Source: Mesorhizobium erdmanii USDA 3471 (GTDB lineage: Bacteria > Pseudomonadota > Alphaproteobacteria > Rhizobiales > Rhizobiaceae). From it: a stretch of DNA of 64,000 nucleotides. Below the pieces are notes generated by a model. The model saw only the letters and a list, made by a program, of their open reading frames with translations. It had not been told where the DNA came from and did no database searches. Location: the NCBI RefSeq assembly GCF_000472705.1, contig NZ_AXAE01000008.1, positions 372,001 to 436,000 of the forward strand, given 5' to 3'. This document shows positions 1 to 64,000 of this stretch, in pieces (position 1 is the first letter of the stretch; every line of letters begins with the position of its first letter). A program made the position numbers and the translations under genes.

Positions 1-2
1 GC

Positions 3-728
3 GGAACGGAGAGCCAGGACTGGGCCTCAATGCTCCTGCGCATGTACACGCGCTGGGCCGAGCGCCGCCGCTTCAAGGTCGAGGTGCTGGAAGTGCATGA
101 CGGCGAAGAGGCCGGCATCAAGTCCGCGACGCTGCTGATCAAGGGGCACAATGCCTATGGCTGGCTGAAGACAGAATCGGGCGTTCATCGCCTAGTGCGT
201 ATTTCGCCCTATGACAGCAATGCGCGCCGTCATACGTCCTTTTCCAGTATCTGGGTCTATCCGGTCGTCGACGACAGGATAGAGATCGACGTCTCCGAAT
301 CCGATGTCCGCATCGACACCTATCGCTCGTCCGGTTCGGGCGGCCAGCACGTCAATACCACCGATTCGGCCGTACGCATCACCCACATCGCCACCGGCAT
401 AGCGGTCGCCTGCCAGGCCGAGCGTTCGCAGCACAAAAACAAGGCCAAGGCCTGGGAAATGCTGCGCTCGCGTCTCTACGAGGAAGAACTGAAGAAGCGC
501 GAAGCGGTGGCCAACGCCACCGAGGCCTCGAAGAGCGACATCGGCTGGGGCCACCAGATCCGCTCCTACGTGCTGCAGCCCTATCAGCTGGTCAAGGACC
601 TGCGCACCGGCGTCGAAAGCACCAGCCCGTCGAGCGTGCTCGACGGCGATCTCGACGAGTTTATGGAAGCATCGTTGTCGCAGCGCATCGAAGGCGGCGC
701 TGGTGAGGCTGTGGCGGATCTGGACTAG
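3..728 (+). CDS. prfB: Peptide chain release factor 2, C-terminal part (5' end outside window)
   Basis: Recognises UGA and UAA stop codons and triggers hydrolysis of peptidyl-tRNA on the ribosome. The reading frame is open from the first bases of the window with no start, so the N-terminal domain is outside. The GGQ catalytic motif, in the context [19 protein letters not shown], is seen near base 335-390, followed by the basic C-terminal domain. The context with TTDSAV and the Q-rich stretch after it (ERSQHKNK) is that of class I release factors, and the upstream GTESQDWA segment fits RF2 rather than RF1. Because the 5' part is missing, I cannot see whether the usual programmed frameshift site exists. 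The next gene is about 280 bases downstream, so prfB probably ends its own transcript. Confidence 0.95.
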
Positions 729-1006
729 CGCGTCCCGCACCAAGCGGTTGCGCCCGCTCGCATCTCGTGGGACGAGCGGGTCATTATCAAAGGCACGGTT
801 CTGCGCCATCTGGCCCGCAACCGATGCCAGCCTGCGACGTAGCAATTTCTTGCGCCGACTCACATTTCGGCTCACCATTTGCGGCAGGAGGAGGCAAAAG
901 CATTTATGGCCGGTCGCGGCATATCTGCTGACGATTGGCCGCTGGGAAGACACGTTCCGGGAACGGGCAAGCGAAACGCTTGAACCTCGTTTGAAAGGAA
1001 CGTCCC

Positions 1007-1384
1007 ATGTTTGCCGCCAATTCCCGATCGGCCATCGCCGCTCCATCGGTTGGCCAGCTTCTGCTTCCTTTGTTCGCGGCCTCTGCGATCGCCGTCCTGA
1101 CGACGCCTGCCTTGGCGCATGACGCCAAGCCGACCGCAGCCAAGCCGCAAGGCTGGAGCTACCCGTTCGCCTGCTGCGCGAACTACGATTGCCACGAGGT
1201 GTCGCAGACCTCGATCAGCGAGCGTCCGGAAGGTTATGTCATCAAGGACACCGGGGAGGTGTTGGCCTACAGCGACAGACGCATCAAGAATTCGCCCGAC
1301 GGCGAGTTCCACTGGTGCGCGCATGAGGCCGGGCTCGATGCCGGCAAGACCATCTGCCTGTTCGTGCCGCCCTCGTCTTACTGA
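1007..1384 (+). CDS. Small exported conserved protein of unknown function
   Basis: Predicted 125-residue protein with a cleavable signal peptide: a hydrophobic stretch around residues 17-35 ending in a TPALA-H type signal peptidase I site. The mature part has several Cys residues (the pair in FACCANYDC, a later WCAHEAG and a C near the end), so a disulfide-stabilised periplasmic protein is likely. The start is supported by GAAAGGAACG about seven bases before ATG. The stop codon overlaps the first bases of a palindromic repeat. I do not recognise a function; small proteins of this kind are common in Rhizobiales. Confidence 0.75.
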   Translation: MFAANSRSAIAAPSVGQLLLPLFAASAIAVLTTPALAHDAKPTAAKPQGWSYPFACCANYDCHEVSQTSISERPEGYVIKDTGEVLAYSDRRIKNSPDGEFHWCAHEAGLDAGKTICLFVPPSSY

Positions 1385-1485
1385 TGCATGTCGCTCAAAA
1401 GTGATCGGTTTTGATCGAACGACATGCATAAAGTCAAAGACCTAAAGCGCGCCCCATGTATCCGGTTCGGCGCGACGTGCTTTAG
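1384..1485. repeat. Composite intergenic palindrome (two adjacent hairpins)
   Basis: The first hairpin has a perfect 10-bp arm (ATGCATGTCG at 1384-1393 against CGACATGCAT at 1420-1429), with a second inner pairing TCAAAA/TTTTGA. The second has CTAAAGC at 1442-1448 against GCTTTAG at 1479-1485, with GC-rich inner arms. Paired ATGCATGTCG and CTAAAGCGCG elements of this style are common between rhizobial genes. It could also end transcription of the preceding gene. Confidence 0.7.
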
Positions 1486-1594
1486 GGTTTGCTGTCGGCG
1501 GTTCATTCTTGGAATCTGGTGACAGACAGTTGTCAGGATCGTTTCCTTATGGTGCCCTGCCTTATAGGCGGCGGACAATGGAGAGGTGATGTTG

Positions 1595-1963
1595 ATGACC
1601 ATCAAGGGAAGCTGCCACTGCAAGGCGACGACATTCGAGGTTTCCGAAGCCCCGCGGACGGTGACGCAGTGCACCTGTTCGTTCTGCTCGAAACGCGGCT
1701 CGCTCTGGGCCTATTACACCCCATCGCAGTTCAAGCTCGTCACGCCACAGAAAAACGTCGCCTTCTATCAATGGGGCTCGAAAACCGTAAAGCATGGTTT
1801 CTGCGCCACTTGCGGCTGCGGCACGTTCACCGAAACACCGGACTGGTCGACCGGCGAGCCGGATTTCGACAATCCGAAGATCAGCGTCAATTCGCGGCTG
1901 TTCGACGATTTCGATCTCGACAAGGTGGAAGTGGTGGTCATCGACGGCAAGAATCTCTGGTAG
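1595..1963 (+). CDS. GFA / CENP-V family zinc-binding protein
   Basis: About 122 residues. The pattern of paired cysteines (CHC near the start, then CTCSFC, and later FCATCGC) is the zinc-binding signature of the glutathione-dependent formaldehyde-activating (GFA) fold. Members were named from Gfa, but most are uncharacterised small-molecule or glutathione-adduct enzymes, so the substrate is unknown. In-frame starts exist at 1586 (GTG), 1589 and 1595. The last is preferred because GGAGAGG at 1580-1586 is then eight bases away. It stands alone between a palindromic repeat and an OmpA-type lipoprotein. Confidence 0.85.
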   Translation: MTIKGSCHCKATTFEVSEAPRTVTQCTCSFCSKRGSLWAYYTPSQFKLVTPQKNVAFYQWGSKTVKHGFCATCGCGTFTETPDWSTGEPDFDNPKISVNSRLFDDFDLDKVEVVVIDGKNLW

Positions 1964-2113
1964 CTGGGCGAGGCGGTCGTCACGTAAATGCCCCCTGGAA
2001 AAGCCGTCGCCGTCGCTTTTCCCGTTCCGCTTTTTGCCGCAATTCATGGTACAAGTCGCGGGAAGGGCTGATTTGGCGCCGTAGAAAAGGCGCGACTTGG
2101 AGAGGGACCATCT

Positions 2114-2764
2114 ATGAAGAAGACCGTGCTCGTCGCCGTGGCGACGGCTCTGCTCGTGAGCGCCTGCACCACCACCGATCCGTATACGGGCGACCAGAAG
2201 ATTTCCAACACGGCCGCTGGTGCCGGCCTCGGCGCCCTGGCAGGTGCCAGCCTTGGCCTGCTTGCCGGCGGCAATGACCGCCGCAACGCGCTAATCGGCG
2301 CTGGCATCGGTGCGCTGGCCGGCGGTGCCATCGGCGCCACCATGGATCAGAACGAAGCTGAACTGCGCCGGCAGCTCCAGGGTACTGGTGTCAGCGTCAC
2401 CCGCAGTGGCGACCAGATCATCCTCAACATGCCGTCGGACATCACCTTCAATGTCGATCAGGACGCGGTGAAGCCCGGCTTCTATCCGGTGCTGAATTCC
2501 GTCGCTCTGGTGCTGAAGAAGTTCAAGCAGACCACGGTCGACGTTTTCGGCCACACCGATTCGACGGGTGGCGAACAGCACAATTTCGACCTGTCGCAGC
2601 GCCGTGCGCTGGCCGTCGCCAACTATCTGTCCGGCCAGGGCGTCGATCAGCGTCGCTTTGCCGTCACCGGCTTTGGCAAAACGCGGCCAATCGCCTCCAA
2701 CGCGACAGCCGCTGGCCGCGAGCAGAACCGGCGTGTCGAAATCCAGTTGTCGCCGCTCACCTGA
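2114..2764 (+). CDS. OmpA-family outer-membrane lipoprotein (YiaD-like)
   Basis: 216 residues. A type II signal peptide ends in the lipobox LVSAC, so the mature protein starts at Cys18 and is lipid-anchored. Residues about 33-80 are a glycine-zipper segment (repeated GxxxG, e.g. GAGLGALAGASLG). The C-terminal half, about residues 105-215, is an OmpA-like peptidoglycan-binding domain with the FGHTDSTG and LSQRRA motifs and the terminal NRRVEI. This architecture ties the outer membrane to peptidoglycan. GGAGAGGG lies ten bases before the ATG, and a strong terminator follows, so it is monocistronic. Confidence 0.93.
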   Translation: MKKTVLVAVATALLVSACTTTDPYTGDQKISNTAAGAGLGALAGASLGLLAGGNDRRNALIGAGIGALAGGAIGATMDQNEAELRRQLQGTGVSVTRSGDQIILNMPSDITFNVDQDAVKPGFYPVLNSVALVLKKFKQTTVDVFGHTDSTGGEQHNFDLSQRRALAVANYLSGQGVDQRRFAVTGFGKTRPIASNATAAGREQNRRVEIQLSPLT

Positions 2765-2783
2765 TCTGTCGGCGAATGAATGT

Positions 2784-2817
2784 GAAACGGCCCTCCTTGC
2801 GGGGGCCGTTTCTGTTT
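2784..2817 (+). terminator. Rho-independent terminator of the OmpA-type lipoprotein
   Basis: Arms GAAACGGCCC and GGGCCGTTTC pair perfectly over 10 bp around a 9-base loop and are followed by TGTTT. It sits 20 bases after the stop codon. Confidence 0.85.
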
Positions 2818-3011
2818 GGCCGGCTATCGGCGCTGTTCAGCTTGTCGATCATTATAATTAGTAGTAGCTAAAATAATAGCTTTCCCGCGGTCGTCCAAAG
2901 GAATAGAATTATTGCCGTTCCAGAGGGGATGAGGCGGTGCAACTGGCCGCGCGATAAGCATTTTCCGCCTCCGTCTTGCACGGCCAGAATTAGCAAGTCT
3001 GGGAGGAATGC

Positions 3012-3620
3012 ATGACAAGAACAGCCAGCCTTGGGCGCTGCGGCGTCCTCGTTTTGACAAGCATTGCCGGTGTGTGGTTCGGCCTCGCCACGGCACGAGC
3101 CGAGGATGCCAGCAAGGCCGATATCGATGCCTTGAAAAAGTCGCTCGCCAAATATGAGGACTATACGGCCGCCGTCCGCGACCTTTATCTTTCGACGGTC
3201 GGCTGCGTCTACTACAGCGGAGAAAAGATAGCGGGCGCGATGTATTACCCGAAGGGCGCCATGGGTATCCATTTCGTCAATGTGCCAAGTGTCGGCCAGA
3301 AACTCGACCCGATGAAGCCCAACGTCCTGATCTACGAGCCAACCAAGAAGGGCCTGAAGTTGGTCGGCGCGGAATGGCTGGTGCCGCTGACGCCGGATGT
3401 CAAAGCGCCGCCGAAGCTGTTTGGCCAAACCTTCATGGGCCCGATGGAGGGACACTATCCGCTCATCCCGAGGGAGTTCGTCCACTACGATCTTCATGCC
3501 TGGCTGTTCAGCGACAATCCGAACGGCATGTTCAGTCCGACCAATCCGAACGTGAAATGCAGCAAGGCCGAGTTTCCGATGCTGGAAAAGCCGACCAAGA
3601 TGATGCCGGGCCCAATGTAG
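3012..3620 (+). CDS. Exported conserved protein of unknown function
   Basis: 202 residues. A signal peptide covers about residues 1-30, ending ATARA-E. The mature protein contains one Cys in TVGCVYYSG and one near the end (VKCSKAE), and is rich in Pro and aromatic residues (HYPLIPREFVHYDLHAW). GGGAGGA lies seven bases before the ATG. Proteins with this layout are found in proteobacteria as uncharacterised periplasmic proteins. No catalytic motif is evident. It converges on the helicase gene downstream. Confidence 0.75.
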   Translation: MTRTASLGRCGVLVLTSIAGVWFGLATARAEDASKADIDALKKSLAKYEDYTAAVRDLYLSTVGCVYYSGEKIAGAMYYPKGAMGIHFVNVPSVGQKLDPMKPNVLIYEPTKKGLKLVGAEWLVPLTPDVKAPPKLFGQTFMGPMEGHYPLIPREFVHYDLHAWLFSDNPNGMFSPTNPNVKCSKAEFPMLEKPTKMMPGPM

Positions 3621-3687
3621 CGGCTGAACAGGGCCAGAAGCTTACCGAAAGGGCAAGCCGGCTGGCCTGTCTAGAAAGCGGTCGGGA

Positions 3688-5268
3688 TCAGACCTTGGCG
3701 ACGATGCGCATGAAGGCCGGCATGTCGTCGCCGAAGCCAATGGTGGTGTCGTTATCTTCCTGGTGGCGATGGCGGGCAGGGCGGTTGCTGTCGCGCTGCG
3801 GTCTGGTGTCGCCGCGTTCCGGCGCGCGATCCGCGGAGCCCTTGCGCTCGCTGTTTTCCGAGCGGATCGCATCCTTGCGCGCGCGCCGCTCGCCGATGTC
3901 GGCGACAGCCGTCTCGGCCACATCGGGCTGTTCCTGCTGTGCGACCGCGCTTGAGGCATCTTCCTCGCTGTGTCTGGCGCGACGTTCGCCGCCCTTTTTG
4001 CGCTCGCCCCTGTCCTTGCGATCATCGTCCTTGCGGCCGGCGCGGCGTGGCGCGCCCTTGCCCCGGCGCGGCGCATCGTCTTCACCTTCGCTGGCGACCA
4101 CGGTCGACAGGTCGCCGTCATGCCACTCGATCTTGGTGCCGATCAGCCGTTCGATGGCGTCGATGTATTTGGTGTCGGACTTGGTCGCGATGGTGAAGGA
4201 TTTGCCGGAGCGCCCGGCGCGGCCGGTGCGGCCGATGCGGTGGACATAGTCCTCGGCATGAATCGGTACGTCATAGTTGAAGACATGGCTGACGTCGGGA
4301 ATGTCGAGGCCGCGCGCGGCGACGTCCGAAGCCACGAGGTAGCGAAGCTTGCCGTCCCGGAAGTTGGCCAGCATTTGCATGCGGGCGCGCTGGTCCATGT
4401 CGCCATGCAGGGCGCCGGCATCGAAATCATACTTCAGCAGCGAGCGGAACAGTTCCGACACTTCGATCTTGCGGTTGCAGAAGATGATGGCGTTCTTCAG
4501 CTCCGCGTCCTCGGCCCGTATCAGGTTGCGCAGCGTCTCGCGCTTGTCCCACGGCTTGGAGCCGGATTTGACCAGTCGCTGGATAATGTTGGTGGCCGCC
4601 GACGCAGCCTTGGAAACCTCGACACGCACCGGCGCGTGCAGGAATTTTTCCGTCAGCTTGGTGATTTCCGGTGGCATGGTCGCCGAGAAAAACAGCGTCT
4701 GCCGGGTGAACGGGATCATCTCGCAGATACGCTCGATATCGGGGATGAAGCCCATGTCGAGCATCCGGTCGGCCTCGTCGATGACGAGGATTTCGACGCC
4801 GTTGAGCAAAAGCTTGCCGCGCTCGCGGTGGTCGAGGAGACGACCAGGTGTCGCGATCAGCACGTCGGCGCCACGCTCGAGCTTCTTGTCCTGCTCGTCG
4901 AACGATACGCCGCCGATCAGGAGCGCGATGTTGAGCTTGTGGTTCTTGCCGTATTTGACGAAGTTTTCTTCGACCTGCGCGGCAAGCTCGCGAGTCGGCT
5001 CGAGGATCAGCGTGCGCGGCATGCGGGCGCGGGCGCGGCCCTTTTCCAGCCGGGTCAGCATCGGCAGCACGAAGGAGGCGGTCTTGCCGGTACCGGTCTG
5101 GGCTATGCCCAGCACGTCCTTGCCGAGCAGGGCGTGCGGGATGGCACCGGCCTGGATCGGCGTCGGCTGCGTATAGCCGGCATCGGTAACTGCGGAAAGC
5201 ACCTTCGGCGACAGGCCGAGGTCTGAAAAGGTCAACGCTTCTTGAGCGATCGTGGTGTCTGAGGACAA
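3688..5268 (-). CDS. DEAD-box ATP-dependent RNA helicase (RhlE-type)
   Basis: About 526 residues. It unwinds RNA duplexes, probably in ribosome assembly or RNA decay. All helicase motifs are visible: Q-motif GYTQPTPIQ, Walker A AQTGTGKT, PTRELA, TPGR, the DEAD box VIDEADRMLD, SAT, and in domain 2 ARGLDIP and HRIGRTGRAGR. The last roughly 130 residues are a low-complexity, highly charged RK/DE tail, typical for RNA contact in this family. The start is uncertain: a TTG at 5268 gives a protein beginning (M)SSDTTIAQEALTF, which matches family N-termini, while a GTG at 5328 adds 20 unlikely residues. Neither has a strong ribosome site. NAD kinase lies upstream on the same strand. Confidence 0.93.
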   Translation of the reverse strand: MSSDTTIAQEALTFSDLGLSPKVLSAVTDAGYTQPTPIQAGAIPHALLGKDVLGIAQTGTGKTASFVLPMLTRLEKGRARARMPRTLILEPTRELAAQVEENFVKYGKNHKLNIALLIGGVSFDEQDKKLERGADVLIATPGRLLDHRERGKLLLNGVEILVIDEADRMLDMGFIPDIERICEMIPFTRQTLFFSATMPPEITKLTEKFLHAPVRVEVSKAASAATNIIQRLVKSGSKPWDKRETLRNLIRAEDAELKNAIIFCNRKIEVSELFRSLLKYDFDAGALHGDMDQRARMQMLANFRDGKLRYLVASDVAARGLDIPDVSHVFNYDVPIHAEDYVHRIGRTGRAGRSGKSFTIATKSDTKYIDAIERLIGTKIEWHDGDLSTVVASEGEDDAPRRGKGAPRRAGRKDDDRKDRGERKKGGERRARHSEEDASSAVAQQEQPDVAETAVADIGERRARKDAIRSENSERKGSADRAPERGDTRPQRDSNRPARHRHQEDNDTTIGFGDDMPAFMRIVAKV

Positions 5269-5460
5269 GTGTTGTCGTCTTTGGCTGGTTCGGGGAGGCG
5301 CAACGTTATTCGTCGCGGCAAGCGCCACGCGCCTGCAAGATTGGCATTGCGATTAGGCGCAAGTCCGCGATTTGTCAACAGAAACGGGCGGGATTGGCGC
5401 GATTGTGAAGTTGTAACCTTAATCGCGGTGCTTAATCCGGCCGCTTGTCTCTATGCCGGC

Positions 5461-6231
5461 TCAGTACCGGAACTGTTCGGCCAGGATGCGCTCGTTCCAG
5501 GAGTGGTTGGGGTCGAACAGCAAGGTTGCCGTCGCTGTCGGCGACTCGCGCACCGTTACCGAGGTCACCGCCTTGACCTCCGTGTGGTCGGCGGCAGCGT
5601 TCACCGGCCGCTTTTCCGGCTCCAGAATATCGAAGCGCACGGTTGCCTTGTTGGACAGCAATGCGCCACGCCAGCGGCGCGGGCGAAACGGGCTGACCGG
5701 CGTCAATGCCAGAAGCGGTGCGTCGAGTGGCAGGATCGGGCCGTGCGCGGAAAGATTGTAGGCGGTGGACCCGGCCGGCGTCGCGATCATGACGCCATCG
5801 CAACTGAGTTCCTCGAGCCGTATCTGGTCGTCGACGCTGATGCGGATCTTGGCCGTCTGGTAGGATTGGCGCCACAGCGCCACTTCGTTGATCGCCAGCG
5901 CCGAGACGGTTTCGCCTTCCGAGGTGACGGCCAGCATTTCCAGCGGGCGGATGGTTTCGGCGACCGCGGCCGCAATCCGCTCGGTGAGCCCTCCCGAACG
6001 GTACTCATTCATCAGGAACCCGATGGTGCCACGGTTCATGCCGTAGACCTTCTTTCCGGTCCCCATCGTGTCGCGCAAGGTCTGCAGCAGGAATCCGTCG
6101 CCACCCAGGGCCACCACGATCGAGGCCTCGGCGATCGAACGCTGGCCATAGCGCGCCGACAGGCTCTCCAACGCCGCCTTGGCGTCGGATGTGTCGGACG
6201 AGACGAAGGCGATGCTGCTGGCTGTGCTCAT
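5461..6231 (-). CDS. nadK: NAD kinase
   Basis: 256 residues. It phosphorylates NAD to NADP, the only de novo source of NADP. The GGDG motif ([14 protein letters not shown]), the [10 protein letters not shown] segment and the substrate-site block containing [20 protein letters not shown] identify the family. The length is normal for alphaproteobacterial NadK. The frame extends far upstream without a stop, but ATG at 6231 is chosen because GGGGAG is five bases upstream and the protein then aligns with the family N-terminus. The DEAD-box gene follows about 190 bases downstream on the same strand. Confidence 0.95.
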
Positions 6232-6550
6232 GGCTCCCCGATCACGACCGATTGGCGGCGGCGGTCCGGCCGCGCCCGCGCCGGGGTAGCATGGTGCGGG
6301 CAAGTCTGCAAAGAGACCCGTCGCGCCACCGGCAAAGCCATGTCGCGACACCATCGTCGCGACCGCCAGGTCGCGCATCATGACAGGGCACGTGCGAATG
6401 TGATGGTTAAGACGGGGCTTAAAGTCTCGTAAAGATGGATGGATCATGTTAGCCGGCATGGATGGCGCGGGGGCGCCCGCAGCATTGCCGTATCCTTCGG
6501 GATGCCAAAAGGATGCTGTGGCAGTTTTGATTTGTGCGCATGATCCCGGG
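6232..6550. other. Gap between nadK and the carbohydrate cluster, left part
   Basis: Open frames here are continuations of nadK or lack ribosome sites and family resemblance. The segment around 6340-6380 repeats GTCGCGAC/GGTCGCG several times. No RNA gene or terminator was recognised. The nadK promoter is presumably here, but no clear -35/-10 is seen. Confidence 0.4.
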
Positions 6551-6766
6551 ATGACCTTGATGTTCGGGGAGAGCACGCGCCAGCCAGACGAGGCCGTCAT
6601 ATTGCCGGTAACACGCCTGATCATCGTCTTTTTCATGCTGGGTAGCTTCGCGCTGGTCTTCGCCGCTCTCGTGCGACAGTCGGAAAGCAGGAGCATCAGG
6701 CCGTTGCCCACGGCCTCCCGCTGCGGCGATGCAGCCGCAATGCCTTGCCCGCAACGGGCGCTGTAG
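6551..6766 (+). CDS. Possible small single-span membrane protein
   Basis: A 71-residue open frame with one strong hydrophobic segment (about residues 20-42, containing [16 protein letters not shown]) and codons rich in third-position G/C up to about residue 50. No convincing Shine-Dalgarno sequence precedes the ATG, and the C-terminal third looks non-coding. It may be a real small membrane protein or chance. Confidence 0.3.
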
Positions 6767-6950
6767 CCCACCAAAACGCCTACCCGCCCGCGCCACATAT
6801 CCCGGCCACGGTTTCATGCTCGGGCGACCGGCGATCGGCTGGCGCAAGACAAGTTTTGATCGCTGCAATTGCGACATCGATGAAAGCACTGCTAGAAGAC
6901 TTTCGGTCTTGATAGGGCACTGTTCCTGTCGTTTCTGGAAGGAAGTGCCC

Positions 6951-7922
6951 ATGCCGCGCAGCGTGTTGGTATCTGGAGGCTGTGGCTTCATTGGCTCCCA
7001 TCTTGTCGATCGCCTGCTGCGCCGCCATGACCTGGAAAGGCTTGTCGTCGTCGACAATCTGTGGACCGGATTGCGCGACAACATCGCCCATGTCGCGGAC
7101 CCGCGGTTCAGCCTGCAGATCGCCGATGCCGAAACGTTCACGGCCGGCCGGGATTTCGACGAGATCATCCATCTCGCGTCACCGGCTTCGCCGGTATGGT
7201 ACATGCGCGAGCCGGCGCGCACGATCAGGGCCAACATAGGCGGTGCGCTCAATCTTCTGTCACTGCTCAAGCCCGGCGGTCGCTTCTGCTTTGCCTCGAC
7301 TTCGGAAGTCTATGGCGACCCCCATGTGTCGCCGCAACCGGAGAGCTATCGGGGGTTTGTGGACTGCACCGGGCCACGGGCCTCCTATGACGAGAGCAAG
7401 CGCTGCACCGAGGCGCTGCTGTTCGAAGAGCAACGGATCAGCGGGCTCGATATCCGTGTCGTCAGGCTGTTCAACACCTACGGGCCGCGAACGCGCATCG
7501 ATGACGGCCGCGCCGTTTCGAATTTTATAAGCCAAGCCCTGACCACAGGCATATTAACCGTCTACGGCGACGGCTCGCAATCGCGCAGCTGGGGTTACGT
7601 CGACGACATCGTCGATGGCTTGGAGCGTTTCTTCTGGCGCGACAGCGTCTCTCACCAGGGCCCCTTGAACATCGGCAACAATCGCGAGGTCTCGGTTCTC
7701 GAGATTGCGAAATTCGTCAGTTCGCTTGTGCCGGGCAGCCGCATTGAACACCATGCGCCTGCTCCGCAGGATCCGTCGAACCGCTGCCCGGACTTGACCC
7801 TGGCAAGACAGGTTCTGCCTGGATGGGAGGCAAGGACCGCCTACGAGGAAGGGATCCAGCGCACCTTCGAATGGTTCAGCCGACAGATTGCGACCGACGG
7901 CAGATCGGCGGCAAGGGCCTGA
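6951..7922 (+). CDS. NAD-dependent epimerase/dehydratase, UDP-glucuronate decarboxylase-like
   Basis: 323 residues of the extended short-chain dehydrogenase family. The Rossmann motif GGCGFIGSHL is at residues 8-17, and the catalytic pair is seen as S/T in FASTSEVYG plus YDESK. The HLASPASP block, NTYGPR and the GDGSQSRSWGYVDDIV segment resemble UDP-glucuronate decarboxylase (UDP-xylose synthase), which makes UDP-xylose from UDP-glucuronate, more than epimerases. The ATG has GGAAGGAAG upstream. The neighbouring UDP-galactopyranose mutase on the other strand suggests shared use in a surface polysaccharide. Exact substrate is an inference. Confidence 0.82.
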   Translation: MPRSVLVSGGCGFIGSHLVDRLLRRHDLERLVVVDNLWTGLRDNIAHVADPRFSLQIADAETFTAGRDFDEIIHLASPASPVWYMREPARTIRANIGGALNLLSLLKPGGRFCFASTSEVYGDPHVSPQPESYRGFVDCTGPRASYDESKRCTEALLFEEQRISGLDIRVVRLFNTYGPRTRIDDGRAVSNFISQALTTGILTVYGDGSQSRSWGYVDDIVDGLERFFWRDSVSHQGPLNIGNNREVSVLEIAKFVSSLVPGSRIEHHAPAPQDPSNRCPDLTLARQVLPGWEARTAYEEGIQRTFEWFSRQIATDGRSAARA

Positions 7923-7935
7923 GGGACTGGACCTG

Positions 7936-9141
7936 TCATAGCGACCGTGAGACAGAATCGAGCTTGCCTGCGAAGTAGGGTCCAAGCACGGTTTCGAAGG
8001 CCTTCAAGGCCGCGCCGATTGCCTGGTGCATGTCGAGATATCGGTAGGTGCCCAACCGTCCGCCGAGATGCAGGTTTTTCTCGGCGGCCGCCCGTTCGAG
8101 ATAGCGACGGTACACCGCCTGGTCCCGTCGTGTGTCGATCGGGTAGTAAGGCTCGTCGGAACGACTGGCAAAACGGGAATACTCGCGGCCGATGAGTGTC
8201 CTGTCGCCCTTGTGCTCACGTTCCGGATTGAAATGCCGGAATTCGACCACGCGTGTATAGGGCACGGCTTCGTCGGCATAGTTCATGATCGCCGTGCCCT
8301 GATGATCCGGCGTGTCCATGACCTCGAGGTCGATATCGATGGTCCGCCAGCCGAGTTCGCCCTCCAAGTAGTCGAAATAGCGGTCGATCGGACCGGTGTA
8401 GACAACCGGCAGGTCTTTTGGCAGCAAGGGTTTGATATCGAAAAAATCGACGCCAAGCCGTGTTTCGATGAGCTCGTGCGCGAGCATTTTTTCGAAGATC
8501 GCCGTGTAGCCATCCACAGGTTGGCCCTGGAACCGGTCGTTGAAGTAGCCGTCCTCGAATGTGTAGCGGACCGGCAGGCGCGCGATGATCTGCGCTGGCA
8601 GTTCGCGTGGGTCTGTCTGCCATTGCTTGGCGGTATAGCCCTTGATGAAAGCCTCGTATAGCGGACGGCCGACGAGGGATATCGCCTTCTCCTCGAGATT
8701 GGCCGGCGGGCGATCGCCAAGCTCGGCTGCCTGTCCGGTGATCATGCCGCGCGCCTCGTCCGGGCTCAACCGCTTGCCGAAGAACTGGCAGATCGTGGCA
8801 AGGTTGATCGGCAGCGGATAGACCTTGTCGCGATAGGTCGAGAACCCACGATGGCGATAGCTCGTGAAACCGGTGAAGGCGCGCAGATAATTCCAGACCT
8901 CTTCGTTGGATGTGTGGAACAGATGCGGCCCGTAGCGGTGGATCTCGACGCCAGTGGCGGGATCCTGTTCGGTGTAGGCATTACCGCCAATGTGTTGGCG
9001 CCAGTCGATCACCAGCACGCGCCGGCCAAGTTGTGTGGCGATGCGCTCGGCGAGCGTCGCGCCATAAAAGCCGGCGCCGACGATGAGAATGTCGGCTTTG
9101 CCGAGCAGGTTCTTGTCCATTCGCGGATTTGCCGTCCTCAT
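7936..9141 (-). CDS. glf: UDP-galactopyranose mutase
   Basis: 401 residues. A flavoenzyme that converts UDP-galactopyranose to UDP-galactofuranose for cell-surface glycans. The FAD-binding motif GAGFYGATLAE, the IGGNAY segment, RYGPHLFHT and the later VVYTGPIDRYFDY block are diagnostic. The ATG at 9141 overlaps the stop of the upstream gene as ATGA, suggesting translational coupling. A second in-frame ATG at 9120 (MDKNLLGK) would give 394 residues, closer to the family N-terminus. It converges on the UDP-glucuronate decarboxylase-like gene with only 13 bases between stops. Confidence 0.93.
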   Translation of the reverse strand: MRTANPRMDKNLLGKADILIVGAGFYGATLAERIATQLGRRVLVIDWRQHIGGNAYTEQDPATGVEIHRYGPHLFHTSNEEVWNYLRAFTGFTSYRHRGFSTYRDKVYPLPINLATICQFFGKRLSPDEARGMITGQAAELGDRPPANLEEKAISLVGRPLYEAFIKGYTAKQWQTDPRELPAQIIARLPVRYTFEDGYFNDRFQGQPVDGYTAIFEKMLAHELIETRLGVDFFDIKPLLPKDLPVVYTGPIDRYFDYLEGELGWRTIDIDLEVMDTPDHQGTAIMNYADEAVPYTRVVEFRHFNPEREHKGDRTLIGREYSRFASRSDEPYYPIDTRRDQAVYRRYLERAAAEKNLHLGGRLGTYRYLDMHQAIGAALKAFETVLGPYFAGKLDSVSRSL

Positions 9142-9602
9142 GGTTCGAGCATCATCTGAGACAGGTCGGCCGGCTTGAAACATTGCCTGCGCGGAAGGCG
9201 CCATAACAGTTCCATCAGTCGACGTGCCTGACGAAACTCATTTCGGTCCACGGCATAGTTGGCCACCATGCGCAGGCCGATGATGGGTCGCGATCGCCAA
9301 AGCCTGCCTTTGCGGTCGACGGCCTCGTAAGACAGGGGAAAGAACTCGCCGAAACGATATTGCAACGCCAACTGTTGGTATTCCGCTTCGGCCGTCCGAC
9401 CGGACTTGGGCATTGCTGTCGCTACGTGAATTCCCACTGGCCGCGTATGACGAACGGGCAAGGCGTCGAAAATGACGATCAGATCAAACCCGCGTCCGGG
9501 ATCGGCCGCTCCCCATCCGCGATGAAGAGAGTTGTCGCCGGCCCTGACGATGACAAGATTGTGGTGGTTCGCATTTGCCAAAGGTCTGCTTTCGACAGTC
9601 AT
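9138..9602 (-). CDS. Unknown protein co-transcribed with glf; N-terminus weakly DUF707-like
   Basis: About 154 residues with an uncertain start. ATG at 9602 is used; an earlier frame extends to 9650, and neither has a good ribosome site. The N-terminal segment NLVIVRAGDNSLHRGW recalls the opening strand of DUF707 (plant and bacterial putative glycan-related proteins), but the characteristic later motifs are absent, so it may be a divergent or shortened relative. The stop codon overlaps the glf start, so the two are probably co-translated and act in the same glycan pathway. Function not assigned. Confidence 0.55.
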   Translation of the reverse strand: MTVESRPLANANHHNLVIVRAGDNSLHRGWGAADPGRGFDLIVIFDALPVRHTRPVGIHVATAMPKSGRTAEAEYQQLALQYRFGEFFPLSYEAVDRKGRLWRSRPIIGLRMVANYAVDRNEFRQARRLMELLWRLPRRQCFKPADLSQMMLEP

Positions 9603-9892
9603 GCGCGGGTCCGTGATTTCACAATGGCGGCGAGCCCTACACGAAAGCAAGATTGATGCAAAGGGCCGCCAGCGACCGGCGATTTTCCGGCCGACATCGA
9701 GGGAGAAGGTTTATTGCCAGTATGACTGGTGTGTCGAGGCCGAGTGTGTCAATTCAAGAACCGGAAGCTCGTGGCCTGAAACCTGTTTTACGAACCGCTA
9801 TTGCCGGGATCGGCCATTGTACTGTCGTAACGATAGCTTCCGATGACCAAGACGCCGCTTCTATACGCTGCCACTCATAGGACGAGCATTCC

Positions 9893-10816
9893 ATGAAACT
9901 GATTGTTGTGACACCGGCTGGCCGCGAGAAATATCTTCGCCTTCTCAGTCATCACGTCCTGAAAAGCCCTGAGGTGCACGAATGGCATCTGTGGGACAAT
10001 TGCCGCAACGAAGCCGATCGGGCCTATCTCCAGCGATTGGCTGCCAGCGATCCGCGCTGCAGGATCAAGCAACTTCCGCATGCCGATGGCGGTTTCAATG
10101 TCATCGGCGATTTCTATCGTTTCTGCGACGATGCCGAAGCTTTCTACCTGCGCCTCGACGACGATGTGGTTTTTGTCGAGGACGGGTTCTTTCAGCGGTA
10201 CATGACGAGGGTCATGGCCGAAAGGGGCTCGGCCATCTGGTACGCACCTCTGATCATCAACAATGCGATCTGCAATTCACTGCTCAAGCAGCTTTCCAGG
10301 GTCAGGATAGACGGCCCGCTTACCTGCCAGGCGTCGTGCGAATTCTCCTGGGCTCACGCCAGCTTCCCGGAGGCGCTTCATCCAGTCTTCGTCGAAGCCG
10401 TCCGGACCAATCGGCTTGATGATTTCCGGGTGCCGGACCGGGAGATCAGGTTGTCGCGCTTCTCGATCAATGCAATCGGATTTTTCGGGTCGGACATTGT
10501 CAGTCTGGGAGACGGATTCCATCCGCCGTCAGGCGATGAGGAAGAATGGCTGTCGGTGACGTTGCCGACCAAACTGGATCGGCCAGGTAAGATCTTTGGT
10601 GACATGACCGTAGCGCATTTCAGTTTTTATCCCCAGGAACGTCAATTGCTGCGAACCAACATTCTCGACGGCTACTATGAGATCGCCGGCTTGCCCGCTC
10701 CAATCTACGAGAAACCCCCGATCCGCTTGAGAGACCGGCTGAGGCAATGGAGGAGAGGCCGGAAGGCGTCGACGCCACCACGCTACACGATCTCGCTTCC
10801 ACCTGTCACAACCTGA
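9893..10816 (+). CDS. Glycosyltransferase-like protein with DDD motif
   Basis: 307 residues. The N-terminus starts directly with a short strand (MKLIVVTPAGREKYL), and residues about 80-95 carry YLRLDDDVVFVEDGFF. This is a DxD-type metal/nucleotide-sugar site as in GT-A glycosyltransferases. The protein is soluble, with a basic C-terminal tail that could contact membrane. AGGACG lies seven bases before the ATG. It is divergent from the glf pair, and the setting with UDP-galactofuranose and UDP-xylose-type enzymes suggests transfer of one of these sugars. I do not recognise a named family, so specificity is unknown. Confidence 0.65.
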   Translation: MKLIVVTPAGREKYLRLLSHHVLKSPEVHEWHLWDNCRNEADRAYLQRLAASDPRCRIKQLPHADGGFNVIGDFYRFCDDAEAFYLRLDDDVVFVEDGFFQRYMTRVMAERGSAIWYAPLIINNAICNSLLKQLSRVRIDGPLTCQASCEFSWAHASFPEALHPVFVEAVRTNRLDDFRVPDREIRLSRFSINAIGFFGSDIVSLGDGFHPPSGDEEEWLSVTLPTKLDRPGKIFGDMTVAHFSFYPQERQLLRTNILDGYYEIAGLPAPIYEKPPIRLRDRLRQWRRGRKASTPPRYTISLPPVTT

Positions 10817-10960
10817 AGAGTGCCATGGCCGCTGAGCGCGCCAAGCAAGTCTCTCGGATCGTCAGCTCATAGAAGTGTTTGCCAGCGCCTTGCATGACCT
10901 CGCGAGGTAAACCGGCGCGTCCTTCAACCGGCGCCGGCGTTCCTGTAGAAATCGATTGAT

Positions 10961-11161
10961 ATGAGACGGCGGCCACACGGGCCGCTCAACGGCCGCGCGC
11001 CGCCGCTAAAGCCGATCCGCCGCAATCTGAACTACCTGGTTCATGGCGCCTGGTACCGGGATCACCTCAATCCGGCCGGCCGCGACACCGACGTGTTGCG
11101 CAAGACCATGCTGCTCCTGCTGCATCAAGCCTTTCCACGGCACTTCGACTTGATGCCTTAG
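10961..11161 (+). CDS. Small hypothetical protein
   Basis: 66 residues; no recognised domain. The C-terminal half (RRNLNYLVHGAWYRDH and DVLRKTMLLLLHQAF) looks protein-like and helical, but there is no clear ribosome site. Its stop overlaps the stop of the convergent metallohydrolase gene by three bases. It could be the remnant of a larger gene or a genuine small protein. The surrounding 10817-10960 stretch shows nothing else. Confidence 0.35.
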   Translation: MRRRPHGPLNGRAPPLKPIRRNLNYLVHGAWYRDHLNPAGRDTDVLRKTMLLLLHQAFPRHFDLMP

Positions 11162-11922
11162 CAGGGGCGCTGCCGCAGATGGCAGCCGGCCTGACGCTTC
11201 CGCGCCAGGTACTCATCGATCAGCTGGCGGTAGCGCACCTTGCCGAAGCTCGGGAAATGGCCGCCATGCACCACCGAGACATCGAGGTCGCGCATGGCGA
11301 GCAGCGTTTCCATGTAGTCCGGTATATCCGAGTGGTAGACGTCGTCGATCAGCGGCCCGTCATAGATGATGTCGCCGGACAGCAGGATGCCGGTCTTTTT
11401 CTCGTAGAGCGCGATGCCGCCGGGCGAATGGCCGGGCGTGTGGATCACCTCGAAGGCACGGTCGCCTAGATCCAGAATGTCGCCATGCCCAAGCAGACGG
11501 TCGGCCGGCGCGGGCCTGACTCTGTAGCGTGCCGTGTCCCAGCCATGCGGCTGGCGATCGAACATCTCCTCGGTGGCATAGGTGCCGGCGGCGGTCCATT
11601 CGTTGCGCGGATCGGCAAGAATCTTCGCCTCGGCGCTGTGCACGCAACGGTCGGGAAATTCATGGTGGCAGCCGATATGATCGAAATGGGTGTGGCTGGC
11701 GACGCAGGTCAGCTTGCGCTCGCTCACCAAAGGCACATGGCGCCTGAGGCTGAAATGGCCAAGCCCGGTATCGAACAGGAGATCCCGGTCGCGGCCGCGC
11801 ACATGCCACATGTTGCAGCGGAAGAACGGCTTGATCCAGGGCTCATGGATCAGCGTCACGCCGTCGGCCATGCGGATGGTTTCATACCAATCCGGCGCCT
11901 CGATGACCGGCAGCATGCTCAT
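11158..11922 (-). CDS. Metallo-beta-lactamase fold hydrolase, last gene of the ABC operon
   Basis: 254 residues. Metal ligands are seen as SHTHFDHIG (HxHxDH), the later TPGHSPGG histidine, the aspartate in LLSGDIIYDG and the final VVHGGH. Together these give a dinuclear metal site of the glyoxalase II-like superfamily. The reaction is unknown (thioester, lactone or phosphoester). It lies three bases after the ABC ATPase gene. GAGGG sits immediately before ATG 11922, so the second ATG at 11916 has better spacing and may be the true start. Being last in an import operon, it may process the imported compound. Confidence 0.88.
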   Translation of the reverse strand: MSMLPVIEAPDWYETIRMADGVTLIHEPWIKPFFRCNMWHVRGRDRDLLFDTGLGHFSLRRHVPLVSERKLTCVASHTHFDHIGCHHEFPDRCVHSAEAKILADPRNEWTAAGTYATEEMFDRQPHGWDTARYRVRPAPADRLLGHGDILDLGDRAFEVIHTPGHSPGGIALYEKKTGILLSGDIIYDGPLIDDVYHSDIPDYMETLLAMRDLDVSVVHGGHFPSFGKVRYRQLIDEYLARKRQAGCHLRQRPC

Positions 11923-11925
11923 CCC

Positions 11926-12990
11926 TCAGTTCGCCAGCAGGATCATGTCGCCAGCCTGGCATGAAATCGCGACCGTGTCGCCGGTCTGGACGGTGGCGGA
12001 AGCCGGAGCCTTGGCGATGAACCGCAGTGCCGCATCCACGGTCGAGGTGGCCAGCACCCGTTTGAAGCTGCCCTGGAATACGACGTCGCTGATTTTTGCC
12101 ATGCCGAGCCCGACGCCGCCTTCATTGGCGCCGAGGACAAGATGTTCCGGACGGATGGCGAGGGCAACTTGCGCCCCGGCCTGCGCGGCGCCGGGCACAC
12201 AGACCGAGCCGATCGGCGTTGCCACGGTCGCGGTGCCGCCCTTTGCCTCCGCCACGGTTCCGGAAAGGATCGTGCTCTCGCCCATGAAAGTCGCCGCGAA
12301 ACGCGTCGACGGCCTGGCATAGACGCGCTCGGGCGGCCCTTCGTCCTCGATGCGGCCGTCGTTCATCACCACGCAATGGTCGGCCAGCGCCATTGCTTCT
12401 TCCTGGTCGTGGGTGACATGGATGAAGGCGGTCCCGACCCGCTTCTGGATCGCCTTCAGCTCGTCCTGCATCTGCCGGCGCAGTTTGAGGTCGAGCGCAC
12501 CGAGCGGCTCGTCGAGCAATAGCACCGCGGGCTCGATGACCAGCGCGCGCGCCAGCGCCACGCGCTGCCGCTGGCCGCCGGAAAGCTGGTGCGGTTTCTT
12601 GTCGAAGGCGGCGGCCAGCCCGACCAGCGCGAGCGCCTCACGCGCCCTCGCGGCGCGGGTCGCGCCATCAACGCCTTGCATGCGCAGCCCAAAGCCGACA
12701 TTGCCGCCGACGCTCATATGCGGAAACAACGCATAATCCTGGAACACCGTCGTCGTCGGGCGCCTGGCCGGTGGCACGGACGTGCAGTCCTCGCCGCGGA
12801 TGAACACCTTGCCTTCGCTCGGGGTGACGAAGCCGCCCAGGATGGACAGCAGCGTCGTCTTGCCGGACCCCGATGGCCCGAGCAGGATCGTGTAGCTACC
12901 CGGTTCGATCCGCAGCGAGACGTCCTTCAGCACCGCCAGCTGCCCAAAACGATGGGAGACGTTGCGGATATCGACCAGAGGCGCGGTCAT
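11926..12990 (-). CDS. ABC transporter ATP-binding protein, polyamine (PotA) type
   Basis: 354 residues. The ATPase powers solute import. Walker A GPSGSGKTT is near residue 37, the ABC signature LSGGQRQR near 135, Walker B VLLLDEP near 158, and the H-loop follows in IHVTHDQEEAMALAD. The C-terminal third (about 240-350) is a TOBE domain as in PotA and related spermidine/putrescine importers. Its ATG overlaps the stop of the permease gene (ATGA). Substrate is inferred from the whole operon only. Confidence 0.93.
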   Translation of the reverse strand: MTAPLVDIRNVSHRFGQLAVLKDVSLRIEPGSYTILLGPSGSGKTTLLSILGGFVTPSEGKVFIRGEDCTSVPPARRPTTTVFQDYALFPHMSVGGNVGFGLRMQGVDGATRAARAREALALVGLAAAFDKKPHQLSGGQRQRVALARALVIEPAVLLLDEPLGALDLKLRRQMQDELKAIQKRVGTAFIHVTHDQEEAMALADHCVVMNDGRIEDEGPPERVYARPSTRFAATFMGESTILSGTVAEAKGGTATVATPIGSVCVPGAAQAGAQVALAIRPEHLVLGANEGGVGLGMAKISDVVFQGSFKRVLATSTVDAALRFIAKAPASATVQTGDTVAISCQAGDMILLAN

Positions 12991-13769
12991 GTCTTTCTCC
13001 GGCGCAGCAATGTCAGTTCGAACAGCACCACCAGCACGATGGAAACGGCGAAGACCAAAGAACCGACCGCGTTTGTCTTGGGGTTGAGGCCGGAACGCAG
13101 CAGGTTCCAGATTTCGACCGGCAGCGTGGTGTCGAAGCGGGTCAAAAGGAAGGAGATCACGAATTCATCCCAGGAGAACGTCATCGACAGGAAGAAGCCG
13201 GCGAAGATCGCCGGTGCCATGACTGGCACAGTGATCAGCAGCAGCACCTTCCATTCCGGCGCGCCAAGATCGCGCGCGGCGCGTTCGATGTTGATCTGAT
13301 GGTCCCCCATCTGGCTGTAGATGATGGCGAAGCAGAGCGGCAGGTTGATCACGACATGGCCGATGCCGGCCGCCAGCAGCGACTTCGGCACGCCGGCCCA
13401 GTTGAACAGAACCAGCAGTCCCATGCCGATGATGAGATAGCTGACCGTCAGCGGTAGCGTGATCAGCCCGCGCAGCAAGCCCGAACCGGGCAGCACGAAG
13501 CGCGCAAACCCCCAGGCGCAGAGGAAGCCGAGCGTGACGGCGGCCAGCGACGAGATAGAGGCCACCAGCAGCGAATTGACCAGCGCCGAAGTCAACCGCG
13601 CGTCGGAAAGTACCGCCTCGTACCAGCGCAATGACGGGCCGGTGAACGGCGGAATGGGGAAGGAGGTCGACTGCAGCGAAAACAGCACCAGCACGACCAC
13701 CGGCAGGAAGATGAAGCCGTAGACGGCAAGCGCATAGAGCCAGGAAACGATGCGGACAGACTGGCGCAT
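12987..13769 (-). CDS. ABC transporter permease, PotC-like
   Basis: 260 residues with about six membrane segments. The cytoplasmic EAA loop that contacts the ATPase is visible as IERAARDLGAPEWKVLLLITVP. The start is ATG at 13769, two bases after the stop of the other permease, although the frame stays open upstream. The N-terminus MRQSVRIVSWLYALAVY begins with the first membrane helix as in PotC. It forms the inner-membrane channel together with the PotB-like subunit. Confidence 0.92.
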   Translation of the reverse strand: MRQSVRIVSWLYALAVYGFIFLPVVVLVLFSLQSTSFPIPPFTGPSLRWYEAVLSDARLTSALVNSLLVASISSLAAVTLGFLCAWGFARFVLPGSGLLRGLITLPLTVSYLIIGMGLLVLFNWAGVPKSLLAAGIGHVVINLPLCFAIIYSQMGDHQINIERAARDLGAPEWKVLLLITVPVMAPAIFAGFFLSMTFSWDEFVISFLLTRFDTTLPVEIWNLLRSGLNPKTNAVGSLVFAVSIVLVVLFELTLLRRRKT

Positions 13770-13771
13770 TG

Positions 13772-14653
13772 TCAGGCCCGCTCGATCTTCAGCCAACGCG
13801 CGCAGGCGAGGTAGGCGACGGTTACCACCGCCATCAGGATGATCGACAGCGCCGAGGCCAGCGGAAAATCGCCGCGCCGGCCGATCTGCATCATCACCAG
13901 CTGCGGCATCAGCAGCTCGTTGTTGCCGCCCAGAATCTGCGGCGTGATGTAGTCTCCGATGCACAGCACGAAGGTGAGGAAGGCGCCGACCATGATGCCG
14001 GGCAAGGTGAGCGGCAAGATGACATGCAGGAAGGTGCGCACCGGCCCGGCGCCGAGATCGGCGGCGGCCTTGCGGTAGCTCGGGCTGAGCTGCTTCAGAT
14101 TGGCGAAGATGGTCAGCGTCAGCAACATGACGAAGAAATGCACGAAGCCGGTGACGGTGGCTAGCCGAGTGTTGGCGAGCTGCAGCGGCTCGTTGATCAG
14201 GCCGGAGCCGGTCAGCGCGCGGTTGATGACGCCATTCTGCGCCAGCACCAGCAGCCAGGAATAGGAGCGTACGACATAGGACGTCCAGAACGGCAGCACG
14301 GCCAGCATCAGCGCCAGCCTTTGCCAGCGTTCCGGCACCTGTTCGGCAAGAATCCAGGCGAAGGGATAGGCGAGCAGCACAGAGACCACGGTGACGATCG
14401 CCGTCACCTGCAGCGAGTTCACCATCGCCTGCCAGTAGGAGGGGTTGGCGAAGAATTGGCTGTAGTTGCCGAGCGTGAAGCCGCCGCCTTCATGCGCCGT
14501 CAGGCTGGAAAACCCCATGGCAAGGAACGGCAGCACGAAGAACAGCAGCGTCCAGCCGAGCGCCGGAGTGACCAGCGCCCAGGGCAAGGCGCGGCCCGCC
14601 CGGGGCAGGGCAGAGCCCGCCCGGGGCAGGGGATTGTCTCCAGCCGGGCTCAC
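13772..14653 (-). CDS. ABC transporter permease, PotB-like
   Basis: 293 residues, about six membrane segments. The EAA loop is seen around YRKAAADLGAGPVRTFLHVILP. A GTG start at 14653 is used; no strong ribosome site is visible, and a start further in is possible. Residues about 8-25 are encoded by a 21-base tandem repeat (LPRAGSA / LPRAGRA), which is unusual for this family and may be an N-terminal extension or an artefact of too early a start. The gene lies 13 bases after the binding-protein gene. Confidence 0.9.
   Translation of the reverse strand: MSPAGDNPLPRAGSALPRAGRALPWALVTPALGWTLLFFVLPFLAMGFSSLTAHEGGGFTLGNYSQFFANPSYWQAMVNSLQVTAIVTVVSVLLAYPFAWILAEQVPERWQRLALMLAVLPFWTSYVVRSYSWLLVLAQNGVINRALTGSGLINEPLQLANTRLATVTGFVHFFVMLLTLTIFANLKQLSPSYRKAAADLGAGPVRTFLHVILPLTLPGIMVGAFLTFVLCIGDYITPQILGGNNELLMPQLVMMQIGRRGDFPLASALSIILMAVVTVAYLACARWLKIERA
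14594..14631. repeat. 21-base tandem repeat in the 5' end of the PotB-like permease gene
   Basis: GCCCGCCCGGGGCAGGG occurs at 14594-14610 and again at 14615-14631, a period of 21 bases. A weaker third copy extends toward 14585. It keeps the reading frame. Confidence 0.7.
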
Positions 14654-14666
14654 GAGCGGTATCGGC

Positions 14667-15749
14667 TCATTTTGCCTGCAGCATTTCGGTCCACATGTCC
14701 TGCATCTTCTTGTCGAGGTCGGCGCTCGGCGCCGGATAGGCCTGGGCGCGGGCCAGGAAGCCCGGCTGTTCGTCGAAGCGCAGAACTTTCTTCTGGTCGT
14801 CGGTGAGCGCCGCCTTGGTGTTCGACGGCATGCCCCAATAGCAGGAAGAGGTGGCGAGCCGCGCCTGGCCTTCCGGGCTCATAATGTACTGGATGAACTT
14901 CAAGGCCATGTCCTTGTTCTTGGAATCCTTGAACATGGCCAGCGACTGCGACCACAGCACCGCACCCTCCTTCGGGATCGAGAAGTCGAGCGCCGGGTTC
15001 TCCTTGGCGAGGCCCGCTGTGACCCATTCGCCGCCGCCAACCAATATGTCGACTTCTCCGGTGGCGAGCGCCGTCTGGCTGGCGGTCACCTCGCCGACCA
15101 GCTTGGCATTGGCCTTCATCTTGAGCAATTCGTCCTTGAGGGCGGGAAGGTCGGCCTCGGTGAGGTCCGACGTCTTCTTGCCGATGGCGAGCGCCGCCAT
15201 GCCGATGACCGGCAAATAGTAGTCGTAAATGGCGACCTTGCCCTTGTATTTATCTGATGTCAGCGACTCGAGGGACTGCATGTCGGCCGGATCGACCTTG
15301 GTCTTGTTGAAGCCGATTGTGTTGTAGCCGAACTTTTCGGTGATGCCGTAGCGCTTGCCGTCGACGACCGTGGACTTGTCCATCTTCACCTGTGGGAACA
15401 GGTCGGCCAGCGGCAGCTTGTCTTCGGGCAGCGGCTCGAACAGGCCTTTTTCGACGCCGCGCGGCACGTCGATGCTGTCGATCACCATCACGTCCCAATC
15501 CCCAGGCTGCGACTGCTCCACGATGGCGAGCCCCGCACCGGTGCCCTCGAACTCCTTGACGTTGACCTTGACGTTGTTGGCCGCCTCGAAGGGCTGCAGC
15601 AGCGCCGGATCGGAATGATCGCACCAGATCAGCGCATTGAGATCGGCAGCCTGGGCACCGCCCGCCGCGATGAGCAACGCGGCGGCCGCGCAAGCGGTGG
15701 CGAGGTTGGACTTCAGGGTGGAAAGCGGATTCCGGGTGTTGCTGGTCAT
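14667..15749 (-). CDS. Extracellular solute-binding protein, PotD/PotF type
   Basis: 360 residues; the periplasmic receptor that captures the substrate for the ABC importer. A signal peptide spans about residues 15-36 (AAALLIAAGGAQA-AD). The mature protein begins DLNALIWCDHSDP and has the spermidine/putrescine-binding family layout, including MSPEGQARLA and the SSCYWGMPSN segment. ATG 15749 is chosen because GGGAGAA precedes it; the frame reaches 15797. This is the first gene of the operon, divergent from the TetR gene. Actual ligand (polyamine or other) cannot be told from sequence. Confidence 0.9.
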   Translation of the reverse strand: MTSNTRNPLSTLKSNLATACAAAALLIAAGGAQAADLNALIWCDHSDPALLQPFEAANNVKVNVKEFEGTGAGLAIVEQSQPGDWDVMVIDSIDVPRGVEKGLFEPLPEDKLPLADLFPQVKMDKSTVVDGKRYGITEKFGYNTIGFNKTKVDPADMQSLESLTSDKYKGKVAIYDYYLPVIGMAALAIGKKTSDLTEADLPALKDELLKMKANAKLVGEVTASQTALATGEVDILVGGGEWVTAGLAKENPALDFSIPKEGAVLWSQSLAMFKDSKNKDMALKFIQYIMSPEGQARLATSSCYWGMPSNTKAALTDDQKKVLRFDEQPGFLARAQAYPAPSADLDKKMQDMWTEMLQAK

Positions 15750-15788
15750 CGAGTGTTCTCCCTGCCTTGCTGGCTTGTTGGACAAAAC

Positions 15789-15814
15789 TTGAACCAATTC
15801 TAAAATTGAGTCAA
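15789..15814. promoter_or_regulatory. Inverted repeat between ABC operon and tetR-type gene, likely operator
   Basis: TTGAACCAATT at 15789-15799 and AATTGAGTCAA at 15804-15814 pair at 9 of 11 positions around CTAA. It lies centrally in the 92-base divergent gap, 39 bases from the binding-protein start and 27 from the regulator start. Its size and placement fit a TetR-family operator controlling both directions. This is an inference from symmetry and position. Confidence 0.65.
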
Positions 15815-15841
15815 TTATGATTTTCTGGCAAAGAGGCCGAT

Positions 15842-16456
15842 ATGAGTGGATTGCGCGAAAGACAGAAGGCGGACCGGCACCGCCGGATCATCGAGGCGGC
15901 GGCAGCACTTTTCCGCGAAGCCGGCTATGAGGGCGCCAAGATCGAGGCGATCGCGGCACAAGCCGAAGTGTCGATCGGCACGATCTACAATTACTACGAA
16001 AACAAAGGCGACATCCTCGGCGCCATCGTCTCGCTCGAGGTCAACGAGGTGCTCAATGCCGGGCGCGGTGTCGTCGCCAGGCCGCCAGCCAATGTCGGCG
16101 ACGCGCTTGACACCCTGGTCGGCATCTACATCGAGCATTCGCTGCACTATCTCAGCAAGGAGATGTGGCGGCAGGCGATGGCGATCTCGACGCAGCTGCC
16201 CGACAGCCCGTTCGGCCAGGCCTACACCGCGCTCGACCGGGAGCTTACCGAGCAGATAAGCGCGTTGGTCGCCCGCCTCCAGGAAACAGGCTTGGTGCGC
16301 AAGGACTTGGACGGGGTGGCTCTGGGCGAACTGATCTTCAACAACATGAACATGATGTTCATCGAATTCGTGAAACGCGACGAGGCCAAGATTCCGGAAC
16401 TGCGCGCGGCGATAAGACGGCAGAACCGGATCTTGGTGGCGGCGATCGGCGTGTGA
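15842..16456 (+). CDS. TetR-family transcriptional regulator
   Basis: 204 residues. The N-terminal helix-turn-helix is seen at about residues 10-56 (RRIIEAAAALFREAGYEGAKI ... VSIGTIYNYYENKGDIL, shown here in two pieces). The ligand-binding helical domain follows. AAAGAGG is six bases before the ATG. It is transcribed away from the ABC/metallohydrolase operon and shares a symmetric site with it, so it very likely represses that operon and itself until an inducer binds. The inducer may be the transported solute. Confidence 0.92.
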   Translation: MSGLRERQKADRHRRIIEAAAALFREAGYEGAKIEAIAAQAEVSIGTIYNYYENKGDILGAIVSLEVNEVLNAGRGVVARPPANVGDALDTLVGIYIEHSLHYLSKEMWRQAMAISTQLPDSPFGQAYTALDRELTEQISALVARLQETGLVRKDLDGVALGELIFNNMNMMFIEFVKRDEAKIPELRAAIRRQNRILVAAIGV

Positions 16457-16590
16457 GAGACGGACCTGTCAGGAGGTGGCAGGAAAAATCGCCGTTGTAG
16501 GAGTCAGACGCCGTTTCCACGCCATCGCGCCTCTTGAGTTGAATTTGAAATCTGATACAACCTGGAAGGGCATTAAATGGGGAGGGGTAA

Positions 16591-17160
16591 ATGGGGGCGT
16601 TTTCCATCTGGCATTGGGTAATCGTGCTGCTATTGATCGGCGTGCCGGTTTTCTTTGCCGTTCGATCTGCCGCGAAGCCGTCACGGAATCCTGAGGCTCT
16701 CGTGGGCTTCGGTGGATGGCTGATGCTGCTGGCGATCGGCCAGGCGTTATCACCGCTGCGCACACTCGCCGACTTTGCAAACTCCGCCGACGGCTACCAG
16801 CAGCTCATGACCCTCTCAAATGGGCCGCTGGCGGTGTATGGCGAGGTCGCCCTTAATCTGGCATTTCTGGCGCTTCAGCTGGTTGTGCTCGTTTCGATGC
16901 TGCGGCGAAGCCACCGCTTTCCGCAATTGTTTCTTTTCCAGTGGGTTGCGATCCCGGTCGTGTTCATCCTGGACACGATCTGGATCGTGTCGATTCTGGG
17001 CGTTCCGGTGAATCAGGTGCTTGCAGGCGATGCGCTGGTGGCGCCGATAGCCTCGTTCGTTGGGGCCGGCATCTGGGTCGCTTATGTCTATAAGTCGGTC
17101 AGGGTGAGAAATACGTTCATCAGGACGAACGCATCTGAGCAAATTGCGAGCGCTTCATAG
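16591..17160 (+). CDS. DUF2569-like integral membrane protein
   Basis: 189 residues with about four to five hydrophobic segments. The segment PEALVGFGGWLMLLAIG after the first helix and the helix with LALQLVVLVSMLRRSHRFP resemble DUF2569 inner-membrane proteins (YdgK-like), whose function is unknown. GGGGAGGGG precedes the ATG, so the start is firm. The gene stands alone between the TetR gene and the tRNA-Thr gene on the other strand. Confidence 0.7.
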   Translation: MGAFSIWHWVIVLLLIGVPVFFAVRSAAKPSRNPEALVGFGGWLMLLAIGQALSPLRTLADFANSADGYQQLMTLSNGPLAVYGEVALNLAFLALQLVVLVSMLRRSHRFPQLFLFQWVAIPVVFILDTIWIVSILGVPVNQVLAGDALVAPIASFVGAGIWVAYVYKSVRVRNTFIRTNASEQIASAS

Positions 17161-17226
17161 GGAATATCGGCGCTCAGGGCCGAGCCCGGAAGGGCTTCAA
17201 GCTCTCGAAGGATCGCTGGTCAGAAC

Positions 17227-17302
17227 TGGTGCCCCCGGACGGAATCGAACCGCCGACCTTCGGTTTACAAAACCGCTGCTCTACCAGCTGAGCTACAAGG
17301 GC
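17227..17302 (-). tRNA. tRNA-Thr (anticodon TGT)
   Basis: Full cloverleaf read on the minus strand. The acceptor stem GCCCTTG pairs with CGGGGGC (including G-T pairs), the D-loop has AGCTCAGCTGGTAGAGC, the anticodon loop is TTTGTAA within CGGTT/AACCG, the T-arm has GGTTCGAATCC, and CCA is encoded. The anticodon TGT reads ACA codons. Confidence 0.97.
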
Positions 17303-17459
17303 ACTTGCGCTCCGGTAGCATATTTGCTGCGCCAGTAAAGACAAAACTCGATTTTCGGTTACCCCAGCGGTGGATGACGCCGTGGCCGCACATGCTGAAA
17401 TCCGCAAACGAGCTTCCTACATAAGGCGAAGGTGCAACTGCTTCGGACCGGAGTGTCGC

Positions 17460-17627
17460 ATGATCAGGCTTGTCATCATTCTCCCCATCGTCGTCATCGC
17501 CTGGATGCTGCTGGTGAGGCTCATCAGCGATGTGAAGAAAGCCAATGTCGACTGGACTGGCGTGACCACCATCATCGGCTTCATCGCGCTCGCCTTCTGG
17601 CTTCGTCACATCACGGGCATGGGGTGA
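17460..17627 (+). CDS. Small two-helix membrane protein
   Basis: 55 residues. Two hydrophobic stretches (about 3-20, IRLVIILPIVVIAWMLL, and about 35-50, VTTIIGFIALAFWL) are joined by a charged loop. GGAG is seven bases before the ATG at 17460. Function unknown. Its stop codon overlaps a GTG that begins a short histidine-rich frame, and a terminator follows about 85 bases later. Confidence 0.6.
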   Translation: MIRLVIILPIVVIAWMLLVRLISDVKKANVDWTGVTTIIGFIALAFWLRHITGMG

Positions 17628-17686
17628 GGTGGTGGCACCACCTCCATCATCACCACGGCCACGGCAAGGTTATCATTTTCCTTTGA
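17624..17686 (+). CDS. Possible 20-residue histidine-rich peptide
   Basis: A GTG at 17624 overlaps the stop of the preceding membrane-protein gene (GTGA) and opens a 20-codon frame. It encodes eight His (WWHHLHHHHGHG) and ends in a hydrophobic KVIIFL before TGA. The overlap would allow translational coupling. There is no other evidence, and the His run may simply reflect the repetitive CAC/CAT sequence. Confidence 0.25.
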   Translation: MRWWHHLHHHHGHGKVIIFL

Positions 17687-17711
17687 TGGAGGGACCCAAT
17701 TCTCCCAAGAC

Positions 17712-17734
17712 GGGCGGCTTCGGCCGCCCTTTTT
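17712..17734 (+). terminator. Rho-independent terminator
   Basis: GGGCGGC and GCCGCCC form a perfect 7-bp stem around a TTCG tetraloop, followed by five Ts. It closes the small membrane-protein transcript. Confidence 0.9.
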
Positions 17735-17907
17735 GTTCGAGGTGATTTTTGCGATCGTCGGGGCGAAATGAAAGATGCCGGATACTGGGACGGCCGGTAG
17801 GTCTCTGAAAAAAATATTGAAAAAGGATCGAACCTTTTTACTTGCCGCAACGACAGATGATCAAGAGGCGGATGGATCGCCTCGGTCAACGAAGCAAGGA
17901 GATCGTC

Positions 17908-18213
17908 ATGTTCAAGCGCACACTCGTTTCCGGCCTCATCGCCACCACAGTTGCCGCCACCGCGTTGGTCGGCACCGTTCAGCCTTCAGCGGCTCATTCG
18001 CATCACCACGACCTCGGCATCGGCATTGCCGCCGGCGTCGGCGGGTTTGTCCTGGGCAGCCTGCTGGCCCAGCAGCCGCCGCGGACCGTCTATGTCGACG
18101 AAGACGGTGGTTCCTGGCACGTCCGCCGCTGCTTCGATCGTTATGCGAGCTATGATCCGGACTCCGACACCTATATCGGCCGCGACGGCTATAGCCACTA
18201 TTGCCGGCTCTAG
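17908..18213 (+). CDS. BA14K-family exported protein
   Basis: 101 residues. A signal peptide covers about residues 1-30 (SGLIATTVAATALVG ... AAHS), followed by a His-rich start (HSHHHD) and a hydrophobic glycine segment (GIAAGVGGFVLGSLLA). The C-terminal block RCFDRYASYDPDSDTYIG then RDG and YC matches the BA14K family, named for a 14-kDa Brucella immunogen with reported lectin-like properties. AAGGAG is seven bases before the ATG at 17908. A terminator follows. Confidence 0.85.
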   Translation: MFKRTLVSGLIATTVAATALVGTVQPSAAHSHHHDLGIGIAAGVGGFVLGSLLAQQPPRTVYVDEDGGSWHVRRCFDRYASYDPDSDTYIGRDGYSHYCRL

Positions 18214-18230
18214 GAGGAGGACCGGTTAAA

Positions 18231-18264
18231 CGGAAAGGGGGCTCATCCGAGCCCCTTTTTCCGT
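18231..18264 (+). terminator. Rho-independent terminator of the BA14K-family gene
   Basis: CGGAAAGGGGGCTC pairs with GAGCCCCTTTTTCCG with one small bulge. The T-rich side follows the GC core, 20 bases after the stop. Confidence 0.85.
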
Positions 18265-18278
18265 TGTCGTACATATAT

Positions 18279-18713
18279 TTACGGCGACGTCTTCGGGTTG
18301 GACTCGGAGATCGGCAATCCGGCCGCGCTGCAGGTGCTGCCGACGATATGCCTCGTTTCCGAAGCGTCGCCCATGGCGACGAGTTCGAAGCTGCTTCCCG
18401 AATCCGGGTAGATCTTGGCAATGAAGGCTTGGTCGCCGCCATAGCTGCCGGACGGATTCTTGCCGTTGACGAAGCCGCAGACGACGACCTCCTTGCGGCC
18501 GCTCAGCGTCCGTTCGCCGGCAAGCATCCTTCCGAACCTGGCGGAAGCAGGATCCGGCAAACGCTGACGGATGCCGGTGGTTATGATCTCCTCGAGGGCA
18601 AGCGGGATTGGGATGGGATCGACACGTTGGCCGCCGCCGACATCAGGTCGAGGTGCCGCCGCCACGCATCCGCAAAGTGAAGCGGTAAGCAAAAGCTGAA
18701 CCGTTTTCCGCAT
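18279..18713 (-). CDS. Putative lipoprotein of unknown function
   Basis: 144 residues. The N-terminus MRKTVQLLLTASLCGC is a type II signal peptide with lipobox SLCGC, so the protein is probably membrane-anchored. The mature part has a segment RLPDPASARFGRM and VVVCGFVNGKNPSGSYGG, a layout seen in small exported Rhizobiales proteins whose role is unknown. GAAAGGG precedes the ATG at 18713 by six bases; the frame extends upstream to 18749 without reason to use it. Confidence 0.7.
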   Translation of the reverse strand: MRKTVQLLLTASLCGCVAAAPRPDVGGGQRVDPIPIPLALEEIITTGIRQRLPDPASARFGRMLAGERTLSGRKEVVVCGFVNGKNPSGSYGGDQAFIAKIYPDSGSSFELVAMGDASETRHIVGSTCSAAGLPISESNPKTSP

Positions 18714-18834
18714 CCGTGCCCTTTCGCACGCATTCGAACGCCACGGCAAGCCGGAGTCCGTGCCGCCGGCGGTGTACAGCGATTTTGCGAACGTCTAATC
18801 TTCTCATTCGAGCGCCAACGCAGGGGAGGGTGGC

Positions 18835-19206
18835 TTGGACGAGCAGGACCCCAAGGAAGATCTGAGGGAAGATCTGATCGAGACGGTTTTTCGCAACGGC
18901 ACCGTCACCACTGTCGGCATCCTGCTGGCGTTTTCGCTGGGCTTCATCACCCATTGGGCGGCTAACCCGATTCCGTGGCGGGCCTATCATCTTGTCGCCG
19001 TCCTGCCGATCCTGGCCGGCATCGCCTTGCAGATGCGGGCGTTGTCCCTGTTGCTCGACATCGACTCCCTGCAGCGGCGAGTCTATGAACGCGCCAACCG
19101 CATCTTCATGGCCGGCCTCATCTTCACCGCCTGCGGTGTCGGCATGGCCATCCTGCTCGATTTCTTCGACATCGCGACCAAGAGCGCGCTGCCCGGGGCA
19201 AGCTGA
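18835..19206 (+). CDS. Small three-helix membrane protein of unknown function
   Basis: 123 residues with an acidic N-terminus (DEQDPKEDLREDLIE) and three hydrophobic segments at about residues 25-42, 50-68 and 92-112. The start is TTG at 18835 with GGGGAGGG upstream. No recognisable motif. It converges on the IclR gene with no gap. Confidence 0.6.
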   Translation: MDEQDPKEDLREDLIETVFRNGTVTTVGILLAFSLGFITHWAANPIPWRAYHLVAVLPILAGIALQMRALSLLLDIDSLQRRVYERANRIFMAGLIFTACGVGMAILLDFFDIATKSALPGAS

Positions 19207-20028
19207 TCAGCCGGCTTGCTCGCCGCCGATCATCCTGGTCACCTCGGCCGCCGCGCTGCGCACCATCGGCCCGATCTCGGCCAGCCGCTCCGGCGTCACC
19301 CGCACGGTCGGCCCCGACACCGAGACGCCGCCGATCGGTTCGCCGAATTCGTTGAAGATGGCCGCCGCCACGCAGCGCATGCCGGGGTGCCGCTCCTCGT
19401 CATCGACCGACCAGCCACGCTGCTTGATGGCCGCCAGATCGTGGGCGAGGGCCGGGATCTCGGAAAGCGTCTTGTCCGTGAAGCGCTGCAGACCGGCCTT
19501 GCGCAAGATGGTGCCGACCCGCTCCGGCTCCAGATGCGCCAGCACCGCCTTGCCGATGCCGGACGCGTGGAAGGGGCTGCGTGTTCCTGGACGGAAGAAG
19601 GCGCGGATTGCCTGGTGCGTCTCGACCTGGCTGACAAACACCACGCAATCATCCTCGGCGACACCGAGATTGGCAGTCTCGCCGGTCTTCTCCATCAGTT
19701 CCTGCATAACGATGCGGGCACGGTCGACCAGCTTGCGGCGGCGCAGGAACGCCGCGCCCATGCGATAGGTCTCGACGCCGATCGACCACAACTGGTCTGA
19801 GGTGTCGAACTCGACCATGCCGTGGTTCTGGAGCGTCGTCAGCATGCGGTAGGCGGTGGAGGCGGCAAGGCCGCTCTGCGCCGCAATCTCGCTCAGCGAC
19901 AGGCCGCTGCCCTCGGCGACAATGGCCAGGATACGCAAGGCCCGGTCGAGCGATTGCACTGAATTGGCTTCGCTGGGCCCGTTGAAAGCACGCGGACGGC
20001 CGCGCTGTCGTTTCTCGGTGGTTTCCAT
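19207..20028 (-). CDS. IclR-family regulator next to the glyoxylate pathway genes
   Basis: 273 residues. A winged helix-turn-helix is at about residues 28-80 (ALRILAIVAEGSGLSLSEI and SGLAASTAYRMLTTLQ). The C-terminal IclR effector domain (about 95-265) contains GSPFHASGIGKA-like and DDEERHPGMRCVAAAI motifs. ATG 20028 is chosen because the protein then starts METTEKRQRGRPR, an AT-hook-like basic lead common in this family; the open frame continues upstream without support. Divergent from gcl-hyi-glxR, it most likely regulates them in response to glyoxylate or a related acid, as AllR-type regulators do. Confidence 0.9.
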   Translation of the reverse strand: METTEKRQRGRPRAFNGPSEANSVQSLDRALRILAIVAEGSGLSLSEIAAQSGLAASTAYRMLTTLQNHGMVEFDTSDQLWSIGVETYRMGAAFLRRRKLVDRARIVMQELMEKTGETANLGVAEDDCVVFVSQVETHQAIRAFFRPGTRSPFHASGIGKAVLAHLEPERVGTILRKAGLQRFTDKTLSEIPALAHDLAAIKQRGWSVDDEERHPGMRCVAAAIFNEFGEPIGGVSVSGPTVRVTPERLAEIGPMVRSAAAEVTRMIGGEQAG

Positions 20029-20084
20029 AGCGGCATTCTTGCCGATTTCGTCAAACAAGCAATGAAATAGTTTTTCACTCTGGG

Positions 20085-20225
20085 AGGAGGAAAATTCTTG
20101 GAAAACGAAAAATACAATTGAATCAGCATGAAGCTGTCGTTTTCTAGAAATGAAAAAATATTCTGAAAAAATTGAAAAATAGCTGGCTTGCTGAGATAAC
20201 AGGCCATCCAACAATGACAAACCCT
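20085..20225. promoter_or_regulatory. AT-rich divergent control region between iclR-type gene and gcl
   Basis: This stretch is much richer in A/T than its surroundings. It contains the perfect palindrome TTTCTAGAAA at 20141-20150 and a looser, related TATTCTGAAAAA downstream at about 20158-20169. IclR regulators bind palindromic AT-rich sites, so these are candidate operators, but I cannot place the promoter elements. Confidence 0.45.
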
Positions 20226-20239
20226 GTGGAGGGCGGAAA

Positions 20240-22021
20240 ATGGCCAGGATGCGCGCTGTCGATGCCGCGGTTCTCGTTCTCGAAAAGGAAGGCATTTCCT
20301 GCGCCTTCGGCGTGCCGGGCGCGGCGATCAATCCGCTCTATTCGGCACTGAAGGCGCGAGGCACGATCCGCCATGTCCTGGCCCGCCACGTAGAGGGCGC
20401 CTCGCACATGGCTGAAGGTTATACCCGTGCCAAGGCGGGAAATATCGGGCTCTGCATCGGCACTTCGGGGCCGGCCGGCACCGACATGATCACCGGGCTT
20501 TACTCGGCGGCGGCCGATTCCATCCCGATCCTATGCATCACCGGTCAGGCGCCGCGGGCGCGGCTCAACAAGGAAGATTTCCAGGCCGTCGACATATCAG
20601 CCATCGCGGCGCCCGTCGCCAAATGGGCGGTTACCGTCATGGAGCCTTATCTCGTCCCCATGGCGCTGCAGAAGGCGTTTCATCTCATGCGCTCGTCGCG
20701 GCCCGGCCCGGTGCTGATCGACTTGCCGGTCGACGTGCAACTGGCCGAGATCGAATTCGACATCGATGCCTACGAACCGCTGGCGCCGTTCAAGCCGGCA
20801 ATGACCCGCGCCCAGGCCGAAAAGGCGCTGACGATGCTCAACGCGGCCGACAAGCCGCTGATCGTCGCCGGCGGCGGCATCATCAACGCCGATGCGTCGG
20901 ATCTGCTGATCGAGTTCGCTGAAATCACCGGCGTCCCGGTCATCCCGACGCTGATGGGCTGGGGCGCCATCCCAGACGACCACCGGTTGATGGCCGGCAT
21001 GTGCGGCCTGCAGACCTCGCACCGCTACGGCAATGCGACCATGCTTGAAGCCGATTTCGTCTTCGGCATCGGCAACCGCTGGGCCAACCGCCACACCGGT
21101 TCGGTCGACGTCTATACCAAGGGTAAGAAATTCATCCATGTCGACATCGAGCCCACTCAAATTGGCCGTGTCTTCGCGCCGGACCTCGGCGTCGTCTCGG
21201 ATGCCGGTGCCGCGCTGAAGATACTGCTCGACGTCGCCACCGAGTGGAAGACGGCCGGCAAGCTGCGCGACTGGTCTGGCTGGGCAAAGGAATGCCAGGG
21301 GCGCAAGAAGACGATGAAGCGCAAGACGCATTTCGACCAGGTGCCGCTGAAGCCGCAGCGTGTCTATGAGGAGATGAACAAGGCGTTCGGCCGCGACGTC
21401 ACCTATGTCACCACGATCGGCCTGTCGCAGATCGCCGGGGCGCAGTTCCTGCATGTCTACAAGCCGCGAAACTGGATCAATTGCGGCCAGGCCGGGCCGC
21501 TCGGCTGGACGCTGCCGGCAGCGCTTGGCGTGCGCGCCGCGGACCCGGACCGCACCATCGTGGCGCTGTCGGGCGATTATGATTTCCAGTTCATGATCGA
21601 GGAACTGGCGGTCGGCGCGCAGCACAAGCTGGCCTACATCCACGTCGTCGTGAACAACGCCTATCTCGGCCTGATCCGCCAGGCGCAGCGCGGCTTCTCG
21701 ATGGACTATGAGGTGAGCCTGGCCTTCGAGAACATCAACCGATCAGGCGATCCCGAAGCCGGCTACGGCGTCGACCATGTCGCCGTTGCCGAGGCGATGG
21801 GCTGCAAGGCGGTCCGGGTGCGCAAGCCGGAAGAATTTGCCGGCGCCTTCAGGGAGGCGCAGCGGCTGATGAAGGAACACCAGGTCCCGGTCGTGCTCGA
21901 ATTCATCCTCGAGCGGGTCACCAACATCTCCATGGGCACAGAGATCGACAAGATCACCGAATTCGAGGACCTTGCCGAACACCAGGAAGATGCTCCCACC
22001 GCGATCGTGATGTTGGATTAG
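20240..22021 (+). CDS. gcl: Glyoxylate carboligase (tartronate-semialdehyde synthase)
   Basis: 593 residues, thiamine-diphosphate enzyme. It joins two glyoxylate molecules, releasing CO2, to give tartronate semialdehyde. Residue 51 is Val ([12 protein letters not shown]) where other ThDP enzymes have a catalytic Glu; this replacement is the known hallmark of Gcl. The ThDP/Mg motif is at [13 protein letters not shown] with [16 protein letters not shown] precedes the ATG. First gene of a gcl-hyi-glxR set. Confidence 0.97.
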
Positions 22022-22031
22022 GAGAAAAGGA

Positions 22032-22829
22032 ATGCCGCGTTTTTCAGCCAACCTGTCGATGCTCTTTGGCGAGCATGATTTCCTCGACCGCTTCGACGCC
22101 GCCGCCCGCGCCGGCTTCAAGGGCGTCGAATATATCGGTCCTTACGACCATGCGCCCGAGGTGGTGGCGGCAAGGCTGAAGAAGAACGGCTTGACGCAGG
22201 TGCTGTTCAACCTGCCGGCCGGCGACTGGGCCAAGGGCGAGCGCGGCATCGCCGTGCTGCCGGACCGCGTGCCCGAATTCCGCCAGGGCATCGCCAAGGC
22301 GATCACCTATGCGCAGGCGCTGGGCTGCCCGCAGGTCAATTGCCTGGCCGGCATCGCGCCCGCCGGCGTCGACCGCAAGGTGTTGGAGGATGTTTTCGCC
22401 GAAAACCTCGCCTTCGCGGCGGAGAAGCTGGAACAGGCCGGCATCAGGCTGCTGATCGAGCCGATCAACACCCGCGACATCCCAGGTTTCTTCCTCAATT
22501 ATTCGGACCAGGCTCTGGCGCTGATCGACCGCGTCGGCTCAAAAAACCTGTTCCTGCAATACGACATCTATCACATGCAGATCATGGAGGGGGATCTCGC
22601 CCGTAAAATCGAGGCAAACCTCGGCCGCATCGCGCATATCCAGCTTGCGGACAATCCCGGCCGCCACGAGCCGGGAACGGGCGAGATCAACTATCCCTTC
22701 CTATACGACCACATCGACCGCATCGGCTATTCCGGCTGGATCGGCGCCGAATACAAGCCGAAGGCCGGCACTGAGGCCGGGCTTGGATGGTTCCGGGATC
22801 TGGCCGGGCAGGGAAGCGCGGCGGCTTAA
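22032..22829 (+). CDS. hyi: Hydroxypyruvate isomerase
   Basis: 265 residues, TIM-barrel fold of the xylose-isomerase-like/AP-endonuclease 2 family. It interconverts hydroxypyruvate and tartronate semialdehyde. Seen: PRFSANLSMLFGEHDFLDRF at the start, the metal-site Glu in LLIEPINTRDIPGFF and the QYDIYHMQIMEGDL block typical of Hyi. It starts ten bases after the gcl stop, with AGGAGAAAAGG upstream, so it is in the same transcript. Confidence 0.95.
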   Translation: MPRFSANLSMLFGEHDFLDRFDAAARAGFKGVEYIGPYDHAPEVVAARLKKNGLTQVLFNLPAGDWAKGERGIAVLPDRVPEFRQGIAKAITYAQALGCPQVNCLAGIAPAGVDRKVLEDVFAENLAFAAEKLEQAGIRLLIEPINTRDIPGFFLNYSDQALALIDRVGSKNLFLQYDIYHMQIMEGDLARKIEANLGRIAHIQLADNPGRHEPGTGEINYPFLYDHIDRIGYSGWIGAEYKPKAGTEAGLGWFRDLAGQGSAAA

Positions 22830-22836
22830 GCATCTT

Positions 22837-22893
22837 CCTTCTCCCCGTCGCTATACGGGGAGAAGGTGCCGGCAGGCGGATGAGGGGCAGCGC
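22837..22893. repeat. RIME-like intergenic palindromic element between hyi and glxR
   Basis: CCTTCTCCCCGT at 22837-22848 and ACGGGGAGAAGG at 22855-22866 pair perfectly over 12 bp. They are followed by the GTGCCGGCAGGCGGATGAGG extension and GGCAGCG. This sequence type is recognised from intergenic repeats in rhizobial genomes. It sits inside the operon. Confidence 0.75.
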
Positions 22894-22936
22894 CACCTCT
22901 GGATGAATTCGAGCCAAGAACTTCAGGAGTAAACCA

Positions 22937-23854
22937 ATGGAAATCATAGGCTTCATCGGCCTCGGCATCATGGGCGCGCCGATGGCGGGGCATCTGCTCG
23001 ACGCCGGCTATCATGTCATCGCCAGCGACCATCGCGGCAAGCCTCCGGCCGAGCTCATCGCCAGGGGGCTGAAAACAGTCACCGGCCATGCCGCCGTGGC
23101 TAAGGGTGCCGACATCATCATAACCATGGTGCCCGACACGCCGCAGGTGGCCGATGTGCTGTTCGGCGACAACGGCGTCGCCTCCGGCCTGTCCAAAGGC
23201 AAGCTGGTCATCGACATGAGCTCGATCTCGCCGATCGAGACCAAGACCTTCGCCCGCAAGATCAACGATCTCGGCTGCGATTATCTCGATGCGCCGGTTT
23301 CGGGCGGCGAGGTCGGCGCCAAGGCGGCGTCGCTCACCATCATGGTCGGCGGCGAGGAAAAGGCTTTTGAACGCGCCAAGCCCGTGTTCGAGAAGATGGG
23401 CAAGAACATCACCTTGGTCGGCCCCAACGGTGTCGGCCAGACCACCAAGGTCGCCAACCAGATCGTCGTCGCGTTGACCATTGAAGCCGTCGCCGAAGCG
23501 CTTGTTTTTGCTTCGAAAGCCGGTGCCGAGCCGGCCAAGGTCAGGCAGGCGCTGATGGGCGGGCTGGCGGCTTCGCGCATTCTGGAAGTGCATGGCGAGC
23601 GCATGGTCAAGCGCACCTTCGCGCCAGGCTTCCGCATCGAACTGCACCAGAAGGACCTCAATTTGGCGCTGGAAGGCGCCAAGGCGCTCGGCGTCTCCCT
23701 GCCCAACACCTCGACCACGCAACAACTGTTCAATTCCTGCGCCGCCAATGGTGGTGCGAAAGAAGATCATTCGGCGCTGGTCAGGGCGCTGGAGCGGATG
23801 GCCAATTTCGAGGTCGGCAGCGAGGCGACTGAGAGTCAGGGCAAAGCGGCATAG
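22937..23854 (+). CDS. glxR: 2-hydroxy-3-oxopropionate reductase (tartronate-semialdehyde reductase)
   Basis: 305 residues of the beta-hydroxyacid dehydrogenase family. It reduces tartronate semialdehyde to D-glycerate with NAD(P)H. The Rossmann motif GLGIMGAPMAGHL is at about residues 7-19, the substrate motif DAPVSGGEVGA near 117, and the catalytic Lys in GQTTKVANQI near 170. GGAGTAAACC precedes the ATG. It completes the three-step glyoxylate-to-glycerate route begun by gcl; no glycerate kinase gene is present in the window. Confidence 0.93.
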   Translation: MEIIGFIGLGIMGAPMAGHLLDAGYHVIASDHRGKPPAELIARGLKTVTGHAAVAKGADIIITMVPDTPQVADVLFGDNGVASGLSKGKLVIDMSSISPIETKTFARKINDLGCDYLDAPVSGGEVGAKAASLTIMVGGEEKAFERAKPVFEKMGKNITLVGPNGVGQTTKVANQIVVALTIEAVAEALVFASKAGAEPAKVRQALMGGLAASRILEVHGERMVKRTFAPGFRIELHQKDLNLALEGAKALGVSLPNTSTTQQLFNSCAANGGAKEDHSALVRALERMANFEVGSEATESQGKAA

Positions 23855-23906
23855 GTCGGGAGAGGGCGGCGTAACGTTCCCAAGCCGCCATTCTTGTCCG
23901 TCGAAG

Positions 23907-23948
23907 AACGGGTTCCTGCGCCGGCCGCGGGAACCCGTTTCTCGTTTT
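23907..23948 (+). terminator. Terminator of the gcl-hyi-glxR operon
   Basis: AACGGGTTCC at 23907-23916 pairs perfectly with GGAACCCGTT at 23930-23939, followed by TCTCGTTTTT. It lies 25 bases before the stop of the convergent rlmB gene. Confidence 0.85.
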
Positions 23949-23972
23949 TACGCAAGGACTGTCGCTGCGGGC

Positions 23973-24821
23973 TCAGCCGCGCTTCAAGAATGCCCGTGCT
24001 GCATAAAGGCTGACCGCCGCGGCATTCGACACATTGAGCGAGCGGATCGCACCGGGCATATCGAGCCGCGCCAGCGTCGTCACCGTCTCGCGCGTCTTCT
24101 GGCGCAGGCCTTTGCCCTCGGCGCCAAGCACTAGCGCTATCCTGCCGCCCGAAAAGCTCGTTTCGAGTTCCGCCGGTCCATCCGAATCAAGCCCGATCGT
24201 CTGAAAGCCGGCCTCGTGCAACTGCCCGAGCGCGTCGGCCAGGTTCTTCACCTCGATCTGGTCGATATGCTCCAGCGCGCCGGAGGCGGATTTGGCCAGC
24301 ACGCCCGATTCCTGGGGGCTGTGGCGCGCGGTGGTGATCAGCGCACCGGCGCCGAAGGCGACCGCCGATCGCAGGATGGCGCCGACATTATGCGGATCGG
24401 TGACCTGGTCGAGCACCAGCACCAGCCTCGTGTCACCGAGCGCGTCGAGGCGCTTCGCTTTTAGCGGCTCCGCCTCGATCAGCACGCCCTGATGCACGGC
24501 GTCCGACCCGGTGATCTTGTCGATGTCCCTGGGTTCGACCAGTTCCGCCGTGAAGGGCAGGACGGCGAGGTCTGCTATCTCGAGACGCTCGGCCGCATTG
24601 CGCGTCACCAGCATTTTCCGAATCTTGCGGCGCGGATTGTCGAGTGCCGCCCGCACCGTGTGGAGGCCATAAAGCCGCACCAGGCCGTCCGCGGCGTTTT
24701 CGCCCGGCGGCACCGGCTGGCGTGGCCGGAACGCTGGCGCGCCGCCGCTTTTCTCGTCGCGAAAGGCGCGGCGCAGCTTGGCGTAATGGGTGTCTTTCGG
24801 GGTGTTGGTCTTATTGCTCAT
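23973..24821 (-). CDS. rlmB: 23S rRNA 2'-O-methyltransferase, RlmB/TrmH (SpoU) family
   Basis: 282 residues. It methylates a ribose 2'-OH in 23S rRNA (G2251 in the E. coli enzyme). An N-terminal substrate-binding domain with RLYGLHTVRAAL is followed by the knotted SPOUT methyltransferase domain. Its three motifs are DQVTDPHNVGAILRSA, LVLGAEGKGLR and SLNVSNAAAVSLY. The basic N-terminal 40 residues are usual in Rhizobiales. It precedes tRNA-Tyr and tRNA-Gly on the other strand. Confidence 0.92.
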   Translation of the reverse strand: MSNKTNTPKDTHYAKLRRAFRDEKSGGAPAFRPRQPVPPGENAADGLVRLYGLHTVRAALDNPRRKIRKMLVTRNAAERLEIADLAVLPFTAELVEPRDIDKITGSDAVHQGVLIEAEPLKAKRLDALGDTRLVLVLDQVTDPHNVGAILRSAVAFGAGALITTARHSPQESGVLAKSASGALEHIDQIEVKNLADALGQLHEAGFQTIGLDSDGPAELETSFSGGRIALVLGAEGKGLRQKTRETVTTLARLDMPGAIRSLNVSNAAAVSLYAARAFLKRG

Positions 24822-25023
24822 GGCCAGCTTCTATAGCTGTCTCCCGCGGCCAGCGATATGGCCCGTCGCCGCAGCCGGCGACCAACATCGAAAAAGCCTG
24901 GCCACGCGGTTGACACCCACTGGCCTTGCCGCCATAAGGCGCTTCGCTGATTTCGGAGAAGACATCTATCTCGGGCTCCGGGATCGGCAAGAATGCCTCG
25001 TTGCATGGCTCCGGCGGCAGACT

Positions 25024-25108
25024 GGAGAGGTGCCCGAGTGGTTAAAGGGGACGGACTGTAAATCCGTTAGCTTAGCTTACGTTGGTTCGAATCCAACCCT
25101 CTCCACCA
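25024..25108 (+). tRNA. tRNA-Tyr (anticodon GTA)
   Basis: Class II tRNA of 85 bases including CCA. GGAGAGG pairs with CCTCTCC, the anticodon loop is CTGTAAA in GGACTGTAAATCC, a long variable arm (TAGCTTAGCTTA) is present, and the T-arm is GGTTCGAATCC. Confidence 0.97.
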
Positions 25109-25151
25109 CTGCCGGCCCGGAAGCCCTGAAACGCGAAAAGCATCGGAAACG

Positions 25152-25171
25152 AAAAGCGCATGGCGCTTTTC
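25152..25171 (+). terminator. Hairpin after tRNA-Tyr
   Basis: AAAAGCGC and GCGCTTTT form an 8-bp perfect stem around ATG, ending in four Ts. It may end part of the tRNA-Tyr transcript before tRNA-Gly. Confidence 0.55.
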
Positions 25172-25199
25172 CCGTGAATCCGGTACTTCAGTGCAAGGC

Positions 25200-25273
25200 G
25201 CGGGTATAGCTCAGTGGTAGAGCAGCAGCCTTCCAAGCTGAATATGCGGGTTCGATTCCCGCTACCCGCTCCA
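25200..25273 (+). tRNA. tRNA-Gly (anticodon TCC)
   Basis: 74 bases including CCA. GCGGGTA pairs with TACCCGC, the D-arm is AGCTCAGTGGTAGAGC, the anticodon loop CTTCCAA gives TCC, and the T-arm is GGGTTCGATTCCC. It reads GGA/GGG codons. Confidence 0.97.
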
Positions 25274-25368
25274 GATACTGATCCCCACGATCGGCAACCC
25301 GGACACTGCTCGGCCCAGACGCTGCGCGACCATGCACACAGCGCTTCAGGGCATCGATATCAGCCGCG

Positions 25369-25824
25369 TCAGCTGTTGAAAGCGGAAGCCACCTGATGCT
25401 GCTGCGGCACCTGGCCGTTCGGCGTCAGCTTGTCGACGATGCCGGGCAGGGCGGTGGACAATTGCTGCAGCAGTTCCTGCTCGTTCATGCCGGTGCGCTG
25501 CGCGATCTCGCGGATCACTGCCGGACCGAGCGCCGAGCCGAGATCGCCCGGATTGATCGACTGGTTCTGGCCGGTGCCGACCCAGGAATCGGCGACGTTG
25601 CCTTGGCCGGCATCCCTGAGCTTGTCGAGCAGGCCGCCCAGGCCGCCGAGCAGGCCGCCATCGGCCGACGTCGTGCCGGCGGGGGTGGGTGCGGGTGCTG
25701 GAGCCTCTTGCGGCTGTTCGGCACTTTTGCCGCTCAGCATTTTTCCGACCAGCAGCGCACCGAGCGCGATCATCATCGGTTTGGTGATGTTGCCGCCGGG
25801 AACGGCGTTGTCAAAAAGTCCCAT
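25369..25824 (-). CDS. YidB-family (DUF937) protein
   Basis: 151 residues. The start MGLFDNAVPGG, a Pro/Ala-rich linker (EAPAPAPTPAG), Gly-rich GGLLGGLGGLLDKL and the C-terminal domain with GTGQNQSINPGDLGSALG are typical of YidB/DUF937 proteins of unknown role. GGAGGATCC is upstream of ATG 25824. Convergent with tRNA-Gly. Confidence 0.85.
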   Translation of the reverse strand: MGLFDNAVPGGNITKPMMIALGALLVGKMLSGKSAEQPQEAPAPAPTPAGTTSADGGLLGGLGGLLDKLRDAGQGNVADSWVGTGQNQSINPGDLGSALGPAVIREIAQRTGMNEQELLQQLSTALPGIVDKLTPNGQVPQQHQVASAFNS

Positions 25825-25954
25825 AGTGGATCCTCCATCTCGACCAAGCCCAGCCCATCTCTGACAATGGCGCATCCGGGCGGAATTTCAAGCTGGCTTG
25901 AGCTTTTGACAATCATATGAAAATGTCGGACCGGCGGGGGATGGAGAGGAAAAA

Positions 25955-26209
25955 ATGGGTATCATCAGCTGGATCATTCTCGGCGCTATCGCCGGGTTCC
26001 TTGGCAGCAAGATCGTCAACAAGACCGGCCAGGGCCTGATCATGGATATCGTGCTCGGCATTGTCGGTGCCATCGTCGGCGGTGTGATCTGCAGCCAGAT
26101 CTTTGGCGTGGGTGTTACCGGCCTGAACATCTCCAGCCTGATCGTCGCGGTGGTTGGCGCGGTGGTTGTCCTGTGGGCCTACCATCAGTTCAGCGGGCGC
26201 CGGATCTAG
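25955..26209 (+). CDS. GlsB/YeaQ/YmgE family small stress-type membrane protein
   Basis: 84 residues with three hydrophobic segments. It opens MGIISWIILGAIAGFLGSKI and continues with GLIMDIVLGIVGAIVGG, the characteristic transglycosylase-associated (YeaQ/YmgE) pattern. Function of the family is poorly known; it is linked to stress in some bacteria. GGAGAGG precedes the ATG. Confidence 0.9.
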   Translation: MGIISWIILGAIAGFLGSKIVNKTGQGLIMDIVLGIVGAIVGGVICSQIFGVGVTGLNISSLIVAVVGAVVVLWAYHQFSGRRI

Positions 26210-26284
26210 GGCCAGCCGGATCGTCTGAAATTCGAATTTCCGCCGAGGAGGCAAGGCCGCCTTCAGGCTTGTCTATTGCTGATG

Positions 26285-27172
26285 CTACGCGACCAAGGTC
26301 AGCCGGCGCTTGCGCTGGTCCAGCGACACGATGGTCAGCCCGCTGCCCACCACCAGCAGGATGCCGCAGACCGCCAGCGCATTGGGGAACTGCCCGAACA
26401 CCAGCAGGCCCGAAATGACGGCCCAGACGGTGAAGCTGTAATAGAACGGCGCCACCGCGCTGGTCGGCCCGACGCGGTAGGCCATGAAGATGAAGAAGTG
26501 GCCGAAGATCAGGAAAAACCCGGCACCGGCCATCAGCAGCAGATGGCGCGCCTCAGGCATGACCCAGCGCTCTGACGCCAGATGCGCCGCGCCCGCTCCG
26601 ATCAGCACCACCACGACAGCGGAAATCGCCACGATCATCCCCGGCACTTCGGCCGGGACACGTCTGCCGGCAAGGTCGCGCGCGGCTGCCAGCGCCGCAT
26701 TGCCGAGCGCCAGCAGCGCGTAGACCGAAATGCCTTGCATGGTCGGCTGCGCCACCATCAGCGCGCCGATGAAGCCGAGCCCGATCAGCGCCATGCGCTG
26801 TCCACCGATGCGCTCGCCAAAAAGGATCGACGAGCCGACCAGCATCAGCAGCGGCGTGATTTGTCCAAGCGCCGTGGAATCCGCGATCTGCATGTTGGCG
26901 AGCGCCACGACATAACAAAGGATCGCCGCCATCTCGAGCAGGTTCCTACGCAGCACATGGCCGTCGAAGATCAGTGGGATCTGCTTGCCGTAGCCCAGCA
27001 GGAACAGCAGCGGGAAGCCCCACAGCGTTGCCGCGACCCCGCGCAGGAACAGCACCTCGTAGGATGGCAAGCCAGCCGTCGCGAGCTTCATCATCGTATC
27101 GTTGACAAGATACGACCCGGTCGAGACGATCATGAACAGCGGGCCGCGGATCGAGGCAGGGATGAAATGCAT
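26285..27172 (-). CDS. EamA-family (DMT) transporter
   Basis: 295 residues with ten predicted membrane helices in two EamA repeats. The first repeat contains RNLLEMAAILCYVVALAN and ADSTALGQITPLLMLVGSSI; the second contains YRVGPTSAVAPFYYSFTVW. The family exports or imports small metabolites such as amino acids, but the substrate cannot be told. It is transcribed away from tuf. Confidence 0.88.
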   Translation of the reverse strand: MHFIPASIRGPLFMIVSTGSYLVNDTMMKLATAGLPSYEVLFLRGVAATLWGFPLLFLLGYGKQIPLIFDGHVLRRNLLEMAAILCYVVALANMQIADSTALGQITPLLMLVGSSILFGERIGGQRMALIGLGFIGALMVAQPTMQGISVYALLALGNAALAAARDLAGRRVPAEVPGMIVAISAVVVVLIGAGAAHLASERWVMPEARHLLLMAGAGFFLIFGHFFIFMAYRVGPTSAVAPFYYSFTVWAVISGLLVFGQFPNALAVCGILLVVGSGLTIVSLDQRKRRLTLVA

Positions 27173-27375
27173 GGCGTCAGGAGATCAGACCTCTGCTGCC
27201 GCCGCAATGGGCCATCAACTGGCCGTGAACCAGACAGGGATTGGCGGGCAGAAGCCTTGGATGCCGGGTCCTATCGATCGGCCGGGCACCCATTCCATTT
27301 CACCCATTGCCTTCCTATATCAGCGCCACATCCCCGCAATCGGATCCCAGGTTCGGACTGAGTGAGACGGCACCC

Positions 27376-27403
27376 GGCCAAAAGACGCTTGTGTTTTTTG
27401 GCC
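27376..27403 (+). promoter_or_regulatory. Hairpin in the tuf leader region
   Basis: GGCCAAAA at 27376-27383 and TTTTGGCC at 27396-27403 form an 8-bp stem, and TTTG follows. It is 63 bases before the tuf start and could be a leader attenuator or the end of an upstream transcript. The tuf promoter itself was not identified. Confidence 0.4.
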
Positions 27404-27466
27404 TTTGTCGCTAATCGCCCCGCATTCGACTGAACTGAAGGTCAAGGCCGTCCAAGGAAAGAGACT

Positions 27467-28642
27467 ATGGCAAAAGGTAAATTCGAGCGCACTAAGCCTC
27501 ATGTGAACATCGGCACGATTGGTCACGTTGACCATGGCAAGACGTCGCTGACGGCGGCGATCACGAAGTATTTTGGCGAGTACAAGCGCTACGACCAGAT
27601 CGATGCGGCGCCGGAAGAGAAGGCACGCGGCATCACGATCTCGACGGCTCACGTCGAATACGAGACGGCCAACCGCCACTACGCTCACGTCGACTGCCCC
27701 GGCCACGCCGACTATGTGAAGAACATGATCACCGGTGCGGCGCAGATGGACGGCGCGATCCTGGTCGTGTCGGCCGCCGACGGCCCGATGCCGCAGACCC
27801 GCGAGCACATCCTGCTTGCCCGTCAGGTCGGCGTGCCGTCGATCGTGGTGTTCCTGAACAAGGTCGACCAGGTCGACGACGCCGAGCTGCTCGAACTGGT
27901 CGAGCTCGAGGTTCGCGAGCTTCTGTCGAAGAACGAATTCCCGGGCGACGACATTCCGATCGTCAAGGGTTCGGCGCTGGCTGCTCTCGAGGATTCGAAC
28001 AAGACGATCGGCGAGGACGCGATCCGCGAGCTGATGGCTCAGGTCGACGCCTACATCCCGACGCCGGTTCGCCCGCTCGACAAGCCGTTCCTGATGCCGA
28101 TCGAGGACGTGTTCTCGATCTCGGGCCGTGGCACGGTCGTGACCGGCCGCGTCGAGCGCGGCGTGGTCAAGGTTGGCGAGGAACTCGAGATCATCGGCAT
28201 CCGTCCGACGACCAAGACGACCTGCACGGGCGTCGAGATGTTCCGCAAGCTGCTCGATCAGGGCCAGGCTGGCGACAACATCGGCGCGCTGCTGCGTGGC
28301 GTTGACCGTGAAGGTGTCGAGCGCGGCCAGGTTCTGGCCAAGCCCGGTACGGTGAAGCCGCACAAGAAGTTCGTGGCCGAAGCCTACATCCTGACCAAAG
28401 ACGAAGGTGGCCGCCACACGCCGTTCTTCACCAACTACCGTCCGCAGTTCTACTTCCGCACGACTGACGTGACCGGCATCGTGTCGCTGCCGGCCGGCAC
28501 CGAGATGGTGATGCCTGGCGACAACATCACGGTCGATGTCGAGCTGATCGTGCCGATCGCCATGGAAGAGAAGCTGCGCTTCGCCATCCGTGAAGGCGGC
28601 CGCACCGTCGGTGCCGGCATCGTCGTCACCATTAAAGAATAA
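27467..28642 (+). CDS. tuf: Elongation factor Tu
   Basis: 391 residues. GTPase that delivers aminoacyl-tRNA to the ribosome. The G-motifs are intact: GHVDHGKT at residues 18-25, DCPGH near 80, NKVD near 135 and a SAL-type G5 motif. Domains 2 and 3 are full length, ending [20 protein letters not shown] precedes the ATG. In Rhizobiales tuf is usually duplicated. Here it is directly followed by rpsJ but is not preceded by rpsL-rpsG-fusA; the left flank is instead the rlmB/tRNA-Tyr/tRNA-Gly neighbourhood that normally flanks the other tuf copy. Confidence 0.98.
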
Positions 28643-28709
28643 TTAGACTTAAACCGATCTGTCGCGGGCGCGGAGTTGCCCGCGCCGCGCCAGAACAAGG
28701 AAGTGACGC

Positions 28710-29018
28710 ATGAACGGACAGAATATCCGCATCCGCCTGAAGGCGTTTGATCACCGCGTGCTCGACGCCTCGACGAAAGAAATCGTGTCGACGGCAAAGC
28801 GCACCGGAGCAAACGTCCGCGGCCCCATTCCGCTGCCGACGCGGATCGAAAAATTCACGGTCAACCGGTCGCCTCACGTCGACAAGAAGAGCCGCGAGCA
28901 GTTCGAGATGCGCACGCACAAGCGTCTGCTCGACATCGTCGATCCGACCCCGCAGACAGTCGATGCTTTGATGAAGCTCGATCTGGCCGCCGGCGTCGAT
29001 GTCGAGATCAAGCTCTAA
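28710..29018 (+). CDS. rpsJ: 30S ribosomal protein S10
   Basis: 102 residues, normal length. S10 sits in the 30S head and also serves as NusE in antitermination. Seen: [16 protein letters not shown], the GPIPLPTR loop and [17 protein letters not shown]. It opens the S10 operon, 67 bases after tuf, with AAGGAAGTG upstream. Confidence 0.98.
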
Positions 29019-29079
29019 GGGAATGAGAGCGCGGTGAGGGGCGGTGCCCCTGGCCCGGAACTCTAAAGGAATTGAACCG

Positions 29080-29793
29080 ATGCGTTCAGGTGTGATTGCA
29101 AAGAAGGTGGGAATGACCCGCATCTACAACGATGCCGGGGAACATGTTCCCGTCACCGTTCTCCAGATGGAGAACTGCCAGGTCGTGGCGCAGCGCACGC
29201 AGGAGAAGAATGGCTACACCGCCGTTCAGCTCGGCGTTGGCCTCGCCAAGGTGAAGAACACGTCGAAGGCGCTGCGCGGCCATTTCGCGACCGCTTCCGT
29301 CGAGCCCAAGGCGAAGGTTGCTGAGTTCCGCGTCTCCGCCGACAACATGATCGATGTCGGCGCCGAGATCACCGTCGAGCACTTCGTCGCCGGCCAGAAG
29401 GTCGATGTGACGGGCACGACGATCGGCAAGGGCTTCCAGGGCGTCATCAAGCGCCACCACATGGGTGGTGGCCGCGCGACGCACGGTAACTCGGTCTCGC
29501 ACCGTACGCACGGTTCGACCGGCCAGCGTCAGGACCCGGGCAAGGTGTTCAAGGGCAAGCATATGGCTGGCCACATGGGCGACACCCGCGTCACCACACA
29601 GAATGTCGAGATCGTTTCGACCGACGCTGATCGCGGCCTGATCCTGATCCGCGGAGCGGTTCCCGGATCGAAGGGCGCTTGGATCCTGGTCCGCGACGCG
29701 GCCAAGGTGGCACTGCCGGCCAATGCGCCGAAGCCTGCCGCGATCCGCGCCGCCACGAAGAATGAGGCTCCGGCCACAGAGGGAGCGGAATAA
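29080..29793 (+). CDS. rplC: 50S ribosomal protein L3
   Basis: 237 residues. An early-assembling L3 with the internal loop [20 protein letters not shown] reaching the peptidyl-transferase centre; its Gln is the usual methylation site. ATG 29080 follows AAAGGAATT. An upstream in-frame extension to 29044 is not supported. The Ala/Pro-rich C-terminal tail is longer than in E. coli, as in other alphaproteobacteria. Confidence 0.97.
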
Positions 29794-30413
29794 TGGATCT
29801 CAAGATCACAACGCTCGGCGGTAAAGACGCCGGCAAGGTGGAACTCTCTGACGGGATTTTCGGCCTTGACCCGCGCGAGGACATTCTGCAGCGCGTCGTG
29901 CGCTGGCAGCTTGCCAAGAAGCAGCAGGGCACGCACAAGTCCAAGGGCCGCGCCGAAATCGCGCGCACCGGCGCCAAGATGTACAAGCAGAAGGGTACGG
30001 GCCGCGCCCGCCACCATTCGGCACGCGCTCCGCAGTTCCGTGGCGGCGGCAAGGCCCACGGCCCGGTTGTTCGCAGTCATGAGCACGATCTGCCCAAGAA
30101 GGTTCGTGCGCTTGGCCTCAAGCATGCTCTCTCGGCCAAGGCCAAGAGCGCTTCGATCATCGTCATCGACGAACTGAAGCTGACCGAGGCCAAGACCAAG
30201 GCGCTGATCGCGAATTTCGCGACGCTGGGCCTGACCAACGCCTTGGTGATTGGCGGCGCCGAGCTTGACAAGAACTTCAAGCTGGCAGCGACCAACATTC
30301 CCAACATCGACGTGCTGCCCATCCAGGGCATCAACGTCTACGACATTCTGCGCCGCGGCACGCTGGTCCTTTCCAAGGCCGCCGTCGAGGCTCTCGAGGA
30401 GCGCTTTAAATGA
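29793..30413 (+). CDS. rplD: 50S ribosomal protein L4
   Basis: 206 residues. L4 lines the exit tunnel through its extended loop ([20 protein letters not shown]). The start codon overlaps the rplC stop (TAATG), so translation is coupled. In E. coli this protein represses its own operon; whether the same holds here cannot be seen. Confidence 0.97.
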
Positions 30414-30703
30414 CCGACCTTCGTCACTACGACGTGATCGTCAGCCCGGCGATCACTGAAAAGTCGACCATGGCTTCCGAGCAGAACCAGGTCGTCTTCA
30501 ACGTCGCCAAGAAGGCGTCGAAGCCGGAAATCAAGGCCGCCGTCGAAGCGCTGTTCGGCGTCAAGGTGATGGCCGTGAACACACTTGTCCGCAAGGGCAA
30601 GATCAAGCGCTTCCGCGGCACGATCGGCCGCCAGAGCGACGTCAAGAAGGCGATCGTGACGCTGGCCGACGGCCAGTCGATCGACGTCGCGACGGGTCTC
30701 TGA
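30410..30703 (+). CDS. rplW: 50S ribosomal protein L23
   Basis: 97 residues. L23 forms the docking site for trigger factor and SRP at the tunnel exit. Seen: [20 protein letters not shown] and [17 protein letters not shown] overlaps the rplD stop (ATGA). Confidence 0.97.
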
Positions 30704-30726
30704 GCTAGGCCGCGAGGACAACAACA

Positions 30727-31560
30727 ATGGCACTGAAAAAATTCAACCCGGTAACGCCGAGCACCCGACAGCTGGTTATCGTCGACCGCTCGGGCCTCTA
30801 CAAGGGCAAGCCCGTCAAGGGCCTGACCGAGGGCCTGACCAAGTCGGGCGGCCGCAACAATCACGGCCGCATCACCGCCCGCTTCATCGGCGGTGGTCAC
30901 AAGCGTTCGTACCGCATCATCGACTTCAAGCGCCGCAAGTTCGACGTCGTCGGCACGGTCGAGCGCATTGAATACGATCCGAACCGCACCGCCTTCATCG
31001 CGCTGATCAAGTACGACGATGGCGAGCTGTCCTACATCATCGCCCCGCAGCGCCTCGCCGCCGGCGACAAGATCGTGGCCGGCGAAGCGGTCGACGTGAA
31101 GCCAGGCAATGCGATGCCGCTGGCATCGATGCCGGTCGGCACGATCGTCCACAACATCGAGCTGAAGCCAGGCAAGGGCGCCCAGGTTGCCCGTTCGGCC
31201 GGCGGTTACGCACAGCTCGTCGGTCGCGACCAGGGCATGGCGATCCTGCGCCTCAATTCGGGCGAGCAGCGTGTCGTTCACGGCTCCTGCATGGCCACCG
31301 TCGGCGCCGTGTCGAACCCCGACCACGGCAACATCAACGACGGCAAAGCCGGCCGCACGGTTTGGCGTGGCAAGCGTCCGCACAATCGCGGCGTGACCAT
31401 GAATCCGGTCGACCATCCGCACGGCGGTGGTGAAGGCCGCACCTCCGGTGGCCGTCATCCGGTCAGCCCGTGGGGCAAGCCGACCAAGGGCAAGAAGACG
31501 CGGTCCAACAAGGCGACCGACAAGTTCATCCTGCGCTCGCGCCATCAGCGCAAGAGCTAA
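30727..31560 (+). CDS. rplB: 50S ribosomal protein L2
   Basis: 277 residues. L2 supports subunit joining and peptidyl transfer. The conserved [19 protein letters not shown] block carries the key histidine near the C-terminus. AGGACAACAAC precedes the ATG; 23 bases separate it from rplW. Confidence 0.98.
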
Positions 31561-31576
31561 GAAGAGGTAACGCCAA

Positions 31577-31855
31577 GTGACTCGTTCTATTTGGAAAGGC
31601 CCCTTCATCGACGGCTACCTTCTCAAGAAGGTGGACAAGGTTCGTGAAGGTGGTCGCAATGAGGTGATCAAGATGTGGAGCCGCCGCTCCACCATCCTGC
31701 CGCAGTTCGTCGGCTTCACCTTCGGTGTCTACAACGGCCAGAAGCATGTTCCCGTTTCGGTGAACGAGGACATGGTCGGTCATAAGTTCGGTGAATTCGC
31801 TCCGACGCGGACTTATTACGGTCACGGCGCGGATAAGAAGGCGAAGAGGAAATAA
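31577..31855 (+). CDS. rpsS: 30S ribosomal protein S19
   Basis: 92 residues from a GTG start (RBS AGAGGTAACG). S19 binds the 30S head with S13. Seen: [32 protein letters not shown] and the basic KKAKRK end. Confidence 0.97.
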
Positions 31856-31857
31856 TC

Positions 31858-32247
31858 ATGGGCAAGGCCAAAGCTCCGCGCAGGCTTGCTGACAACGAAG
31901 CGCGCGCCGTGTTGCGCACGATCCGTATCAGCCCGCAGAAGCTGAACCTCGTTGCCGCGCTTATCCGCGGCAAGAAGGTCGCGACAGCGCTTTCCGACCT
32001 CGAATTCTCGGCCAAGCGGATTTCCGGCACGGTCAAGAAGACGCTGGAATCGGCGATCGCCAACGCGGAAAACAACCACGACCTCGATGTCGATGCGCTG
32101 GTGGTGGCGGAAGCCTATGTCGGCAAGTCGATTGTCATGAAGCGGTTCCACGCTCGTGGTCGTGGTCGCGCCAGCCGTATCGAGAAGCCGTTCTCGCACC
32201 TCACGATCGTCGTTCGTGAAGTCGAAGAAAAAGGGGAGGCCGCATAA
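31858..32247 (+). CDS. rplV: 50S ribosomal protein L22
   Basis: 129 residues. L22 contributes the second protein loop of the exit tunnel ([20 protein letters not shown]). It begins two bases after the rpsS stop, and its stop overlaps the rpsC start (TAATG). The acidic C-terminal tail EVEEKGEAA is a small extension. Confidence 0.97.
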
Positions 32248-32972
32248 TGGGCCAGAAAGTCAATCCGATCGGTCTTCGCCTCGGCATCAACCGCACCTGG
32301 GATTCGCGCTGGTTCGCGAACACCGGCGAGTACGGCAAGCTGCTGCATGAGGACATCAAGATCCGCAAGTATCTTGAGAAGGAACTCAAGCAGGCCGCGA
32401 TCTCCAAGGTCGTGATCGAGCGTCCGCACAAGAAGTGCCGCGTCACCATCCATGCGGCGCGCCCGGGCCTGATCATCGGCAAGAAGGGCGCCGACATCGA
32501 GAAGCTTCGCAAGAAGCTGATGGAGATGACGAAGTCCGAGACGCACCTCAACATCGTCGAAGTGCGCAAGCCGGAAATCGACGCGACCCTGGTCGCCCAG
32601 TCGATCGCCCAGCAGCTCGAGCGCCGTATCGCGTTCCGCCGCGCCATGAAGCGCGCCGTGCAGTCGGCGATGCGCCTCGGTGCCGAAGGCATCCGCATCA
32701 ACTGCTCGGGCCGTCTCGGCGGCGCCGAAATCGCGCGCATGGAGTGGTACCGCGAAGGCCGCGTGCCGCTGCACACGCTGCGCGCCGATGTCGACTACGG
32801 CACCGCCGAGGCGAATACGGCGTACGGCATCTGCGGCGTGAAGGTCTGGGTATTCAAGGGCGAGATCCTCGAGCACGATCCGATGGCTTCGGAACGTCGC
32901 GCCACCGAGGGTGACGCCGCGCATGGCGGTGGTGGTGATCGCGAACGCGGTCGTCGTCGCGAAAACGCCTGA
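32247..32972 (+). CDS. rpsC: 30S ribosomal protein S3
   Basis: 241 residues. S3 forms part of the mRNA entry channel. A KH type 2 domain with [15 protein letters not shown] and the C-terminal domain with [20 protein letters not shown] are present. The hydrophilic C-terminal tail ([17 protein letters not shown]) is longer than in E. coli. Confidence 0.97.
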
Positions 32973-32999
32973 GACATTTAGGAATTTGGAGTTAGAACG

Positions 33000-33413
33000 A
33001 TGCTGCAGCCAAAGCGCACAAAGTTCCGCAAGCAGTTCAAGGGCCGTATCCATGGTACCGCAAAGGGCGGCACCAACCTGGATTTCGGTGGTTTCGGGCT
33101 GAAGGCGCTTGAGCCGAACCGCGTCACCGCGCGTGAGATCGAGGCGGCCCGCCGCGCGATCACTCGCGAAATGAAGCGCGCTGGCCGTGTCTGGATCCGT
33201 ATTTTCCCGGATCTGCCGGTCACGTCGAAGCCGACCGAAGTCCGCATGGGCAAGGGCAAGGGTGCCGTCGACTACTGGGCGGCGCGCGTCAAGCCGGGCC
33301 GCATCATGTTCGAGATCGACGGCGTCAGTGAAGAAACCGCCCGTGAGGCGCTGCGTCTCGGCGCGGCCAAGCTCTCGGTCAGGACGCGCTTCGTACAGCG
33401 CATCGCAGAATAA
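33000..33413 (+). CDS. rplP: 50S ribosomal protein L16
   Basis: 137 residues. L16 helps shape the A-site near the peptidyl-transferase centre. Seen: [16 protein letters not shown], the [18 protein letters not shown] loop and [12 protein letters not shown]-type C-terminus. A weak GGAGTTAGAACG lies before the ATG. Confidence 0.97.
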
Positions 33414-33426
33414 GGACGGGCTGATC

Positions 33427-33627
33427 ATGAAAGCCGAAGACATCCGGACCAAGACCCAGGACCAGCTGACCGACGACCTGGCCAGCCTGAAGAAGGAGCA
33501 GTTCAACCTGCGCTTCCAGAAGGCCACCGGCCAGCTCGAGAAGACCGCGCGCGTGAGGCAGGTTCGTAAGGACATTGCGCGTATCAAGACCATCGCTGCG
33601 GAAAAGTCCGCGGCCAAGAAGGCTTAA
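33427..33627 (+). CDS. rpmC: 50S ribosomal protein L29
   Basis: 66 residues of antiparallel helical hairpin: [37 protein letters not shown] and [21 protein letters not shown] precedes the ATG, 13 bases after rplP. Confidence 0.96.
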
Positions 33628-33638
33628 GGACGAAAACC

Positions 33639-33878
33639 ATGCCAAAGCGCATTCTGCAGGGCACCGTCGTCAGCGACAAGAACGAGAAGACGGTTGTCGT
33701 CAAGGTCGAACGGCGCTTCACGCATCCCGTGATGAAGAAGACCGTGCGCATGACCAAGAAGTACAAGGCGCACGACGAGAACAACGCCCACAAGGTTGGC
33801 GATCAGGTGTTCATCCAGGAATCGAAGCCGATTTCCAAGGACAAGCGCTGGATCGTGGTCTCTTCGGACCAGGCGTAA
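33639..33878 (+). CDS. rpsQ: 30S ribosomal protein S17
   Basis: 79 residues, OB fold. Seen: [34 protein letters not shown] and the [13 protein letters not shown] segment. AAGGACGAAAACC precedes the ATG. Confidence 0.97.
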
Positions 33879-33950
33879 ACAAACGAATTTTGGACAGACC
33901 GGGGAGGGGTGAAGAACCCGTCCCGTTAGAAAAGAAGAAGGCGGCCAGTC

Positions 33951-34319
33951 ATGATTCAGATGCAAACAAACCTCGACGTGGCGGATAATTCCGGCGCGCG
34001 TCGTGTCATGTGCATCAAGGTGCTGGGCGGCTCGAAGCGGAAATACGCTTCCGTGGGCGACATCATCGTGGTGTCCATCAAGGAAGCCATTCCGCGCGGC
34101 CGCGTTAAGAAGGGCGATGTGATGAAGGCGGTCGTGGTTCGCACGGCCAAGGACATCCGCCGCCCGGACGGCAGCGTGATCCGTTTCGACAAGAACGCGG
34201 CCGTTCTCGTCGACAACAAGAAAGAGCCGATCGGCACGCGTATCTTCGGACCGGTTCCGCGCGAACTCCGCGCCAAGAACCACATGAAGATCATCTCGCT
34301 CGCGCCTGAAGTGCTGTAA
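33951..34319 (+). CDS. rplN: 50S ribosomal protein L14
   Basis: 122 residues, full length. Seen: [36 protein letters not shown] and [18 protein letters not shown]. It contacts the 30S subunit at bridge B5/B8. In many bacteria rplN starts the spc operon; here a 72-base gap after rpsQ is the only break. Confidence 0.98.
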
Positions 34320-34331
34320 GGAGCCGGACCA

Positions 34332-34646
34332 ATGCAAAAGATTAGAAAAGGCGACAAGGTCGTCGTGCTGGCCGGCAAGGACAAGGGCCGTTCGGGCGAA
34401 GTCCTCTCGGTTCAGCCGAAGGATGACACCGCGCTGGTGCGCGGCGTCAACATGATCCGTCGTCACCAGAAGCAGTCCCAGTCCCAAGAGGGCGGGATCA
34501 TCACCAAGGAAGCGCCGATCCAGCTGTCGAACATCGCGCTGGCCGACCCCAAGGATGGCAAGCCGACCCGCGTCGGTTTCATCTTCCAGAAGGACGGCAA
34601 GAAGGTGCGCGTCGCCAAGCGCTCGGGAGAAGTCATCAATGGCTAA
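34332..34646 (+). CDS. rplX: 50S ribosomal protein L24
   Basis: 104 residues with an N-terminal KOW motif ([21 protein letters not shown] split by its loop). An assembly initiator near the tunnel exit. It overlaps rplE by eight bases, implying coupled translation. Confidence 0.97.
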
Positions 34647-35217
34647 GGCTCAAACCAAGCAGGCGACTGCCGCCAACACGCCGCGTCTGAAGCAGGTCTA
34701 CAACGAGACCATCCGCAAGGCGCTGCAGGAGCAGTTCGGCTACGACAACGACATGCAGGTTCCGCGCCTCGACAAGATCGTGCTGAACATGGGCGTTGGC
34801 GAAGCGACCGCCGATTCCAAGAAGCCCTCGGTTGCCGCCGAGGACCTTGCGATGATCGCCGGCCAGAAGGCCGTCGTCACCCGCGCCCGCAATTCGATCG
34901 CAGGCTTCAAGGTCCGCGAGAACATGCCGATCGGCGCCAAGGTCACGCTGCGCAAGGAACGTATGTACGAGTTCCTCGACCGCCTCGTGAACATCGCGCT
35001 GCCGCGCGTCCGCGACTTTCGCGGACTGAACCCAAAGAGCTTCGATGGCCGTGGCAACTACGCCATGGGCATCAAGGAGCACATCGTGTTCCCGGAGATC
35101 AACTACGACAAGGTTGATCAGATCTGGGGCATGGACGTCATCGTTTGTACGACTGCGAAGACGGACGACGAAGCCCGGGCATTGCTCAAGGCTTTCAACT
35201 TCCCCTTCCGCCAGTAA
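34639..35217 (+). CDS. rplE: 50S ribosomal protein L5
   Basis: 192 residues. L5 binds 5S rRNA and P-site tRNA. Seen: [36 protein letters not shown] and the [18 protein letters not shown] block. The ATG at 34639 lies inside rplX; an N-terminal extension of about a dozen residues is typical of alphaproteobacteria. Confidence 0.97.
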
Positions 35218-35244
35218 CGGCAGCGAGAAAAGGAAAAATCTGAA

Positions 35245-35550
35245 ATGGCAAAGACCAGCTCAGTCGAGAAGAACAACAGGCGCCGCAAGCTTGCCGACCA
35301 GTACGGTCCCAAGCGCGCTGCCCTGAAGGCGATCATCATGGACCAGTCCAAGCCGATGGAGGAGCGCTTCCGCGCTCAGCTCAAGCTTGCTGCCCTGCCG
35401 CGCAACTCGGCCAAGATCCGCATCCGCAACCGCTGCGAAGTCACCGGCCGTCCGCGTGCCTACTATCGCAAGCTCAAAGTATCGCGCATCGCGCTTCGTG
35501 ATCTCGGCAACAACGGCCAGATCCCGGGCCTGGTCAAGTCGAGCTGGTAA
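35245..35550 (+). CDS. rpsN: 30S ribosomal protein S14 (zinc-free type)
   Basis: 101 residues. The [18 protein letters not shown] block is clear, but the paired CxxC motifs of the zinc form are absent (single Cys), so this is the long C-minus form usual in proteobacteria. AGGAAAAATCTGAA precedes the ATG. Confidence 0.97.
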
Positions 35551-35562
35551 GGAGGACATAAC

Positions 35563-35961
35563 ATGTCATTGAGCGATCCTCTCGGCGATATGCTGACCCG
35601 CATCCGCAACGCCTATGGCCGCAAGAAGTCGAGTGTCTCGACGCCGGCCTCGCGTCTGCGCACCCGCGTCCTCGACGTGCTGAAGGCTGAAGGCTATATC
35701 CGCGACTACAGCCAGACCGACTTCGACAACGGCAAGTCCGAAATCGAGATCGAGCTGAAGTATTTCGACGGGGCTCCGGTCGTGCGCGAAATCGCCCGCG
35801 TCTCGAAGCCTGGCCGCCGCGTTTACGTCTCGGCCAAGTCGATCCCGCACGTCGCCAACGGCCTCGGCATCGCCATCCTTTCGACGCCGAAGGGCGTGAT
35901 GGCAGATCACGAAGCTCGCGAACAGAACGTCGGCGGCGAGATCCTCTGCCAGATCTTCTGA
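35563..35961 (+). CDS. rpsH: 30S ribosomal protein S8
   Basis: 132 residues. S8 binds the central domain of 16S rRNA; in E. coli it represses the spc operon. Seen: [19 protein letters not shown], the [15 protein letters not shown] segment and [24 protein letters not shown] precedes the ATG. Its last codons and stop are part of a perfect 10-bp hairpin. Confidence 0.97.
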
Positions 35962-35969
35962 TCTGGCAG
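35946..35969 (+). repeat. Perfect hairpin spanning the rpsH stop codon
   Basis: CTGCCAGATC and GATCTGGCAG pair over 10 bp around TTCT. The TGA stop of rpsH overlaps the 3' arm's first bases. No T-run follows, so it is not a classical terminator. Confidence 0.7.
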
Positions 35970-35976
35970 CTGACCG

Positions 35977-36012
35977 CAAAGTGGAATCCGGTCTTCGGAT
36001 CGTTCCGAAGAC
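35977..36012. repeat. Repeat-family copy A between rpsH and rplF
   Basis: AAAGTGGAATCCGGTCTTCG resembles the core of the palindrome at 45733-45752 (GTGGGAACCGGTTTTCG-like), and GTCTTCGG/CCGAAGAC at 35991-36012 forms an 8-bp hairpin. A degenerate, partial copy. Confidence 0.5.
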
Positions 36013-36049
36013 AGAGACCTGAAACAAGAGAAGTGACGAGGACAACAAA

Positions 36050-36583
36050 ATGTCTCGTATTGGAAAGAAACCCGTTTCGCTGCCGCAGGGCGTGACCGCG
36101 ACCGTCAACGGCCAGACCGTGACGGCGAAGGGCCCCAAGGGCGAGCTGAAGTTCGTGGTGAACGACGAAGTCCTGGTCAAGATGGAAGGCAGCGAGATCG
36201 CTGTCCAGCCTCGCGACCAGACCAAGACCGCCCGCTCGAAGTGGGGCATGTCGCGCACGCAGATCGTCAACATCCTGCACGGCGTCAAGGACGGTTTCGA
36301 GAAGAAGCTCGAAATCACCGGCGTCGGCTATCGCGCCGCCTTGCAGGGCAAGAACCTGCAGCTGGCACTTGGCTTCAGCCATGACGTCGTCTACGAGACG
36401 CCGGCCGGCATCACCATCACCGTGCCTAAGCCGACCGAGATCACCGTTGCCGGCATCGACAAGCAGCAGGTCGGCCAGGTGGCTGCGGAGATCCGCGAAT
36501 ACCGTGGCCCCGAGCCCTACAAGGGCAAGGGCGTCCGCTACGCTGGCGAGAAGATCGTCCGCAAGGAAGGCAAGAAGAAGTAA
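36050..36583 (+). CDS. rplF: 50S ribosomal protein L6
   Basis: 177 residues with two similar domains. Seen: [20 protein letters not shown], the conserved [19 protein letters not shown] and the C-terminal [21 protein letters not shown]6 lies near the GTPase-associated centre. Flanked on both sides by palindrome-containing gaps. Confidence 0.98.
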
Positions 36584-36585
36584 TA

Positions 36586-36680
36586 GGCCTGGCCCCGGGA
36601 AGTCGCGGACTTTTCGGAAGGGGCCAAGCCAACGAACTGTAACGCCGCGGGGAGCGGTCGCGGGAGGCGCTTTTCGCCTG
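36586..36680. repeat. Repeat-family copy B plus extra hairpins between rplF and rplR
   Basis: Outer arms GGCCTGGCCCC (36586-36596) and GGGGCCAAGCC (36620-36630) enclose CCCGGGAAGTCGCGGACTTT at 36594-36613. The 24-base core to 36617 matches 20 of 24 positions of the element at 37093-37116. A second small hairpin AGGCG/CGCCT follows at 36666-36680. The whole 141-base gap contains no gene. Confidence 0.65.
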
Positions 36681-36724
36681 CCGCATATGGCGGCCCCCGT
36701 TTTGTGAAGGCAAGGAAGACCATC

Positions 36725-37084
36725 ATGGGTATCAAGGAAGCCATTCAGCGTCGTGCGCAGCGCGTCCGCCGCCAGATCAAGAAGGTCGCCGGCGACCGCC
36801 CGCGTCTGTCGGTTCATCGCACGTCTAAGAACATCTACGTGCAGGTCATCGACGACGCCAAGGGCCACACCATCGCCGCCGCCTCGACGCTGGAGAAGGA
36901 CCTCAAGGGTTCGCTCAAGACCGGGGCCGACACAGCCGCCGCCGCCGCGATCGGCAAGCTGATCGCCGAGCGTGCCGCCAAGGCCGGCGTCAAGGAAGTC
37001 GTCTTCGACCGTGGCCCGTACATCTATCACGGCCGTGTCAAGGCGCTGGCTGAAGCTGCCCGCGAAGGCGGCCTCAGCTTCTGA
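36725..37084 (+). CDS. rplR: 50S ribosomal protein L18
   Basis: 119 residues. L18 binds 5S rRNA with L5. Seen: [38 protein letters not shown] and [21 protein letters not shown] 36725 has AAGGAAGACCATC upstream; the frame extends to 36704. Confidence 0.97.
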
Positions 37085-37085
37085 C

Positions 37086-37128
37086 GCATGATCCCGAAAA
37101 GTTGCAGACTTTTCGGATAAGATCATGC
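37086..37128. repeat. Repeat-family copy C between rplR and rpsE
   Basis: A 43-base near-palindrome running from GCATGATCCCGAAAAGT to TTTTCGGATAAGATCATGC. It begins two bases after the rplR stop. The outer arms GCATGATC/GATCATGC are perfect. Same family as 45718-45762. Confidence 0.8.
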
Positions 37129-37213
37129 AAAGGAGAGAAATTCACCGTCGGCGACCCAAAGCGACGCCGGCAATCAGCAACCCGTGCTTCCGGAAAAGAA
37201 CAAGGAACAGGAT

Positions 37214-37783
37214 ATGGCACAGGAACGTAGGGAAGGCGGCCGCGGCCGCGAGCGTGAGCGCGAAGAGCGCGACGACGGGATGGTGGACAAGCTGGTCCAC
37301 ATCAATCGCGTCGCCAAGGTCGTCAAGGGTGGCCGCCGCTTCGGCTTCGCCGCACTCGTCGTTGTCGGCGACCAGAAAGGCCGCGTCGGCTTCGGTCACG
37401 GCAAGGCACGCGAAGTGCCGGAGGCCATCCGCAAGGCAACCGAATCGGCAAAGCGCGACATGATCTTCGTGCCGCTGCGCTCAGGCCGTACGCTGCACCA
37501 TGACGTCGAAGGACGCTGGGGCGCCGGACGTGTTCTGCTGCGCGCCGCCAAGCAGGGTACCGGCATCATCGCTGGCGGCCCGATGCGCGCCGTCTTCGAG
37601 ACGCTCGGCATGCATGACGTGGTCGCCAAGTCGATGGGGTCGTCGAACCCCTACAACATGGTTCGCGCCACCTTCGACGCGCTGAAGAGCCAGATGCATC
37701 CCAAGGATGTGGCTGCTGCGCGCGGCATCAAGTATTCGACCCTTCAGGCCCGCCGCGGCACCGCCGTTGCGGCTGAAGAATAG
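37214..37783 (+). CDS. rpsE: 30S ribosomal protein S5
   Basis: 189 residues. S5 affects decoding accuracy and mRNA entry. A charged N-terminal lead ([20 protein letters not shown]) precedes the conserved [20 protein letters not shown] and the [15 protein letters not shown] segment. ATG 37214 follows AAGGAACAGGAT; an earlier ATG at 37184 is less likely. Confidence 0.97.
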
Positions 37784-37807
37784 TCGATCTGACCAGGGAT
37801 TTTGACC

Positions 37808-38005
37808 ATGGCCAAGAAAGCAACCAAGACCATCACCGTTGAGCAGATCGGTTCGCCGATCCGCCGTCCGAAGGAACAGCGCGCGACGCTGGTCGGCCTC
37901 GGCCTCAACAAGATGCACAAGCAGCGCACGCTGGAAGATACGCCTTCCGTGCGCGGCATGATCGCCGCCGTTCAGCATCTCGTCCGCGTCGTGGACGAGG
38001 GCTGA
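37808..38005 (+). CDS. rpmD: 50S ribosomal protein L30
   Basis: 65 residues. Seen: [38 protein letters not shown] and [29 protein letters not shown] precedes the ATG, 24 bases after rpsE. Confidence 0.96.
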
Positions 38006-38027
38006 GCCAAAGCGCAGGAGAACTCAG

Positions 38028-38501
38028 ATGAAACTCAATGATCTGCGTGACAAGGACGGCGCGACGCATTCCAAGAAGCGTCTCGGCCGCGGCATCGGTT
38101 CCGGCTCGGGCAAGACCGCCGGTCGCGGCGTCAAGGGCCAGAAGGCACGCTCCGGCGTCGCCATCAACGGCTTCGAGGGTGGCCAGATGCCGCTCTACAG
38201 GCGCCTGCCGAAGCGTGGCTTCAATAACCTCTTCGCCAAGAGCTTCGTTGTCGTCTCGCTGGCCCGCATCCAGGAAGCCGTCGATGCCAAGAAGCTCGAC
38301 GCCAAGGCAACCGTGACGGCCGAGGCGCTTGTCGCCGCCGGTGTTATCCGCCGCGTCAAGGACGGCGTGCGCGTGCTGTCCGATGGCGAACTCAAGGCGA
38401 AGCTCGCCTTCGACGTGGCCGGTGCTTCCAAGGCTGCGATCGAGAAGATCGAAAAGGCCGGCGGCTCGGTCAAATTGCCTGAAAAGGCAGCTGCCGAGTA
38501 A
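38028..38501 (+). CDS. rplO: 50S ribosomal protein L15
   Basis: 157 residues. Gly-rich basic N-terminal half ([43 protein letters not shown]) and a globular C-terminal domain. Last ribosomal gene before secY; CAGGAGAACTCAG precedes the ATG. Confidence 0.97.
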
Positions 38502-38573
38502 CGGCAATTTGAAGCGTGATCGGCGGAAACGGGATCCCGTTCTGCTCACGATTGCGCTTTGATCTGCTCAATT

Positions 38574-38599
38574 AAGCGGCCGCGTCAACGCGGCCGCTT
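38574..38599 (+). terminator. Strong hairpin between rplO and secY (possible attenuator)
   Basis: AAGCGGCCGCG and CGCGGCCGCTT pair perfectly over 11 bp around TCAA. Only a short T-poor tail (GCATGTTT) follows, so full termination is unlikely, but it may reduce read-through into secY or protect the mRNA 3' end. Confidence 0.6.
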
Positions 38600-38694
38600 G
38601 CATGTTTAGAGCCCGGAGCTTATCTCGTGAGCTTCGGTGAAACGCACCGCCTGACCTCACGGGCCATCAAGCGTTACCAAGCGGAGAATCAGGC

Positions 38695-40035
38695 ATGGCT
38701 TCGGCTGCTGAACAACTAGCCTCGAATCTGAATTTCTCGGCCTTCGCCAAGGCGGAGGATCTCAAGAAACGCATCTGGTTCACCATTGGCGCGTTGCTTG
38801 TGTACCGCCTCGGCACCTACATCCCGCTTCCCGGCATCAACCCCGACGCCTTCGCCCAGGCCTTCTCCTCGCAGAGCAAGGGCGTGCTCGGCATGTTCAA
38901 CATGTTCGCCGGCGGCGCCGTGCAGCGCATGGCTATCTTCGCACTCGGCATCATGCCGTACATCTCCGCCTCCATCATCATGCAGCTGATGACGTCGGTC
39001 ATCCCGTCGCTGGAAGCGCTGAAGAAGGAAGGCGAGCAGGGCCGCAAGGTCATCAACCAGTACACGCGTTACGGCACCGTGCTGCTGGCACTGGTGCAGG
39101 CCTATGGCATTTCCGTGGGTCTCGAGAACGGCAACGGCATCGTCAGCGATCCCGGCATGTTCTTCCGCATCTCCACCGTCGTCACGCTGGTCGGCGGCAC
39201 CATGTTCCTGATGTGGCTTGGCGAGCAGATCACAGCGCGCGGCATTGGCAACGGCATTTCGCTGATCATCTTCTCCGGCATCGTCGCCGGCCTGCCGCAT
39301 GCTATCTCGGGCACTCTGGAACTCGGCCGCACCGGCGCCCTGTCGACCGGCCTGATACTGGCGATCATCGTCCTGGCCATTGTCGTCATCGCGCTCATCG
39401 TGTTCTTCGAGCGCGCCCAGCGCCGCCTGCTGATCCAGTATCCGAAGCGCCAGGTCGGCAACCGCATGTTCCAGGGCGATACTTCGCACTTGCCGCTGAA
39501 GCTTAACACGTCGGGCGTCATCCCGCCGATCTTCGCTTCCTCGCTGCTGCTGCTGCCGGCCACAGTCGCCGGCTTCTCGCAGGCGACCAACATGCCGGCC
39601 TGGGCGAGCACCATCCTGGCTTCGCTTGGCCACGGCCAGCCGCTCTACATGGCATTCTACGCGGCGATGATCGTGTTCTTCGCCTTCTTCTACACAGCGA
39701 TTGTCTTCAATCCGAAGGACACCGCCGACCAGCTCAAGAAGCATTCGGGCTTCATCCCGGGCTATCGTCCGGGCGAGCGAACCGCCGATTACATCGATTA
39801 CGTTCTCACCCGCATCACCGTCGTCGGCGCCATCTACCTGGTGCTGGTGTGCCTGCTGCCGGAGTTCCTGATCTCGGCGACTGGCGTACCATTCTACCTT
39901 GGTGGCACATCGCTTCTGATCGTGGTCAGTGTCACGCTCGATACGGTTGCGCAGATTCAGGGCCACCTGATCGCGCACCAGTATGAAGGCCTGATCAAGA
40001 AGTCGAAGCTGCGCGGGGGGAAGAAAGCCAGATGA
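38695..40035 (+). CDS. secY: Preprotein translocase subunit SecY
   Basis: 446 residues with ten membrane helices. The channel of the Sec system in the inner membrane. Seen: [22 protein letters not shown] at the N-terminus (shown within 22; key part [14 protein letters not shown]), the plug-region [20 protein letters not shown], and the C-terminal cytoplasmic [18 protein letters not shown] loop. Ends [23 protein letters not shown] precedes the ATG. Confidence 0.97.
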
Positions 40036-40628
40036 GGTTGATATTGCTTGGGCCGCCAGGAGCGGGCAAGGGGACACAAGCACAAAGACTGGTAGACAAA
40101 CACGGCATACCCCAGCTTTCGACGGGCGACATGCTGCGTGCCGCCGTCCAGGCCGGTACCGAGGTCGGCAAGCGTGCGAAGGCGGTGATGGATGCCGGGG
40201 AACTGGTTTCCGACGCCATCGTCAACGCCATCGTCGCCGAGCGCATCGACCAGGCCGACTGCGCCAAGGGCTTCATCCTCGACGGCTACCCGCGCACGCT
40301 GGTACAGGCCGACGCGGTTGATCGGATGCTTTCGCAGCGGGGCATAGGTCTCGATACGGTCATCGAGCTGGTTGTCGACGACAGGGCTCTCGTCGGCCGC
40401 ATCGTCAAGCGCGCCGAGGACGCCAAGGCCGCCGGCCACCCGGTGCGCAAGGACGACAATCCGGCGGTGTTCGAAGAGCGCCTGCGGGAGTACTACAAGA
40501 AGACCGCTCCGCTGACCGGCTACTACTACGCCAAGGGCAAGCTCAAGACGGTCGACGGCATGGCCAGCATCGACGCGGTCACCGCCGAGATCGAAGCCGT
40601 GCTGGTTGCGACCGCCAAGGCGCGGTAA
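40032..40628 (+). CDS. adk: Adenylate kinase
   Basis: 198 residues. Converts ATP + AMP to two ADP. P-loop [11 protein letters not shown] at residues 7-17, [11 protein letters not shown], and [12 protein letters not shown]. It is the short-lid type: the region [16 protein letters not shown] has no zinc cysteines. The start overlaps the secY stop (ATGA), so the two are coupled, as is common in alphaproteobacteria. Confidence 0.97.
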
Positions 40629-40845
40629 GGGAATTAACGATTAGGCTTGACGGGAGCGGCCCGCTGCGGTATGGCGGCCCGTCTTCCTATCAGGCGCGAA
40701 CTTTGCTTGTCCGCAAGGGCAAGGCAGTCGCTTTGAACTGGAAACTCCCGCAGGGGCCGGCCTCCACCGGACGCGGGGCAACTTTGACAGCGCCGGGCCT
40801 GCCTCGTTTTGAAGGTCGACCGGTCCAAATGGAGAAGAGAAGAAC

Positions 40846-41214
40846 ATGGCTCGTATAGCCGGCGTTAACATTCCGACCAACAAGCGCGTCGTCATCGCGC
40901 TCCAGTACATTCACGGCATTGGCAAGAAGTTCGCCCAGGAGATCGTCGACAAGGTCGGCATCCCGGCCGAGCGTCGCGTCAACCAGCTGACCGACGCGGA
41001 AGTGCTGCAGATCCGCGAGACCATCGACCGCGACTACCAGGTCGAGGGCGATCTGCGCCGCGAAGTGTCGATGAACATCAAGCGTCTCATGGACCTCGGT
41101 TGCTACCGCGGCCTGCGTCACCGTCGCTCGCTGCCGGTTCGCGGCCAGCGCACGCACACCAATGCACGCACCCGCAAGGGCCCGGCCAAGTCGATCGCCG
41201 GCAAGAAGAAGTAA
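40846..41214 (+). CDS. rpsM: 30S ribosomal protein S13
   Basis: 122 residues. Seen: [20 protein letters not shown], the [14 protein letters not shown]-type helix and the basic tail [14 protein letters not shown]. It starts the alpha operon after a 217-base gap with weak GC-rich hairpins, which may hold a promoter that I cannot pinpoint. GGAGAAGAGAAGAAC precedes the ATG. Confidence 0.98.
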
Positions 41215-41222
41215 TTTAGGAC

Positions 41223-41300
41223 AGTAAGGGAGTAGGGCAGTAAGGCAATAGGATCGGCAGACATACTGCCCTATTGCCATGTTCCCCTACTGCCTTCTCC
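41223..41300. repeat. Imperfect inverted repeat between rpsM and rpsK
   Basis: The stretch alternates GGGAGTAGGGCAGTAAGGC and, after a spacer, CCCTATTGCC and CCCCTACTGCC. GGCAATAG (41244-41251) pairs with CTATTGCC (41271-41278). It looks like a short mobile palindromic repeat of the kind seen in Mesorhizobium intergenic regions. Confidence 0.5.
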
Positions 41301-41353
41301 TAGGTGGAGCCGCTGGCATTACGGCGGTGTAGAGATCAACTGAAAGGACTATC

Positions 41354-41743
41354 ATGGCCAAGGAAGCCGCTCGTGTTCGCCGTCGCGAACGCAAGAATAT
41401 CTCGTCGGGCGTTGCCCACGTCAATTCGACCTTCAACAACACGATGATCACCATCACCGACGCGCAGGGCAATTCGATCGCCTGGTCGTCGGCCGGTGCC
41501 CAGGGCTTCAAGGGTTCGCGCAAGTCGACCCCGTTCGCCGCCCAGATGGCCGCCGAGGACGTTGCCAAGAAGGCCCAGGAACACGGCATGCGCATGCTCG
41601 AAGTCGAGGTCTGCGGACCTGGCTCCGGTCGTGAATCGGCACTGCGCGCCCTGCAGGCGGCCGGCTTCACCATCACCTCGATCCGTGATGTGACGCCGAT
41701 CCCGCACAATGGCTGCCGCCCGCGCAAGAAGCGCCGCGTCTAA
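41354..41743 (+). CDS. rpsK: 30S ribosomal protein S11
   Basis: 129 residues. S11 lies on the 30S platform near the mRNA exit. Seen: [38 protein letters not shown] and the C-terminal [28 protein letters not shown] precedes the ATG. Confidence 0.98.
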
Positions 41744-41844
41744 ATTTATCGAACGCCGCGCGAACGCTCACAGGGCGTTCCTCCGCGGTATTCCAGGTCG
41801 CCCGCCACGATTGGATGGTGGCGGGTCAACGGAAGGAAAGCATC

Positions 41845-42855
41845 ATGATCCAGAAAAATTGGCAGGAACTGATCAAGCCGAACAAGATCGAGTTCTCGTC
41901 GAAGAAGAAGACGCTGACCACGCTGGTCGCCGAGCCGCTCGAGCGCGGCTTTGGCCTCACCCTCGGCAACGCGCTGCGCCGGGTGCTCCTGTCTTCGCTG
42001 CGCGGTGCGGCCGTTACCGCCGTGCAGATCGACGGCGTCCTGCATGAATTCTCGTCCATCGCCGGCGTGCGCGAGGACGTGACCGACATCGTCCTCAACA
42101 TCAAGGAAATCGCCATCCGCATGGAAGGCGATGGCCCCAAGCGCATGGTCGTGCGCAAGCAGGGACCGGGTGCGGTTCTTGCAGGCGACATCCAGACAGT
42201 TGGCGACGTCGAGATTCTTAACCCGGACCACGTCATCTGCACGCTGGACGAGGGCGCTGAAATCCGCATGGAGTTCACCGTCGACACCGGCAAGGGTTAC
42301 GTGCCGGCCGAGCGCAACCGCGCCGAGGACGCGCCGATCGGCCTGATCCCGGTCGACAGCCTCTATTCGCCGGTCAAGAAGGTCTCCTACAAGGTCGAGA
42401 ACACCCGCGAGGGCCAGGTTCTCGATTATGACAAGCTGACCATGACCATCGAGACCGACGGTTCGATCTCGGGCGAGGACGCGGTGGCTTTCGCCGCCCG
42501 CATCCTGCAGGACCAGCTTGGCCTGTTCGTCAACTTCGACGAGCCGCAGAAGGAAGTCGCGGCGGAAGCCGTCACCGAGCTCGCCTTCAACCCGGCGCTG
42601 CTCAAGAAGGTCGACGAACTCGAGCTTTCGGTGCGTTCGGCCAACTGCCTGAAGAACGACAACATCGTCTACATCGGCGATCTCATCCAGAAGACCGAAG
42701 CCGAGATGCTGCGCACCCCGAACTTCGGCCGCAAGTCGCTGAACGAGATCAAGGAAGTGCTCGCGGCGATGGGCCTCCATCTCGGCATGGAAGTGCCGGA
42801 CTGGCCGCCGGAAAACATCGAAGACCTCGCCAAGCGTTACGAAGACCAATATTGA
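41845..42855 (+). CDS. rpoA: RNA polymerase alpha subunit
   Basis: 336 residues. The N-terminal domain (about 1-235) dimerises and nucleates RNA polymerase ([33 protein letters not shown]-type blocks). The C-terminal domain (about 255-330) binds UP elements and activators ([41 protein letters not shown]-like segment). ATG 41845 has GGAAGGAAAG upstream; the frame opens ten codons earlier without an RBS. Confidence 0.98.
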
Positions 42856-42959
42856 GCATGAATTCCAAGGATCGGCGGCGTGGGCCGCCCGATCCGACGG
42901 TCATGCGGAAAACCATCAGGGGCCGCGGCCTCTTGAACAACTGAAGAAGGAAAAGAGCC

Positions 42960-43388
42960 ATGCGCCACGGTTTCAAAGGCCGCCGCTTCGCCCGAAGCAT
43001 TAGCCATCGCAAGTCGATGTTCGCCAACCTCGCCGTGTCGCTGCTCGAGCACGAGCAGATCGTCACCACCCTGCCGAAGGCGAAGGACCTGCGTCCGATC
43101 GTCGAGAAGCTGGTGACGCTCGGCAAGCGCGGCGACCTGCACGCCCGCCGCCAGGTCATTGCCCAGATCGGCAATGAAGGCGTCGTCAAGCGCCTGTTCG
43201 ACACGATCGCGCCGCGCTACGCCAACCGCAATGGCGGCTACCTGCGCATCATGAAGGCGGGCTTCCGTCACGGCGACAATGCCGCGATGGCCGTCATCGA
43301 ATTCGTCGATCGCGACACCTCGGCCAAGGGCGCCGGCGACCGCGCCCGCATCGAAGCCGAAGGCACCGACGAGGCCGCAGCCGCATAA
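42960..43388 (+). CDS. rplQ: 50S ribosomal protein L17
   Basis: 142 residues. Seen: [38 protein letters not shown] and [20 protein letters not shown]. The C-terminal extension ([14 protein letters not shown]) is typical of alphaproteobacteria. Last gene of the ribosomal block, followed by a terminator. Confidence 0.97.
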
Positions 43389-43412
43389 GGCTCGGTCTTT
43401 CCGGAGAGAACT

Positions 43413-43437
43413 AAAGGGGCCTGCGGGCCCCTTTTTT
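43413..43437 (+). terminator. Terminator of the alpha operon
   Basis: AAGGGGCC and GGCCCCTT pair over 8 bp around TGCG with six Ts following. It is 25 bases after the rplQ stop and just before the convergent orphan gene. Confidence 0.92.
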
Positions 43438-43442
43438 GTTCG

Positions 43443-44060
43443 TCAGGTTTGCCGTCCATCGGCCAGCGCCAGGTACTGGCTTCCGCTCAACAGCTTCCAA
43501 TCGAATGCACCCGGTACCTCTTCAGTCTTCGGGTGCGGGTATGAATAGATACTGTCGAGGACGGCTCGGGAGTCGATTTTCGCCATCGATTGCGACGGGG
43601 AGGACGCGCTCAAATATGCTTCGGCGTCTTGGTCGGCGATGAAGTCGGTGGGCACATGAAAATGCATCTGGATAGTTCCGGCGCAGATATTCATCCCGAT
43701 GTCATAGCCGGACGCGGCGTAGAAAACCTTGGCCTGATCTGGTGTCCAAAGGCCGGCCTCCAGGAACTCTGATGGCTTTGTCTTTCCGCTGAAGCCGTCG
43801 AGGGAAAGTACCAAGCGATCGGTGAGAGCCTCCAAATCGCCTTTGAGGTAACCGGCCTCTTCGATTTGAAACCAGTTCATCCGGTAAGGCGGCTCGACAT
43901 CAAAGGAGATTTCGAGTTTTCCGAACGTCCAGTAGTCCGGTTCGGCATGCTCAGGTATGCCGATCACGTCGGCAATCTCGGCCATTGTCATATCAGGAGA
44001 GACCGCACCCAATCTGCCGGTCTTCAAAAAGTCACGGAATGACACCAGTTGTGTTTTCAT
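43443..44060 (-). CDS. Hypothetical protein between rplQ and the Do protease
   Basis: About 205 residues; ATG 44060 used, with a TTG alternative at 44087. No signal peptide or membrane helix. Acidic and aromatic-rich (EPDYWTFGKLEISFDVEPPY, ALTDRLVLSLDGFSG, CAGTIQMHFHVPTDFIAD), resembling single-domain soluble proteins such as immunity-type proteins, but I recognise no family. By eye the gene is less GC-rich than the ribosomal genes beside it, suggesting later acquisition. Confidence 0.65.
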   Translation of the reverse strand: MKTQLVSFRDFLKTGRLGAVSPDMTMAEIADVIGIPEHAEPDYWTFGKLEISFDVEPPYRMNWFQIEEAGYLKGDLEALTDRLVLSLDGFSGKTKPSEFLEAGLWTPDQAKVFYAASGYDIGMNICAGTIQMHFHVPTDFIADQDAEAYLSASSPSQSMAKIDSRAVLDSIYSYPHPKTEEVPGAFDWKLLSGSQYLALADGRQT

Positions 44061-44199
44061 GAGGTCCGGCGAGGTTTTCGGTTTCAAGTTCAGCTGTAGC
44101 TCTTTTGCTGCTAAAAATAATCGGATTTCAGGGGCTTAGCCTTTCATTTTGCACAATCGTCGGGACAATGCGCCCGAACTTGCCTTGGAGGATTCGCGA

Positions 44200-45696
44200 A
44201 TGCGCGCCAAAAGACTGTCCCTTGTTCTGCTCTGCGCCTTCATGGTGTTCGCAGCCGCGCCGGCAGTGAGGCAAGCGCTTGCCGAGGACGCCGCCGCTCC
44301 CAAGGCTGATCCTGGTCTCTCCGATGTGCTGACCGACCTGTTGCACGGCGTCGAGGGCGAAAACTCGACCTCCGGCCCGGACAAGCGGGTGCCGTTCGGC
44401 CGCGAGGAAGTGCAGCTCTCGTTCGCTCCTCTGGTCAAGCAGACCGCGCCCGCCGTGGTCAACGTCTATGCATCGCAGACAGCCAAGGTGACGTCGCCTT
44501 TTGAGGGCGACCCGTTCTTCGAGGAGTTTTTCGGCCGTGCGCAGCCGCGCGCGCAGTCGTCGCTGGGATCGGGCGTGCTCGTCGATCCGAGCGGCGTCGT
44601 CGTCACCAACTTCCACGTCATCAAGGATGCCGATGAGGTCAAGGTGGCAACCGCCGATGGCCGTGAATTCACCAGCAAGGTCATGCTCAAGGACGAAACG
44701 CTGGATCTCGCCGTGCTCAAGATCGAATCCGACAAGCCGTTCCCGGTCATCGCCATTGGCGATTCCGACGCGCTCGAGGTCGGCGACCTGGTGCTGGCCA
44801 TCGGCAATCCCTTCGGCGTCGGCCAGACCACCACCAGCGGCATCGTCTCCGCATTGGCCCGCAGCCATATCGGCGTCTCGGATTCGGGCTATTTCATCCA
44901 GACCGACGCCGCCATCAATCCCGGCAATTCCGGCGGCGCGCTGATCAACATGGGCGGCCAGCTGGTTGGCATCAATACCGCTATCTACAGCCGCAGCGGC
45001 GGCTCGATCGGCATCGGCTTTGCCATCCCCGCCAACATGGTGCGGGCTTTCGCCGATGCCGCCAAGGCAGGTCTCGACTTCTTCGAACGCCCCTATATCG
45101 GCGCCGAGTTCGAAGCGGTGACGCCGCAGATCGCCGAATCGCTCGGTATGGAAAAGCCGACCGGGGCTCTTGTCTCTTCTGTCGAGGCCACGGGACCTGC
45201 CGGCAAGGCGGGGCTGAAGGCGGGCGATGTCGTGCTGCAGATCAACGGCAAGCCCGTCGAGAGCATCGAGGCGCTGGACTATCGCATGGCGACGCTGTCG
45301 ATCGGCACCAAGGCGAATTTCGCCATCCTGACCAAGGGCCAGCATGCCGCCATGGACATTGCGCTGGAGCGCGCGCCGGAGGGTGCAAAAGCCACGGAAG
45401 TGACGCTGCATGGCCGCAGCCCGTTCTCGGGCGCCAAGGTCGCCGAACTGTCGCCGCGGCTTGCGCAGAAGCTCGGCCTGCGCACCGACCTCAAGGGCGT
45501 GACGGTGATCGACATCAACCGTGATTCGCCGGCCGCCGATTTCGGCTTCCAGCCGGGCGACATCGTGCGCGAGGTCAACGGCACCACCATCGACACCGCC
45601 GCGACGCTGGCGCAGATAGCCCAGCAGGATACGCGCTGGTGGCGCTTTACCGTCGAGCGCGGCGGGCAGATACTGCGCCAGGTGTTGCGCTATTAA
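44200..45696 (+). CDS. Do-family periplasmic serine protease (DegP/HtrA-like)
   Basis: 498 residues. Degrades or refolds damaged envelope proteins. A signal peptide covers about residues 1-28 (LVLLCAFMVFAAAPAV). The trypsin-like domain carries the triad His in VVTNFHVIKDA, Asp in ETLDLAVLKI and Ser in NPGNSGGALIN. Two PDZ domains follow (GPAGKAGLKAGDVVLQINGK, then DSPAADFGFQPGDIVREVNG). GGAGG precedes ATG 44200; an earlier frame start at 44149 is not supported. It stands alone. Confidence 0.95.
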   Translation: MRAKRLSLVLLCAFMVFAAAPAVRQALAEDAAAPKADPGLSDVLTDLLHGVEGENSTSGPDKRVPFGREEVQLSFAPLVKQTAPAVVNVYASQTAKVTSPFEGDPFFEEFFGRAQPRAQSSLGSGVLVDPSGVVVTNFHVIKDADEVKVATADGREFTSKVMLKDETLDLAVLKIESDKPFPVIAIGDSDALEVGDLVLAIGNPFGVGQTTTSGIVSALARSHIGVSDSGYFIQTDAAINPGNSGGALINMGGQLVGINTAIYSRSGGSIGIGFAIPANMVRAFADAAKAGLDFFERPYIGAEFEAVTPQIAESLGMEKPTGALVSSVEATGPAGKAGLKAGDVVLQINGKPVESIEALDYRMATLSIGTKANFAILTKGQHAAMDIALERAPEGAKATEVTLHGRSPFSGAKVAELSPRLAQKLGLRTDLKGVTVIDINRDSPAADFGFQPGDIVREVNGTTIDTAATLAQIAQQDTRWWRFTVERGGQILRQVLRY

Positions 45697-45717
45697 GCTG
45701 ATCGCCCCATCTTCAGA

Positions 45718-45762
45718 GCATGATCCCGAAAAGTGGGAACCGGTTTTCGTATAAGATCATGC
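45718..45762. repeat. Repeat-family copy D between the Do protease and rarA
   Basis: Near-palindrome with GCATGATC at 45718-45725 and GATCATGC at 45755-45762, inner arms CCGAAAA and TTTTCG, and core GTGGGAACCGG. The GATCATGCTCCAA end is directly repeated at 45777-45789. Same family as the copies inside the spc operon. Confidence 0.8.
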
Positions 45763-45802
45763 TCCAAAAAGAGAGCGATCATGCTCCAACCAGAAGACCT
45801 AC

Positions 45803-47110
45803 ATGGCCGATCTGTTCAGTGTCGATGAACCGGAGAAGGCGCCGCCCGGGCGGCCGCTTGCCGACCGGTTGCGGCCGAGGCACCTTGGCGAGGTCGTCGG
45901 CCAGGAGCACCTGACCGGTCCCGATGGCGCCCTGACCCGTTTGATCGGCTCTGGTTCGCTCGGCTCGATGATCTTCTGGGGCCCCCCCGGAACCGGCAAG
46001 ACCACGGTGGCGAGGCTGCTCGCCGGCGAGACCAGCCTTGCCTTCGAGCAGATATCGGCGGTCTTCTCCGGCGTCGCTGACCTGAAGAAGGTGTTCGAGG
46101 CGGCCAAGCTGCGCCGCGCCAACGGCCGCCAGACCCTGCTTTTCGTCGACGAGATCCATCGCTTCAACCGCGCCCAGCAGGATTCCTTTCTCCCTGTCAT
46201 GGAGGATGGGACGGTTGTCCTAGTTGGCGCGACAACCGAGAATCCATCCTTCGAACTGAACGCCGCCTTGCTGTCGCGCGCGCGCGTCATGGTCTTTCAT
46301 TCGCTTGGCGAGGAGAGCATCGCCAAGTTGATGATGCGCGCGGAGGAGACGGAGGGCAGGGCGCTTCCGCTCGACGAAGACGCGCGGGTGATGCTGATCC
46401 GCATGAGCGATGGCGATGGACGCGCCTCGCTGACGCTCGCCGAGGAAGTCTGGCGTGCCGCCAAGCCTGGCGAGGTCTTCGATCCCGAAGGGCTGCAGCG
46501 CATCGTGCAGCGCCGCGCGCCAATTTACGACAAGGGCCAGGACGGCCACTACAATTTGATCTCGGCGCTGCACAAATCGGTGCGTGGCTCCGATCCCGAT
46601 GCCGCACTCTACTATCTCGCCCGCATGTTCGATGCCGGCGAGGATCCGCTCTATCTCGGCCGCCGGCTGGTGCGCATGGCGATGGAGGACATCGGCCTTG
46701 CCGATCCGCAGGCGCTGGTCATCGCCAACGCCGCCAAGGACGCCTATGACTATCTGGGCTCGCCGGAGGGCGAACTCGCCTTTGCCGAGGCCACCGTCTA
46801 TCTCGCCACCGCGCCCAAATCCAATGCCGTCTACACTGCCTTCAAGGCGGCCACGCGCGCTGCCAAGGAGCATGGCTCGCTGCTGCCGCCCAAGCATATC
46901 CTCAACGCGCCGACCAAGCTGATGAAGGAAGAGGATTACGGCGCTGGCTACCGCTACGATCACGATGAGCCGGATGCTTTTTCGGGTCAGGACTATTTTC
47001 CGGAGAAGATGGGCCGCCAGACCTTCTATGATCCGCCTGAGCGCGGCTTCGAGCGCGATATCCGCAAGCGGCTCGACTATTGGGCGAAGCTGCGCAAAGA
47101 GCGGGAATAG
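45803..47110 (+). CDS. rarA: Replication-associated recombination protein A (RarA/MgsA)
   Basis: 435 residues. AAA+ ATPase acting at stalled replication forks, loosely related to clamp loaders. Walker A GPPGTGKTT is near residue 60, Walker B LLFVDEIHRFN near 113, sensor GATTENPSFELN near 140, and a C-terminal helical oligomerisation domain with GARRLVRMAMEDIGLADP-like sequence. Starts with MADLFSVDEPEKAP. No strong RBS; upstream gap contains the palindrome at 45718. The DUF930 gene follows almost directly. Confidence 0.95.
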   Translation: MADLFSVDEPEKAPPGRPLADRLRPRHLGEVVGQEHLTGPDGALTRLIGSGSLGSMIFWGPPGTGKTTVARLLAGETSLAFEQISAVFSGVADLKKVFEAAKLRRANGRQTLLFVDEIHRFNRAQQDSFLPVMEDGTVVLVGATTENPSFELNAALLSRARVMVFHSLGEESIAKLMMRAEETEGRALPLDEDARVMLIRMSDGDGRASLTLAEEVWRAAKPGEVFDPEGLQRIVQRRAPIYDKGQDGHYNLISALHKSVRGSDPDAALYYLARMFDAGEDPLYLGRRLVRMAMEDIGLADPQALVIANAAKDAYDYLGSPEGELAFAEATVYLATAPKSNAVYTAFKAATRAAKEHGSLLPPKHILNAPTKLMKEEDYGAGYRYDHDEPDAFSGQDYFPEKMGRQTFYDPPERGFERDIRKRLDYWAKLRKERE

Positions 47111-47115
47111 CAGGC

Positions 47116-47805
47116 TTGCGTGGCCCGGTGGTCGTGACGCTTCGAAGCGAGGCCTCGCCTTGGGGCATTTCAACCTCGGTCGTTCTCCACGCGATGCTCG
47201 CCGCCACGCTGGCGCTTATGCCGCTGCCAAAACGGCCGAAGCGGCTGGAAGAGGAGCGGGTGTCGGTCGACATTCTGACGCCGCGGCAGTTCGAGGCCTC
47301 GACAAGGCCGCCGTCGGCACCGGCTCCCTCTCCAGTGCCTGAGGCTCGAGCCCCGACGCTCCCATCAGCGCCGCCACCGGCCCCGAGTGTTCCTCAACCT
47401 CGACAGCCCACCGCTCCGGCGATGATCCGGCCGACCCAAATGCTGTCAGCCAAGACGCTTGCCGATCCGCGCAGCCGGCAGGCGCGCGCCGATCTCAAGA
47501 CCTTCGCTTCCGACGAGCGCATGGTGCAATTGTGTAATCTGGAGGCCATGGACCAGATTCGGCATTGGCGCGCGGACTTTCAGCCAGAGCGCGTCGTGCC
47601 TTACGCGACGGCCGAGGAGAAAGTCGGAGGCACCACAATCGCCGCCGACGGCGCGGCTTTTCGCAGCCGTAGAAACTGGTATAATCTAAAATTCAAATGC
47701 CAGCTCGCATCAGACGGCGCAAGCGTCATCGGCTTTGAGTTCCTGGTCGGCGATCCCGTGGCCAGGGAAAAATGGGACGAGCTCGGCTTGCCGGCGGTGC
47801 ATTGA
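47116..47805 (+). CDS. DUF930-domain protein with N-terminal membrane anchor
   Basis: About 229 residues. The N-terminus has one hydrophobic segment (TSVVLHAMLAATLALMPL), then a Pro/Ala-rich stretch of about 60 residues like that of TonB-type spacers. The C-terminal 115 residues form DUF930 (MVQLCNLEAMDQIRHW, RVVPYATAEEKV, NLKFKCQLASDGASVIGFEF), of unknown role and probably periplasmic. The start is uncertain: TTG at 47116 or GTG at 47128. The gene follows rarA within a few bases and may be co-transcribed. Confidence 0.82.
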   Translation: MRGPVVVTLRSEASPWGISTSVVLHAMLAATLALMPLPKRPKRLEEERVSVDILTPRQFEASTRPPSAPAPSPVPEARAPTLPSAPPPAPSVPQPRQPTAPAMIRPTQMLSAKTLADPRSRQARADLKTFASDERMVQLCNLEAMDQIRHWRADFQPERVVPYATAEEKVGGTTIAADGAAFRSRRNWYNLKFKCQLASDGASVIGFEFLVGDPVAREKWDELGLPAVH

Positions 47806-47963
47806 CGGAAGCCGGCAAATTTCACCAGGCAACTGCCAAGCCACAAAGTCGTGGCGTTGTGCGGCGACCCAAAAAACCTTATCAAGGCGCACGACCGGGC
47901 GGTGGTCGTTGCCGTGATTTGGCACACTCATTCGCAACAGGATCGCGCTCGGCGCGTGGAAAA

Positions 47964-48794
47964 ATGACAAAAGCTCTTCGCAAATCCCTTCGCAAATTCG
48001 CCATCGCCGTACCGCTTCTCGCCCTTGGCTTCTATTTCATCCCCATCCTGACGTCGATCTTCATCGTTTGCGGCCTGATCGACGTGCTGCGCAACGACAG
48101 GAAGGATCTGGCGCTGTTCTCGGGCTACTTCCTTGGCAACGGCCTGTTCACCTGGCTGCTGTCGCCCTTCAACCTGCTGGTCGATCTGCTTTGCTACCGG
48201 AACCCCGGTGTCTGGAAGCTGGAGCAGTTTCCGGAAGACTATCAGCGCGAGGTCAATGAGGTCCTGGACATCTTCAAGGCCCGCAAGGACGAGATCATCG
48301 CCGACATCGACGCCAATTTCGGCGCCGGCCGGCGCGGCATGTATGTCTACCAGTGGTACGGCAAGCACAAGATCGACAACGTCGCCGAGTTCAACAAGGA
48401 CTTCAAATACATCAAGACCATCGCTGTATCGGTCTTCAGCAAACGCGAATCGACCTCCTGGCATTTCGGTCCGCTGCGGCTCAGCCTGCGCATCCTCTAC
48501 AACCTGATCCCGGTCAAAGCCGAAATCTTCGTCGAGTGCGGCAACGTCAAGAACTACTGGTATGACAATCCGCAGTTCATTTTCGACGACACGCTGCTGC
48601 ACCGCTCGGTCAACGAATATGACGGCCGCCGCTACTGCGTGTTCATGGACATTATCAGGCCGTCCCCATTCCCGAGATTGATAGCAGGCATGCTCGCTGT
48701 TGTCTCCGTCAGCGTCGAGCGCATCAATTCGATGTTCTACAAGAACTGGAAGATGATCGGCTCGACCAAGCCCAAGAAGGTCGAAACCACCTGA
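47964..48794 (+). CDS. LpxO/aspartyl-asparaginyl hydroxylase-like membrane protein
   Basis: 276 residues. Two hydrophobic segments lie near the N-terminus (VPLLALGFYFIPILTSIF and ALFSGYFLGNGLFTWLLS) and one near the C-terminus. The middle matches the Fe(II)/2-oxoglutarate Asp/Asn hydroxylase fold: SWHFGPLRLSLRILYNLIP, then FIFDDTLLHRSVNEYDGRR and FMDIIRP. Both iron His candidates are present, but the usual HxD is HxG, as in human AspH. LpxO of this family hydroxylates lipid A fatty acids; that role here is an inference. GGAAAA precedes ATG 47964. Confidence 0.75.
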   Translation: MTKALRKSLRKFAIAVPLLALGFYFIPILTSIFIVCGLIDVLRNDRKDLALFSGYFLGNGLFTWLLSPFNLLVDLLCYRNPGVWKLEQFPEDYQREVNEVLDIFKARKDEIIADIDANFGAGRRGMYVYQWYGKHKIDNVAEFNKDFKYIKTIAVSVFSKRESTSWHFGPLRLSLRILYNLIPVKAEIFVECGNVKNYWYDNPQFIFDDTLLHRSVNEYDGRRYCVFMDIIRPSPFPRLIAGMLAVVSVSVERINSMFYKNWKMIGSTKPKKVETT

Positions 48795-49110
48795 GCTGAA
48801 ATCGCCGACGCTGCCGGTTCTACCGGCAGCGTGCCAGTGTGCGAGGCCTGGTCATCTTTGCCGGCTTCTCACGTATCGCTTCGATATATATCACTTAAGC
48901 ATAATATATAGAGCGACCGCCTGGAAGGGTATGTTCTTCGGCGGTATTTCAGCGCGCGGTCAACACTTGCGATGTCCGCGCATTCAAGTATAAATCCTCT
49001 TCAAGGCAGCATCGATAATTCCTCACGGGAATTTTTCCGATTCTCGTTTGGCAGAGAAGCTCCCAGATACATTAGAAATATCTAAAATTTGACTGGAGCA
49101 GATCCGTCTC
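48795..49110. other. AT-rich gap upstream of the GT39-like gene
   Basis: 316 bases without a supportable gene. The segment 48880-48915 is A/T-rich (ATATATATCACTTAAGC, ATAATATATAGAG), unlike the rest of the window. A short stem-loop CTGCCGG/CCGGCAG at about 48810-48830 (TGCCGGTTCTACCGGCA) follows the hydroxylase gene and could end its transcript. No promoter could be assigned. Confidence 0.5.
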
Positions 49111-50784
49111 TTGCTTTCTTGGCGGCTTCAAGTGACTGAGAAGAAAATACTCGGATTCTGCACTGCTTACATATGCATCGCGTTGCTCGGCGTTGCCCTG
49201 AGCGCGGCGTACATAAATCTCGAAGAACCCGTCTATTATTGGGATTTCGCAGCCTATTTCAATATGTTCAAACAGCAGGGAGCGCTGCTGGCCGATAGCC
49301 CCTCGAAATGGCTGAGCCAACTGGGTACCTCGATCGCGACGGAAGATTACGGCGTGGCGATCCTTGTGCCTCTGATGCCGTTTCACTTCATGTTTGGCGA
49401 TTCAAGACTCGCCTTCGTTGCCGGAATTGTCACGGTCTATCTAGCTCCGGCGGTCCTGTTCATGGGCAGGATAAGTTATCTGGAAGCGGTCTCCGAGACA
49501 CCTTCCCGAAGCTGGCTCGCGGTCTGGATCGCGGTCTTTCTCTACACGCCGTTCTGGGCGCCGACGCTGCGCGGGTTGCCCGACATTGCCGGATGCATCG
49601 CTCTCACCGCGGCGACCTATTTTCTGTGGAAGTCCAGATTCCTGACCCGTGAGCCAGTGATCAGCGGAATATCGGTCGGCGCATGCCTGTGGTTGGCGTT
49701 CATGCTGCGTCGCTGGTACGCCTATGCCGCCATCGGGATCACTGTCTCGGCAGCAATTTTTTGCTTGCAGCAGATCGCTAGAGACCGAGATTTCCCCGCC
49801 TTCCGGAAAGCGGCGTTGGGTTGCGCGTGTGTGATTTTCGTTGTTGCCGCGACCGGGTTGCACTTCCAATTGCCGCTGATCGCCAGAATTCTTGGAACCA
49901 GCTACGCCGATCTTTATAGCGGCTACAGAACGACCATCGTTACCCAGCTTGCCGGAGTGGGCTCCCGCCTCAGCTATGTCAATTGGGCGTTGATCATTGT
50001 GGGGCTTTATATCTCGGTGGTGCGCGGCAACAGGTTTTCCCTGTTCTGTGCCATTGCTTCGGTCCTCACCTTTCTTCTTTTCACCCGCACGCAGGATCCG
50101 GAACGTCATCACTCGCTGCCGATATTTCTTTGGCTCCTTCCCGCATACACACAGGCAATCGTTTCGATTGTTTCGGCGCTGGCGCTGAGATCGCGATGGT
50201 CGACCGCCGTCGTAGCCACTGTCGCCGGCTTTGCCTTTCTCGGCGCGTTTTTTCCAACCGGTCGACAGTTGCTGTCTCCGATCGGGTTCGTTTTTCCCAG
50301 CGAAGCCACGCTTCCCCTTCACCTCGACAATCTCCCCGAATACAGGCGCCTGATTGATGACCTCGTCAGCAGGATGGGGCCGGACGACCATTTTTCGGTG
50401 TTTGCTTCTGGCCCTGTCATGAGCGATGCGTTGTTATTTGGCATGGATCGGCGTCTGCTTCCGCATGTCGGATGGATTTGCCAGGTGGATAGTCGCGATC
50501 AGTTCCGGCCGGACGCACTGAAATCCAGATATGTGATCGTAACCGACCAGCCCGTTACGCACCTGCAACCCGGCGCGCAGACCTGTGTCACGCTTCCGAA
50601 CCAACATATTTTTGACGGAACGGGCCTGGGCGCCGCTTACAAGCAACTCGCATCATACCGATTGTCCGGCGGGGTCAACGGTTACCTCTATGAGCAGGTA
50701 CGCCCGGTCAGCGCACCGGAAATTGATTCTCTCTACGGCGAGTTCAGGAAGCGATATCCGGCCTGGACAGTGCCTGCGCAGTGA
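49111..50784 (+). CDS. Polytopic membrane protein resembling GT39-type glycosyltransferases
   Basis: 557 residues with about ten membrane helices, then a soluble C-terminal domain of about 150 residues. The first periplasmic loop holds EEPVYYWDFAAYFNMFKQQG, whose acidic residues after helix 1 recall the catalytic Asp of ArnT/PMT-type enzymes that use lipid-linked sugars. The start is TTG at 49111 or GTG at 49132; neither is strong. Base composition is lower in GC than the neighbours. Family assignment is tentative and the substrate is unknown. Confidence 0.6.
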   Translation: MLSWRLQVTEKKILGFCTAYICIALLGVALSAAYINLEEPVYYWDFAAYFNMFKQQGALLADSPSKWLSQLGTSIATEDYGVAILVPLMPFHFMFGDSRLAFVAGIVTVYLAPAVLFMGRISYLEAVSETPSRSWLAVWIAVFLYTPFWAPTLRGLPDIAGCIALTAATYFLWKSRFLTREPVISGISVGACLWLAFMLRRWYAYAAIGITVSAAIFCLQQIARDRDFPAFRKAALGCACVIFVVAATGLHFQLPLIARILGTSYADLYSGYRTTIVTQLAGVGSRLSYVNWALIIVGLYISVVRGNRFSLFCAIASVLTFLLFTRTQDPERHHSLPIFLWLLPAYTQAIVSIVSALALRSRWSTAVVATVAGFAFLGAFFPTGRQLLSPIGFVFPSEATLPLHLDNLPEYRRLIDDLVSRMGPDDHFSVFASGPVMSDALLFGMDRRLLPHVGWICQVDSRDQFRPDALKSRYVIVTDQPVTHLQPGAQTCVTLPNQHIFDGTGLGAAYKQLASYRLSGGVNGYLYEQVRPVSAPEIDSLYGEFRKRYPAWTVPAQ

Positions 50785-50955
50785 CGAGCGTGTTGACTGA
50801 GCCAGGCCGTATCGCCGATCTTGCCATCCCTTAGCCGGCCTTGCACCATCGTCCTATAGCGCCACAGAGCTTCACTCCTATACATCTGATACAGTGGATA
50901 TATCGGAACGGATATAACGCTGCGTTGGACGTGACAATCGCCTTGGGAGGATGAG

Positions 50956-51927
50956 GTGAGCGGGCGGCAGCCGACCGGTCATCATGCGGATTTCGTCCAG
51001 GCCTCCATCGCCAGCAGCGATGCGGCGCGCTCGGCGCTGGTCGCATCCTGGCGGCGCTCAATGACCGTGCACGGTCTCGATCCGGCCGAACGCAAGGCGC
51101 CTCGACGCCTCACCGAAGGCGAGTTGAGCGAGGCCCGGCGCCGCATCGAGCCTCTGCTTCGCGCCGCGGATGCGAGCCTCGATCGTCTATACCTGGCTGT
51201 AGGCGGCGTTGGCTGCTGCGTCCTGCTGGCCGACCGCGACGGCATTCCCGTCGAACGTCGTGGCGCCGTCGCCGATAACGACACGTTCGATGAGTGGGGG
51301 TTGTGGACAGGCACTGTATGGAGCGAGGACTCCGAGGGCACCAACGGCATCGGCACATGTCTCGCCGACCAGCGTGCGCTGACTATTCACCGTGATGAGC
51401 ACTTCTTTGCGAGCAACACGCTGCTCAGTTGCACGACGGCGCCGATTTACGACCACGAAGGCAATCTGGCTGCCGCGCTCGATGTCTCGTCGTGCCGGTC
51501 GGATCTGACCGAAGGCTTTGTCGGCCTGATCGCCATGGCGGTCGGTGATGCCGCGCGCCGCATCGAGGCCGAGAATTTTCGCCTGTGTTTTCCCGATGCC
51601 CGCATTCTGCTTGCCTCGGCGGCCGAGCGCAGCGCCGGTGCGCTGATCGCGGTCAACTGCGATGATCTGGTCGTCGGCGCGACACGCTCGGCGCGGCAGA
51701 CCCTCGGCATCACGCAACAGGCGTTGGCCAGGGGGCTGCCCGCCGCAGACATCCTCGGCGACGTTGCCAAGGCCGCCGAGGAACTTGAAGAGGCGGAGCG
51801 CGGAGTAATCCAGCGGGCGATCGCGCGCGCCGATGGCAACGTCTCCGCCGCCGCGCAAAATCTCGGCATTTCTCGGGCCACTCTGCATCGCAAGCTCGCC
51901 CGCTTCGGCATCCGCCGGCCACATTGA
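50956..51927 (+). CDS. GAF-Fis transcriptional regulator without AAA+ domain (AcoR-like)
   Basis: 323 residues. An N-terminal region and GAF sensor domain (about 60-200; SEGTNGIGTCLADQRALTIH, APIYDHEGNLAAALDVSS) are followed directly by a C-terminal Fis-type helix-turn-helix (about 280-320; GNVSAAAQNLGISRATLHRK). The sigma-54-interacting AAA+ ATPase module of AcoR is missing, so it must act differently from true enhancer-binding proteins. GTG start with GGGAGGATGAG upstream. It lies 143 bases before an aldehyde dehydrogenase gene, its probable target. Confidence 0.88.
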   Translation: MSGRQPTGHHADFVQASIASSDAARSALVASWRRSMTVHGLDPAERKAPRRLTEGELSEARRRIEPLLRAADASLDRLYLAVGGVGCCVLLADRDGIPVERRGAVADNDTFDEWGLWTGTVWSEDSEGTNGIGTCLADQRALTIHRDEHFFASNTLLSCTTAPIYDHEGNLAAALDVSSCRSDLTEGFVGLIAMAVGDAARRIEAENFRLCFPDARILLASAAERSAGALIAVNCDDLVVGATRSARQTLGITQQALARGLPAADILGDVAKAAEELEEAERGVIQRAIARADGNVSAAAQNLGISRATLHRKLARFGIRRPH

Positions 51928-52070
51928 GGTTTCGGCGCTGAAACTGTCGCAATCTTGCGACAGTCGGCCTGGTGCAGACGTCCTGCCCGGGCTGACAAAG
52001 CCCGACGGCATCCTCACTCTCCCTGACAGCGCGGTACATCCCGTGCCGCTGTTTCCTGGGAGGAAGACAA

Positions 52071-53588
52071 ATGAACAAGGTGGAATTTTCACGCACGGCC
52101 AAGGTGCCCTTTGCCAAGCGTTACGACAACTATATCGGCGGCAAATGGGTGGCGCCGCATTCAGGAAGGTATTTCGACAACATCTCGCCGGTCAACGGGA
52201 AGCCGCTTGGCGAAATCGCCCGTTCGGACGCAAACGACATCGAGGCAGCGCTCGATGCCGCGCACAAGGCTAAGGATGCCTGGGGCAGGACGAGTGCCGC
52301 CGCCCGTGCGCTGATCCTCAACCGCATCGCCGACCGCATGGAAGACAATCTCGATCTTCTGGCGCTCGCCGAGACCTGGGACAATGGCAAGCCGATCCGC
52401 GAGACGACCGCCGCCGACCTACCGCTCGCCATCGACCATTTCCGTTATTTCGCCGGTGCCGTACGCAGCCAGGAAGGCGGCATCTCCGAAATCGATCACG
52501 ACACTGTCGCCTATCATTTTCATGAGCCGCTTGGCGTCGTCGGCCAGATCATTCCCTGGAACTTCCCCTTGCTGATGGCGGTGTGGAAGCTGGCGCCGGC
52601 GCTTGCCGCCGGCAATTGCGTCGTCCTGAAGCCGGCCGAACAGACGCCCTCCACCATCATGCTATGGGCCGATCTGGTTGGCGACCTGTTGCCGGATGGC
52701 GTGCTCAACATCGTCAACGGCTTTGGCCTCGAGGCGGGCAAGCCGCTTGCCTCCTCGAACCGCATCGCCAAGATCGCGTTCACCGGCGAGACCACGACCG
52801 GCCGCCTGATCTCGCAATATGCCAGCCAGAACCTCATCCCGGTGACATTGGAACTCGGCGGCAAGTCGCCCAACATCTTCTTCCAGGACGTTACCGCTGA
52901 GGACGACGACTTCTTCGACAAGGCGATCGAAGGTTTTGTCATGTTTGCGCTCAACCAGGGCGAGGTCTGCACCTGCCCGAGCCGGGCGCTGGTGCATGAG
53001 AAGATCTACGACAAGTTCATGGAGCGTGCGCTTAAGCGCGTTGAGGCGATCGTCCAGGGCGATCCGCTTGACCCGGCAACGATGATCGGTGCGCAGGCGT
53101 CGAGCGAACAGCTGGAGAAGATCCTGAGCTACTTCGAGATCGGCCGCCAGGAAGGCGCCGAAGTGTTGACCGGGGGCGAGCAGAACCACCTGCCGGGCGA
53201 TTTGGCCGGCGGCTATTACGTCAAGCCGACCGTGTTCAAGGGGCACAACAAGATGCGGGTCTTCCAGGAGGAGATCTTCGGACCGGTGGTTTCGGTGACG
53301 ACCTTCAAGGATGACGATGAGGCACTGTCGATCGCCAACGACACGCTCTACGGCCTTGGCGCCGGCATCTGGAGCCGCGACGCTAACCGCTGCTACCGTT
53401 TCGGCCGCGCCATCCAGGCTGGCCGCGTCTGGACGAATTGCTACCATGCCTATCCCGCGCATGCGGCGTTTGGCGGCTACAAGCAGTCGGGCATCGGTCG
53501 TGAAAACCACAAGATGATGCTCGACCATTATCAGCAGACCAAGAACATGCTCGTCAGCTACAGCCCAAAGAAGCTCGGTTTCTTCTGA
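52071..53588 (+). CDS. NAD(P)-dependent aldehyde dehydrogenase
   Basis: 505 residues. Oxidises an aldehyde to a carboxylic acid, probably acetaldehyde or another short-chain aldehyde. Catalytic Glu in [13 protein letters not shown], catalytic Cys in [13 protein letters not shown], cofactor segment [20 protein letters not shown] and [11 protein letters not shown] are seen. The [21 protein letters not shown] end is typical of the AldB/ExaC type. GGGAGGAAGACAA precedes the ATG. The regulator upstream and DUF779 gene downstream form a recurring neighbourhood. Confidence 0.93.
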
Positions 53589-53699
53589 TCACCTCCCAGC
53601 CCGCGCATGATCCTGTCGAAAGGACCATGCGCGATCTTCACACGAGGCGCGGCTTTCATCGCCCCGCCTCGTTCCATTCGTGAAGGAGCACGCTTCGTG

Positions 53700-54083
53700 A
53701 TGGAGGATGGCATGCTCGACAAGATTTCCCTTGGAAAAGTCTCGGCCACGCCTGCAGCCCGGGCATTTCTGGCTGAAATCATCGCCGATCATGGCCCGGT
53801 GCTGTTCCACCAGTCGGGCGGTTGCTGCGATGGATCCTCGCCGATGTGCTATCCCCGGAGCGATTTCATCGTCGGCGACAAAGATGTCATGCTCGGCGAA
53901 ATCGGCGAGACCCCGGTCTACATCAGCGCTTCGCAGCATGAGGTGTGGAAGCACACCGATCTGATCATCGATGTGGTGCCGGGCAGGGGCGGCATGTTCT
54001 CGCTCGACAATGGACGCGAGAGGCGGTTCCTGACGCGTTCAACTGTTTGTGCGGCGCCAGCGCCCATACGCGCAGGGGATTGA
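53700..54083 (+). CDS. DUF779-domain protein
   Basis: 127 residues; GTG 53697 is an alternative start with AAGGAG eight bases upstream. Conserved features: VLFHQSGGCCDGSSPMCYP with a CC pair and a third Cys, KDVMLGEIGETPVYIS and LDNGRERRFLTRS. DUF779 proteins are usually encoded next to aldehyde dehydrogenases and may bind metal through these cysteines; the biochemical function is unknown. Follows the ALDH gene by 111 bases and probably belongs to the same unit. Confidence 0.85.
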   Translation: MEDGMLDKISLGKVSATPAARAFLAEIIADHGPVLFHQSGGCCDGSSPMCYPRSDFIVGDKDVMLGEIGETPVYISASQHEVWKHTDLIIDVVPGRGGMFSLDNGRERRFLTRSTVCAAPAPIRAGD

Positions 54084-54114
54084 CCGGACCGCCCAGCGAG
54101 GGCAGAAAACCGCC

Positions 54115-54489
54115 ATGCTCAATCTCCTTCTCGTTGTTCTGGGCGGCGGCATTGGCGCCGGCATCCGCCACCTGGCCAATATGGGCACGTTGCGGCTCAT
54201 CGGTCCGAATTTTCCGTGGGGCACGATGGCCATCAACATCGTCGGCTCTTTCGCCATGGGCCTGTTCATCGCAATCTTGGCGCGGCGCGGCGGATCGAAC
54301 GAGCTTAGGCTCTTCGTCGCCACCGGCGTCTTTGGCGGCTTCACCACTTTTTCTGCTTTTTCGCTCGATTTCGCGACACTGTGGGAGCGCGGAGCCACGC
54401 TCCCGGCGTTCGGATATGCGCTGGCCAGCGTCATTGGCGCCATCATCTCCCTGTTTTTTGGTCTTTGGCTCGCAAGAAGCCTGCCTTAG
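54115..54489 (+). CDS. crcB: Fluoride channel CrcB/Fluc
   Basis: 124 residues, four membrane helices. Exports fluoride as a dual-topology dimer. Seen: GGGIGAGIRHLAN, WGTMAINIVGSFAMGLF with the pore Asn, and VFGGFTTFSAFSLDF with the Phe box and Na-site region. ATG 54115 follows GAGGGCAG. No fluoride riboswitch was recognised before it; the upstream sequence is the DUF779 gene. It overlaps no other gene. Confidence 0.95.
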   Translation: MLNLLLVVLGGGIGAGIRHLANMGTLRLIGPNFPWGTMAINIVGSFAMGLFIAILARRGGSNELRLFVATGVFGGFTTFSAFSLDFATLWERGATLPAFGYALASVIGAIISLFFGLWLARSLP

Positions 54490-54550
54490 TGCTATTGCCG
54501 CGCCAAGCGCAGGTCGAGCCCTGCTTTGGAAACGGATAAGCGAAGAAAAA

Positions 54551-55531
54551 ATGGCAGGCGTCGAACAGATCACGGTGGAGGCCGGCGAGGCGGGCATGCG
54601 GCTCGATCGCTGGTTCAAAACCCATTTCCCAGGCCTTGGCTTCGGCCATCTGCAGAAGCTGCTGCGCTCGGGCCAGATCCGTGTCGATGGCGGCCGCGTC
54701 AAGGCCGACAGCCGTGTCGAGCCTGGCCAGGTGGTCCGCGTTCCGCCGCTCGAGGTCGACAAGAAGGGCGAAAGTGCGCTGACCGGCCATTCGATCCGCA
54801 ACCAGGGCGATGCCGATGTCCTGGCGAAAATGCTGATCCATGAGGATCCGAAGGTTTTCGTCTTCAACAAACCGGCAGGCCTTGCAGTGCAGGGCGGTTC
54901 GGGCGTCACCCGCAATGTCGACGACATGCTGGAAGCCTGGCGCAGCCAGAAGGGCGAGAAGCCACGGCTGGTTCACCGGCTCGATCGCGACACGTCGGGC
55001 GTGCTGGTCGTCGCCCGCACGAGGCTGGCCGCCATGAAGCTGTCCGAAGCGTTCCGCGCCCGCGAAACGAAAAAGACCTACTGGGCCTTGGTCAAGGGCG
55101 TGCCGCCCAAGCGCGAGGACAAGATCTCGACCTGGCTGATCAAGGAGCCGACCGAGGACGGCGACCGCGTGCGGGTGGCCGCGCATGGCGAAAAAGGCGC
55201 CGACCACGCCGTGTCCTACTATCGCATCATCGAGCAGGCGGCGCAGACCATGACCTGGCTGGAAATGGAGCCCTATACGGGCCGCACCCACCAGCTTCGC
55301 GTCCATGCCGCCTATATTGGCTGCCCGATCATCGGCGACCCGAAATATTTCGAGGCCGACACCAACTGGGATTTTCCCGGCGGCATCCAGAACCGCCTGC
55401 ATCTGCATGCCCGCCGCATCATCATTCCGCATCCCGACAAGGGCGTCATTGACGTCACCGCGCCGATGCCGCCGCATATGCGCCAGAGCTGGAACCTCAT
55501 CGGCTTCGACGACGCCAGCGCGGAGGACTGA
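54551..55531 (+). CDS. RluC-type 23S rRNA pseudouridine synthase
   Basis: 326 residues. Converts uridines to pseudouridine in rRNA. An N-terminal S4 domain (about 18-80; MRLDRWFKTHFPGLGFGHLQ) and the catalytic HRLDRDTSGVLVVAR motif with its Asp are present, plus PYTGRTHQLRVHAAYIGCP. This is the RluA/C/D family. The upstream frame is open but ATG 54551 starts MAGVEQITVEAGEAG, matching the family. It lies 61 bases after crcB and two bases before the EamA gene. Confidence 0.92.
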   Translation: MAGVEQITVEAGEAGMRLDRWFKTHFPGLGFGHLQKLLRSGQIRVDGGRVKADSRVEPGQVVRVPPLEVDKKGESALTGHSIRNQGDADVLAKMLIHEDPKVFVFNKPAGLAVQGGSGVTRNVDDMLEAWRSQKGEKPRLVHRLDRDTSGVLVVARTRLAAMKLSEAFRARETKKTYWALVKGVPPKREDKISTWLIKEPTEDGDRVRVAAHGEKGADHAVSYYRIIEQAAQTMTWLEMEPYTGRTHQLRVHAAYIGCPIIGDPKYFEADTNWDFPGGIQNRLHLHARRIIIPHPDKGVIDVTAPMPPHMRQSWNLIGFDDASAED

Positions 55532-55533
55532 TC

Positions 55534-56451
55534 TTGAGCGGCGCCACCGACGCGCTCGATCGGCGCGACACTGTCGACATGGCCGCCGCCGCCATCATGG
55601 TCGGCCTGACTTTTTCCTGGGGCATGAACTACGTCGCCGCCAAGATCTCCTACGCGGGCTACGACCCCGTCTTCCTGTCGATCCCGCGCTCGGTCATTGG
55701 CGGCTTCTGCGTCTTCCTGTGGTGCCGCTGGCGCGGCATCGCGCTGTTTGCCAAGGATGGCACGTTGCTTGCGGGCATTACTGTCGGCGCGCTTTTCGGC
55801 ATCGAGTTCCTTTGTCTCTATGTAGGCCTGGAGCATACGACCGTTGCCCGCAACACGCTGCTGGTCAACACAATGCCGTTCTGGATGCTGGTTGGCGGCC
55901 ACCTCCTGTTGGGCGAACAGATCACCATGCGCAAGTCACTCGGCCTGCTGCTGGCTTTCGCCGGTCTCGCCGCTGTCTTTTCCGACAAGCTTGGCGGCGG
56001 TGGGGACATGCTTTTCGGCGACCTGCTGAGCCTGGGTTCCGGATTTTTCTGGGCCTTGACCAACATCCTCATCAAACGGTCGAAACTGGTTGAAGCGAGC
56101 GCCGAGAAGCTGCTGCTCTATCAACTCGCCGGCGCGGCCGTCGTCGGCATATTGGTGCTGCCTCTCGCCGGCCCGCCTGTGCGCGATCCCTCGCTGTTGC
56201 CGACATTGGCGCTGCTTTTCCAGGCGATCTACATCGTCGCCTTCACCTATGTCCTGTGGTTCTGGCTGCTGCGCCGCTATCCGGCCTCCGGCCTGTCCAG
56301 CTTCACCTTCCTGTCGCCTGTTTTCGGTGTCTTGTGCGGGGCGATCATCTTGAATGAGCCGCTGACCATCCGCATTTTCCTGGCACTTGGCCTGATTGCC
56401 GCGGGCCTGATCGTCGTCAACCGGCCGGCCCGCAAGCTGACCCCGGTGTGA
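55534..56451 (+). CDS. EamA-family (DMT) transporter
   Basis: 305 residues with about ten membrane helices in two repeats. The first contains GLTFSWGMNYVAAKISY and GLEHTTVARNTLLVNTMPFW; the second contains SGFFWALTNILIKRS and YPASGLSSFTFLSPVFGVL. TTG start at 55534, two bases after the pseudouridine synthase stop, with GCGGAGG upstream. Substrate unknown. Confidence 0.9.
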   Translation: MSGATDALDRRDTVDMAAAAIMVGLTFSWGMNYVAAKISYAGYDPVFLSIPRSVIGGFCVFLWCRWRGIALFAKDGTLLAGITVGALFGIEFLCLYVGLEHTTVARNTLLVNTMPFWMLVGGHLLLGEQITMRKSLGLLLAFAGLAAVFSDKLGGGGDMLFGDLLSLGSGFFWALTNILIKRSKLVEASAEKLLLYQLAGAAVVGILVLPLAGPPVRDPSLLPTLALLFQAIYIVAFTYVLWFWLLRRYPASGLSSFTFLSPVFGVLCGAIILNEPLTIRIFLALGLIAAGLIVVNRPARKLTPV

Positions 56452-56463
56452 GAGAGACCTTTC

Positions 56464-57255
56464 ATGCGTGACATCCTCAACGACCTCGAAGCGGGCAAAT
56501 ATCTCTCGGATCCGGATCCGGTGCGTCGCGCCCAGATCCAGATGAAGACACCGCTGCCCAAGCGCTTCTACAAGACCGTCTCGGTAGCACCGGTTGAGGG
56601 CGGTTTTGCCGTGCATCTGGACGGCAAGCCGGTCCGCACGCCGGGCAAGGCACTGTTGGCGCTGCCGACCGAAGCAGCGGCAGTGCTGGTCGCCGACGAA
56701 TTCGCCGGGCAGGGCGAGACCATCAATCCGGTGGCGATGCCGGTGATGCGCCTTGTCAATACCGCCATCGACGGCGTCACCAGTGATCCGCAGGCGGTGC
56801 TCGAAGACATACTGCGTTTTGCCTCGTCCGATTTGCTCTGCTATCGCGCCGACGCGCCGCAAGGGTTGGTCGAGCGGCAGAACGAGCACTGGGATCCGGT
56901 TATCGATTGGGCGCGTACCGCATTAGGAGCGCGCTTCAACCTGGCCGAGGGGATCATCCACGTCGAGCAGCCGCGTGAGACGATCGCCGTGCTGGGCAGC
57001 CATCTTGCTCAGCGCGCCGAGCCGCTGCGGTTGGCTGCCATCCATCTCATGACCTCGCTGACCGGTTCGGCGCTGTTGGCGCTGGCCGTCGATATCGGCG
57101 AACTCGACGCGGAGGCAGCCTGGGCCGCCGGCCATGTCGACGAGGACTGGCAGATCGAGCACTGGGGACAGGACGCCGAAGCGGTCGCGCGCCGTGCCGC
57201 CCGCAAGCGCGATATGGCGGCGGCCGTCAGCCTTCTCGAAGCCCTCAAGGCCTGA
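56464..57255 (+). CDS. ATP12-family F1 ATPase assembly chaperone
   Basis: 263 residues. In mitochondria ATP12 binds the F1 alpha subunit during assembly; alphaproteobacterial homologues are expected to do the same. Seen: PLPKRFYKTVSVAPVEGGFA, VHLDGKPVRTPGKALLALPT and the HWDPVIDWARTALGARFN segment, all typical. Starts 12 bases after the EamA gene with GAGAGACC upstream, so the two are probably one transcript. Confidence 0.93.
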   Translation: MRDILNDLEAGKYLSDPDPVRRAQIQMKTPLPKRFYKTVSVAPVEGGFAVHLDGKPVRTPGKALLALPTEAAAVLVADEFAGQGETINPVAMPVMRLVNTAIDGVTSDPQAVLEDILRFASSDLLCYRADAPQGLVERQNEHWDPVIDWARTALGARFNLAEGIIHVEQPRETIAVLGSHLAQRAEPLRLAAIHLMTSLTGSALLALAVDIGELDAEAAWAAGHVDEDWQIEHWGQDAEAVARRAARKRDMAAAVSLLEALKA

Positions 57256-57437
57256 CCGATCGGTCCCTACCGCACCGCACCTAATACCAAAGTCATAATC
57301 CCATCGTCGCTCTGCCGCCGGCGCGCGCTTTCTGTCATTTTTTGCGGGATGGCTCGGCATTTCCGAGTCCGCGTTCGGAGGAGAGCGCGGATTTTGGCGC
57401 CTACATCGAGGACAGGGTCTCACGGGAGGACAACTCA

Positions 57438-59327
57438 ATGGCACTTGCATCGACCGCCGGCGGAACCAGCCGCGGCATGACGCGGGAAGAGAAGAAAGTC
57501 ATCTTCGCTTCCTCGCTGGGCACCGTTTTCGAATGGTACGATTTTTATCTCTACGGCTCGCTGGCGGCCTTCATTGGTTCGACTTTCTTCAGCCCGACCA
57601 TTCCCGAAGCGACGCGCAACATATTCGCCTTGCTGGCATTTGCCGCCGGCTTTCTCGTTCGACCGTTCGGCGCACTGCTGTTCGGCCGCATCGGCGACCT
57701 CGTCGGACGCAAATACACCTTCCTCGTCACCATGACGATCATGGGCCTGTCCACCTTCCTGGTTGGCCTGTTGCCCGGTTACGCGACTTTGGGCATCGCG
57801 GCTCCCATCATTCTGATCGTGCTGCGTATGCTGCAGGGCCTGGCGCTCGGCGGCGAATATGGCGGCGCGGCGACCTATGTTGCCGAGCACGCGCCGGACG
57901 ACCGTCGCGGGTTCTACACGTCATGGATCCAGACGACGGCGACGCTCGGCCTGTTCCTGTCGCTCATCGTCATCCTGATCGTCCAGGGCTCGCTGAGCAA
58001 GGAAACCTACGCCGCCTGGGGTTGGCGCATTCCTTTCATCGTCTCCTTCCTGCTGCTCGCCGTTTCGGTCTGGATCCGGTTGTCGCTCTCGGAATCACCG
58101 ACCTTCCAGAAGATGAAGGAGGAAGGAAAAGGCTCCAAGGCGCCGCTATCGGAAGCCTTCGGTCAGTGGAAGAACGCCAAGATCGCGCTGCTGGCGTTGC
58201 TCGGCCTCACCGCCGGTCAAGCCGTCGTCTGGTACAACGGCCAGTTCTACGCATTGTTCTTCCTGCAGAACGTGCTGAAGGTCGATGCACAGTCGGTCAA
58301 CATAATGATCGCCATCGCGCTGGCGCTCGGCTCGCTCTTCTTCGTTGTTTTCGGGTGGCTCTCCGACAAGATCGGCCGCAAGCCGATCATCATGGCCGGC
58401 CTCGCGCTCGCCATCGTCTGCACCTTCCCGCTGTTCAAGGCGCTGACCTGGGCTGCCAATCCGGCACTCGCCAAGGCGCAGCAGAGTACGCGGGCAACGG
58501 TGACGGCAGCTCCCGGCGACTGCAAGTTCCAGTTCAATCCAGTTGGAACGGCGAAGTTTACGACGTCCTGTGACATTGCGACTTCATTCCTGACCAAGAA
58601 CTCGGTTCCGTATGATGTCGTCTCGACCGCCGCGACCGGAACGGCTGCGTCGGTGAAGATCGGCAACGAGACCGTGTCGTCCTACGATGCGGTAGCCGCT
58701 GGTGATCAGGCCAAGGCCAAGGACGCTGCTTTCGTCAAAGCGGTCAACATGTCGCTGCAGGACAGCGGATATCCGCTGAAGCGCGCTGCCATCAAGGTCG
58801 CGGATCAGAAACTGGACGCCTTCATCGCGAGCAATCCCGAACTCAAGCTCGACGCGGCATCGATACGCGGCGGCGAGAAGACAGCGGTGCCGACCGACCA
58901 GGCGGTCAAGGACAAACTCTTGACCACCGAAGAGGCAGCGGGGGCGCCCGAAGTCACCGTCTACAACATACCGGGCGGCGGCGCCTTCGCCATGTTCGCC
59001 GACCCGGCGGCCGTGAACTGGCCGATGACAATCGGAATCCTGTTCATCCTGGTGCTGTTTGTGACCATGGTCTACGGGCCGATCGCGGCGATCCTGGTCG
59101 AGATGTTCCCGACCCGCATCCGCTATACCGGCATGTCGCTACCCTACCACATCGGCAATGGCTGGTTCGGCGGCCTGCTACCGGCAACGGTGTTCGCTCT
59201 TAGCGCGTACAAGGGCGACATCTACTACGGCCTCTGGTACCCGGTGGTGATCGCGGCGATCACGCTGGTCATCGGCATGATCTTCGTCAAGGATACGCTT
59301 GGCACCGACCTCCACGCCAAGGAGTAG
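57438..59327 (+). CDS. MFS transporter, metabolite:H+ symporter (MHS) family, with large soluble insertion
   Basis: 629 residues, against about 430-450 for ordinary members. Twelve helices are recognisable. MHS signatures include FEWYDFYLYGSLAAFI, RPFGALLFGRIGDLVGRKY and LALGGEYGGAATYVAEH. Between the helix near residue 340 and the next at about 525 lies a hydrophilic region of about 170 residues with two cysteines (about 362 and 378). From topology this loop should face the periplasm. The substrate is probably a carboxylate or other metabolite. GGGAGGACAAC precedes ATG 57438; a terminator follows. Confidence 0.9.
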   Translation: MALASTAGGTSRGMTREEKKVIFASSLGTVFEWYDFYLYGSLAAFIGSTFFSPTIPEATRNIFALLAFAAGFLVRPFGALLFGRIGDLVGRKYTFLVTMTIMGLSTFLVGLLPGYATLGIAAPIILIVLRMLQGLALGGEYGGAATYVAEHAPDDRRGFYTSWIQTTATLGLFLSLIVILIVQGSLSKETYAAWGWRIPFIVSFLLLAVSVWIRLSLSESPTFQKMKEEGKGSKAPLSEAFGQWKNAKIALLALLGLTAGQAVVWYNGQFYALFFLQNVLKVDAQSVNIMIAIALALGSLFFVVFGWLSDKIGRKPIIMAGLALAIVCTFPLFKALTWAANPALAKAQQSTRATVTAAPGDCKFQFNPVGTAKFTTSCDIATSFLTKNSVPYDVVSTAATGTAASVKIGNETVSSYDAVAAGDQAKAKDAAFVKAVNMSLQDSGYPLKRAAIKVADQKLDAFIASNPELKLDAASIRGGEKTAVPTDQAVKDKLLTTEEAAGAPEVTVYNIPGGGAFAMFADPAAVNWPMTIGILFILVLFVTMVYGPIAAILVEMFPTRIRYTGMSLPYHIGNGWFGGLLPATVFALSAYKGDIYYGLWYPVVIAAITLVIGMIFVKDTLGTDLHAKE

Positions 59328-59347
59328 CCGAGACATCATCGGCCAAC

Positions 59348-59383
59348 AAAAAGCCCGGAGTGATCGCTCACGCCGGGCTTTTC
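59348..59383 (+). terminator. Terminator after the MHS transporter gene
   Basis: AAAAAGCCCGG and CCGGGCTTTT pair, with inner GTGA/TCAC pairing. It lies about 20 bases after the stop and can also serve the convergent small gene on the other strand. Confidence 0.88.
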
Positions 59384-59408
59384 ATATTCGAGACCTGAAA
59401 GAAGCGGA

Positions 59409-59600
59409 TCAGCCCTTGTGCTGATTTTCTTCCTCGACGGCCGCCTCATGATACCAGCCGTCAAAATCGGCGTGTGCGTAACGCAGCGATGCGAGCTCTG
59501 CCGCGAATTTCGCCTTCGCGCCTAAATTTGAGGCAGATTTGCGCGCTGCCAGAGGGAACATCAGAATTTTTGCCGACAGACGGGACGGGACGACTTCCAT
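59409..59600 (-). CDS. Small conserved-looking hypothetical protein
   Basis: 63 residues with a strong Shine-Dalgarno sequence (AAAGGAG six bases before ATG), which is the main support. Amphipathic, Ala-rich N-terminal half (SAKILMFPLAARKSASNLGA) and an acidic C-terminal half (HADFDGWYHEAAVEEENQ). No signal peptide or membrane helix. Function unknown. It sits upstream of glnII on the opposite strand. Confidence 0.6.
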   Translation of the reverse strand: MEVVPSRLSAKILMFPLAARKSASNLGAKAKFAAELASLRYAHADFDGWYHEAAVEEENQHKG

Positions 59601-59813
59601 GAGCGGTCTCCTTTCTTTTTCAGGAGCTTGTCGATTCAGCTTCCCTAAAGATAGGCTCTGCGATTCCTTTAGGCAATATGCCTACAAAAAGATCAGTAAT
59701 TGCCTGTTATTGATGCATTTTGAACTTCTGATCGATCTCGACCCAGTGATGAGGCGGCTCAGCAAATTCCACGGGATATCGCTGCCATTTTGCCGCACCC
59801 GTCGAAGCCGGAG

Positions 59814-59829
59814 TGGCACACGAATTGCG
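59814..59829 (+). promoter_or_regulatory. Sigma-54 (RpoN) promoter of glnII
   Basis: TGGCAC at 59814-59819, five bases, then TTGCG at 59825-59829: a full match to the TGGCAC-N5-TTGC consensus. About 87 bases before the glnII start. Implies nitrogen-limitation control through an enhancer-binding protein such as NtrC; no clear NtrC site was found. Confidence 0.88.
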
Positions 59830-59915
59830 TTTTAGGGATCGGCAGCGCCGGCTGCCGACGGCGGATGCATGTCGACGCCGTTTGGTGTTCGGTGAACAAG
59901 CAACGAGAGGCTAGA

Positions 59916-60956
59916 ATGACGAAATATAAGCTCGAGTACATTTGGCTCGATGGATACACCCCGGTCCCCAACCTTCGCGGCAAGACGCAGGTCAAGGAAT
60001 TCGCCGAATTCCCGACGCCTGAAGAGCTGCCGCTGTGGGGCTTCGATGGCTCCTCCACGATGCAGGCCGAGGGCCACAGCTCCGACTGCGTGTTGAAGCC
60101 GGTCGCGGTGTATCCGGATCCGACCCGCACCAACGGCGTGTTGGTCATGTGCGAAGTCATGATGCCGGATGGCGTGACACCGCATGCCTCCAACAAGCGC
60201 GCCACCATCCTCGATGACGAGGGTGCCTGGTTCGGCTTCGAGCAGGAGTATTTCTTCTACAAGGACGGCCGCCCGCTCGGCTTTCCGGAGAGCGGTTATC
60301 CCGCGCCGCAGGGTCCGTACTACACCGGCGTCGGCTACAAGAACGTTGGCGATGTCGCACGCCAGATCGTCGAAGATCATCTCGACCTTTGCCTCGCCGC
60401 CGGGATCAACCATGAAGGCATCAACGCCGAAGTGGCCAAGGGCCAGTGGGAATTCCAGATATTTGGCAAGGGCTCCAAGAAGGCCGCCGACCAGATGTGG
60501 ATCGCCCGCTATCTGCTTCTGCGCCTCACCGAGAAATACCGCATCGACATCGAATTCCACTGCAAGCCGCTCGGCGATACCGATTGGAACGGCTCGGGCA
60601 TGCATGCCAACTTCTCGACCGCCTATATGCGCGAAGTCGGCGGCAAGGCGTATTTCGAATCATTGATGGCGCAGTTCGACAAGAACCTGATGGACCACAT
60701 CGCCGTCTACGGCCCGGACAACGACAAGCGCCTGACCGGCAAGCACGAGACCGCGCCGTGGAACAAGTTCAGCTACGGTATTGCCGACCGTGGCGCTTCG
60801 ATCCGCGTGCCGCACTCCTTCGTCAAGAATGACTACAAGGGTTATCTGGAAGACCGCCGCCCGAACTCGCAAGGCGACCCCTACCAGATCGCTTCGCAGA
60901 TCCTGAAGACCATCTCGGAGGTTGCGACCGACGCGAAGGTCTCGGCCGCTGCCTGA
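59916..60956 (+). CDS. glnII: Glutamine synthetase II (eukaryotic-type, GSII)
   Basis: 346 residues. Assimilates ammonium: glutamate + NH4 + ATP to glutamine. This type is found in rhizobia beside the bacterial GSI. Seen: WGFDGSSTMQAEG, FGFEQEYFFYKDGRPLGFP, the GINAEVAKGQWEFQIFG block and NGSGMHANFSTAYMR. ATG 59916 follows GAGAGGCTAG; the frame is open far upstream but the start MTKYKLEYIWLDG is standard. Unlike GSI it is not adenylylated; it is controlled by transcription. Confidence 0.97.
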   Translation: MTKYKLEYIWLDGYTPVPNLRGKTQVKEFAEFPTPEELPLWGFDGSSTMQAEGHSSDCVLKPVAVYPDPTRTNGVLVMCEVMMPDGVTPHASNKRATILDDEGAWFGFEQEYFFYKDGRPLGFPESGYPAPQGPYYTGVGYKNVGDVARQIVEDHLDLCLAAGINHEGINAEVAKGQWEFQIFGKGSKKAADQMWIARYLLLRLTEKYRIDIEFHCKPLGDTDWNGSGMHANFSTAYMREVGGKAYFESLMAQFDKNLMDHIAVYGPDNDKRLTGKHETAPWNKFSYGIADRGASIRVPHSFVKNDYKGYLEDRRPNSQGDPYQIASQILKTISEVATDAKVSAAA

Positions 60957-61010
60957 TTGTTTTGCGCGGCGCGGATCACAATATCTTCGCCGCGTCCAGA
61001 TCTTGGTAAC

Positions 61011-61044
61011 AAAAGCCCTGGAGGGAAACCGCCAGGGCTTCTTC
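61011..61044 (+). terminator. Terminator of glnII
   Basis: AAGCCCTGG at 61013-61021 and CCAGGGCTT at 61032-61040 pair perfectly over 9 bp, followed by CTTC. Located 55 bases after the stop. Confidence 0.8.
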
Positions 61045-61760
61045 ATGACGACCGGCGCCGATTGCGCGATTGGCGCCAACCTCGCCGCCAGCCTGGCCGG
61101 GGCCGTCGTACTCGCCCATGCCGGAGAAACCCGATCCGGAGATGCCGCGCTGACCGCGAGCGTGCGCATAAGCCATTGAAGCCGCGTCGAACCGGTGAAA
61201 CAGCGTCGGGTGGAATACACCCAAAAAAAGTCAGGTTGAAAACGACCGGCCAACTTCGCCCGGCGGAGACGCTTTTGGCCCGCGCCAGTTGCCGTGATGC
61301 GCGCTGAACGCTTCAAACTTCGTTGAAAAAGCCCGGAAAACGGCCTGTTCCAGGTCGTCCGTACACCAATGATCAGTCATATAACCCGCTGTTCATGCAT
61401 CGAAATTCGCGATGCATGCGTTCGGCCGGCGGCGTTGACAGATCACGCTGCGGCATGCGTATTCCGGGCCTTGGGGTTACGCCAAAGCGATGCTGTTCAA
61501 ACGGGGCGGGGTTTCTTGAACGACGGCATTGGCGGGGGCGCCGGACGAGCGGGCATTGCAGCCTGAGGCAGTGTGCCGCTCGCTCCTGGCGATTGATCGT
61601 GCTCAACATCCGACCGTCGATGTCGACGAGCCTGAGACGGCTCGGAGCGATGAGCTTTCTATCGGCGGCCCGGCCGGCTATACGGCGCAAAATCAAACCA
61701 GTGACTGCCGTTGTGTGACTCGATCTTCGCCCAATTCGTCGATGCAGAGCTTGCAGGCAG

Positions 61761-61800
61761 CAAAAAGCCCTTGAAGGCGGAAACCTTCAAGGGCTTTTTT
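61761..61800 (-). terminator. Bidirectional terminator after glnA
   Basis: AAAAAGCCCTTGAAGG and CCTTCAAGGGCTTTTTT form a 16-bp stem with A/T runs on both sides, so it works on both strands. It lies 15 bases beyond the glnA stop. Confidence 0.93.
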
Positions 61801-61814
61801 GTCCGAGCCGGTTC

Positions 61815-63224
61815 TTAGACCGAGTAGTACATGTCGTACTCGACCGGATGCGGGGTCATTTCGAAGCGCATCACCTCGGCCATCTTCAGCTCGATATAGC
61901 TATCGATCTGGTCGTCGTCGAAGACGCCGCCGGCCTTCAGGAAGCCGCGATCCTTGTCGAGGCTCTGGAGGGCTTCACGCAGCGAACCGCAGACGGTCGG
62001 GATCTTCTTCAACTCCTTCGGCGGCAGGTCGTAGAGATCCTTGTCCATCGGCTGTCCCGGGTGGATCTTGTTCTTGATGCCGTCGAGGCCCGCCATCAGC
62101 ATGGCGGCGAAGGCGAGGTAAGGGTTCGCGCCCGGATCAGGGAAGCGAACCTCGACGCGCTTGGCCTTCGGCGACGAGCCGAACGGAATGCGGCAGGAGG
62201 CCGAACGATTGCGCGCCGAATAGGCGAGCAGCACCGGCGCTTCGTAGCCAGGCACCAGGCGCTTGTAGGAGTTGGTCAGCGGGTTGGTGAAGGCGTTGAT
62301 CGCCTTGGCGTGCTTGATGATGCCGCCGATGTAGAACAGGCAGCTTTCCGACAGGCCGGCATACTCATTGCCGGCGAAGGTCGGCTTGCCACCCTTCCAG
62401 ATCGACTGGTGGACGTGCATGCCCGAGCCGTTGTCGCCGAAGATCGGCTTCGGCATGAAAGTAGCCGTCTTGCCATAGGCGTTGGCGACCTGGTGCACGA
62501 CATACTTGTAGATCAGCATCTTGTCGGCGTTACGGACCAGCGTGTCGAACTTGATGCCCAGTTCGTGCTGGGCGGCGGCGACCTCGTGGTGATGCTTTTC
62601 GACGCGTACGCCCATTTCGGCGAGCACGGTCAGCATCTCGGAGCGCATGTCCTGCGCGCTGTCGATCGGCGGCACCGGGAAATAGCCGCCCTTGATGCGC
62701 GGGCGGTGACCAAGGTTGCCGGTCTCGTAGTCGGTGTCGTCATTGGACGGCAGTTCGGTCGAATCGAGCCTGAAGCCGGTGTTGTAGGGATCAGCCTTGT
62801 ACTTGACGTCGTCGAACACGAAGAACTCGGCTTCCGGGCCGACATAGATGGTGTCGCCGATGCCTTCCGCCTTCATGTAGGCCTCGGCCTTCTTGGCAGT
62901 GCCGCGCGGATCGCGGTTGTAGGATTCGCCCGAAACCGGATCGAGAATGTCGCACAGGATGACCATGGTCGACTGGGCGAAGAACGGGTCCATGTGGACC
63001 GTGTCCGGATCGGGCATCAGCACCATGTCGGACTCGTTGATGGCCTTCCAGCCGGCGATCGACGAGCCGTCGAACATGACGCCATCGGCAAACATGTCCT
63101 CCTCGACCTCGACGACATCCATCGTCACGTGCTGCAGCTTGCCCTTCGGGTCGGTGAAGCGCAGGTCGACGAATTTCACGTCGTTATCCTTGATCTGCTT
63201 CATGATGTCTTTGGCTGTCGTCAT
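61815..63224 (-). CDS. glnA: Glutamine synthetase I
   Basis: 469 residues. Main ammonium-assimilating enzyme, dodecameric. Seen: [30 protein letters not shown], the [17 protein letters not shown] region, the [21 protein letters not shown] block and the adenylylation segment [12 protein letters not shown] with Tyr. Start 63224 with GGGAAG upstream. It follows glnB by 58 bases and is probably transcribed from the glnB promoter; activity is likely set by GlnE and PII. Confidence 0.98.
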
Positions 63225-63282
63225 GTCATTTCTTCCCTGTGTGGTGACGTTTCGAGGAGACGATAATCTGAAATCAGAAAGC

Positions 63283-63702
<420 letters not shown>

Positions 63703-63725
63703 TCAGCCGACGAGGGCGGTCTTGC

Positions 63726-63740
63726 GCAATTACAATGCCG
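63726..63740 (-). promoter_or_regulatory. Second candidate sigma-54 site upstream of glnB
   Basis: On the minus strand CGGCAT, five bases, TTGC: GG-N10-GC spacing is kept and the -12 element is perfect, but the -24 element is weaker. It may be an alternative promoter or a decoy. The rest of 63741-64000 shows no recognised gene or site. Confidence 0.4.
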
Positions 63741-64000
63741 CGCCGGGCCGGGATGCACATTCACGTCATCCGCTGCTTCGGTTGCGGCGCAGGTGCCTGG
63801 AGCCTACACATTGCCGCTCGAGACGTCTGCACGAGAATTAGGCAGATAGCGTATTTTGCGGGCAGCGACGCTTGTCATAACCGCGTGCACGATCCCGCTG
63901 CCAGGCGAATTTGACCCGTCGTTGCCGGTATGGGCATATCCGGCCCTGAATGCTTCGAAAGACGGACAGATGAAGCCATGGATGTGCTCAATCCGGCACT

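Follow-up and report, generated by a model that had tools for sequence, protein, structure and literature searches.

The gene at 57438..59327 (+ strand) of the window, that is, of the whole stretch of 64,000 nucleotides that was analysed, encodes an MFS transporter of the Deh4p type with a soluble domain in the loop between membrane helices TM9 and TM10. On balance, the evidence leans towards reading this domain as an inserted, divergent glutaredoxin-like module on the periplasmic side, stabilised by a disulfide and acting as a non-catalytic accessory of the transporter.

The reading frame at 57438-59327 (+) specifies 629 amino acids plus a stop. A likely ribosome-binding site, GGGAGG, was read from the sequence at 57424..57429 (+), 8 bases 5' of the ATG, and the start is further supported by the consensus of relatives, which opens with MA at the same position; a promoter scan found none. 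Among 37 genomes of the same genus (its own included), 32 hold the gene uninterrupted over residues 1-628/629, and a frame or assembly artefact was ruled out because the gene is in one piece in these genomes. In genome G005 it lies in two frames, split at residue 153/154 (G005:C1:5339261-5341143), which makes it a pseudogene or the product of a sequencing error, and a full copy was not found in four of the 37 (G006, G007, G024 and G027).

Both Pfam models of the transporter core place the protein in the MFS, with 131.9 bits against a gathering cut-off of 22.3 for PF00083 (Sugar_tr; best stretch residues 23-239) and 100.9 bits against 33.4 for PF07690 (MFS_1; residues 40-336). The best NCBIfam model is TIGR00883 (2A0106, metabolite/H+ symporter), which matches in two stretches with an E-value of 1.7e-106; its curated cut-off of 443.45 bits is not reached by the 629-residue protein (356.7 bits), which is therefore filed as a Deh4p-type, MHS-like MFS transporter and not as a member of TIGR00883. 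A preliminary description of the sequence had called it an MHS-family transporter; of that label the MFS part stands, and the TIGR00883 score falls short, though no NCBIfam model fits better.

The AlphaFold2 model of the whole protein (pLDDT 84.4, pTM 0.83, from an alignment of 80 sequences) has twelve membrane helices when counted by eye, and its secondary structure assigns TM1-TM9 to 57483..58457 (+, residues 16-340) and TM10-TM12 to 59019..59285 (+, residues 528-616). TM9 (residues 314-340) and TM10 (528-546) flank a soluble insert of approximately 187 residues, at about 341-527. The insert of roughly 170 residues in a 629-residue protein that had been described before is thus real, and its proposed bounds of 350-522 give way to these wider ones. 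In MFS proteins, motifs of the GWLSDKIGRK type are cytoplasmic; in the window protein GWLSDKIGRK directly precedes TM9, which places the TM9-TM10 loop on the periplasmic side, as had been supposed. A cytoplasmic insert, an outcome that would have spoken against the preliminary description, was ruled out by this topology and by the PhoA-LacZ fusions published for Deh4p, a relative (PMC2777183).

Deh4p and its paralogue Dehp2 are haloacid/acetate permeases of Paraburkholderia caribensis (Burkholderia sp.) MBA4 that belong to the MHS family (PMC2777183). According to that paper, Deh4p, which has been expressed in laboratory E. coli in published work, has 552 residues and 12 predicted transmembrane segments, and a long loop of 118 residues (337-454) between TM9 and TM10 was mapped as periplasmic by the fusions in 2009, its role being left open by the authors; the word cysteine is absent from their text. 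The primers given there can be decoded into the motifs MIADPS, SSCDVA, APAGTV, KAADAK, TAGYPA, LINWPMS and LTILVLYVT, which end at Deh4p residues 358, 379, 400, 421, 442, 454 and 466, respectively (PMC2777183), and most of them recur in the family of the window protein with their order kept. The two proteins thus share the MFS core, the 12 segments, a long periplasmic TM9-TM10 loop and the SSCDVA, APAGTV and TAGYPA motifs, whereas the insert of the window protein is some 70 residues longer, a comparison made on the Deh4p side through the primer-decoded motifs. The assignment to the Deh4p type rests on the long loop at residues 341-527 and on the SSCD(V/I)A ... GYP motifs in the 80-row consensus. 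The TC number of Deh4p differs between sources, being 2.A.1.6.8 in one (PMC2777183) and 2.A.1.6.13 in another (PMC7419537). Since Deh4p with the same loop is already in print, the window protein is of a real but already described kind.

A second point of comparison is provided by the proton-coupled MFS transporters PepT1 and PepT2 (SLC15), in which a folded domain likewise sits between TM9 and TM10, on the extracellular side (PMC4597091, PMC8565842). It consists of two immunoglobulin-like lobes (PMC4597091), which lie at the C-bundle and are dispensable for transport (PMC8565842), and a 2021 paper states that no MFS transporters besides PepT1 and PepT2 are known to carry an extracellular domain at that place (PMC8565842). 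These proteins are mammalian and their lobes differ in fold from the insert, with which no kinship is claimed. The earlier statement that the insert is not a usual feature of the MFS consequently holds when the protein is set against its insert-free relatives, in which the same loop measures 6-18 residues (23 of 23), and does not hold against a loop that has been in print since 2009 and a mammalian domain at the same junction. The present results suggest that a subfamily of bacterial MFS transporters, too, has a folded domain at this junction; for a loop printed in 2009 and left without an assigned role since, they propose a fold and two cysteines that can be tested. No paper naming the Deh4p-type loop glutaredoxin-like was found in the open-access literature, and neither the strict pairing of the cysteines nor the one-time gain of the insert was found in print there; InterPro, ECOD and TED lay outside this search, and the identity may be recorded elsewhere.

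The conservation of the insert was followed in a sample drawn from a scan of 84,980 species genomes, which gave at least 595 relatives, of which 80 were kept. These loci (L004-L083) were fetched with six peptide patterns, two of which fall inside the insert; 40 further stretches were picked from the match list (39 with the insert and one without it) and 20 more were picked as insert-free. Given that patterns lay in the insert and that stretches were picked by insert status, the conservation counts hold for insert-bearing genes. The 80-row alignments consist of the window and 79 of the 80 loci, L083 being left out there and included in the 164-protein alignment; L001 was dropped because it is identical to the query, and 119 of the 164 inserts remain when the core is reduced to below 90% identity. 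Eight residues are invariant in all 80 rows (C362, F364, S377, C378, D379, L385, Y392 and G444), and the tyrosine at 392 is found in all 164 inserts. The insert itself, its position and this conservation are direct observations.

When the insert was sought as a separate domain, in an even sample of 299 genomes across the phylum Pseudomonadota, its profile gave 81 matches in 69 of them, and all 81 overlap a match to the transporter, so that no free-standing copy was seen among them. With a family this common, any effect on carboxylate uptake would be widely useful. As for origin, the insert-free relatives, which include L184 (a frame of 445 residues) and two proteins of the window's own genome (L002 and L003), are built on the same transporter core; L184, which shares 50% identity with the window protein, lacks the insert and has a loop of 12 residues. 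In a tree built without the insert columns, in which Deh4p itself is absent, 56 insert-bearing rows group together on a single branch (support 99/95), within which L184 is nested, and two changes suffice: the insert was gained once and lost once. The descent of the Deh4p-type subfamily from a single insertion is what this tree gives, with long branches for L184 and L003; the gain is the surer of the two events, since the branch of L184 is long and that of the outgroup L003 very long.

The preliminary description had suggested that the insert could be a built-in domain, and structure prediction bears this out: modelled alone, from an alignment of 80 sequences, it reaches a pLDDT of 89.6 and a pTM of 0.80, values that rule out a disordered linker. 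The core (58458..58787, +, residues 341-450) is ordered β-α-β-β-β-α, with a strand at 353-356, a helix at 377-387, strands at 392-395, 405-408 and 411-414, and a helix at 418-442, and this order we take to be that of a minimal glutaredoxin. In the comparison with VIA-align, the best rows are cGrx1 (Z 6.4; 62 residues at 2.4 Å), Spx (6.3) and NrdH (6.0); these top rows (Z 6.4-6.0, 60-63 residues, 2.3-2.6 Å) lie below the level of 8 that is safe for the tool and are no proof. Judging by the names that were recognised, most of the 50 rows are presumably thioredoxin-fold proteins. Foldseek gave no PDB match at E ≤ 0.001 (the best, at 0.09, was an ATP synthase entry) and no match for the insert in BFVD. 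A sequence search of solved structures with the insert found none, and its profile recovered no thioredoxin-fold chain there, its three matches (E ≥ 0.57) being to other proteins. Together with the profiles described below, these models make a glutaredoxin-like (thioredoxin) fold of the core probable as a prediction.

Sequence profiles point in the same direction independently. A profile of the core of about 100 residues, built from 119 sequences, was compared by hhalign with 50 glutaredoxins gathered from the loci and gave a probability of 82.4 and a score of 33.0. The highest score was 17.4 among 147 decoy windows, which came from other gene families, and 14.8 when the columns of the glutaredoxin alignment were shuffled 100 times. 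The overlap covers only 42 columns, spanning helix 1 through strand 4, in a register common to the profile alignments: SCDIATSFLTKNSVPYDVV falls on the helix behind CPYC together with the strand after it, GTAASVKIGNETVSSYD falls on the stretch TVPQIFI...GG.D, and the second cysteine of CPYC is aligned with C378. When 14,609 open reading frames were ranked by HMM, the 164 family members came first and glutaredoxins made up 30 of the next 50 (50 are labelled in all), an enrichment that its p-value of 1e-65 overstates, given that the labelled glutaredoxins are related to each other. The main clade alone scores 25.3 against glutaredoxins (decoys up to 18.6), and for the nine far members the score is 23.8, below that of one decoy (25.2). 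The NCBIfam model TIGR02196 (glutaredoxin-like YruB) matches one of five inserts scanned, over the same helix (E 0.029). Thioredoxin and GST_N profiles do not match the core (9.1 and 17.0). The insert of the window protein matches no Pfam family at E ≤ 10, there is no glutaredoxin (PF00462) among the best 25 of the 27 Pfam families that match any of 80 inserts at that threshold, and the Pfam glutaredoxin was not found in seven distant inserts.

The strongest alternative is that the insert is an unrelated small α/β domain, in which a helix-strand motif has come to resemble glutaredoxin by convergence. It agrees with the absent Foldseek matches, with the shortness of the profile overlap and with a failing reverse search, in which the glutaredoxin profile, run against all reading frames, did not single out the inserts (best rank 72nd of the 1107 outside the glutaredoxins). 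It is nevertheless unlikely, since profile and predicted fold agree independently and the profile alignments keep a single register.

Whatever its ancestry, the domain differs from glutaredoxins of PF00462 in that it lies inside a membrane transporter and lacks the usual residues of catalysis. The two cysteines noted in the preliminary description are present, with the codon of C362 at 58521..58523 (+) and that of C378, in the first turn of helix 1, at 58569..58571 (+). Cysteine occupies the column of C378 in 164 of 164 inserts and that of C362 in 162, the two exceptions (L150 and L165) having their first cysteine a few residues upstream. Each of the 164 inserts contains exactly two cysteines, which makes the disulfide suggested earlier between C362 and C378 plausible, whereas the rest of the same proteins contain 0-5; 12-20 residues separate the pair in all of them, and 15 in 137. 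Cysteine is never found at the position of the glutaredoxin nucleophile, three residues before C378 (0 of 164; threonine in 114), and a CxxC or CxxS active site with an N-terminal nucleophilic cysteine is absent from all 164 inserts. Nor is the cis-proline before strand 3 conserved, proline occurring in 57 of the 164 at column 403 and alanine in the window protein. The absence of the catalytic cysteine and of a conserved cis-proline argues for an accessory domain pinned by a disulfide rather than an active redox enzyme. In the oxidising periplasm, the sequence suggests two cysteines joined in a structural bond that spans the former active-site loop, and no functional glutaredoxin; this disulfide, like the fold, is predicted.

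The same cysteines could instead form a redox switch, in which periplasmic thiols or thiol oxidoreductases open and close C362-C378, the domain senses redox and transport is gated. A glutaredoxin-like core with a cysteine pair strictly kept at the place of the active site is what such a switch would have, and yet the empty nucleophile position and the rarity of proline at the cis-proline position make it rather improbable, as does the variable spacing of the cysteines, which a structural bond could tolerate. Very doubtful is the bolder proposal that a whole branch of bacterial MFS carboxylate transporters captured a periplasmic glutaredoxin, whose split disulfide senses the redox state of the envelope and gates uptake; if the redox-sensing reading were true, the protein would be a redox-regulated secondary transporter.

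Returning to the disulfide-stabilised accessory domain, as regards role and substrate we infer that the gene product would be a Deh4p-type transporter that moves organic anions with the help of protons, acetate or similar short carboxylates being the best guess at its substrate. A single domain would have been inserted between TM9 and TM10 in the ancestor of the subfamily, with a core of approximately 100 residues that would lie on the periplasmic face and be glutaredoxin-like (thioredoxin-fold), though divergent; the C362-C378 disulfide would bridge the loop from strand 1 to helix 1, the site of the active site in glutaredoxins. The domain probably rides on the C-terminal helix bundle, at the junction of its two helix triplets, which is where it would be expected by analogy with the PepT1/PepT2 domain, which sits on the C-bundle at the same junction. 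There it would most probably shape access to the periplasmic opening or stabilise the transporter.

The surroundings of the gene bear on another proposal, namely that the domain is a platform on which another periplasmic protein docks, as has been proposed for PepT1/PepT2 with trypsin. The insertion at the same junction as in those proteins (PMC4597091, PMC8565842) and the variable length and sequence of the insert outside its small core would suit such a platform, which is nonetheless improbable, as none of the neighbour genes that were checked follows the transporter widely: EamA and ATP12 genes were found in 9 of 80 related loci and GSII in 10, some of the loci having short flanks. Apart from one GSII match, the neighbours recur only in near relatives. 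The neighbourhood was likewise of no help as a clue to the substrate, the window's neighbours occurring in few of the 80 loci. Downstream, 59790-63684 holds what we take to be genes for a type II glutamine synthetase (ending at 60956, +), glnA (61815-63224, -) and PII (63283-63684, -); glnA and PII neighbours were found in 8 of the 80 related loci.

Substrate capture, which the preliminary description had also raised and in which the domain would bind the anion on the periplasmic side and pass it on so that the transporter has a high affinity, is a poor prospect. It would suit the Km values tabulated for Deh4p (5.5 μM for acetate and 9 μM for monochloroacetate; PMC7419537) and is opposed by D379 being the only invariant charged residue of the insert in 80 rows and by the uptake of peptides and drugs by PepT2, which was unaffected by removal of its extracellular domain (PMC4597091).

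The insert varies in length. The stretch corresponding to residues 336-532 measures 194-200 residues in 69 of the 164 insert-bearing proteins and 102-168 in the other 95. The full profile (positions 1-183) is matched in 13 of the 81 cases, all in the GTDB family of the window (f1, 14 genomes searched), and the remaining 68 matches end at positions 77-121; full matches confined to f1, together with the length classes, indicate a common core, besides which the window's family has a further segment of about 77 residues. This extra segment (58788..59018, +, residues about 451-527) has a confidently predicted structure in the model of the insert alone, with a fold that was not recognised; as residues 446-530 it scores 13.3-15.5 against glutaredoxin, thioredoxin, GST_N and the core, which is no match, and its fold is barely covered by the VIA-align rows, which span mainly model residues 3-104. 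Among the shorter inserts, the nine rows L153-L161, all of family f34, form a separate clade with a pattern like ECxxDPFA...CGxxL...LGVPY, which by eye is the closest to glutaredoxin. A second copy, found in a congeneric genome (G034:C22:52310-53890; 52% identical), has a gap between its two matched pieces that suggests a shorter insert, so that the extra segment would be present in some copies of the window's family and missing from others.
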